Origin: a candidate division WWE3 bacterium CG23_combo_of_CG06-09_8_20_14_all_40_14 | GTDB taxonomy: Bacteria; Patescibacteriota; WWE3; CG2-30-40-12 | Direction of reading: 5' to 3' | NCBI GenBank assembly: GCA_002770755.1 | Contig: PCQY01000006.1 | Coordinates: 1-33,301 of the forward strand | Length of the DNA: 33,301 bases | In this document: in pieces, positions 1-33,301 of the stretch | How positions within the stretch are numbered: the stretch's first letter is position 1 | Layout of the letters: each line of letters starts with the position of its first letter | Notes under the pieces: generated by a model | What the model was told of the DNA's origin: nothing | Seen by the model: only the letters and a program-made list of their open reading frames with translations | The model's database searches: none | Made by a program: the position numbers and the translations under genes

Positions 1-49
1 CTTTGGTCATATATCTATTCTACCATTTTTCAATTAATCAGACTTTTGT

Positions 50-78
50 TTGACCTTTTAACCAAAAATTCATATACT
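50..78 (+). promoter_or_regulatory. Sigma70-type promoter of tRNA-Thr
   Basis: A -35 TTGACC (50-55) and a -10 TATACT (73-78) are separated by 17 bp. The predicted start near 85 lies about 13 nt before the tRNA 5' end. The rest of 1-97 shows no gene. Confidence 0.7.
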
Positions 79-97
79 AAACAGTAAAGCTAAAATT

Positions 98-170
98 GCC
101 AGGAAAGCTCAGGTGGTAGAGCAAGGCTTTCGTAAAGCCGAGGTCGCGGGTTCAAATCCCGCTCCTGGCT
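98..170 (+). tRNA. tRNA-Thr(CGT)
   Basis: A full cloverleaf can be folded. The 7-bp acceptor GCCAGGA pairs with TCCTGGC, the D stem GCTC with GAGC, and the T stem GCGGG with CCCGC around TTCAAAT. The anticodon loop TTCGTAA (129-135) gives anticodon CGT, which reads ACG (Thr). The outermost anticodon-stem pair (A124/G140) is mismatched. The discriminator is T170. No CCA is encoded, so it must be added after transcription. Confidence 0.95.
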
Positions 171-192
171 CTGCATTGCAAATAAATTAAGG

Positions 193-198
193 TATAAT
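193..198 (+). promoter_or_regulatory. Candidate -10 giving a leaderless mRNA
   Basis: A perfect TATAAT ends 6 nt before the ATG at 205, so transcription starting 7 nt downstream of the hexamer would begin on the start codon. No good -35 is seen; the expected site falls on the 3' end of the tRNA gene. The same geometry recurs at several other genes in the window. Confidence 0.55.
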
Positions 199-204
199 TA
201 AAAT

Positions 205-936
205 ATGCCCTATTATTATAAGCCTAAAAAGCGCGCCAAGACCGTTGCTGTAAAAAAAGTTTATAAGAAACTCTATAAATCTTTAGGGCTAACCGCTGGA
301 ATTATCATCTTTATGTACTTTTGGCTTGTTACCGTAATTCCAAACATAAACATTGTTTGGGATATTTTTAAGCGCGACAAACCCCAACAGTCCGCTTTAA
401 CAGGCATCCCTCCAAACAAACCCGTTATTTTGGATTTGCAAAAATTTACCAACAAAGAAAAAATTGATATACAAGGAACCGCTAAAGCCGGAACTACCGT
501 TAAGCTCTACTTAAACGGAAGGGAAAATCAAAAAACATTAGCCGACAACGACTCCTTTTTCACCTTTAACGAAATTCCCCTGCAAAAGGACATTACCGAG
601 ATATACGCAACAGCTACCGACGACGAGGAAAATATCAGCGAGCCCTCCGCTACCCATAAAGTAACCTACGATAATAAACCGCCTGAAATAGCAATTACAA
701 AACCAAACGGACAATCTGTAGAAGAACCAATTAACGCTTATAGAATAGAAGGCGCTGTTAACGAGGATACAACAGTAACCGTTAACGGAAAAACGGCCCA
801 AACCCTATACGACAAGACATTTAGCATTCTAGTAAACTTAAAAGAAGGCGGAAATTCCTTTAAAATAGAAGCTGTTGATAAAGCCGGGAACAAAACCACA
901 AAGGATATTTATATAAATTTCTCCAAAACAGATTAA
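205..936 (+). CDS. Membrane-anchored protein with bacterial Ig-like domains
   Basis: The 243-aa protein has a very basic N-terminus (many Lys in residues 6-26), one membrane segment at about 29-49, and then an exported part. Two beta-rich repeats at about 70-155 and 158-240 look like bacterial Ig-like or glucodextranase-B-like modules. The second begins with a PPEIAITKPNG motif and ends with an AVDKAGN motif, typical of this fold. It is probably a surface or wall-associated protein fixed by its uncleaved N-terminal helix. No catalytic motif is seen, so a structural or binding role is inferred. The start is supported by the TATAAT 6 nt upstream. It converges on the flippase gene with a 30-bp gap. 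Confidence 0.75.
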   Translation: MPYYYKPKKRAKTVAVKKVYKKLYKSLGLTAGIIIFMYFWLVTVIPNINIVWDIFKRDKPQQSALTGIPPNKPVILDLQKFTNKEKIDIQGTAKAGTTVKLYLNGRENQKTLADNDSFFTFNEIPLQKDITEIYATATDDEENISEPSATHKVTYDNKPPEIAITKPNGQSVEEPINAYRIEGAVNEDTTVTVNGKTAQTLYDKTFSILVNLKEGGNSFKIEAVDKAGNKTTKDIYINFSKTD

Positions 937-966
937 GTCCAATCCAAGATTAACCCTTTCCCTAGC

Positions 967-2229
967 TCATCTCAGCCTCCTTATTTTCAAAAGCCTGCCC
1001 ATCCTGCGATATTCTGCCAGGAAAACAATAACAGCAAGAACTGCCAACACCAAAAATTCGGTTAAAACAGTTATAACCGCGCTTGCCAAATAATTATACT
1101 GGGGAATGAAAATAATGTTTAAAATTACATTAAACAAAAGAGCAAAGCCATACAAAAAAGGCAGAACCCCCTGCCTGTTTTTAACAACCAACACCCAAGT
1201 TAACGGCGAGGATAAAAAGAAAAAAACCGCACCCGCCATTAATATATTAAACGGGATATAAGACAAGACCATCTCCCCCCCCCAAATGGCGGGAATCAGA
1301 AAGCGGGAGAAAATAAAGGAAAACACTGTTAAAAATATAGCCGCTAAAGATAATATTAAAAGGGATTTTTTAAGCAAAATGTTAACCTTGCAACCATTAT
1401 CATCTTTAGCTTTAACCATTAAAGGAAACATTGCGTTCATAAAAAAAGTTGGAATAACTAAAATCAAATCAAAAATTTTATAAGCGAGATTGTACAATCC
1501 CACAGACACGGCATCAGACATAACGGACAAAAGAATCTTGTCCGCCTGAACCATAAAAGTATTAAGCATTAAAGCCAGCCCCAAAGGAAAAGAAAGAACA
1601 AAAACCCTTTTCCAATAAGCTATGTCTATACTTCTTTTGTCAAAGCGCAGATATTTTCTTAAAAGTAAAACTGCAGTGATAGGGTGAAAAGAATATCCCG
1701 CAACAACCGCTAAAATTACATAAAAAATGCTCTTATGCATAAAAACTACCGGTATAAGAAGTGCTATGCTTATTAAACTCGCTAAAATGGATATGGAAAC
1801 CACATACCGATATGCCAACTTGGACTGAAACACTATTAAACAAGTGGAATAAATAGATTGAAGAAAAATTAAAATGGACCCTAATCGAATAGCGTTTTTA
1901 ATAATAGGGGAGTACGGAAAAAAAATTAAAACTAAATTGCACAGCCCTGCAAAAACTAGTCCTAGAACAACTCTAAAAACAAGAATGGAGGAAAAGTTTT
2001 TCCTTAAAGCTGTTTCGTCCTGGGAAAATTCTTTTACGGTAACTGCGTTAATGCCAAGGTCAGAAAGAAGGTAAAAACTTAAAACGAAAGCCGTAACAAT
2101 GGAGTATTCTCCAAAAGTTTCTGCTCCCAAAAAACGGGTGATTAATACCGTACCAAACAAAGCTCCGCCCGCGGTAAAGATTTTGGAAAGAATTTGATAA
2201 AAAGTGTTCTTGAAAACAATTTTTAGCAT
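967..2229 (-). CDS. Polysaccharide flippase, Wzx/MATE-like (MVF superfamily)
   Basis: The 420-aa protein is almost entirely hydrophobic with about 12 predicted membrane segments. Its N-terminus (NTFYQILSKIFTAGG, then TRFLGAETFGEYS) is the typical opening of polysaccharide-biosynthesis flippases that move lipid-linked sugars across the membrane. An exposed Arg/Lys-rich tail ends the protein. The substrate is probably an undecaprenyl-linked surface glycan, consistent with the glycosyltransferase locus at the other end of the window. MurJ is a less likely alternative. The ATG is only 4 nt downstream of the mature 3' end of tRNA-Val, so both are presumably on one transcript and tRNA processing would create the mRNA 5' end. 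No Shine-Dalgarno site is possible in that space. Confidence 0.85.
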   Translation of the reverse strand: MLKIVFKNTFYQILSKIFTAGGALFGTVLITRFLGAETFGEYSIVTAFVLSFYLLSDLGINAVTVKEFSQDETALRKNFSSILVFRVVLGLVFAGLCNLVLIFFPYSPIIKNAIRLGSILIFLQSIYSTCLIVFQSKLAYRYVVSISILASLISIALLIPVVFMHKSIFYVILAVVAGYSFHPITAVLLLRKYLRFDKRSIDIAYWKRVFVLSFPLGLALMLNTFMVQADKILLSVMSDAVSVGLYNLAYKIFDLILVIPTFFMNAMFPLMVKAKDDNGCKVNILLKKSLLILSLAAIFLTVFSFIFSRFLIPAIWGGEMVLSYIPFNILMAGAVFFFLSSPLTWVLVVKNRQGVLPFLYGFALLFNVILNIIFIPQYNYLASAVITVLTEFLVLAVLAVIVFLAEYRRMGRLLKIRRLR

Positions 2230-2233
2230 ACAG

Positions 2234-2305
2234 TGAGCCCGGAAGGAATCGAACCTTCAACCTCCTTGATGTGAACAAGGCGCTCTGCCGTTGAGCCACG
2301 GACTC
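2234..2305 (-). tRNA. tRNA-Val(CAC)
   Basis: A cloverleaf folds on the minus strand. The acceptor GAGTCCG pairs with CGGGCTC (one G-T pair), the D stem GCTC with GAGC, the anticodon stem CCTTG with CAAGG around TTCACAT (anticodon CAC), and the T stem GAAGG with CCTTC around TTCGATT. The discriminator is A and no CCA is encoded. The 3' end abuts the flippase start codon. Confidence 0.95.
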
Positions 2306-2317
2306 ATACCAATCTTC

Positions 2318-2346
2318 ATTTTACCAAAGGTGCCCTACTTCCTCAA
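2318..2346 (-). promoter_or_regulatory. Promoter of tRNA-Val and flippase
   Basis: On the minus strand, -35 TTGAGG (2341-2346) and -10 TAAAAT (2318-2323) are spaced 17 bp, with an extended TGG just upstream of the -10. The predicted start near 2311 is about 6 nt before the tRNA. Confidence 0.6.
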
Positions 2347-2369
2347 TAACTTTAGGGGTAACTATCCTG

Positions 2370-2398
2370 TTGAAAATCCCGCCTTTCACACCTACAAT
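2370..2398 (+). promoter_or_regulatory. Promoter of the signal peptidase gene, leaderless geometry
   Basis: -35 TTGAAA (2370-2375), a 17-bp spacer and -10 TACAAT (2393-2398), which ends 6 nt before the ATG at 2405. It is divergent from the tRNA-Val promoter, the two -35 boxes being about 23 bp apart. Confidence 0.65.
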
Positions 2399-2404
2399 AA
2401 ACTA

Positions 2405-2971
2405 ATGCCAAAACTTTTATCCGGTCTATTAGGTTTCATTTGGGATATAGCAGAAGTGGTTTTTTTGGCTTTTGGAATGTATCTTCTTTTAAACTACTTC
2501 GTTTTTAACCTGCACAATGTTGACGGAGATTCAATGCTGCCAACTTTGCGGGATAAAGAATACCTCATAACTAACAAAATTGCCAACCGCGCGGGATATG
2601 AAAGAGGAGATATTGTCATATTTAAATACCCCAAAATGCCAAGCAAAGAATTCGTTAAAAGATTAATTGGACTTCCGGGAGAAAAAATTAAAATTCAAAA
2701 TTCTAAAGTAACAATTTACAACAACGAACATCCCGATGGGTTTATCCTTAACGAACTATATTTATCAGAAGATATCCTAACCACTCAAAATACTTTTCTT
2801 AAAGAAGGCGTTGTACTGGAAATCCCCCCTAATAACTTTTTTGTAATGGGAGATAACCGAGGAGTTAGCTCCGACTCTAGACAATGGGGCTTTGTGCCTA
2901 GAAAAAACATGGTGGGACGGGCAGAACTAGTAATATGGCCGGTAACAAGATTTGTGGTGTTAAACAACTGA
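2405..2971 (+). CDS. lepB: Type I signal peptidase
   Basis: The 188-aa serine/lysine protease removes signal peptides outside the cytoplasmic membrane. One N-terminal membrane segment (about 13-35) is followed by the catalytic Ser motif GDSMLPTL (Ser43), the Lys general-base motif KRLIGLPGE (about Lys85), and box [12 protein letters not shown]. This is the full set of S26A signature boxes, so it should be active. The frame is open further upstream, but that extension would run into the tRNA-Val gene. The ATG at 2405 is therefore chosen, and it fits the promoter. The 3' end overlaps the convergent rpmA by 12 bp. Confidence 0.93.
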
Positions 2972-3208
2972 CACAAACTTCTTCCCTTTCATTTTCACAA
3001 ACTTCACAACCCCCTCTTTTAAGGCAAATAGAGTATGGTCTCTGCCCATACCTACATTCACCCCTGGCTTAAATACCGTTCCCCGCTGTCTAACCAATAT
3101 CTCCCCAGCTTTGGCTCTTTGGCTTCCAAAAACCTTTACACCTAATCTTTTACCGGCAGTATTTCCACCCTGACGGGCCTTTGAACCCCCAGCTTTTTTA
3201 TGCGCCAT
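2960..3208 (-). CDS. rpmA: 50S ribosomal protein L27
   Basis: The 82-aa protein starts [16 protein letters not shown], the flexible N-terminal arm that reaches the peptidyl transferase centre. It then has the L27 core ([26 protein letters not shown]). There is no Firmicutes-type cleavable N-terminal extension. Its start overlaps the end of rplU by 11 bp, the usual L21-L27 pairing, which implies translational coupling. The 3' end overlaps lepB on the other strand. Confidence 0.97.
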
Positions 3209-3521
3209 TTTCTTTTTTCTCCCTTTTAACTATTTTCTCAACTTTAATTATAGAAACAGGCTGTCTGTGCCCATTAGTTTTGTGGTAACGAGATTTAGCT
3301 TTGAACCTTTTTACAAGGATTTTCTTATCTTTCAAATCTTTTAGTTTTTTCAAAGTTACCGATACATTCTTTAGTTCAGGGTTTCCCACCAAGATTTCTT
3401 TTTCGTCCGAATAAAAAAGCACAAAAACCCCGGACTCTTCGTTTAGCCTATCCACCTTAATCTCCTGCCCTTCAAAAACAGCATATTGTTTTGAATTTAT
3501 TTTTACAATCGCTTGTTTCAT
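3198..3521 (-). CDS. rplU: 50S ribosomal protein L21
   Basis: The 107-aa protein has the L21 opening [15 protein letters not shown] and the conserved basic C-terminal stretch [15 protein letters not shown] that binds 23S rRNA. A longer open frame exists (from 3545), but it overlaps rodA and the family begins at the Met used here. rpmA follows with an 11-bp overlap. The rodA 3' end carries a good promoter for the pair. Confidence 0.95.
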
Positions 3522-3535
3522 AATAATCTTTGGGG

Positions 3536-3564
3536 ATTTTACCAAAGCTTGTTTTTAATTGCAA
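3536..3564 (-). promoter_or_regulatory. Promoter of rplU-rpmA inside the rodA 3' end
   Basis: On the minus strand, -35 TTGCAA (3559-3564), a 17-bp spacer containing an extended TGG, and -10 TAAAAT (3536-3541). The -10 ends 14 nt before the rplU ATG, giving a leader of about 7 nt. Confidence 0.5.
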
Positions 3565-4615
3565 CAGCCTGAATAAATCCCAACATCACAAAGGTAGTAA
3601 GCAGGGAACTGCCTCCATAAGAAACCAAAGGCAGGGTAATTCCCGTAACCGGAAGAATCCCCAAATTCATTCCCATATTTACCACGCATTGAATAAACAA
3701 TAACGAAAATACTCCCACAGATGCCATTGCAAAAAATCCGCTTTTAGATGCATGAGCTATTGCCAAAATCTTATACAACAAACCAAAATAGAAAGTTACT
3801 AAAATAGCGCTCCCTAAAAAACCCCATTCTTCAGAAAAAGCGGCGAAAATAAAATCTGTCCTATATTCCGGCAAAAATCTTAAATGAGACTGCGTTCCCC
3901 TTCCAAATCCTCTGCCAAAAATTTCTCCCGACCCAACCGCTATCATAGATTGAATAACATTATAACCGGAACCAAGCGGGTCGGCATAAGGATTGACAAA
4001 ACTTACAACCCTTTGCTTTTGATAACTGCGCAAAAAATTCCACATTGGGTAAGATAATAAAGAAATTGCCAAAATAAAAAGTAAAATCTGCCTAGGATTA
4101 ACCCCTGAATATAAAATCATAAAAAACCAAATTCCCATTATTACCAACGCGCTTCCCAAATCTGGCTGTTTGGCTATAAGTACTATAAAAGGAACTATAA
4201 CTAAAAAACTTAGAATAATTTTTTTCAAGCTTAAATATCTGCCGTTTCCCAAAGTTAATAATTTTGCCAATACCAAAATTTCAACCAGTTTAACCATTTC
4301 CGAAGGCTGAAAATTAAAAAGCCCAAAATTATACCATCTAACCGAATTTCTTATACTTTCGCCAAAAATAGATAGCCCAAAGAGCATTAAAAGCGAAAGA
4401 AAATATGCCAAAAAAATGAAAATGGGGGTTTTTAAAGATTCAATATCAGAAAGACATACCAAAAAATACAAAAAGATTCCCAAGACAAAGAAAATAAGCT
4501 GGCTTTGAAATATTGTTAGGCTAGTGGACAAAATAGCAAAACTGCCAAAAGAAAAAATCACCAAAGAAAAAAGTAAAAAGAAAAAATCAAAACCATTAAA
4601 TTTAGAGAATTTCAT
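3539..4615 (-). CDS. rodA: SEDS-family peptidoglycan glycosyltransferase RodA
   Basis: The 358-aa membrane protein has about 10 membrane segments. SEDS signatures are present: SVRWYNFGLFNFQPSEMVKL, KQPDLGSAL, the large-loop motif YRTDFIFAAFSEEWGF with the proposed catalytic Asp, and the C-terminal PVTGITLPLVSYGGSS. RodA polymerises lipid II for side-wall growth with a class B PBP, which is not next to it here. RodA is preferred over FtsW because a second SEDS gene lies within the dcw genes at 11877-13064. Its start overlaps the end of ileS by 14 bp, suggesting coupling. Confidence 0.9.
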   Translation of the reverse strand: MKFSKFNGFDFFFLLFSLVIFSFGSFAILSTSLTIFQSQLIFFVLGIFLYFLVCLSDIESLKTPIFIFLAYFLSLLMLFGLSIFGESIRNSVRWYNFGLFNFQPSEMVKLVEILVLAKLLTLGNGRYLSLKKIILSFLVIVPFIVLIAKQPDLGSALVIMGIWFFMILYSGVNPRQILLFILAISLLSYPMWNFLRSYQKQRVVSFVNPYADPLGSGYNVIQSMIAVGSGEIFGRGFGRGTQSHLRFLPEYRTDFIFAAFSEEWGFLGSAILVTFYFGLLYKILAIAHASKSGFFAMASVGVFSLLFIQCVVNMGMNLGILPVTGITLPLVSYGGSSLLTTFVMLGFIQAVAIKNKLW

Positions 4616-7421
4616 ATTTGTCGCCCGCAGTAAATTCTTTAATTAAGGCAGATTTAGAAATGTAATCCTTAAAATGCTTTAAGGCTAACGAGGTGTTGTC
4701 ATTAACAGGATAAGATATTGAAATAAATTCGCTAAACAAACACCCCCTTTTCTTTCTTAAATCCTGCGTATCACGAATCATATCCCGAGCATAACCTTCC
4801 GCTAAAATTTTTGGGTCGGCATCTCCCAAATTAGAAACCGTTATGTCAACCTCCCCCGACTTCTTCCAAACAAGCTTTTTTACATTGGTCTCCTCTTTCA
4901 CTATGCTTTCAAAATCCCCGCCCAATTTAAACTCTAACATATACACTACCTCCTTAATGGGCATCCTAACGCGAACACCGTTTGACTTTCTCCAAGCATG
5001 TATTTTTTCAACGATCAACCGAACTTTCCGCATATTCTCCTCCAATAAATTGTTAATCAGTGAGGTATCGGCAATTGGCCAATCTTCCAAATGAACAGAT
5101 TCTTTGGTTTTAGAAAGATTAAGGTATAGCCCATCTGATACAAAAGGCATAAACGGCGCGGCTAGTTTTGCCAAAGTTAAAAATACTGTATATAAAACCG
5201 AATGAACCGCCGTTTTATCTTGAGAATTTTCCGCCGAAGGGCCTACTCTACCCCGAATTCTTCGGATATACCAAGTTGAAAGGTCATCTACTACAAAACT
5301 TTGCAAAGATTTGGCGGCAGAAGATGTATCGTACTTATCCAAAGCTCTTGTAACTTCCTTTATTAAAACATTAAGTTTAGACAAAACCCATTCATCCATT
5401 ACACTAATTTCTTTAATCTGCAGCTTGGAAGGCTTAAATTCATCAAGATTCGCATAAGTTATAAAAAATTTGTAGGAGTTCCAAAGAATAAGCAGAAAAC
5501 GCCTTCTTACTTCCTCTCCAAGAGCATATCCAAATTTGGTATTTTCGAAAAGATTGCCGGACAAATATACCCATCGCATAACATCTACTCCCATTTTCTC
5601 CGCCGCCTCATCAAAAGGTATATAATTGCCTTTAGTTTTATGCATTGGCTCGCCTTTCTCGTCCACAATATACCCCGTTGCCAAAACATTTTTCCAAGGA
5701 ACAGTATTCTCCAAAACAACCGACATAAAAAGTGTGGAGTAAAACCAAAGTTTTATCTGCGCAACATATTCTGTAATAAATTCAAAAGGAAACCATTCCT
5801 TCCAATAATTTGTATCTTCCAAATACTTAACTGTGGAAAACGGCACAATTCCCGCGTCAAGCCAACAGTCCCCCACCTCCTTTATTCTGGATATTTCTTT
5901 ACCGCATTTTGGACATTTAATTTTGATTTCATCTATCCAAGGACGGTGCGGTTCTTTAAGATTATCCACCTTGCTTTTATCAACCGCCAATTCCCTTAAT
6001 TCCTGCTTTGACCCTACAACAGTCAACTCCCCACAGGAACACTCATAAAAAGGCAAAGCCAGTCCCCAGTATCTTCTTCTGGATATTGGCCAATCCCCCA
6101 TATTAGTAAGCCAGTCCTGCATCCGCTTTTCGGCCGATTCTGGCATCCAGTTAGCCTCAGACGCCGCCTTTTTAGCAAGGGGGCGAATTTCATCACAACT
6201 AATAAACCATTCAGAGGTTGTCCTAAACACCAGCTCCTGCTTGCAGCGCCAGCAGTGAGGATAGGAATGTTTTATACGCCCAGTTTTATAAAATAAGCCT
6301 TTGCTTTTAAGATTTGCAAAAACTTCACCCTTTACATCCAAGGCGAATTTCCCCGTTAAAAATCCATAACCTTTATTGTAAATTCCAGACTCATCAAGAG
6401 GCGCAAGCACAGAAAGTTTAAACTTCTTTCCAAGTTCAAAATCCTCTTCTCCCGCGCCCGGAGCTAGGTGAACAAGACCGCTGCCTTCTTCGTCAGAAAC
6501 CTCTCCCCATTCCACAATTTTGTGTGAAATTCCTTTAACCGCGGGCAATTCGTCAAAAGGCCCCTTATACTTTTTACCTACAAGCTTTGAACCCTTAAAA
6601 GTTTCCAAAACGGTGTGTTCTTCCTCAATAACCAACAGCCTGTTTTTGGCTAAAATTAGTTCTTCCTTTGTTTTTTCTAACAAAACCTTTACATAATCTT
6701 TTTTAGGATTTACCGCCACCGCTACATTAACCGCCAAGGTCCATGGGGTGGTGGTCCAAATTAAAAGGAAGGCTTCGTTAAAAGGAAATTTTACAAAAAC
6801 AGCGGTATGCTCAATCTCTTTATAACCATCATCCGAAAGTTCGTGTTTAGATATTGCTGTACCACAGCGGGGACACCAAGGAAGAGAATCCGTTCCTTTG
6901 TAAAGCCAGCCTTTTTCATAACATTTTTTCAAAAAATACCAAATGTAGAGGTTGTTTTCCTCCGACATTGTGTAGTAAGAATTGTCCCAATCCATAAACA
7001 TACCCAGCCTTTTAGACTGCTCAGTTTGAAGTTTTGAAAATTTCTCCACCCGCTTTTGACAGCCATCGCAAAATTTTTCAACCCCATAGGTTTCTATATC
7101 TCTTTTACTGTTTAACCCTAAATCCTTTTCCTCCTGCACTTCAAGCCACAAGCCTTGGCAGTCAAACCCGTTTTGAAACCTTTGCTTAAACCCTTGCATA
7201 TTTTTGTACCGCTGAAAGAAATCCTTTAAGGCTCTTCCCTGCCCATGCTGAACCCCCATAGGATTATTAGCAGTTATGGGGCCGTCTAAAAAAGAGAATC
7301 GTTTCTTTGAGGAGTTATTCTTTTTGAGATATTTTTCTACCACTTTCTCGGAATACCACTTTTTAAGAAGGGTTTTTTCATTTTCTATAAAATCTGGAAC
7401 AGCGGGAATTTCTTTAAACAT
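4602..7421 (-). CDS. ileS: Isoleucyl-tRNA synthetase
   Basis: The 939-aa class Ia synthetase charges tRNA-Ile. The Rossmann entry is SFLDGPITANNPMGVQHGQG. The HIGH box is atypical, with GVQH (56-59) in its place and only the last His retained. The editing domain motif SGLVHLAPGAGEEDFELG is present, as are zinc-type pairs (WCPRCGT, CPKCGKE) and a KMSKS variant HKTKG at about 595. The C-terminal anticodon-binding part follows. The ITANNPMGV type of IleRS is known from several environmental phyla. The ATG follows an extended -10 by 6 nt. rodA overlaps its end. Confidence 0.94.
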   Translation of the reverse strand: MFKEIPAVPDFIENEKTLLKKWYSEKVVEKYLKKNNSSKKRFSFLDGPITANNPMGVQHGQGRALKDFFQRYKNMQGFKQRFQNGFDCQGLWLEVQEEKDLGLNSKRDIETYGVEKFCDGCQKRVEKFSKLQTEQSKRLGMFMDWDNSYYTMSEENNLYIWYFLKKCYEKGWLYKGTDSLPWCPRCGTAISKHELSDDGYKEIEHTAVFVKFPFNEAFLLIWTTTPWTLAVNVAVAVNPKKDYVKVLLEKTKEELILAKNRLLVIEEEHTVLETFKGSKLVGKKYKGPFDELPAVKGISHKIVEWGEVSDEEGSGLVHLAPGAGEEDFELGKKFKLSVLAPLDESGIYNKGYGFLTGKFALDVKGEVFANLKSKGLFYKTGRIKHSYPHCWRCKQELVFRTTSEWFISCDEIRPLAKKAASEANWMPESAEKRMQDWLTNMGDWPISRRRYWGLALPFYECSCGELTVVGSKQELRELAVDKSKVDNLKEPHRPWIDEIKIKCPKCGKEISRIKEVGDCWLDAGIVPFSTVKYLEDTNYWKEWFPFEFITEYVAQIKLWFYSTLFMSVVLENTVPWKNVLATGYIVDEKGEPMHKTKGNYIPFDEAAEKMGVDVMRWVYLSGNLFENTKFGYALGEEVRRRFLLILWNSYKFFITYANLDEFKPSKLQIKEISVMDEWVLSKLNVLIKEVTRALDKYDTSSAAKSLQSFVVDDLSTWYIRRIRGRVGPSAENSQDKTAVHSVLYTVFLTLAKLAAPFMPFVSDGLYLNLSKTKESVHLEDWPIADTSLINNLLEENMRKVRLIVEKIHAWRKSNGVRVRMPIKEVVYMLEFKLGGDFESIVKEETNVKKLVWKKSGEVDITVSNLGDADPKILAEGYARDMIRDTQDLRKKRGCLFSEFISISYPVNDNTSLALKHFKDYISKSALIKEFTAGDKYEIL

Positions 7422-7427
7422 ACGAAC

Positions 7428-7436
7428 ATTTTATCA
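7428..7436 (-). promoter_or_regulatory. Extended -10 of ileS, leaderless geometry
   Basis: On the minus strand TGATAAAAT (extended TGN plus TAAAAT at 7428-7433) ends exactly 6 nt before the ileS ATG (7421). No clear -35 is seen. Confidence 0.55.
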
Positions 7437-7463
7437 CAATTGCGCTATGTTAATTCAACAAAG

Positions 7464-7574
7464 CTAGACAGAATCGTAGTAGATTGCGCGGGACATTAGG
7501 ATAAGAATTAAAATAACTCCAAGAATTAAAAGCGCTATCAACGAACCGTAAACTTTTACTTTTGTTAGTTTCAC
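7464..7574 (-). CDS. 36-aa single-pass membrane microprotein coupled to ftsZ
   Basis: A 36-codon frame starts with GTG that overlaps the ftsZ TGA stop as GTGA (7571-7574), a classic coupling overlap, and ends in TAG at 7464. The peptide has a basic start ([10 protein letters not shown]), a strongly hydrophobic core of about 17 residues rich in Leu and Ile (about 11-27), and a short polar end (SRAIYYDSV). The layout predicts one membrane helix with a cytoplasmic basic N-terminus. I recognise no family. Its position last in the murG-ftsQ-ftsA-ftsZ unit suggests a role at the division site or the membrane, but this is inference. Chance is possible for so short a frame; the exact overlap and clean membrane pattern argue against it. 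Confidence 0.55.
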
Positions 7575-8698
7575 TTTCGCCTTAAAAATGTTGGAAAATC
7601 AAACCTTGTATCTATATCGGGATTTTCTCCCAAATCTTCAAGCTTCACCACTTCTTCCTTATTCTCCTCCTTAACCGCTTCTTCCTCCTTACTGCCAGAG
7701 GAAACGGAGGAAACATTCTCTATTTTCTTATAGGCTCTCTGCAAATCCATATCAAACCCGGTTGCGATAACCGTGATTTTTATTTGGTTGGAAAAATTTT
7801 CGTCTATGGTTGCCCCAAATATTATATTAGCATCTGGATTAGCCGCCTCGCCTATAATTCTTGCGGCATCATCCACCTCATGCATAGCAAGGTCGGCTCC
7901 TCCCACAATATTAAAAAGTATTCCGGTTGCCCCTTTTATATCAACATCCAAGATGGGAGAAAAAATAGCAGATTTGGCAGCAGTTACCGCCCTATTCTCC
8001 CCTTCCGCCAAACCTATTCCCATTAAAGCGCTTCCGGCTTCCGTCATAATTGTTTTAACATCCGCAAAATCCACATTTACAAGTCCAGGCAGAACTATTA
8101 AATCCGAAATCCCTTGCACACCCTGCCCTAAAACGCTGTCCGCTACCTTAAAAGCGTCTAATATAGAAACTCCCCTATCTATAACATCCAAAAGTTTCTG
8201 ATTAGGAATAGTTATCAAAGCATCAACATTATCTTTAAACTCCTTTAACCCCGCTTCTGCATTCTGCATTCTGCGAACGCCTTCAAACAAAAAAGGCTTT
8301 GTGACCACTCCTACCGTTAAAGCCCCCAATTGCCTCGCTAAATTCGCAATAATAGGCGCCGCTCCCGTACCCGTACCTCCCCCTAAACCCGCTGTAATAA
8401 AAACCATATCCGCGCCTTCCAAATATCTTTTTATATCCTCCAACGACTCTTCAGCGGCTTTTTTGCCAATATCGGGGTCAGCCCCAGCTCCCAAACCTTT
8501 GGTTAAGTCCTTTCCAATCTGCACCTTTATTACAGCTTGATTTGTGGCTAACGCCTGCGCATCTGTATTGATAGCAATGAAATCTACACCAACTATTTTT
8601 TGGTTTAAAATCATAGAATTTACAGCATTGCTTCCCCCGCCGCCTATGCCAACCACCTTTATTCTTGCAAAATGCCCATTTTCTGGTTTTATTAACAT
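7571..8698 (-). CDS. ftsZ: Cell division GTPase FtsZ
   Basis: The 375-aa tubulin homologue forms the Z ring. It has the GTP-binding loop [11 protein letters not shown] (about 17-27), NTDAQAL (44-50), the tubulin signature GLGGGTGTG (105-113) and the T7 synergy loop VNVDFADV (207-214). An acidic, Glu/Lys-rich linker follows and ends in the conserved tail [10 protein letters not shown], the peptide that binds FtsA. All key residues are present. It follows ftsA by 17 nt and may have its own -10 (8705-8710). A 36-codon membrane ORF overlaps its stop codon. Confidence 0.98.
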
Positions 8699-8704
8699 AC
8701 TTTT

Positions 8705-8710
8705 ATGATA
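8705..8710 (-). promoter_or_regulatory. Candidate -10 of ftsZ, leaderless geometry
   Basis: On the minus strand TATCAT (one mismatch to TATAAT) ends 6 nt before the ftsZ ATG. No -35 and no extended TG are seen, so the support is mainly the spacing shared with other genes. Confidence 0.4.
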
Positions 8711-8715
8711 AAAAT

Positions 8716-9957
8716 TTAGGGCAGAAGAGATTTAATAAAAGATTTTATTTTCCCTAATATACCCATTAACTGCATTCTGCCCTTGGATCCAAACCTTGTA
8801 ATCTCTTTATTCATTTTGGAACTATACAAAATAGCTCCCACCGCAGAAGAAAACGGCGCTCCCTCAATTTCATCAATCAGCCCGGATACTCCTTTAGGAA
8901 AAGCTGTTCTAACAGGTATCCGCAAAACATCCCGGGCAATTTTTTCTATGTAATAGGTTTCCGCGCCACCGCCTGTTATAACAATACCCGCCGGAAGCTT
9001 GCCAATACAGTTAGCCTTTTTAATTTCAATTGCCACCAATTTAAATAATTCTTCAAGCCTTTCCCTAGAGATATCATTCAAAAGTTTTTTTTGCACCGTG
9101 GTTGTTTCCAGCCCAAATTCTTTAACATCCAATTCTCCTTTTAGCATCTCTTCCACACTATTATTTTTTCCCTCTACGCTTAATTTCAACTTAATCTTTT
9201 CCGCAGTTTCTAAAGACGCCCGCAAACCTATTGCAAGGTCGTTTGTTATATTCTGCCCGCCTACCGGAAGCACAGATGAATAAACGGGACTGCCCTCCTT
9301 GTATATGATTATAGATGTAGTACCACCCCCTATGTCCACAAGTATCGTACCCAAAGTTTTTTCCGTATCCGTTAAAGTTGCTTCCGCCGCCGACAACGCC
9401 GCATAAATTAAATCTGACACCTCAACACCTATTCGGTTAATGCATTTGGTAAGATTTTTTAGCGCGGTAGCCGACCCATGAATTATATTCACCTCCACCT
9501 CAAGACGGATGCCGCTCATTCCAACAGGGTCCCTAACACCATCCTGCTTATCCACAATAAAATCTCGCGGTATAACATGAATAAGCTCCCTATTGGATGG
9601 AAGGGAAATAGCCTGCGCGGCTTCAATAACCCGCGAAACATCCACCTCTCCAATTTCCGCATCCTGATGAGAAACTGCCACTACCCCATGGCTGTTTAAG
9701 GACTCTATATGACTTCCGCTAATAGTAACAAAAGCGCTTGAAACGGAACAACCTGCCATTCTCTCCGCTCTTTCAAGAGATTGGGAAATGGATTCCACCG
9801 CTTCGTCTATATCTACCACCACTCCCTTTCTAATACCCTTAGAGGCAACATTTGATACCCCTATAACAGAATTTTTCCCTTCAACCGAATTAGCAATAAT
9901 GGTGCAGATTTTAGATGAGCCTATATCTATTACCGCAATAATTTTCTCTTTTGGCAT
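8716..9957 (-). CDS. ftsA: Cell division protein FtsA
   Basis: The 413-aa actin-like ATPase tethers FtsZ to the membrane. The phosphate-1 motif [15 protein letters not shown] lies near the N-terminus, the 1C domain follows ([16 protein letters not shown] and after), the phosphate-2 motif [15 protein letters not shown] is central, and the adenosine motif [10 protein letters not shown] is near 325. The protein ends in an amphipathic helix ([15 protein letters not shown]), the expected membrane-targeting element. The frame is open to 9996, but family members start about 8 residues before the VIDIG motif, so the Met at 9957 is used; no Shine-Dalgarno motif decides between them. It lies between ftsQ and ftsZ. 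Confidence 0.95.
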
Positions 9958-9982
9958 ACTTAAAAAAAGTTTAACCTTAAAA

Positions 9983-10744
9983 TTAATAAAAATCAATGAT
10001 TGGGTTTATAAACCTCAAATCAATCTTTTTAATTTTCCTACCCTCAATGCTATACTTCTGAATTATTTTTTGCAATAAAATAGCTTTTTCCTTCAAAATC
10101 TCTTCCCACCCCTCCGAAAAAAGCGCTTCGGTATTAGATTCTCTTAAAATGACAGATATTTTTTCGTTAACCGTACAGCTTAAGACAGATAACCCTGCTT
10201 CCTTTAATTCCTTTAAGATAACAAGCGCCGTTAGAATTTTTTTATCAGAAATTTTTTTGCCTAAAAACAGCATTTCTTTATCGTAGTAAATTATCGGCAG
10301 GTCATCTTCTATATTCTCCCTCGCGCCCAAAACAACACCATCAGAATCCGAAACATAATAACTTTCCTGAAACCCGGTTTTGATGTAAGCATAAGGCTTA
10401 CGTTCCTGCAATTCCACTGCAATAGAGTTGGGCAGAGAAATTGTATATCGCACATCCTTTATAACGGGAAAATTCGTATAAATAACTCCTTTAAATTCCT
10501 TTTCCCGCCCAAAAAAAGATTTACCCAAAAATCTGTTCTCAAGAATTCTTGCTACATCTTCTGTTGAAACTAATGATAATTCTCTAGGTAAAACATGGAT
10601 TTTTTTTATGGCAAAAAGCTTGGATTTAGCGGCAATAAACCATAAAAACAGCAAAACTGCCCCCGCAATAAGCAAAAAACCTAGAATCTTAAAATGTTTT
10701 TTATAGGAGTTTATTGATTTCCTCAACAAATTTTTCTTTCGCAT
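9983..10744 (-). CDS. ftsQ: Cell division protein FtsQ/DivIB
   Basis: The 253-aa bitopic protein has a basic cytoplasmic start (RKKNLLRKS), one membrane helix at about 20-42, a POTRA-like domain at about 45-115 (IKKIHVLPRE to VELQERKPYAYI), and a beta domain after it. The order helix, POTRA, FtsQ domain and the place between murG and ftsA identify it. FtsQ links early and late divisome parts and binds FtsL. Its start overlaps the murG end by 44 bp in another frame. The only good Met is the one used, but an internal TTG start near 10732 cannot be excluded. Confidence 0.9.
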   Translation of the reverse strand: MRKKNLLRKSINSYKKHFKILGFLLIAGAVLLFLWFIAAKSKLFAIKKIHVLPRELSLVSTEDVARILENRFLGKSFFGREKEFKGVIYTNFPVIKDVRYTISLPNSIAVELQERKPYAYIKTGFQESYYVSDSDGVVLGARENIEDDLPIIYYDKEMLFLGKKISDKKILTALVILKELKEAGLSVLSCTVNEKISVILRESNTEALFSEGWEEILKEKAILLQKIIQKYSIEGRKIKKIDLRFINPIIDFY

Positions 10745-11804
10745 CTTTGGGCAGGGCGACCTCTTTCGTTAAATGATACTCGCCAAGATTAGAAAGCATT
10801 ATTTTCATTTCCCTCAAAAGCGCTTCACCAGTTAGAAAATTTTGCTCAATAATTTTGGCCAGACCTATTTTCTCAACAAATACCGCATTGTTATACTGTT
10901 CATTATGCGAGGTTTTTGGAAGAGGAATTAAAATAACCGGCTTTTTATAAAAACACACTTCATATACGAAATGCGCCCCAGCCCTTCCTATGAGCAAATC
11001 GGCCTTCTCAATTGCTGTTAATTGCTCCTCCCTGGATAAAAACTTTTCCACAACCACCTTCCCATTTCTTTTGGAGAGGGATTTTGTTAATGCATTCAAG
11101 GTATCAAAATCTTTAAAATAGGAATTATCTCCGCATTGAATCAGCACATTGCAAAAATCAGTTAACTCGTCAAGAATGGAAGCCACCGTTTCGTTTATAA
11201 TATGCGAACCCTGCTTTCCCCCAGTAATAAAGACCAAAGGAAGTTTATTTGTAAAAATCCCTTTAGTTATATCCTTCCTCTCAAAATCTGTGGTAAGGGG
11301 AAGCCCTATAACTTTAGTTTTTTCTTTTGGAAAAAATTTCCGCGAGGATTCCCAAGTTAAAAGGATTACTTTAGCAAACTTGGAGACGAATATATTAGCC
11401 CATCCGCCTTGAAAAGTTTGCTCGTGAGTTATAACGGAGATTCTCATAACCCAAGCCCAAAAAACTACCGGCGCGGAGAGGTACCCTCCAAAAGACACCA
11501 CAAGACTTGGTTTTATCTTTAATAAAAAGTACAGCGCCTGCAAAAAGCCAAAAGGCACGCGGACAAGGCGCGCTATATTGAAAATTAGATACACTTTTCC
11601 CGCGTATAAATTGTAAAAAGGAATCCCTTGCGCGGTAATCTCTCTGTATTCAGCGGAAAAATTTTTATCCTTGTAGGCAGAAAATTTATGGCCTATGAAA
11701 TGAACTTCCACATCTTTCCTTGAAGATAAAAGGCTCTTTATTACCGTTAAAGCGGAGGTATGATGACCACCTATAAAAACAACTTTTTTCTTATTCCCAC
11801 TCAT
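10701..11804 (-). CDS. murG: MurG, UDP-GlcNAc:undecaprenyl-PP-MurNAc-pentapeptide GlcNAc transferase
   Basis: The 367-aa GT28 enzyme makes lipid II from lipid I on the inner membrane face. The family motifs are recognisable but divergent. The usual GGTGGHxxPAL loop is shortened to GGHHTSAL, the GGYVSGP motif reads GGYLSAPVV, HEQN reads HEQTFQGGWAN, and GGSQG reads TGGKQGS. The C-terminal UDP-GlcNAc site keeps GRAGAHFVYEV with its Glu and SHNEQYNNA with Gln and Asn. Activity is therefore likely despite the altered N-terminal glycine loop. A promoter lies just upstream, and ftsQ overlaps its 3' end. Confidence 0.9.
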   Translation of the reverse strand: MSGNKKKVVFIGGHHTSALTVIKSLLSSRKDVEVHFIGHKFSAYKDKNFSAEYREITAQGIPFYNLYAGKVYLIFNIARLVRVPFGFLQALYFLLKIKPSLVVSFGGYLSAPVVFWAWVMRISVITHEQTFQGGWANIFVSKFAKVILLTWESSRKFFPKEKTKVIGLPLTTDFERKDITKGIFTNKLPLVFITGGKQGSHIINETVASILDELTDFCNVLIQCGDNSYFKDFDTLNALTKSLSKRNGKVVVEKFLSREEQLTAIEKADLLIGRAGAHFVYEVCFYKKPVILIPLPKTSHNEQYNNAVFVEKIGLAKIIEQNFLTGEALLREMKIMLSNLGEYHLTKEVALPKDAKEKFVEEINKLL

Positions 11805-11810
11805 ATCTGC

Positions 11811-11819
11811 AGTATAGCA
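11811..11819 (-). promoter_or_regulatory. Extended -10 of murG-ftsQ-ftsA-ftsZ, leaderless geometry
   Basis: On the minus strand TGCTATACT (TGC plus TATACT at 11811-11816) ends exactly 6 nt before the murG ATG (11804). It lies in the 72-nt gap after ftsW, so murG-ftsZ may be a separate transcription unit. Confidence 0.6.
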
Positions 11820-11876
11820 GATAAGGGGAATGGACAGAAACGAAGAACTAGAATTAACCAGAACTACTCAGATTTT

Positions 11877-13064
11877 CTAATGTTTGGACAATTTCAACAA
11901 AATCCCCACCCCCATTAAGCTCACAACCATAGAGGAACCTCCGTAAGAAATAAAAGGGAGAGTCACCCCCGTTAAAGGGATAAGATGGACCATAGCAAAA
12001 AGATTAATGAAGGTTTGAACGCCAAGCCAGCAGGAAATTCCAACAGCCAAAGACCTCCCAAAAACATCTCTTTGATTTTTGGCAATAGTTATACCGCGCC
12101 ATATTAAAGCCAAAAAAACCAAAGCTAAAACAACGGAGCCTACAAAACCAAATTCCTCCGCTATAACAGCAAAAATTGAATCAGACACCACCTCCGGGAT
12201 GTAAGCGTATTTCTGGCGGGACTCCCCGAACCCCAGCCCAAAAACCCCGCCAGAGCCAATAGCAATTAATATCTGTAAAATATGATAACCTTCCTTAAGA
12301 ATATCCGTTTCCCGGCGATTAAAAAAGGTCATAAGCCTTTGCCTTCTATACGCGGAGGAAAACGACAAAATTCCGCCTAATACTGCCATTAAAGGCAGGC
12401 CCAGAAATAGGTAAATTAAAGGCAGGTTGGATACAAAATACAAGGCAACTGCTATAGATATAAAAATAGCGGCCGTGCCAAAATCCGGCTCTAGAAATAC
12501 CAACCCCACTGTAGTTAAAACAAGAACTAAAAAACCGAGCTGTTTTCTTTTATCCTTTGGAGAAATTTTTTCCAGAAATAAACTGATGTATAAAATAAAA
12601 GCCAATTTTGCTATATCAGTTGGTTGAAAACTTATTCTACCCAAAAGGGGTACAGCGGGAAACGGAGGCGGATTTAATACCACCCATCTAAAGGCCCCAT
12701 AAGTTATTTTAGTAAAAGGAGTTTGGACAGAAGTTCCAAAAATTTTGGACAAGGTGGACTGCAAGGCGAGAACAGCCAAAAAACCAAGAGATATAAGCAT
12801 TAAAGGTTTGGCCCAAGATTTCAATACGCGCAATTTTACTTTATACACATACCACATCCCAAAAAAGCCTATCAAAACCCATACAAATTGCTGAAACAAA
12901 AACTTGTATTTATTTCCGAAGACATTTTGAGCATAGGAAGAGGAAGATTCAAACACCATCAAAAGGCCAAAAAGCGCAAGGGTTAGAACAAGATAAAAAA
13001 GTACCTTATCGTAATTTTCTCTCCTAACTCCTTTTTGATTTTTTCTTAAAATCCTATTATACAT
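11877..13064 (-). CDS. ftsW: SEDS-family septal peptidoglycan polymerase FtsW
   Basis: The 395-aa protein has about 10 membrane segments. SEDS motifs include FESSSSYA in the first helix, RWVVLNPPP and SFQPTDIAKLAF, FLEPDFGTAA, YRRQRLMTFF, the loop motif PEVVSDSIFAVIAEEFGF with the catalytic Asp, and PLTGVTLPFISYGGSS. Its position among murB, murG and ftsQ makes it FtsW, the partner of the FtsI encoded at 18285-19970. The stretch between FGTSVQTPF and PLLGRISFQ carries an extra proline-rich loop. It is separated from murB by a 153-bp gap holding a palindromic repeat and its own promoter. Confidence 0.93.
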   Translation of the reverse strand: MYNRILRKNQKGVRRENYDKVLFYLVLTLALFGLLMVFESSSSYAQNVFGNKYKFLFQQFVWVLIGFFGMWYVYKVKLRVLKSWAKPLMLISLGFLAVLALQSTLSKIFGTSVQTPFTKITYGAFRWVVLNPPPFPAVPLLGRISFQPTDIAKLAFILYISLFLEKISPKDKRKQLGFLVLVLTTVGLVFLEPDFGTAAIFISIAVALYFVSNLPLIYLFLGLPLMAVLGGILSFSSAYRRQRLMTFFNRRETDILKEGYHILQILIAIGSGGVFGLGFGESRQKYAYIPEVVSDSIFAVIAEEFGFVGSVVLALVFLALIWRGITIAKNQRDVFGRSLAVGISCWLGVQTFINLFAMVHLIPLTGVTLPFISYGGSSMVVSLMGVGILLKLSKH

Positions 13065-13073
13065 ACATTAAAT

Positions 13074-13102
13074 AGAGTAGCATCGGTATGCAAAGTTGAC
13101 AA
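13074..13102 (-). promoter_or_regulatory. Candidate promoter of ftsW
   Basis: On the minus strand -35 TTGTCA (13097-13102) and a weak -10 TACTCT (13074-13079) are spaced 17 bp. The -10 ends 9 nt before the ATG, so the leader would be only about 2-3 nt. Confidence 0.4.
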
Positions 13103-13169
13103 GGTTTCCAAACACCGCAACAAAGCGGTAAAAGGAGGTATTACTTTTTCCTGTTACCTACGCCCTCTG

Positions 13170-13202
13170 TAGGGGTCTGACCCCAAAGGGGTCAGACCCC
13201 TA
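13170..13202. repeat. Nested palindromic intergenic repeat, copy 1
   Basis: A perfect 15-bp inverted repeat with loop AAA. Each arm, TAGGGGTCTGACCCC or its complement, itself contains the near-palindrome GGGGTC-N-GACCCC. It lies between the murB stop and the ftsW promoter. The flank TAAATTCCCT after it is shared with copy 2 (15690-15722). No T-tract follows on either strand, so a classic terminator is unlikely. It looks like a REP-type or MITE-type element. Confidence 0.85.
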
Positions 13203-13217
13203 AATTCCCTCTAAATT

Positions 13218-14255
13218 CTAAAACTCCCCCACACGCACAATTTCCTCTTTTAACCGTATACCTAACTTATCTTCACACTTATCTTGGACAATTTTTATAA
13301 GCCTCGCCACATCCTTCGCTTTAACATTGCCACCTGCAACTATAAAATTAGCGTGGTTTTCGGAAATTTGAGCATCCCCCACTTTTAACCCTCTTAGACC
13401 TAATATTTTATCTATTACAAAACCCGCTCCGCAATTTTCTAAATTAAGCTTTTTTGCTTGAACAATCGTTAAATTGCTAAAAGTGCACCCAGCGGAATTT
13501 TTTGGTTGACCGCTTTTTCGTTTTAGCCATTCTCTTGAAACTGCCAAAGCTCTTTTTTTATCGCCCAAAGGAAAAACAAGTTTTGCCGAAAGAATAATTT
13601 TTGAATTATTCTGAAAGTAAGAGGAATTATATTTAAGATTAAGCGCTTCCCATGATAGCTCTTTAATAGTAAAATGTTTATCAATAAACGAAACGCTTTT
13701 AAGAAAGTCCCCAAAAAAATAATCTGCTCCGTGAATATTATTCCAAACTGCGCCACCAATAGTACCCGGAATACCTGAAAACCATTGAAGTCCCGTTATT
13801 CCATTACTTAATGTCTGGTTAATCAAAAAGGAAAGAAGCGTTCCGGAAAATACCTCAACCAAAACCCCTTTCTTAACATCCTCCTCGTATCGTAAATCTG
13901 CCGAAGACAGAAAACATTTCCTCCAGTGCGTCTCCTGCCTACGAGAGATGTTTCCCCTTTTAAGATTAAAAGGAATTTTACCCAAAACCTCTATTTTGGA
14001 CACATTATTTTTTATAACAAGCCCTCTGATACCTTTATCTCCAACAAGTATATTAGTACCGGAGCCTAAAACAAAAACTGGGATGCCCATTTCACAAGCG
14101 CATCTATAAGAAAGGATTAGCTTTTCTAAGTTGTCCACCGCAGTAAAATAATCTGCGGGACCTCCTACTCTTAAACTTGTGTGGCAGGACATAGATTCTT
14201 TTACAAAAACGGGGGTATGGGTAGCTTGTTCCAATTTAGATTTGAAAGTATCCAT
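13218..14255 (-). CDS. murB: UDP-N-acetylenolpyruvoylglucosamine reductase MurB, with an in-frame insert
   Basis: The 345-aa FAD enzyme reduces the MurA product to UDP-MurNAc with NADPH. Motifs present are TSLRVGGPADYF (26-37), the FAD loop VLGSGTNILVGDKGIRG, SGIPGTIGGAVWNN (160-173), the catalytic SAGCTFSN, and C-terminal SENHANFIV with ENHANF-type residues. Residues 102-127 (NISRRQETHW to YEEDV) are not part of the normal fold order and correspond exactly to a 78-bp palindromic insert. Without it the text reads LKRG-KKGVLVEVFSG, a normal MurB transition. It lies 6 nt behind murA. Confidence 0.92.
   Translation of the reverse strand: MDTFKSKLEQATHTPVFVKESMSCHTSLRVGGPADYFTAVDNLEKLILSYRCACEMGIPVFVLGSGTNILVGDKGIRGLVIKNNVSKIEVLGKIPFNLKRGNISRRQETHWRKCFLSSADLRYEEDVKKGVLVEVFSGTLLSFLINQTLSNGITGLQWFSGIPGTIGGAVWNNIHGADYFFGDFLKSVSFIDKHFTIKELSWEALNLKYNSSYFQNNSKIILSAKLVFPLGDKKRALAVSREWLKRKSGQPKNSAGCTFSNLTIVQAKKLNLENCGAGFVIDKILGLRGLKVGDAQISENHANFIVAGGNVKAKDVARLIKIVQDKCEDKLGIRLKEEIVRVGEF
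13875..13952 (-). mobile_element. Putative in-frame palindromic insertion element in murB
   Basis: On the plus strand AACATCCTCCTCGTA (13875-13889) and TACGAGAGATGTT (13940-13952) are inverted repeats, identical except for a 2-nt gap. The span is 78 bp, exactly 26 codons, and encodes a Cys/Trp/His/Arg-rich peptide unlike MurB. The layout resembles the palindromic elements that insert in frame into Rickettsia genes. Flanking CCCCTTT copies (13865-13871, 13954-13960) exist but do not give a frame-neutral target duplication. That the insert is mobile is inference. Confidence 0.55.
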
Positions 14256-14261
14256 TTAACA

Positions 14262-15572
14262 TTAACTTAACACTTCTATATCAGCACCGAGCTTTTTATA
14301 AATATTAAAAATATCTGGATACCTTCTTTTTAAAATATCTACTCCGTGTATCACGGTAGTTGCGGAATCGGCTAAACTTGCCAAGAATATAGCCATACAA
14401 GCTTGTATTACCCCTGGAGAAGATATTTCGCCGCCATTAAACTTAACGGGACCTTCCACAATAATTTTTTGCGGGTCGCACATAAATATATTGGCTCCCA
14501 TTTCGTTTAAATTTTTCGCAAACTCAAGTCCGCTTTCATACATCCAATTTTGCAGTAAAATTCTTCCGTTACATTTGCAAGCAAGTGTCGCCATTACGGG
14601 AAGCACATCTACAGGAAATCCGGGCCATGGGCGAGGAACAAATTTAGGCAAGGTGCCCCCCGCTAAAGGAAATCCGCCTTTATTATTTATAGACAGGTTA
14701 AATGGGCCCTTAACCAACAAATTCTTTTTATCTTTAATAATAAAAATTCCAAATTTTTCAAACCATGTTAGTATTCCGTCCATAATATCAGGAATATTGC
14801 CGTTTTTAATAACAATTTCCCCCTCCGTTACAGCCGCCGCCACAATATAACCTGCTATATCCACAAAATCTGGTTTGGGGATAAAAACTGCAGAATTAAG
14901 TTTGGATCTCCCCAAAATTTTTAAGCGGTTGGAGCCTAATCCTGTTATTCTTGCCCCCATGTCCTGCAAGAGATTCATTAAATCGCATATATGCGGTTCG
15001 GATGCAGCATCAATTACGGTGATTTCAGAATTAATTCCGCTTGCATACATCACTATATTCTCCGTAGCCGTAACACTTGCCTCGCATTGCCAAATGCAGT
15101 ACTCCTTTTTGGGTTTTGAGGGAGCGGTAAGCTCCACAAAATCTCTGTGAACTTTAACAATTACCCCCGCTTTTTGAAATGCATCTATATGGGCGGAGAT
15201 AGCTCTTTTCCCCAAAACACAGCCTCCGGGCAAAGGAATTTGGGCTTTGCCAAAGCGAGCAAGCATAGGACCCGCAAACAAAATAGAGGCTCTTATCTGA
15301 TTGCCTAGAACAGAATCAACTTTGTAAGAATGGATATTTTTGCAGGTAATTTTTAAGTTGTTAAAATCTCCATCCTCAACCTCGGCTCCTAAAAGTTTTA
15401 GCATTTTTAATATCTTCTCTACATCCGTGGACTTTGGCACATTTTTGTAGGTAATAGTTCCACTACTTAGTATACAAGCCGGAAGGGCGGCGACGATAGA
15501 ATTTTTGTTGGGGATGGGAGTTGCGATACCTTGCAATTTATTTCCTCCCATAACCTTAATAGTTCCATTCAC
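14262..15572 (-). CDS. murA: UDP-GlcNAc 1-carboxyvinyltransferase MurA (catalytic residues intact)
   Basis: The 436-aa enolpyruvyl transferase starts peptidoglycan precursor synthesis by adding PEP to UDP-GlcNAc. The residues expected from E. coli MurA can be placed: Lys23-Asn24 in PNKNSIVAAL, Arg94 in IRASILFAGPMLARFG, the catalytic Cys118 and Arg123 in PLPGGCVLGKRAISAH, Asp322 in PWPGFPVDV, and a C-terminal Arg in KRRYPDIF. The usual ENRF motif reads QNWMY. It starts with GTG at 15572. It is followed 6 nt later by murB, so the two consecutive steps are co-expressed. A second, degenerate MurA-like gene is at 17037-18281. Confidence 0.93.
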   Translation of the reverse strand: MNGTIKVMGGNKLQGIATPIPNKNSIVAALPACILSSGTITYKNVPKSTDVEKILKMLKLLGAEVEDGDFNNLKITCKNIHSYKVDSVLGNQIRASILFAGPMLARFGKAQIPLPGGCVLGKRAISAHIDAFQKAGVIVKVHRDFVELTAPSKPKKEYCIWQCEASVTATENIVMYASGINSEITVIDAASEPHICDLMNLLQDMGARITGLGSNRLKILGRSKLNSAVFIPKPDFVDIAGYIVAAAVTEGEIVIKNGNIPDIMDGILTWFEKFGIFIIKDKKNLLVKGPFNLSINNKGGFPLAGGTLPKFVPRPWPGFPVDVLPVMATLACKCNGRILLQNWMYESGLEFAKNLNEMGANIFMCDPQKIIVEGPVKFNGGEISSPGVIQACMAIFLASLADSATTVIHGVDILKRRYPDIFNIYKKLGADIEVLS

Positions 15573-15689
15573 ACTTTTAGAAACGATTTAGGAGCAATTT
15601 TTATTACCGGATACATATAAAACCAACTAAAAGGTTGTGTTGAAGGGGTAAAAGCAAGCATCCCTATTATCCCGCAATAAAGACCTTTG

Positions 15690-15722
15690 TAGGGGTCTGA
15701 CCCCGGAGGGGTCAGACCCCTA
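15690..15722. repeat. Nested palindromic intergenic repeat, copy 2
   Basis: The same 33-bp unit as copy 1 with loop GGA instead of AAA: a perfect 15-bp stem with GGGGTC-N-GACCCC in each arm, and the same right flank TAAATTCCCT. It sits in the 175-bp divergent gap between murA and the MurF-like gene, directly upstream of the latter's -10 box. Confidence 0.85.
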
Positions 15723-15732
15723 AATTCCCTTA

Positions 15733-15741
15733 TGGTACAAT
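15733..15741 (+). promoter_or_regulatory. Extended -10 of the MurF-like/sigma operon, leaderless geometry
   Basis: TGGTACAAT (TGG plus TACAAT at 15736-15741) ends exactly 6 nt before the GTG start at 15748. The -35 position falls inside the right arm of palindrome copy 2 and has no TTGACA match. Confidence 0.55.
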
Positions 15742-15747
15742 AGAGGT

Positions 15748-16542
15748 GTGAAAACTATCTTAAGAACAACAGTAAGACACATTTTAGGGTTTTTAACCCG
15801 CTTAACCATAAAAAAACACCACTCTACCGTTATAGCAATTATAGGGAACGGCGAAACCTCGGTTGCTAGAGAAATTCTTTACGAAAATATTCACCAAAGA
15901 TACCCCGCGCGAAGAAATTTAGAAATTCTTGAAGCTGAATTTAGCATACCTTTAACAGTTCTTGGCATTTTAACCTACCCTTCAAACATTGTTAAATGGC
16001 CAAACCTGATAATGTCCTCCTTGCTAAAAACGCTTTATCTAAAACCCAACCCTCACTTTCTAATTATAGAAATTCCGGAAATAAATAAAAAAATAATCAA
16101 CTTTTGGCTAACTAGACTAACCCCTCAATATATTTTAATACTAGGAAAAAGCAAATACACTCCAAAACTTTCCCAAAAAAACATTTACAGCAACACAAAA
16201 GCCATATTCAGAAAGATTGGTATAAAAGAAACTATAAAGGAATTGCCTCAGCCGAGAATAAAGATACTAAAAGGCATAAGAAACGCTACCATTATTGACG
16301 CCGCCTCCTACTATACCCCACCGCCAATAAAATCCGTACTGGAAATATTAGATAAAAAAACTAAAGGACGAATAATACTTTTTTCGGATTTAGAAAAAGA
16401 TAGCACTGTGGCGTTAAAAGCTTTTCCCAGCGCCATAATAAACCCTAAAAACCTTGAAATACAACCCACAGATATTTTAATAATAAGAGGAAACAAATTA
16501 AAAACCCAAAACCTGCTTAATAAATTTATCAACCACCCCTAA
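15748..16542 (+). CDS. Degenerate MurF-like Mur-ligase homologue, probably not catalytic
   Basis: The 264-aa protein resembles a shortened MurF (usually about 450 aa). It lacks the N-terminal domain. The ATP loop, normally GxxGKTS, reads IGNGETS (32-38), with Glu in place of the essential Lys. Later parts still follow MurF order: SIPLTVLGI (66-74), LIIEIPEIN (105-113), ATIIDAASYYTPPPIKSVL (180-198, compare MurF TIIDDSYNANPxSM) and a GRIILFSDL stretch. The final ILIIRGNK matches the C-terminal MurF strand. Most of the central ligase domain is deleted. A binding or regulatory role is inferred, perhaps sensing UDP-MurNAc-peptide. It starts with GTG and is followed 2 nt later by an ECF sigma gene. 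The reading frame is intact, which suggests it is maintained. Confidence 0.65.
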   Translation: MKTILRTTVRHILGFLTRLTIKKHHSTVIAIIGNGETSVAREILYENIHQRYPARRNLEILEAEFSIPLTVLGILTYPSNIVKWPNLIMSSLLKTLYLKPNPHFLIIEIPEINKKIINFWLTRLTPQYILILGKSKYTPKLSQKNIYSNTKAIFRKIGIKETIKELPQPRIKILKGIRNATIIDAASYYTPPPIKSVLEILDKKTKGRIILFSDLEKDSTVALKAFPSAIINPKNLEIQPTDILIIRGNKLKTQNLLNKFINHP

Positions 16543-16544
16543 AA

Positions 16545-17027
16545 ATGCCGAAAAAATTTAATTTTGAAAAAATTTATAAGGAATATTATCCCAAAATACT
16601 GAATATGATGAAAGCCAAAACATCAAAAATTGAGGATGCCGAGGATATAACGGGCATAGTCTTTGAAAAAGCTTTCAAAGGTTTAAGCAACTTTAAATGG
16701 CAAGGCATCCCCGTTTCAAGCTGGCTTTATAAAATAGCAAAGAACAGTCTGATAGATTTTTACAGGAAAAAAAAGGAAACTTTAACCGCAGAGAATATAC
16801 TGGAACTAAAAAGCCCCGCGCTTACTATTGAGCAGGATATTGTGTCCACCTTATATTTTGAGCAAATTCTTAAACATTTAAAACCAAGGGACCGAAAGAT
16901 TATATATATGAAGTTTTTTGAGGGGCATACTAACAAAAGCATTGCCAAAAAACTTAAGCTAACCGAAAACAATGTGGCGATAATAATATACAGGGTAACT
17001 AAAGACTTGAAAAAGAATTTAGATTAG
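16545..17027 (+). CDS. ECF-type RNA polymerase sigma factor
   Basis: The 160-aa sigma70-family protein has only regions 2 and 4. Region 2 (about 7-75) includes EDAEDITGIVFEKAF, then WLYKIAKNSLIDFYRKKK, the -10 binding helix. Region 4 (about 108-157) has LKPRDRKIIYMKFFEGHTNKS and the helix-turn-helix IAKKLKLTENNVAIIIYRV. It is one operon with the MurF-like gene (2-nt gap, no Shine-Dalgarno). No anti-sigma gene with a membrane helix is adjacent; the partner in the operon is the MurF-like protein. It converges on the MurA-like gene with a 9-bp gap. Target promoters are unknown. Confidence 0.9.
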   Translation: MPKKFNFEKIYKEYYPKILNMMKAKTSKIEDAEDITGIVFEKAFKGLSNFKWQGIPVSSWLYKIAKNSLIDFYRKKKETLTAENILELKSPALTIEQDIVSTLYFEQILKHLKPRDRKIIYMKFFEGHTNKSIAKKLKLTENNVAIIIYRVTKDLKKNLD

Positions 17028-17036
17028 CTGCATAAT

Positions 17037-18281
17037 TCAAGCTTTCTCCTTGATGACAGCTCCTAAATTTTGGAGTTTTTCTTTGGTGTTTTCTAACTCG
17101 CTGTTTATAATTTCAGCATTTCGTATTTCCGTTTTTCCTTTCGCGCCTAAACCCGCAACTACTAAAGCCGCCACAGAAATTGCCTCTTCGGCTTCTGTTA
17201 TAACTCCCTTGAGTTTCGTGGGACCAAATACCTTAATACCCGAGTCCAAAAATTCTATTTTGGCGCCCATCCTGTTTAACTCTTTGGCAAACTCAAACCT
17301 ATTAAGCACCATATCGGTTACTACACTTTCCCCCGCAGCTTTAGTTAGCAGAACGGATATGAACGGTTGCCAATCCGCCATAAAACCAGGGTAGGGCTTA
17401 ACCTCAATGTTTGATGGTTTAAACAAATTTTCCGGGTCTGCCCAAATTCGCATCTCGCTAGGGGAAATTATTTCATAGTTTGCGCCCATAAATGAAAGTT
17501 TGCTTATGAAAGAGGTTAAATGATTGGTATTTAAATTCTTAATAACAATGCTCCCATTGGTAAAAAGCGCGCAGGAGGCATAAAAAACCGGTTCATTTCT
17601 ATCCGGTATTATTGTGTGCTCCAACTTACCCAAGTTTCTAACACCTTCTACCAATATTGTTCTAGGATTTTGGTCCGCGCGTTTTATTTTAGCGCCCATT
17701 TTGTTAAGAGCGGATATGAGATCATCCACCTCCGGCTCCGCCGCCGCATTAGTAATAACACTTGAACCTTCCGCTAAAACCGAAGATAAAATGGCATTAT
17801 CCGTTCCAGTATGTGTACTGGATAAAAAATTGATCTCTGCAGCCCGCAAAGACGAACATTCAAATTCAAAAACCGACCCTTTCTCCGCTATACTAACCCC
17901 TAAACTTTTAAGCACCTTAAAATTCATATCAAAAGAATACTTTGAATTTTGGGGCAAAATAGCCTTACCAAACCTCGCTAAAAGGGGTCCTACAAACAGG
18001 ATTGACGATTTGATGTTTTTGGAAAAAGCAGGGAGTTCAAAAGAATTCAGCCCGGAACTATTTATCTCCAAACAACCGTTACTCTTAAACTCTGCAGAAA
18101 CCCCTAAACTTTTTAACAGCTCAATAAACAAAAAAACATCCCCTACCCTTGGAACATTGAATAATTCCAAAAATCCATCGCTAACAATTGCGCCTGCCAA
18201 AATTTTCAACGCCGAGTTTCTTGCGCCAGAAATTTGAACGGTCCCGCTTAAAGGAAATTCCCCCAAAATTTTGTATTTCAT
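17037..18281 (-). CDS. MurA-like protein without catalytic Cys loop
   Basis: The 414-aa protein has the full MurA fold (SGARNSALKIL, LLARFGKAILP, PYPGFMADWQPF, LNRFEFAKELNRMGAKIEF), but most active-site positions are changed. Lys22 is Arg21, Arg91 is Lys91, and the loop PGGCxxGxR is replaced by PQNSKYSFDMN (110-120), with neither the Cys nor Arg120. The C-terminal DRGY Arg is lost. Asp303 is kept. Some MurA have Asp for Cys, but here the whole loop differs, so enolpyruvyl transfer is unlikely. It is the last gene of the mraZ operon, 3 nt after ftsI. A binding or regulatory role is inferred; a different transferase activity is an alternative. Confidence 0.8.
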   Translation of the reverse strand: MKYKILGEFPLSGTVQISGARNSALKILAGAIVSDGFLELFNVPRVGDVFLFIELLKSLGVSAEFKSNGCLEINSSGLNSFELPAFSKNIKSSILFVGPLLARFGKAILPQNSKYSFDMNFKVLKSLGVSIAEKGSVFEFECSSLRAAEINFLSSTHTGTDNAILSSVLAEGSSVITNAAAEPEVDDLISALNKMGAKIKRADQNPRTILVEGVRNLGKLEHTIIPDRNEPVFYASCALFTNGSIVIKNLNTNHLTSFISKLSFMGANYEIISPSEMRIWADPENLFKPSNIEVKPYPGFMADWQPFISVLLTKAAGESVVTDMVLNRFEFAKELNRMGAKIEFLDSGIKVFGPTKLKGVITEAEEAISVAALVVAGLGAKGKTEIRNAEIINSELENTKEKLQNLGAVIKEKA

Positions 18282-18284
18282 AAA

Positions 18285-19970
18285 TTATTTATCGGGCGGT
18301 ATTCTGTAATAAGCCGCTAAACTTTCGGCCATATCCATCCAAATCGGCACTGCCGTTTCGGAAGCGTAAATGCTAGCCGTAGGTTCCGCCAGCTTAATTA
18401 GCATAACAAATTTTCTACTTTTTGGCAAAAATCCAACAAAGGTAGCATTAGTTTTGCTGGGGTCATATTCTCCCTCCAAAGGTATTTGCGCAGTACCAGT
18501 CTTTCCTGCAACTAGATATTTCTTTGAGACAAAAAATTTCGCCTCGCCTCCAGAAACTGCTGCCGTTAGCATATCAACCATCGTTTCTGATGATTTTTTG
18601 GAAATAACTCTTCTTAGAGCTTTAGGCTCAAATTCTGCAATAGTTTTTCCTTTTTCGTCCATAATTTTTTCGGCTACAAAAGGCTTCATTAAAATACCGT
18701 CATTCGCTATAGCAGAAAATGCCATTACTACTTGAAGAGGAGTTGCCGAAATGCCCTGACCAAAAGAAGCGGTAGCTAAATCAATGTCCCGCCAATCTGA
18801 AACTTCCCTTATAATACCCGTATCACCCCCTTCAAGGTCAATACCAAGCTTATTGCCAAATCCAAAATTGATAAAATACTCCCTTAAATGTTTTGCCCCA
18901 ACTATTTTTCCAACCCATGCCGCCCCTAAATTATTAGAATGCTGAAGTATGCTCTCTATAGTTTCTATGCCATAATGTTTGCCATCCCATGTATCAACTA
19001 TATGACCGGAAAAACTTTTAGGCCCGTCATCTACATAAGTTGTGGAAGGCGTAACCTTTCCCATATCAATTGCCGAAGACATAGTTAACGCTTTTACCAC
19101 CGATCCCGGCTCATAAGTATCAGCAATTGCCATATTTCTAGCATTATGCTCCACATCTTCTTCACTAGAAAAATTAGCCATAGCAATAATCCTCCCCATT
19201 TGAGGCGCAACAACAATTGCCGTTCCAGATTTAGCGCCGTATTTAACTACCGCCTCTTTTAGTTTTTCTTCAATAATAAATTGAACCGTTCTATCCAGGG
19301 TTAAAGTAATACTGTGCCCATCTTTGGAAGATATTTTCTTATAATCCCCCACAGCTATAGGATAACCAAAAGCGTCCTTTTCCTGAAAAATTGTACCGGA
19401 AATGCCCTTAAGATCACCTTCGTAAAATCCTTCTATGCCAAAATATCCTTTCGGATTGCCTTCTTTGTCGCTTCCAACAAAACCTAGAACTTGGGAAGCC
19501 AAACCTTTTTCCGGGTAATAACGAACAAATTCTTCTTCAAAACCAATTCCATTAAATTTTAGCCTTTCAATTTCTTTTATTTGCTCCAAAGTTAAGTTTT
19601 TTTTCAAAGATATCCAAAAAAGATCGGATAACAGCTTTTCTTTTAGGGCAAGTTCTAGCTCCTCGCTTTTAATTGAGTCCTTTTCTAAAATAATCGCTAT
19701 GCTTTTTGCGTATTTCGCAGGGTCGGGAATTTTTTTTGGTTCCGCATACAATAAATACCGCATTTCGGTTAATGCTAAAGGAAAATTGTCCGATGTATAA
19801 ATATCTCCCCTTTTAGCACTTAAAAATATACTGGACTGATGCTGTTTTTTTGCAAGTGCTTTATACTCCTCATAACCGCGCACCTGCAAAGTATACAACC
19901 TAACAACAAAAATCAGAGTTAGGGATACAAAAAAAGATATTATAATATGTGCGCGCCACACCAAACGCAT
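18285..19970 (-). CDS. ftsI: Class B penicillin-binding protein, FtsI/PBP3-like
   Basis: The 561-aa bitopic transpeptidase has an N-terminal membrane helix at about 8-27, a pedestal domain (KRGDIYTSDNFPLA, then EEFVRYYPEKGLASQVLGFVG), and an intact transpeptidase domain. That domain has SxxK as SVVK (290-293), SxN as SNN (345-347), and KTG (490-492) in VAGKTGTAQ. It cross-links septal peptidoglycan with FtsW. No PASTA repeats are present. The start codon shares 1 bp with the ftsL stop (TAATG), so translation is coupled. Its position after mraZ-rsmH-ftsL supports FtsI over an elongation PBP. Confidence 0.95.
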   Translation of the reverse strand: MRLVWRAHIIISFFVSLTLIFVVRLYTLQVRGYEEYKALAKKQHQSSIFLSAKRGDIYTSDNFPLALTEMRYLLYAEPKKIPDPAKYAKSIAIILEKDSIKSEELELALKEKLLSDLFWISLKKNLTLEQIKEIERLKFNGIGFEEEFVRYYPEKGLASQVLGFVGSDKEGNPKGYFGIEGFYEGDLKGISGTIFQEKDAFGYPIAVGDYKKISSKDGHSITLTLDRTVQFIIEEKLKEAVVKYGAKSGTAIVVAPQMGRIIAMANFSSEEDVEHNARNMAIADTYEPGSVVKALTMSSAIDMGKVTPSTTYVDDGPKSFSGHIVDTWDGKHYGIETIESILQHSNNLGAAWVGKIVGAKHLREYFINFGFGNKLGIDLEGGDTGIIREVSDWRDIDLATASFGQGISATPLQVVMAFSAIANDGILMKPFVAEKIMDEKGKTIAEFEPKALRRVISKKSSETMVDMLTAAVSGGEAKFFVSKKYLVAGKTGTAQIPLEGEYDPSKTNATFVGFLPKSRKFVMLIKLAEPTASIYASETAVPIWMDMAESLAAYYRIPPDK

Positions 19971-20239
19971 TATCTAACAGCAAGCGAAGGAGCTTCCAAA
20001 AATTCCGTAAACATCGCTGTAAAGCCATCCTTTTGAGCCTCACTCTTAATATAATTTAAGGAGGAATAATAAGAATTTTGCTTTTTTAGGTCCAAGTTAT
20101 CTTTGACTAATACATCTCTCTTATACTCTAAATCAGATAAGCTCTTCCCCGATATGCTAAAACAATTAACTATTATTACGCGAACAAGAACCGCGAGTAT
20201 GAAAGGCATTATTAAGAACAGTAAAGTTGTTTTTTTCAT
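19970..20239 (-). CDS. ftsL: FtsL-like bitopic division protein
   Basis: The 89-aa protein has one membrane helix (about 5-25), then a polar heptad-like helix (about 33-70, LSDLEYKRDVLVKDNLDLKK), the normal FtsL plan. Sequence is poorly conserved in this family, so the call rests on size, topology and position between rsmH and ftsI. It should form the FtsQLB-type complex with FtsQ. Its start overlaps the rsmH stop as ATGA (20236-20239) and its stop overlaps the ftsI start. Confidence 0.8.
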   Translation of the reverse strand: MKKTTLLFLIMPFILAVLVRVIIVNCFSISGKSLSDLEYKRDVLVKDNLDLKKQNSYYSSLNYIKSEAQKDGFTAMFTEFLEAPSLAVR

Positions 20240-21117
20240 ATTAAAATTTTTTCAAAAACCCGCAATTTCGCGCTTCTAGCGCGCGGATTCAGGGACAACT
20301 CTAAAAAACTCGGCGCAACGGGTTTTTTAGTTATTATTCGCAAAGCTCCTGTTTTTTTGCCAAAATTCTTGACAATTCTGTCCTCTAAAGAATGAAAGCT
20401 TATCACTAAAATCCGTCCCTTAGGGGCTAGCACCCTAAAGGCGCGGGGCAATGTTCTTTCTAAAACCTCCAACTCATCATTAACCGCAATTCTCAAAGCC
20501 TGAAAAACCTTTGTTGCCGGATGCGTTTTTCCAAACTGTCTTCCACCTTTTACAGCCTTAACAAGCTCCGACAGCCCCCGGCAGGTTTCTATTTCCTTAA
20601 ATCCCCTTACTTTTACAATTTCTTTGGCTATTTTCCCTGCATAACTCTCCTCACCATATTTTTCAAAAAGCAATTTAAGTTCTCGCTCAGATAAACCGTT
20701 AACAAGTTTCTTAGCCGTAACTGCGCTATTCCTGTCCATTCGCATATCCAAAGTATTTTCAGAGTTAAACGAAAAGCCGCGCGTGCTTTCTTCAAGCTGA
20801 TGAAAAGACACCCCCAAATCAAACAAAATTCCCTTCGGCGCAGAAAGGCAAAACTTTTTAACAAGCTTTTCTATATCCAAAAAATTGCTGTTCGCCAAAA
20901 CTAAATCTCCGCTTCTTATATACCCCGCAAGATTTTCCTTGGCAAATTTTATGGCAGATTCATCTACATCTATTCCCAAAACTTTCCCGCCTTTGGACAA
21001 AATCTCTCTTGTATGCCCACCCCCACCCAAAGTGCAATCCACATACCAAAAGCCTTTTTCTATATTCAAAAAATCTATTGCTTCTTTTGAAAGTGCCGGC
21101 GTGTGATATTTGTTCAT
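20236..21117 (-). CDS. rsmH: 16S rRNA m4C1402 methyltransferase RsmH (MraW)
   Basis: The 293-aa SAM-dependent enzyme methylates N4 of C1402 in 16S rRNA. The SAM motif is YVDCTLGGGGHT (about 25-36). Also present are VLGIDVDESA, GILFDLGVSFHQLEESTRGFSF, the DMRMD motif, THPATKVFQALRIAVNDEL, ISFHSLEDRIVK and a C-terminal LNPRARSAKLRV, all standard RsmH signatures at normal length. It starts directly after the mraZ stop (TAAATG) and overlaps ftsL by 4 bp. Confidence 0.97.
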   Translation of the reverse strand: MNKYHTPALSKEAIDFLNIEKGFWYVDCTLGGGGHTREILSKGGKVLGIDVDESAIKFAKENLAGYIRSGDLVLANSNFLDIEKLVKKFCLSAPKGILFDLGVSFHQLEESTRGFSFNSENTLDMRMDRNSAVTAKKLVNGLSERELKLLFEKYGEESYAGKIAKEIVKVRGFKEIETCRGLSELVKAVKGGRQFGKTHPATKVFQALRIAVNDELEVLERTLPRAFRVLAPKGRILVISFHSLEDRIVKNFGKKTGALRIITKKPVAPSFLELSLNPRARSAKLRVFEKILI

Positions 21118-21549
21118 TTAAATTTCTAAGAGGGACAGTTTATCCGCTATTTCCGAACCGTGCGTGTACAAAAACTTCAACCGTTCATCCCATTTAGCGC
21201 TGTCCCAAACCTCAACCCACCTTCCTAAACCCACAAAACACGCCTCCCCATGCAACATTGCATAATTTAACAAGTTTTTAGGCAAAACAAACCTGCCTTG
21301 GCCATCCAATTCCACTTCAAAAGCTCCCCCCAACAGAAATCGCGTAGTATCCCGCAAGACACCCGATGTAAAAGGACCCTTAACAGTTTCCTCAATTAAA
21401 AATTTCCAGCTTTTCTGCGACACAACTATTAAACAGCCTTCGTAACCTCTTGCCACTACTACCTTATCCCCCAAACCAGCTCGAAACTTTTTTGGCAAAG
21501 CTACCCGATTTTTTTCATCTAATTTGTTTCTGTATTCGCCAATTAACAT
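21118..21549 (-). CDS. mraZ: MraZ, transcriptional regulator of the dcw cluster
   Basis: The 143-aa protein has two SpoVT/AbrB-like MraZ repeats, each with a DxKxRxxxP-type core: DEKNRVALPKKFR near residue 12 and DGQGRFVLPKNLL near residue 84. MraZ forms ring oligomers that bind repeated boxes upstream of its own operon. The Met at 21549 (MLIGEYRNKLDEKNR) is the family start. A longer frame to 21567 would cover the operator. Three boxes and a consensus promoter lie just upstream, so autoregulation is predicted. Confidence 0.96.
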   Translation of the reverse strand: MLIGEYRNKLDEKNRVALPKKFRAGLGDKVVVARGYEGCLIVVSQKSWKFLIEETVKGPFTSGVLRDTTRFLLGGAFEVELDGQGRFVLPKNLLNYAMLHGEACFVGLGRWVEVWDSAKWDERLKFLYTHGSEIADKLSLLEI

Positions 21550-21575
21550 ACCCACTTTTCCCCACAATTCACCAC
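21550..21575 (-). promoter_or_regulatory. MraZ operator: three GTGG boxes at 10-bp spacing
   Basis: On the minus strand GTGGTG (21570-21575), GTGGGG (21560-21565) and GTGGGT (21550-21555) repeat every 10 bp, directly in front of the mraZ ATG. They match the known TGGGN-N5 arrangement bound by MraZ. They lie downstream of the -10, over the predicted start region and leader. Confidence 0.85.
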
Positions 21576-21584
21576 TACAATATT

Positions 21585-21613
21585 AATATAAAGAGTGCGG
21601 GGAGCATTGTCAA
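21585..21613 (-). promoter_or_regulatory. Consensus promoter of the mraZ operon
   Basis: On the minus strand a perfect -35 TTGACA (21608-21613), a 17-bp spacer and -10 TATATT (21585-21590). The predicted start near 21578 gives a leader of about 28 nt, unlike the leaderless geometry of other promoters here. Confidence 0.85.
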
Positions 21614-21656
21614 TACAAAAATAACCCGAAAGGTTGGAGCGTAGGAAAATCCACAG

Positions 21657-21669
21657 GGGGGCTGACCCC
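21657..21669. repeat. Degenerate single unit of the GGGGTC/GACCCC repeat
   Basis: GGGGGCTGACCCC matches the 13-bp unit GGGGTCTGACCCC at 12 of 13 positions. The second arm is not preserved. It lies between the glyQS stop and the mraZ promoter. Confidence 0.5.
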
Positions 21670-21689
21670 AAAGAGACAAAGGAATTATG

Positions 21690-22988
21690 TTAGATACTTT
21701 TCAGAACAAAGAGGGATATATCAAAGATTTTTATTCTCTTCTGCTTTGTGGTATCGCGGTCGCGGATGGTAACTGTGTTATCCTTTAATGTTTGGTAATC
21801 TATTGTAATGCAATAAGGTGTGCCGATTTCGTCCTGCGAATAATATCGTTTTCCAATATTTCCCCTATCATCCCACACAGTGGAAAACTGCAATTTTAAG
21901 CCATCAAAAACCTCTCTTGCTTTTTTAACCAGCTCCTCCTTATTTCTAACCAGCGGAAAAACGGCCGCTTTATAAGGCGCCAAAGAGGGTTTTAGCTTTA
22001 GGACAATCCTATCTCCATCCTCTACATAAGAATCAAGCATGACTGCTAAAAATGTTCTGCCGACCCCCATAGAAGGCTCAATAATATGCGGGGTAAATTC
22101 TTCTGTTGTCTCATTATTTCTATAAAGCAACTTCTTTCCCGAAAATTTGGAGTGTTGTTTCAAATCAAAATCCGTTCTATAAGCAAGTCCGTAAAGCTCC
22201 TTCCATCCAAAATAATACATATACTCAACATCCACCGTCTTTTCTGAATAATGTGAACGCTCCTTGCTGGTATGTTCTCTGACTCGCAAACTCTCTTTGG
22301 AAATACCCAAATCATAGGCAAATTTCAGCATATCAAAAAGCCACTTTTCAAACTCTTTCTCCCAGTTCCCCTCTTCTATGAAATATTCCAACTCCATTTG
22401 CTCAAATTCCAAAGTGCGATGTATAAAATTTCCTGCGGTTATCTCGTTTCTAAAAGCCTTCCCTATCTGAGCAATGCCAAAAGGGATTTTTGGGCTGAAA
22501 GAATTAAGGACATTGGAGAAATTTACAAAGATGGCTTGAGCAGTTTCGGGCCTTAAATAAGCCACAGACGAAGTGTCTTCCGTAGGGCCCACAAAAGTCT
22601 TAAACATCCCGTTAAACATTTTAGGTTCCGTTAAGCTCCCGGCGCATTCGGGGCAATTAGTTTCCCCTTCCTGCTCCAGAAAATCTTGACGGTACCTTTT
22701 ATGGCATTTCTTACATTCCACCAAAGGGTCTGTGAAATTATCCACATGACCCGAAGCTTGCCAAACTTTAGGGTTTAACAGTACAGAGCCGTCTAAACCA
22801 TACACATCCTCCCTATCTTCTACAAATTTCTTCCACCATATTTCTTTGATGGAGCGAAGAAGTTGAACACCTAGGGGACCATAATCATAAGTATTTGCAA
22901 AACCTCCATATATCTCGGAGCTCGGATAAACAAAACCCCTTCTTTTGCAAAGGGATACCACTTTTTCAAATTTTTCTTGGCTGGTCAT
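21690..22988 (-). CDS. glyQS: Glycyl-tRNA synthetase, dimeric alpha2 type
   Basis: The 432-aa class II synthetase charges tRNA-Gly. Motifs are the N-terminal GFVYPSSEIYGG, TYDYGPLGVQL, a zinc-type set (CKKCHKRY then CPECAG), motif 2 with GKAFRNEI, HRTLEFEQMELEYF, and motif 3 PHIIEPSMGVGRT, followed by a short anticodon-binding domain starting near APYKAAVFPL. It is the single-chain type of archaea, eukaryotes and many bacteria, not the alpha/beta form. The frame is open to 23066, but the Met at 22988 (MTSQEKFEK) fits the family and lies 6 nt after TGTTACAAT. Confidence 0.96.
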   Translation of the reverse strand: MTSQEKFEKVVSLCKRRGFVYPSSEIYGGFANTYDYGPLGVQLLRSIKEIWWKKFVEDREDVYGLDGSVLLNPKVWQASGHVDNFTDPLVECKKCHKRYRQDFLEQEGETNCPECAGSLTEPKMFNGMFKTFVGPTEDTSSVAYLRPETAQAIFVNFSNVLNSFSPKIPFGIAQIGKAFRNEITAGNFIHRTLEFEQMELEYFIEEGNWEKEFEKWLFDMLKFAYDLGISKESLRVREHTSKERSHYSEKTVDVEYMYYFGWKELYGLAYRTDFDLKQHSKFSGKKLLYRNNETTEEFTPHIIEPSMGVGRTFLAVMLDSYVEDGDRIVLKLKPSLAPYKAAVFPLVRNKEELVKKAREVFDGLKLQFSTVWDDRGNIGKRYYSQDEIGTPYCITIDYQTLKDNTVTIRDRDTTKQKRIKIFDISLFVLKSI

Positions 22989-22994
22989 AAAATA

Positions 22995-23003
22995 ATTGTA
23001 ACA
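22995..23003 (-). promoter_or_regulatory. Extended -10 of glyQS, leaderless geometry
   Basis: On the minus strand TGTTACAAT (TGT plus TACAAT at 22995-23000) ends exactly 6 nt before the ATG at 22988. It helps fix the glyQS start. No good -35 is seen. Confidence 0.6.
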
Positions 23004-23092
23004 AAGAATTCTCCTTTTTAGAAGAAGACTCCTTAAAACCCATTTAATCCCGATACAAAATCTCAAAAAACAGTGTGTAAAATAACCCGCAA

Positions 23093-23677
23093 CTACAATC
23101 TAAAATGGGTAAAATGGGGTCTGACCCCTATTTTGGTTATTTTATCAATCAAATTGGCAGAGCCGAGTTTGTTGTCTGTTAAAGATTCAATGTACCCCTT
23201 TATATATTCCAAATCTCTAGGAAAGTTTGCCGACCAATACCCCATCTCCAAAAGCATCATAATCAAAGTTTCAATTAAAACTTCCTGCTTTTTCCCGCAT
23301 TTGGACAACTCCTCCAACTTAGCAGGCATCTTTACAAAAAGCCCCGCGTATTCCTCGCGATATGGCAGTAACTTATCCAAAGTTTCTCCTATTAAGTAAA
23401 GAAAACCTTGATTAACCAAATCGTTTTTCAATTCGCTAAAAGGATTAATAATTTCAGCTTGAGTTATTATAAAAAAATCCTTCCATTCGGAAAGCGCTAC
23501 TCTAGAATAATCAAACACATCCAAACTGCCGGCTTTTCTAGAAATGGGTTTTTTTACCCCCTTGGCTATAGCGTTAATCTTTCCTTCACTTTTTGTAAAC
23601 AAAGTAAATATCTTATCCGCTTCTTTATAACTTTTTGATTTTAGTACAATGCACTCGGTAATAAAAGAATGAGTCAT
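23093..23677 (-). CDS. recO: DNA repair protein RecO
   Basis: The 194-aa protein matches RecO, which loads RecA at gaps with RecR and anneals single strands. The N-terminal OB fold shows ECIVLKSKSYKEADKIFTLFT and GKINAIAKGVKKPISRKAGSL; a helical C-terminal part follows. It is shorter than E. coli RecO (about 240 aa). The last residues, KIGVRPHFTHFRL, are encoded by a half copy of the palindromic repeat plus flank, so the native C-terminus seems to have been replaced or extended. The ATG at 23677 is preferred to an upstream TTG. Confidence 0.9.
   Translation of the reverse strand: MTHSFITECIVLKSKSYKEADKIFTLFTKSEGKINAIAKGVKKPISRKAGSLDVFDYSRVALSEWKDFFIITQAEIINPFSELKNDLVNQGFLYLIGETLDKLLPYREEYAGLFVKMPAKLEELSKCGKKQEVLIETLIMMLLEMGYWSANFPRDLEYIKGYIESLTDNKLGSANLIDKITKIGVRPHFTHFRL
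23116..23134. repeat. Half copy of the palindromic repeat within the recO 3' end
   Basis: GGGGTCTGACCCC followed by TATTTT, one arm of the type seen at 27619-27659. It is read in frame as the C-terminal codons of recO (GVRP on the minus strand). The partner arm is missing. Confidence 0.7.
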
Positions 23678-23760
23678 AATTCCCAATTTTCAAATTCCAA
23701 ACCTCACTAAACTTACAATTAACCAATCCTCAAACAAGAAGAGAATTGAAAATTATGCAA

Positions 23761-25761
23761 TTAATTCTGAATGGAGATGGTCTTATCCGAAGTAAGCTCA
23801 AATTTTTCGGAAAAGCCGTCATTTTTTACTTCATAAATATCCCCTCTAGTCCCAGGTTGCTTTTGGACTAAAACAGCATAATTATTAAAATCCACATTTT
23901 GCGGAAGAGAATATTTGTAAGTAACCGTAAGACTAGAATCCTCCTTCATCTTAAAAAACCCCTCAAACACTGTTTTGCCTAAATGCTCATATTCTTTGGC
24001 ATTAAGCTCTTGCCCATCGGATGCTGTGGCAGATATGAGTTTGGACCCTTTAGGCACATAAAACCTAAAATAATCATTATAAAAAGGCACCCACTGCCAC
24101 CACTCCGGTGATTTTGGATTAATTATAGTAAGCGCAACAACCCCAAATTTTTGACCTTGCTCTTCATAAACTTCCTTAACAACTTTTCTCTTTATAATCC
24201 AGTCGCGCTTGCCGGCGCCAAAATTACTATTATTTACATGCAAATAATCCAAATTTTCAGGAACGGCTGTTACCCTGCCCGCATAACCTAAGTCCTCCAG
24301 AGTTTTTTGCAGGTCCGCATCAAAAGAGCGAATTATTATGTCCTTGCTTCCCAAAAGCGATAAAACCGTTCTAGAAAGCGGAAGCAAATTCTCGGTTGAG
24401 GCGTTTAACGCTTTTTGCATTATGGAATTCATTAAATACTTAATGATATCTTTTCTCCCTATAATTTCGCTAAGGTCGCCCCCGGAAATCTTCTCAAGCT
24501 CCAAAATTACATTCTCACTGTTAAACTCTTTAATAGAAATACCAATATAATTGCCTTCATCCGTTCTAACCGAATATCCACCAGAATCCACAGGTCCTAA
24601 AACCCGCAACAGGTCTTCCACAACATAATTATCCACCTGCAAAATCCCATCTAGCTTTTGATACAACATACCATTTTTTCGCCAAAACTCGTTTACAAAT
24701 TTATCCGAGGCCTCCACAAAATCCGGAGAGGTACTGGTGGCATCTCGCGCGTACAAACGGCTTACCCTCAAATAATCCCTTATATAGTAAGGGACATTAA
24801 AATTAACCATATAAAACTGGTCCCTGTCTATGTCATATGTATCCATAGAACTTAATATTTCCGGCACGCCTTTATCTATTTTAAAAAGAACCAGGAAAGT
24901 GTTAAAACCGCCGGACATTCTCAATTCATAATTGTTAGCCATCAAAACCATATAAACTTTGGGGCTTTCAATACCCATTAAAATAGGCAGGGAAGTAAAG
25001 AGCTCTTTAAATTGAGGAGATTTTTGAGCAAGTTCTTGGGAAACTGTTTTCAACGAGGATAACTGGGACCTAACTTTTATTCCCCTAATAGATTCGGGAT
25101 ATTTAGTCTCATTAATCTGCGAAAGCTCCTCATTTATTTTACGGGTTATTTCTGCTATTTTATCAATCTCCGAAGTAAATTCCGGTAACAGCTTTAGTAT
25201 TTTTATCAGCCTTTCCTGATTTGTAAGTTCATTTTCCTCTAATTCTCTCCCCTCCACTTTAAATCCTAAATCTCCCGCAAACGGCTCCAAAATACCCACA
25301 GTAACATTCCCTAACTCCAAACCATAAGTTGCCGCTTTTAGAATATGTTTGCCGTCTTTATAATAATCTTTAACAACGGGAAAATTTTTAATAAGGTATA
25401 AACGCTTTTCGTACTTTGATTCAAACGCGGCAACATCCCCCTTTAAATCAGTCAGGCTGTTTCTCATTTTAGTTAAATCCTGCTCTTTAGCGGCTTGTTT
25501 TAGAGAAGATGCCTGAGATTTAAGAGCTAACGCGTCCTTATATAAGCCCATAAGGGGAATACCAACCACCAAAAGGATTATCAAAAAAATACCCACTACT
25601 CCCAATACACTAAAAACCAAAATTTTTTTAACTTTTTTGGGAACGAGTTTGCCTGAGAAAACACCACTAACTTTCTTACCAGAAGGCAGTTTGCTTGTAA
25701 TAGATGTTATTTTCTTTAAAATTCCTGTATTTTTTGCAGTGTAAAAACTCTCAAACTTCAT
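23761..25761 (-). CDS. DUF4012 membrane-anchored protein
   Basis: The 666-aa protein has a basic cytoplasmic N-terminus (about 1-46), one membrane helix (about 47-71), a helical, coiled-coil-like stretch (about 75-240), then a large extracellular domain. The core contains LMANNYELRMSGGFNTF, the hallmark of DUF4012 (N-E-x-R-x-SGGF), and downstream VDNYVVEDLLRVLGPV, also typical, similar to the catalytic or binding part of LytR-related proteins. The function of DUF4012 is not established. These proteins often sit in surface polysaccharide loci of CPR and Gram-positive bacteria, as here: it starts 6 nt after the sugar-phosphate transferase. A role in attaching or handling glycan at the surface is inferred. 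Confidence 0.85.
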   Translation of the reverse strand: MKFESFYTAKNTGILKKITSITSKLPSGKKVSGVFSGKLVPKKVKKILVFSVLGVVGIFLIILLVVGIPLMGLYKDALALKSQASSLKQAAKEQDLTKMRNSLTDLKGDVAAFESKYEKRLYLIKNFPVVKDYYKDGKHILKAATYGLELGNVTVGILEPFAGDLGFKVEGRELEENELTNQERLIKILKLLPEFTSEIDKIAEITRKINEELSQINETKYPESIRGIKVRSQLSSLKTVSQELAQKSPQFKELFTSLPILMGIESPKVYMVLMANNYELRMSGGFNTFLVLFKIDKGVPEILSSMDTYDIDRDQFYMVNFNVPYYIRDYLRVSRLYARDATSTSPDFVEASDKFVNEFWRKNGMLYQKLDGILQVDNYVVEDLLRVLGPVDSGGYSVRTDEGNYIGISIKEFNSENVILELEKISGGDLSEIIGRKDIIKYLMNSIMQKALNASTENLLPLSRTVLSLLGSKDIIIRSFDADLQKTLEDLGYAGRVTAVPENLDYLHVNNSNFGAGKRDWIIKRKVVKEVYEEQGQKFGVVALTIINPKSPEWWQWVPFYNDYFRFYVPKGSKLISATASDGQELNAKEYEHLGKTVFEGFFKMKEDSSLTVTYKYSLPQNVDFNNYAVLVQKQPGTRGDIYEVKNDGFSEKFELTSDKTISIQN

Positions 25762-25767
25762 AGCTTT

Positions 25768-26415
25768 TTACTTTGCTTCCTCCCCTCTTAAAACAGCCGC
25801 CGGAGTTTTTATTATAATGCACAAATCCTTTAAAACAGACGGCGTATTAGCGTAATGAGCATCCATTTTCATCCTATCTGCAAAAGGTATGCCGGAACGG
25901 CCGCTCACCTGCCAAAGACCCGTTATGCCAGGTTTTACCTTAAAAATATCCTTTAAAACTTTTTCCATTTCAGGGTGCTCCACCTCAAATTTTTTAAGTT
26001 CGTCAGACCTTAAAGCGCGCGGACCCACAAAACTCATCTCGCCTTTCAGTACATTAACAAATTGAGGAAGTTCGTCAATACTATATTTTCTTATAAAATT
26101 CCCCACTTTTGTTATTCTTGGATCATTCTTAACTTTATGCGCGCCGGAACGCATTTTATCATATAATGTTTTATCTGAAAAAAGTATCTCATCCGCATCT
26201 TTTATCATTGACCTAAATTTTATAAATTTAAAGACTTTTCTGCCTTTGCCAACTCTTTTCTGAACATAAATGGGATTACCCCCATCCTGCGCAAAGATTA
26301 CCAGCATTACTGCCGCATAAAACGGCGAGCATAACACTAAAAAAAACAGGGAAATAAGTATATCAAGTATCCTTTTGACAAAATTATAAAACCGCGGATT
26401 ATCTTGTGCCGTCAT
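25768..26415 (-). CDS. Undecaprenyl-phosphate sugar-1-phosphate transferase (minimal, PglC-like)
   Basis: The 215-aa protein has one hydrophobic re-entrant-type helix at about 15-42 and the bacterial sugar transferase domain. Motifs are NPIYVQKRVGKG, FKFIKFRSM (62-70), RKYSIDELPQF with the Asp-Glu pair of the active site, GEMSFVGPRAL and PGITGLWQVSGR. It starts glycan assembly by moving a sugar-1-phosphate from a UDP-sugar to undecaprenyl phosphate. It lacks the N-terminal multi-pass domain of WcaJ. The frame is open to 26457, overlapping the glycosyltransferase; the Met at 26415 is preferred because it is 13 nt after that gene's stop and suits the family. Confidence 0.93.
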   Translation of the reverse strand: MTAQDNPRFYNFVKRILDILISLFFLVLCSPFYAAVMLVIFAQDGGNPIYVQKRVGKGRKVFKFIKFRSMIKDADEILFSDKTLYDKMRSGAHKVKNDPRITKVGNFIRKYSIDELPQFVNVLKGEMSFVGPRALRSDELKKFEVEHPEMEKVLKDIFKVKPGITGLWQVSGRSGIPFADRMKMDAHYANTPSVLKDLCIIIKTPAAVLRGEEAK

Positions 26416-26428
26416 ATAAGTTTGAAAA

Positions 26429-27538
26429 TTATAACCTATCTTCTTTGTATATCTCAAGCACTTTCTTTACTTCTTTTTCCGGATTAAAATAAGAGAGGTT
26501 TTTGTAACCTTTTTCCACATATTGATGGTAGTCATTTTTGGACATCGTAAAAGCGGTAAACATCTTTTCCGCCATATCCTCTACATCAAGGGGATTAAAG
26601 TATAAAACAGCAGATTTCGCAATTTCTTTAAATACAGGAATAGTGGAACACACCACTAAAGTTCCTAATGAAAAAGCCTCTATTAAGGGAAACCCAAAAC
26701 CTTCGTATAGCGAAGGATTAACCACAAATTTAGCGCTGATATACAACCGTTCAAGTTTTTCCACATCCGAAAATCCAACAAAAACTACCTTATCCTTAAT
26801 ACCCAAAGGCACAATATCTTTAAGTTTTTTGTAAAAATAATCTTCTTTTCCCACCAGCAACAAATTAGGGGGTGAGATGTTTTCACCCGAGAATTTAGAA
26901 ACAAAAATCTCAAAAGCTTTAATAAGACGGGGCAAATTTTTATGCGGATAGGCATTCCCCACATACAACAGATAATTTTCACGGTTCTTTTTAGGGAGGC
27001 GGGTTCCATCAAATTCAACATTAAAGTTATATACCACCTTAACCTTTTTTGGGCTTATTTTCAAAAACTTAACCATATCACTTTTTGCAGATTCTGAAAC
27101 AGCAATAACTTTAAAAGCTTTACGGACACCGAAAAAAAGCGTTAAATAATAAAAGCATAATTTTAAATGGTAAATTGGAAAAGACAGTTTAGATGCGGAA
27201 GAAGTAGGGTATTTTATAGGCGTTAAATCATGGATTGTGGCAACAAATTTTTTTGGATAAAAAAGCGGCATATTTATGTAGGGAATATGCAAAATATCCA
27301 AATTCTCCCGCAGAAAAACTTTTGGCATAACAAACTGTTCCTTTAGTGTGTGCCAGCGAACATCCGCAGAAACCTTTTTGAATCTAGAAGAAATTTTTTT
27401 GTTGTTTATATCTTTGGGCAAAAGAAACAGCACATACTCATTTTTAGTATCTAAAAAATTTAATGTTGTAATCAAATTTTGGATGTATCTCCCAATGCCG
27501 GACTCATCCCAAAGCCTGCAATCTATTCCTATTTTCAT
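26429..27538 (-). CDS. GT4-family glycosyltransferase
   Basis: The 369-aa GT-B enzyme starts MKIGIDCRLWDESGIGRYI, typical of GT4 mannosyl- or rhamnosyltransferase-like proteins. The nucleotide-sugar half has YVGNAYPHKNL (192-202), VVFVGFSD and the EX7E motif EGFGFPLIE (279-287). It is likely cytoplasmic and adds a sugar to the lipid carrier made by the adjacent transferase. A TATAAT lies 3 nt before the ATG (27542-27547), closer than the usual 6 nt here. A 123-bp gap with a palindromic repeat separates it from the upstream gene. Confidence 0.9.
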   Translation of the reverse strand: MKIGIDCRLWDESGIGRYIQNLITTLNFLDTKNEYVLFLLPKDINNKKISSRFKKVSADVRWHTLKEQFVMPKVFLRENLDILHIPYINMPLFYPKKFVATIHDLTPIKYPTSSASKLSFPIYHLKLCFYYLTLFFGVRKAFKVIAVSESAKSDMVKFLKISPKKVKVVYNFNVEFDGTRLPKKNRENYLLYVGNAYPHKNLPRLIKAFEIFVSKFSGENISPPNLLLVGKEDYFYKKLKDIVPLGIKDKVVFVGFSDVEKLERLYISAKFVVNPSLYEGFGFPLIEAFSLGTLVVCSTIPVFKEIAKSAVLYFNPLDVEDMAEKMFTAFTMSKNDYHQYVEKGYKNLSYFNPEKEVKKVLEIYKEDRL

Positions 27539-27618
27539 ATTATTATAAAACCTCTCGCTTCAACATCCCCGTATGAAGCCTCCAAACTCACGCCCTAAAA
27601 TACCCCGCCAACACGCGT

Positions 27619-27659
27619 TAAATAGGGGTCAGACCCCAAAGGGGTCTGACCCCTATTTA
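27619..27659. repeat. Nested palindromic intergenic repeat, copy 3
   Basis: A perfect 19-bp inverted repeat, TAAATAGGGGTCAGACCCC and its complement, around loop AAA. The central base of each arm is reversed compared with copies 1 and 2 (A then T), so this is a second subtype. It begins 3 nt after the stop of the Wzy/GT39 fusion gene. No T-tract follows in the direction of that gene. Confidence 0.85.
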
Positions 27660-27661
27660 CC

Positions 27662-30607
27662 CTAATCACACAAAGTATTGGTGCCGAATTTAACCCACTC
27701 GCAAAAATAGTAAGGGTCGTAAATTTCCAAAGGTGTGCCATAAGGCTGTTGATTAAACTGCTCTCTTACATCTTTCCAATCCTTGCCAAATAAAACAAAC
27801 CCTTTAGATTCCGCGTATATTATTACTCTTGGATTAGCGTACTCCTTTTTTAAGGACTCAAAACTTCCCTTGTTAGTGATTGCCATAAATGCTTTTCCAT
27901 CTGTACTCTTCATCATTTCATAAATATCCGCTTTTCCCGCCACCTTTGCGTACCTTAAAGTATAAAACAAAGCGGAACTTGACGGGATGTTATAGATATA
28001 AACAGGCACCGTTCTCGGAATAAATTCATATCTATCCCTGTTTTCCGCTATCATCTGTCCAACATCCTTAAGCCCCCGATTATAATCTTCCAGCATCCAC
28101 ATGTCTTTCCAGTAATAAACTAAAAAAGACGAAGCGGCAACCACCCCTAAAACCCCGCTGTATAAAACCGCTTTGGGCCACTTTCTAACAGTTAAAACCC
28201 TAGATAAAAACCACCCAACAATAAGCGCAAGAGGCGGGTAAATAGGAATTATGTACCACTGAATCTTTGAAACGGAAACGCTTAATACAAAAAAGGTAAC
28301 AATCACCCAAATAACTAGAAATAATAAAGAAGCAGCTTCTTCTTCAAAATACTTTTTAAATCTCTCCGCCTTTCCAAAAAATCCACCAAGCACCGCAAGC
28401 AAAAGAGCTGGGATAGCCACCACGAACCAGTGCCTAAACCAAACCTTTATAACAATCACATACCACCAAAAGCTGTTGCTGTGCCCTTCAATTCCTCTAC
28501 CGCGCTCAAAAATATGGTAAAACACATAACTGTCTATAAAATCCTTTCCAAACCTCACATACTCAACAAGATGCCACGGCAGAGAAACTATCAAAAATGC
28601 CGCTAGAACCTCAAAAAAATCTCTAATCTTGTATCTCTTTTCCTTATAAAGGAATAAATCTGAGAGGACATATACAGTAAGTGAAATAACAGGAATAACC
28701 GCCACCGGCCCTTTAGTTAAAGTTGTTAAACCTAAAAACAGACCTAACAGCCACCACCTTTTGCCCTCTTTTCTAGCAATCCAAAAAGTGTACATAGCGC
28801 ATAATATAAAAAAGGAGGTTAAAACATCAGTAGTTCCGTTGCGAGACTGAAAAATATAATGCACCGAGGTAGCAAGAACAATGGCAGATAAAACCGGCGC
28901 TAGAAAACTCTTCTTAAAAAGCCTTTTGCCAAAAAAATAAAGCGCTATAGTACTACCCACACCAGAAAGAGCGGAAATAAATCTTGCCGCAAATTCATTT
29001 ACCCCAAAAAGCTGAAAAGACAAAGAGGTTAGCCATATAAATAAGGGGGGTTTTTCAAACCACGAGCCTTTGGATATCTGCCATACAAAATTAAAAGGGT
29101 CCCCAACTCCGTTTAAGATATTTTTAGCAATTTTTGCATAAATAGCCTCATCCCAGTCAATTAAAGTATTGGCGTCCAATTTATAGAATATAAACGAGCC
29201 TGCCAATACAACAATAAAGGTTAGAGCCAAAATATCCTTTAACTTAAGCGGAGGCTCCTTAACTTTATACGCCCCATACAACAAAGCAAAAAACACAAAC
29301 ACATAAAAAAACTCCATATTATACGAGTAAAAAACCCCCGATAACGAGACTGCTAAAAGTCCGGAAATAAATCCGAGCGTGAGCAAAATATCCGACAATT
29401 GCTTTGCTTTCCTATATTTGGCGAAAAGAAAATACCAAATGAGCGTAAAAAATATGTAAAATGGCGCAGAACCCAAAAGCCCCGTTGCGGAGAGCGGCTC
29501 AAACCACACACTATGCGGCGGTATTACTGCATCTTTAACCGGGTCAAGGTCAAAATATGTTTTTGAGATTTCTGTAGTTCTAAATTGTTTATTAAAACTA
29601 CCATATCCTCCACCTAAAATGGGATTTTTTTCCATAATCTGCCACGACCCGTAAGCCAAAGCGGAATGCGCATTTATGGAGTCGTCCCAAACCCGATACG
29701 AAAAGTTTATAGACAGAAATCTTTTCTGCAGTTGATAAGACAATTTTAATCCCGCCCTATCCCCCGCGTAAATAATCCCCATTACTAAAATCAGAACTGC
29801 GGCTAAAACTATAGCACTTTGCTTAAAATATCCCTTGAAACTTAACAAAATAAGGTAAAGCAAAAATGCCGCCGACAATCCAATAATAGCGCTTCTTGAC
29901 AAAGTCATTCCAAACGAGGCTATGCAGATTAGAAATGCGAGAAAATAAAATACTCTGCCCTTTGCGGTTTTTGCCCTCACAAAAAAATAGGGAATAAAGG
30001 GGATTACTGTTGATAGGTACGCTCCATAATGATTAATATCCCAAAACAGCGAGCCTATTCTAACCGGCCTATTCTCCAAAGGCCAAACGCCAGGAAGAAT
30101 TTTATCCTTAAACTTGTACATATAATACTGATAAGGAGAATATAAACTAACCAAAAATCCAGCCAAAATATAGTTTCTAAAAAATTTTAAAATAAAAACA
30201 CGCCCCTCCTCTTCCACACACTTTTTGAGAAGGATATAAACCAAAACAACTTCTGAAAAAAACACCTGATAAGAAATGCTTGAAGCTAAATCTAAAGACA
30301 CCGAAAAAGAAATCAGCCTAATAACCCAAACAAAAACAAGAATCTGCAAAAATACATCTTTGAAAACCGGTTCTTTCCATTTCGGGAGCTTAACACCCGC
30401 CCTAATACAGGAAAAAAACAGGCACCCAAAAATTCCAAGAAGCGCAAAACGGGCGGGGGACCCTTGATCAAACCCCCATGAAAAATAAATGCGATTATCC
30501 AAAGGCAAAAGAAAAGCCAACCACAAAACTGCCAAAGACAAGCGCTTTTTAGCAAGTACAAAAAATATTATAGATGTAAAAAGACCTAGTAGTATGGTTA
30601 AGGACAT
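27662..30607 (-). CDS. Fusion of Wzy/O-antigen-ligase-like and GT39 (PMT/ArnT-like) membrane glycosyltransferase
   Basis: The 981-aa multi-pass protein has two halves. Residues about 1-460 are a Wzy or WaaL-like membrane domain with the typical loop motif IMEKNPILGGGYGSFN (about 325-340) followed by PPHSVWFEPLSATGLLG. From about 465 a GT-C enzyme begins: DANTLIDWDEAIYAKIAKN carries the D-x-E motif (D484, D486, E487) in its first outer loop, then KPPLFIWL and several helices, and a C-terminal soluble domain. GT39-like enzymes use polyprenyl-phosphate sugars outside the membrane. No Met or stop interrupts the join. The fusion suggests linked glycan polymerisation or ligation and further sugar transfer, which is inference. 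Confidence 0.87.
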   Translation of the reverse strand: MSLTILLGLFTSIIFFVLAKKRLSLAVLWLAFLLPLDNRIYFSWGFDQGSPARFALLGIFGCLFFSCIRAGVKLPKWKEPVFKDVFLQILVFVWVIRLISFSVSLDLASSISYQVFFSEVVLVYILLKKCVEEEGRVFILKFFRNYILAGFLVSLYSPYQYYMYKFKDKILPGVWPLENRPVRIGSLFWDINHYGAYLSTVIPFIPYFFVRAKTAKGRVFYFLAFLICIASFGMTLSRSAIIGLSAAFLLYLILLSFKGYFKQSAIVLAAVLILVMGIIYAGDRAGLKLSYQLQKRFLSINFSYRVWDDSINAHSALAYGSWQIMEKNPILGGGYGSFNKQFRTTEISKTYFDLDPVKDAVIPPHSVWFEPLSATGLLGSAPFYIFFTLIWYFLFAKYRKAKQLSDILLTLGFISGLLAVSLSGVFYSYNMEFFYVFVFFALLYGAYKVKEPPLKLKDILALTFIVVLAGSFIFYKLDANTLIDWDEAIYAKIAKNILNGVGDPFNFVWQISKGSWFEKPPLFIWLTSLSFQLFGVNEFAARFISALSGVGSTIALYFFGKRLFKKSFLAPVLSAIVLATSVHYIFQSRNGTTDVLTSFFILCAMYTFWIARKEGKRWWLLGLFLGLTTLTKGPVAVIPVISLTVYVLSDLFLYKEKRYKIRDFFEVLAAFLIVSLPWHLVEYVRFGKDFIDSYVFYHIFERGRGIEGHSNSFWWYVIVIKVWFRHWFVVAIPALLLAVLGGFFGKAERFKKYFEEEAASLLFLVIWVIVTFFVLSVSVSKIQWYIIPIYPPLALIVGWFLSRVLTVRKWPKAVLYSGVLGVVAASSFLVYYWKDMWMLEDYNRGLKDVGQMIAENRDRYEFIPRTVPVYIYNIPSSSALFYTLRYAKVAGKADIYEMMKSTDGKAFMAITNKGSFESLKKEYANPRVIIYAESKGFVLFGKDWKDVREQFNQQPYGTPLEIYDPYYFCEWVKFGTNTLCD

Positions 30608-30618
30608 AGAATATAAAC

Positions 30619-30686
30619 AAATCCTAATATCTAAATCCGAAGTTCCAAATAAATCCTAATCTCTTGTAGCTTCGAATTTAGGATTT
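30619..30686. repeat. AAATCCTAA repeat cluster overlapping a glycosyltransferase 3' end
   Basis: AAATCCTAA occurs at 30619-30627 and 30651-30659, and its complement TTAGGATTT at 30678-30686, with a related AAATCCGAAG / CTTCGAATTT pair inside. The cluster fills the gap before the fusion gene and encodes the last codons (PKFEATRD) of the upstream glycosyltransferase. Confidence 0.55.
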
Positions 30687-31807
30687 AGAATTTTTTCATA
30701 TATCCTTTTGGTTTTCTTCGCGCAGTTATCCCAGGTATAAGTTTTCTTTACAAAATCCGCAAAACCATTTTTTACAGTATGCACTTGTAAAGCCTGGGAC
30801 AATGTCTTTTGTATGCTTAATACATTTCCCGGGTCGCAATATAAAGCGTTTTCCCCCAAATATTCCTTAGCGCGGTTGCCCGCCGCCACTATGGAAGGAA
30901 CGCCACATACTGCCGCTTCTAAATACACAAGCCCAGTTGTTTCAAACCACGAAGGGCTAATAAAAGCTACGGCTGTGGAATAAAGAGCGCACAACTTGTC
31001 CTGACTGATGAATCCCGTATATTCTATATCCCCTTTAGACAACTTTATCTCTCTTAAAAATTTTTGAATGTAAGTTGGATGATGTTTGTTCAACGAACCA
31101 ACAAAGACCAGCACGGACTTATTTTTTTCCATATTCCTATAAGCTTTAATCAAGTTGAGCTGATTTTTCCTGGGCTCTACTCTTCCGGCACAGATAATAA
31201 TTGAATCCTCGCCATTTCTGGAATATGTAGACAGAGATTTAAATTTTTTATCGTCAATACCATTTATTACTTTTTCCCATTTAAAATTTTTTGTTTTAAA
31301 ATCTTTTTTCAAATCCTCTGCCTCCAGCTCAGTTTGTACAAGGATTACATCCGAAAGCTCAAGACTTTTCTTTTGCTGATTACGAATGCCCATTAAAAGC
31401 TGGTAAACAGCAGGCTTTAACTTTTTCCTGTAAAACAACCCTTTTATAAGATTACGCGATTCGTCCCTTAAAGGCTGGCTTGGTATTAAAAAATTCCCAA
31501 TCTTCATCAAGCCAAATCTATTTTCGTTCTCATATCTTTCAAATTCTTTCTGCGAATGGTGAATTGGGGAAAGCACAACTCTTTTTCCCTGCTTTCTGGC
31601 ATTTATAATCTGCGGATAGGTTTCGCAAACCCAATCTAGATTGAATATGTGAACGATATCGTATTTTGAAACATCCGCAGACAAAGAACAGTTTAAGTCA
31701 ACACTCACACCAAACTTCTCTAATGAAGCCTTAGTTTCAAGCATTTGAACGGTATCGCCTCCCTGCTTATCAAAAATATCAGCGCGGGATTGAAAAAGTA
31801 TTTTCAT
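30656..31807 (-). CDS. GT4-family glycosyltransferase
   Basis: The 383-aa GT-B protein has an N-terminal acceptor half (starting KILFQSRADIFDKQGGDTVQ, with Gly-Gly in place of the usual glycine loop) and a donor half with ICAGRVEPRKNQ (205-216), VFVGSLN, and the EX7E motif ETTGLVYLE (289-297). It resembles enzymes that extend surface glycans on the cytoplasmic side. Its start overlaps the end of the upstream glycosyltransferase by 29 bp. The last eight residues come from the AAATCCTAA repeat region and are probably not functional. Confidence 0.88.
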   Translation of the reverse strand: MKILFQSRADIFDKQGGDTVQMLETKASLEKFGVSVDLNCSLSADVSKYDIVHIFNLDWVCETYPQIINARKQGKRVVLSPIHHSQKEFERYENENRFGLMKIGNFLIPSQPLRDESRNLIKGLFYRKKLKPAVYQLLMGIRNQQKKSLELSDVILVQTELEAEDLKKDFKTKNFKWEKVINGIDDKKFKSLSTYSRNGEDSIIICAGRVEPRKNQLNLIKAYRNMEKNKSVLVFVGSLNKHHPTYIQKFLREIKLSKGDIEYTGFISQDKLCALYSTAVAFISPSWFETTGLVYLEAAVCGVPSIVAAGNRAKEYLGENALYCDPGNVLSIQKTLSQALQVHTVKNGFADFVKKTYTWDNCAKKTKRIYEKILNPKFEATRD

Positions 31808-32924
31808 ACAGTTTTTTGTAATTTTCCCAAAACTTCTTTATATCGTATTTTTTAACTTGCTGTAACGCTTTTTTGGAAAACTCCTCCCGCAAGCTTTTGC
31901 TTTTTGCCATTTTCTCCACTTTCTCTTTCAAACTTTTCTCCTCCCCACTATTAAAATATAACACGGATTCCTTGGCAACATCTTTCAAAACGGGCAAATC
32001 TGAAACAATACAGGGCAAACCCACCGACATCGCCTCAATTAAAACAATGCCAAACCCTTCCGCAAGAGATGGGAAAATAAAAATATTCAAGCTTGCTAAT
32101 ATCTTTACTTTTTCTTCCTCGCTAACAAATCCGGTAAAAATTACTTTGTTTGCCAAATTATAAGAATTGACCATTCTGACAAGCGATTCCCTCAACTCTC
32201 CCTCCCCCACAAACAAGAAACGAATGTTGGATAAACTGCCCGCATTTTCCATTTCTCTTAAAGCCTTTATAAGAACATTATGCCCCTTTTCTACGGTTAA
32301 GCGGGAGATACAGCCTGCAATTAAGTTTTGAGGATTTATGCCGTACTTATCACACATCTCTATTCTATATTTTATTTTAAGTTTTCTTGGAAAATTAAAT
32401 GTTTTAAGGGAGATGCCGTTTGGGATAACCATAATTTTTTCTTTTTTAATGCCCTCCTTTATTTTCTGTTTTTCTATTTCCGAGGTTAAAGCTACTTCAA
32501 ACGAAGCGAGTTTATTGACAGATAACCGATACACAAGCGCATTTATTCTTTTCTGCAAGGACATCACCTGCCAGTTTGATATGGGCGTATGCTGATGAGA
32601 GATTTTTAAGGGAAGCCTTAAAAGGCTTGCCGCTATTAAACCGTTAACTCCAGCTTTAAGTTCGTGAGTATGAACTACGGATATGTTAAGTATTCTTAAA
32701 AGCCTCACAATCTTTAAGATATAAATAGGGTCTATATCAAATTTAGGAAATAGTTTTATTACTTTGGCGTATTTTTCGTACTCCGAAACAATATTGCCAT
32801 TGGGGCAAACTACAAAAAAATTAAAATCCTTATGCAAGCCCTCAAGAATGTTTAGAATATGAACCTCCATCCCGCCATAATTTCCCGAGGCGGATATAAT
32901 TAGAACATTTTTCTTTTCTGCCAT
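31779..32924 (-). CDS. GT4-family glycosyltransferase
   Basis: The 381-aa GT-B protein has SASGNYGGMEVHI (11-23), the glycine-rich acceptor loop, VHTHELKAG (84-92), the donor-half motif ISRLTVEKGHNVLI (206-219), FLFVGEGELR, and the EX7E motif EGFGIVLIE (289-297). It is a retaining transferase of the WaaG/PimB type, and the exact sugar cannot be told. It starts 8 nt after an extended -10 (TGCTATAAT) and overlaps the next glycosyltransferase, so it heads an operon of at least two genes. Confidence 0.9.
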   Translation of the reverse strand: MAEKKNVLIISASGNYGGMEVHILNILEGLHKDFNFFVVCPNGNIVSEYEKYAKVIKLFPKFDIDPIYILKIVRLLRILNISVVHTHELKAGVNGLIAASLLRLPLKISHQHTPISNWQVMSLQKRINALVYRLSVNKLASFEVALTSEIEKQKIKEGIKKEKIMVIPNGISLKTFNFPRKLKIKYRIEMCDKYGINPQNLIAGCISRLTVEKGHNVLIKALREMENAGSLSNIRFLFVGEGELRESLVRMVNSYNLANKVIFTGFVSEEEKVKILASLNIFIFPSLAEGFGIVLIEAMSVGLPCIVSDLPVLKDVAKESVLYFNSGEEKSLKEKVEKMAKSKSLREEFSKKALQQVKKYDIKKFWENYKKLYENTFSIPR

Positions 32925-32932
32925 TAGGGATA

Positions 32933-32941
32933 ATTATAGCA
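32933..32941 (-). promoter_or_regulatory. Extended -10 of the glycosyltransferase operon
   Basis: On the minus strand TGCTATAAT (TGC plus a perfect TATAAT at 32933-32938) ends 8 nt before the ATG at 32924, giving a leader of 0-2 nt. The 122-bp gap to the upstream gene holds nothing else that is clear. Confidence 0.55.
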
Positions 32942-33060
32942 GAAGAAGAGCAACTACAAATAGTAGACAAGCACACATTGGGGCTACTTGTAACCGTGCG
33001 TATTGGAAATCGCTAACAAAAGTGGAAAAACGCAAGCGGCTGCGATGACTTATATTATTA

Positions 33061-33301
33061 TCAATTCTTTCCACTAACATCCACTATTAGATTAAGCATC
33101 CTGAGAACTTTTTCATCCCAACTGTTTTTTCTGGCAACCTTTTTCCGCTGGCTTGTTTTATCATCGGAATCTTCTTTTAGCACTTTTTCTATTAAACGGA
33201 CGAAATCTTCCTCGTTTTCTGCTATATAACACACATCCTTAAAAGGTTTATAAGAAGGAAGAGCTGTTACCACTGTAGGAAGACCGGCCGAAAGAGCGTC
33301 G
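33061..33301 (-). CDS. Glycosyltransferase, C-terminal fragment cut by the window edge
   Basis: Only the last 79 or so codons are visible; the frame is open to base 33301 without a start. The visible part begins DALSAGLPTVVTALPSYK, the segment just after the donor Glu motif of GT4 enzymes, then runs DFVRLIEKVLKED and a helical tail. It therefore belongs to a fourth glycosyltransferase of the locus. The GTG near 33273 is internal, not the start. Confidence 0.75.
   Translation of the reverse strand, partial: DALSAGLPTVVTALPSYKPFKDVCYIAENEEDFVRLIEKVLKEDSDDKTSQRKKVARKNSWDEKVLRMLNLIVDVSGKN

Follow-up and report, generated by a model that had tools for sequence, protein, structure and literature searches.

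A MurF-related protein without the P-loop lysine is a conserved neighbour of an ECF sigma factor in two classes of Patescibacteria

Anti-sigma action is the commonest role of the partners of ECF sigma factors, and soluble anti-sigma factors exist (PMC8103513). The anti-sigma domains of classes I–III (ASD) are helical domains (PMC7406223), and ECF sigma factors that have no recognisable anti-sigma partner constitute a stated open question (PMC8103513). The locus described here resembles ECF/anti-sigma pairs of the RseA, CnrY and RsbN types in that a sigma factor is co-encoded with a conserved partner, which could likewise be cytoplasmic, but this partner, designated MurFL, is derived from a Mur ligase and has neither an ASD I–III helical domain nor a membrane segment. 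A Mur ligase homologue has also been recruited into a bacterial-type transcription apparatus in plants, where MurE/PAP11 sits on the plastid RNA polymerase (PMC12681378, PMC9456514). PAP11 is of the MurE type and full length, keeps many catalytic residues and is bound to the β′ subunit and PAP1, whereas MurFL is of the MurF type, is truncated, is without the P-loop lysine and is genetically tied to a bacterial ECF sigma factor. The LytM-domain protein DipM, too, is a non-catalytic wall-enzyme homologue, and it controls wall physiology; it acts, however, on autolysins and not on a sigma factor (PMC10336132). Searches of the open-licence literature for a Mur ligase with a sigma factor, for an anti-sigma pseudoenzyme and for Patescibacteria ECF sigma factors gave no description of the MurFL–sigma pair.

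The DNA that we analysed (the window, 33,301 nucleotides) forms the beginning of contig C22 in a WWE3 (Katanobacteria) genome of 635 kb and 94% completeness, and those relatives in its family alignment that bear names likewise belong to candidate division WWE3/Katanobacteria. A sequence-only reading of the window had described, at 15748–18281, a MurF-like gene, an ECF sigma gene and a convergent MurA-like gene inside the dcw cluster. A check of the open reading frames bore out the coordinates, frames and spacing of that reading, and the neighbouring genes confirmed the dcw setting. The features of the locus are as follows.

14262..15572, minus strand: MurA1, likely active MurA (context), divergent from MurFL; from active-site alignment
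15733..15741, plus strand: extended −10-like motif TGGTACAAT, ending 6 nt 5′ of the GTG start of MurFL
15748..16542, plus strand: MurFL, predicted MurF-like pseudoenzyme, 264 aa, GTG start; from the open reading frame, family alignments, AF2 and Foldseek
16545..17027, plus strand: ECF sigma factor, 160 aa, regions 2 and 4 intact
17037..18281, minus strand: MurA2, MurA paralogue without the catalytic loop (pseudo-MurA), adjoining pbp; from PF00275 and active-site alignment
18285..19970, minus strand: PBP/FtsI transpeptidase (context, dcw)

The two genes of the plus-strand pair are separated by a gap of 2 nt. On one side of them lie the minus-strand genes mraZ, mraW, an ftsL-like gene, pbp and MurA2, the last of which converges on the sigma gene and is found 9 nt past its stop codon; beyond the pair the dcw cluster continues with MurA1, murB, ftsW, murG, ftsQ, ftsA and ftsZ. 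An Rfam search of positions 13000–19000 gave no structured RNA. A palindrome, GGGGTCTGACCCC-N3-GGGGTCAGACCCC, occurs in three intergenic copies in the window (13172–13200, 15692–15720 and 27625–27653), where none would be expected by chance, and one copy sits just 5′ of the MurFL promoter motif.

As a single sequence MurFL gave no match in Pfam or NCBIfam, and a profile of the ten WWE3 members matched the MurF structure 3zl8 with an E-value of 4.7e-6. The AlphaFold2 model of the window protein (mean pLDDT 90.6, pTM 0.73) was compared with the PDB by use of Foldseek, in which the top matches were MurF (E-value 3.2e-6, probability 1.00) and the twelve best matches were all MurF or pseudomurein ligase structures; the global TM-scores of these matches were low (0.39–0.49), as expected from the large deletion in the protein. 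A member from the second class of genomes described below, modelled with a pLDDT of 86, gave the same answer with MurF TM-scores of up to 0.62. On both profile and predicted fold, MurFL is thus by descent a member of the Mur ligase superfamily and is related to MurF. The WWE3 and second-class subtypes match each other over their first 133 residues (hhalign probability 99.7), and in a tree with 29 MurF proteins, three WWE3 Mur ligases and two MurEs MurFL formed one clade with support of 100/99, with an identity between families of 29–36%. MurFL shares sequence and predicted fold with MurF and with the N-terminally short MurF-like ligases of Patescibacteria in the central domain and, in WWE3, also in the C-terminal domain, but compared with MurF-like ligases of 430 aa it is approximately 165 residues shorter, stands in a separate clade and is without the P-loop lysine in 33/33 members.

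The P-loop column in question holds lysine in 29/29 ordinary Patescibacteria MurF proteins, in 0/26 sigma-paired MurFL proteins and in 0/7 unpaired ones, and no MurFL orthologue with an intact P-loop lysine was therefore found among the 33. In the ungapped alignment of the window protein, G-N-G-E-T-S stands against G-S-V-G-K-T, with Thr37 in the lysine column and Glu36 at the second glycine. The earlier description of this lesion as GET for GKT was thus right as to the missing lysine but misplaced by a column, as threonine and not glutamate takes the position of the lysine. The proteins from two WWE3 genomes (G008 and G013) seem by eye to retain an intact Walker A motif (‘GKT’), but this is shifted by one column and again places threonine in the lysine column, so that the lesion is universal in the MurFL family. 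MurFL starts approximately 30 residues ahead of the P-loop, and a complete UDP-MurNAc-binding N-terminal domain was not found. In WWE3 the second half of the central ATPase domain is missing and the C-terminal domain is shortened but kept, and in most second-class members the central domain is kept and the C-terminal domain is absent. Having no P-loop lysine and only partial domains, MurFL is, judged by its sequence, dead as an enzyme and is not predicted to be a functional MurF ligase. The WWE3 proteins nevertheless share a conserved C-terminal motif, I/V-D-A-x-x-Y-x-P-P, together with conserved arginine residues. No strong hydrophobic segment that might form a membrane anchor was found in MurFL, nor was there a match to any known anti-sigma family at the thresholds used.

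The adjoining ECF sigma gene is intact, as had been read from the sequence, and both of its regions were recognised: Sigma70_r2 at residues 10–77 (E-value 1.7e-13) and Sigma70_r4_2 at residues 104–151 (E-value 5.8e-10) by Pfam, and the whole by TIGR02937 with 90 bits against a cut-off of 42.9. With sigma2 and sigma4 present, sigma3 absent and a length of 160 aa, the protein is an ECF sigma factor (sigma-70 family, group IV). It scored far under the cut-offs of the NCBIfam equivalog models shown, the best being TIGR02952 with 87 against 206 bits. Only one other protein with a sigma-70 region 2 was found in the same genome, on contig C8. In a tree with 20 other ECF sigma factors of the same classes, the paired sigma factors stood apart with moderate support (88/77), and the sub-branching among them resembles that of MurFL.

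Conservation of the pair, which the sequence-only reading had proposed to check in related genomes, was assessed in 45 WWE3 genomes, in 86 genomes of a second class (the class of G303) and in a 380-genome sample of the phylum, mostly draft metagenome assemblies. In WWE3 the cognate sigma factor (E < 1e-45, the next sigma factor being at 7e-30) is present in exactly the same 10/45 genomes as MurFL, and the two genes are adjacent in nine of these ten, the window included; in the tenth, G008, each gene lies at a contig end. The second class contributed 16 genomes with an adjacent pair, mostly in the co-directional order murA-MurFL-sigma-murE, which brings the number of adjacent pairs to 25 across the two classes, and a search of the phylum sample with a combined profile gave no other strong MurFL members. 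The WWE3 pair runs opposite to the genes around it, and in most WWE3 loci the MurFL and sigma genes overlap or lie within a few bases of each other. As the pair is inverted in WWE3 and co-directional in the second class, it has been kept as a unit through at least one rearrangement.

Exceptions to the pairing were also found. In one family, f87, all seven genomes with MurFL have murA-MurFL without the cognate sigma gene; murE comes next in the six whose contig runs on (L128, L129 and L234–L237), and L238 ends after MurFL. As the f87 proteins nest inside the second-class clade, the sigma gene was probably lost in this family. Their MurFL sequences have changed at H24, L69, G73 and W84, which are fixed or nearly so in paired MurFL, and they stand on a very long stem branch (1.8). 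Since these seven genomes have MurFL and no sigma factor, MurFL may also have a sigma-independent role. Conversely, in G420 the sigma gene directly follows pbp without MurFL. Short MurF-like proteins of G058, G084, G114 and G274 were considered as instances of the same module and rejected, since in the cases examined the gene comes after one for an aminotransferase and a sigma gene is lacking. This different type, a short MurF central-domain protein of 218–245 aa directly after an aminotransferase-type gene, was observed at L130 5601–7495, L131 6279–8173, L132 5911–7816 and L242 2186–3582; the aminotransferase-type gene was checked with Pfam in L130, L132 and L242, the P-loop of the short protein is altered in several cases, and no sigma gene is present. 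Recoding was considered as the reason for the broken frames in L127, but translation table 25 failed to restore them.

In the comparison between the window and its congener G001, whose MurFL is 66% identical, the frames are intact and dN/dS was approximately 0.23 for MurFL, 0.15 for the sigma gene and 0.09 for MurA2, these being rough Nei–Gojobori values with synonymous sites near saturation. Such values indicate that both MurFL and the sigma factor are under purifying selection. The MurFL and sigma distance matrices were correlated with r = 0.67 (n = 15), but the partial correlation given pbp was 0.14, a value reached by 1852 of 2000 permutations, and by this measure there was no excess co-evolution over the pbp control gene. 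At the WWE3 loci a hexamer with at most one mismatch from TATAAT lies 4–13 nt 5′ of the MurFL start in 9/10 cases (0/5000 shuffles), which suggests a leaderless MurFL–sigma transcript from a housekeeping-type promoter. The same −10 feature is present at some other window genes and is thus not special to the pair. Autoregulation is common among ECF operons. An autoregulated ECF promoter was looked for 5′ of MurFL and was not found, the TATAAT-like −10 standing there instead, so that ECF autoregulation is not seen; nor was a target promoter motif of the sigma factor identified.

The MurA-like gene that converges on the sigma gene was reported earlier to be without its Cys loop, and active-site alignment agrees with this in the window. 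MurA2 matches PF00275 (E-value 2.7e-54), but at each of the positions K22, R91, C115, R120, R371 and R397 the residue is either a different one or missing (R in place of K22, a gap at C115, Y in place of R120 and S in place of R397), and it is not predicted to be a functional MurA. The convergent MurA is also degenerate in G001, G007, G016, G018 and G022, whereas all nine checked active-site residues are kept in G008, G006 (in two contig pieces) and G020 (with Asp at the Cys site). A second, Cys-bearing MurA is present in the window genome, G001, G007, G018 and G022 and was not found in G016 (88% complete). In the second class the MurA neighbouring the pair has a Cys or Asp and the majority, if not all, of the other residues, and it is intact at the sigma gene in G303, G257 and G418. 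Strongly degenerate MurA genes adjoining pbp were observed without the MurFL–sigma pair in G002 (L087 3038–4321), G004 (L084 7520–8707), G005 (L086 7681–8919) and G009 (L085 7904–9139), and the pbp-adjacent degenerate MurA is, judged on its active site, a second conserved pseudoenzyme. The circuit of two pseudoenzymes around the sigma factor that the sequence-only reading had envisaged is not supported by this comparison, since three WWE3 families have an intact convergent MurA and the degenerate form also occurs next to pbp in genomes without the pair. The active-site table rules out MurA2 as an obligate third part of the module, and we regard it as a bystander or independent pseudoenzyme and no fixed part. 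Most simply, MurA1 would have taken over first, and MurA2 would then have lost its catalysis but been retained near pbp for another purpose. The window MurA1 keeps the equivalents of K22, R91, C115, R120, D305 and R397, with R331, D369 and R371 changed. All members of the WWE3 MurA1 type that were checked keep Cys115, K22, R120, D305 and R397 and have lost R331, R371 and usually D369, an unusual active site.

We tentatively favour the reading that MurFL and the sigma factor form a two-gene regulatory module in the dcw cluster, in which a dead Mur ligase is kept as the dedicated cytoplasmic partner of the sigma factor. The lack of a catalytic lysine and of a membrane anchor, together with the lasting tie to one ECF sigma subfamily, make this the best reading, and the data suggest that a dead enzyme has been recruited to help control a sigma switch in two Patescibacteria classes. 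A Mur ligase would have lost catalysis and been retained as the partner of one ECF sigma factor, a step to which the ancestry, catalytic loss, pairing and selection described above all speak. MurFL would then bind the sigma factor, most likely keeping it inactive, or possibly presenting it to RNA polymerase instead; a Mur-derived pocket, or contacts with Mur enzymes, could couple MurFL to the state of wall-precursor synthesis; and the freed or activated sigma factor might adjust envelope and division genes. Wall-precursor status is suggested as the input by the ancestry and location of MurFL. The narrower proposal, that MurFL is a soluble anti-sigma factor which senses the status of cytoplasmic wall precursors or of Mur enzymes and thereby links peptidoglycan synthesis to transcription, we consider possible but somewhat unlikely. 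Against a partner of the sigma factor stand the occurrence of MurFL without sigma in the seven f87 genomes and of sigma without MurFL in G420, and the second-class position of MurFL between murA and sigma-murE also fits a wall-enzyme role. The lack of excess co-evolution over pbp, of a sign of autoregulation and of an identified target promoter motif likewise count against it.

That position is the starting point for a rather doubtful alternative, in which MurFL serves the cytoplasmic wall-precursor machinery as a structural or allosteric subunit without catalysis (with MurA, MurE or MurF, for example) and the sigma factor is merely an operon-mate whose level tracks dcw without contact. The second-class MurFL adjoins murA with murE nearby, the sigma-less family keeps murA-MurFL-murE, and co-evolution beyond phylogeny is not detectable; however, the WWE3 pair is intact though inverted, its genes overlap or lie a few bases apart in most loci, the MurFL sequence is strongly changed where sigma is missing, and the sharing of an operon would not by itself bind MurFL to one sigma subfamily through a rearrangement. 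It is unlikely that MurFL is instead a positive cofactor, promoting the stability of the sigma factor or its docking on RNA polymerase in the manner of MurE/PAP11, and not an inhibitor. Although in plants a MurE homologue belongs to the peripheral subunits of the plastid RNA polymerase (PMC12681378), its reported contacts are the β′ subunit and PAP1 and no sigma factor; the place of MurFL directly 5′ of sigma, overlapping or a few bases away in most WWE3 loci, and a housekeeping-type promoter suited to a constitutive partner would agree with such a cofactor, but anti-sigma control is the commonest ECF arrangement (PMC8103513) and G420 has the sigma factor without MurFL, which is hence not always needed. 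The conserved C-terminal motif and arginine residues of the WWE3 proteins might point to a reduced enzymatic, nucleotide- or UDP-sugar-handling activity, with the sigma pairing serving to co-regulate it. This we hold to be very improbable, as the P-loop lysine is absent throughout, the WWE3 proteins have lost the second half of the ATPase domain and most second-class members have no C-terminal domain. Least credible is a dying Mur duplicate hitch-hiking beside an unrelated sigma gene: the loss of catalytic residues and the fast change between families might be so explained, but 25 adjacent cases over two classes, intact frames and the dN/dS values of 0.23 and 0.15 rule out simple decay, a possibility against which the sequence-only reading had already argued.

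On its sequence MurFL is a conserved partner of a new kind for an ECF sigma factor, and its ancestry lies clearly in wall synthesis. Should it bind the sigma factor, this would show that a metabolic ligase can become a sigma regulator, and Patescibacteria would offer a testable link from the wall to transcription. After plant MurE/PAP11, it would be another Mur ligase, the second, that the transcription machinery has captured, and under the anti-sigma reading it would represent a new class of ECF control in bacteria with few regulators.

Other Mur ligase genes were also observed in these genomes. No Mur ligase (PF08245) was found in the 94%-complete window genome (G000), in which murA, murB, murG, ftsW, pbp and two MraY-family genes are present; the congener G001 has a 414-aa Mur ligase between MurFL and murA1 (L021 11043–12287), and the same spot in the window is 175 bp long (15573–15747). 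This absence may reflect gene loss or an assembly gap. In G002 one frame of approximately 1340 aa (L087 7447–11463) carries three fused Mur ligases, with three PF08245 and three PF02875 stretches, and search matches indicate the same architecture, also of approximately 1340 aa, in G009 (L085 11463–15488). A fusion between a class I/II aminotransferase and a MurE-like ligase lies divergent from MurFL in G008 (L025 1126–3687) and G013 (L026 3–2216).
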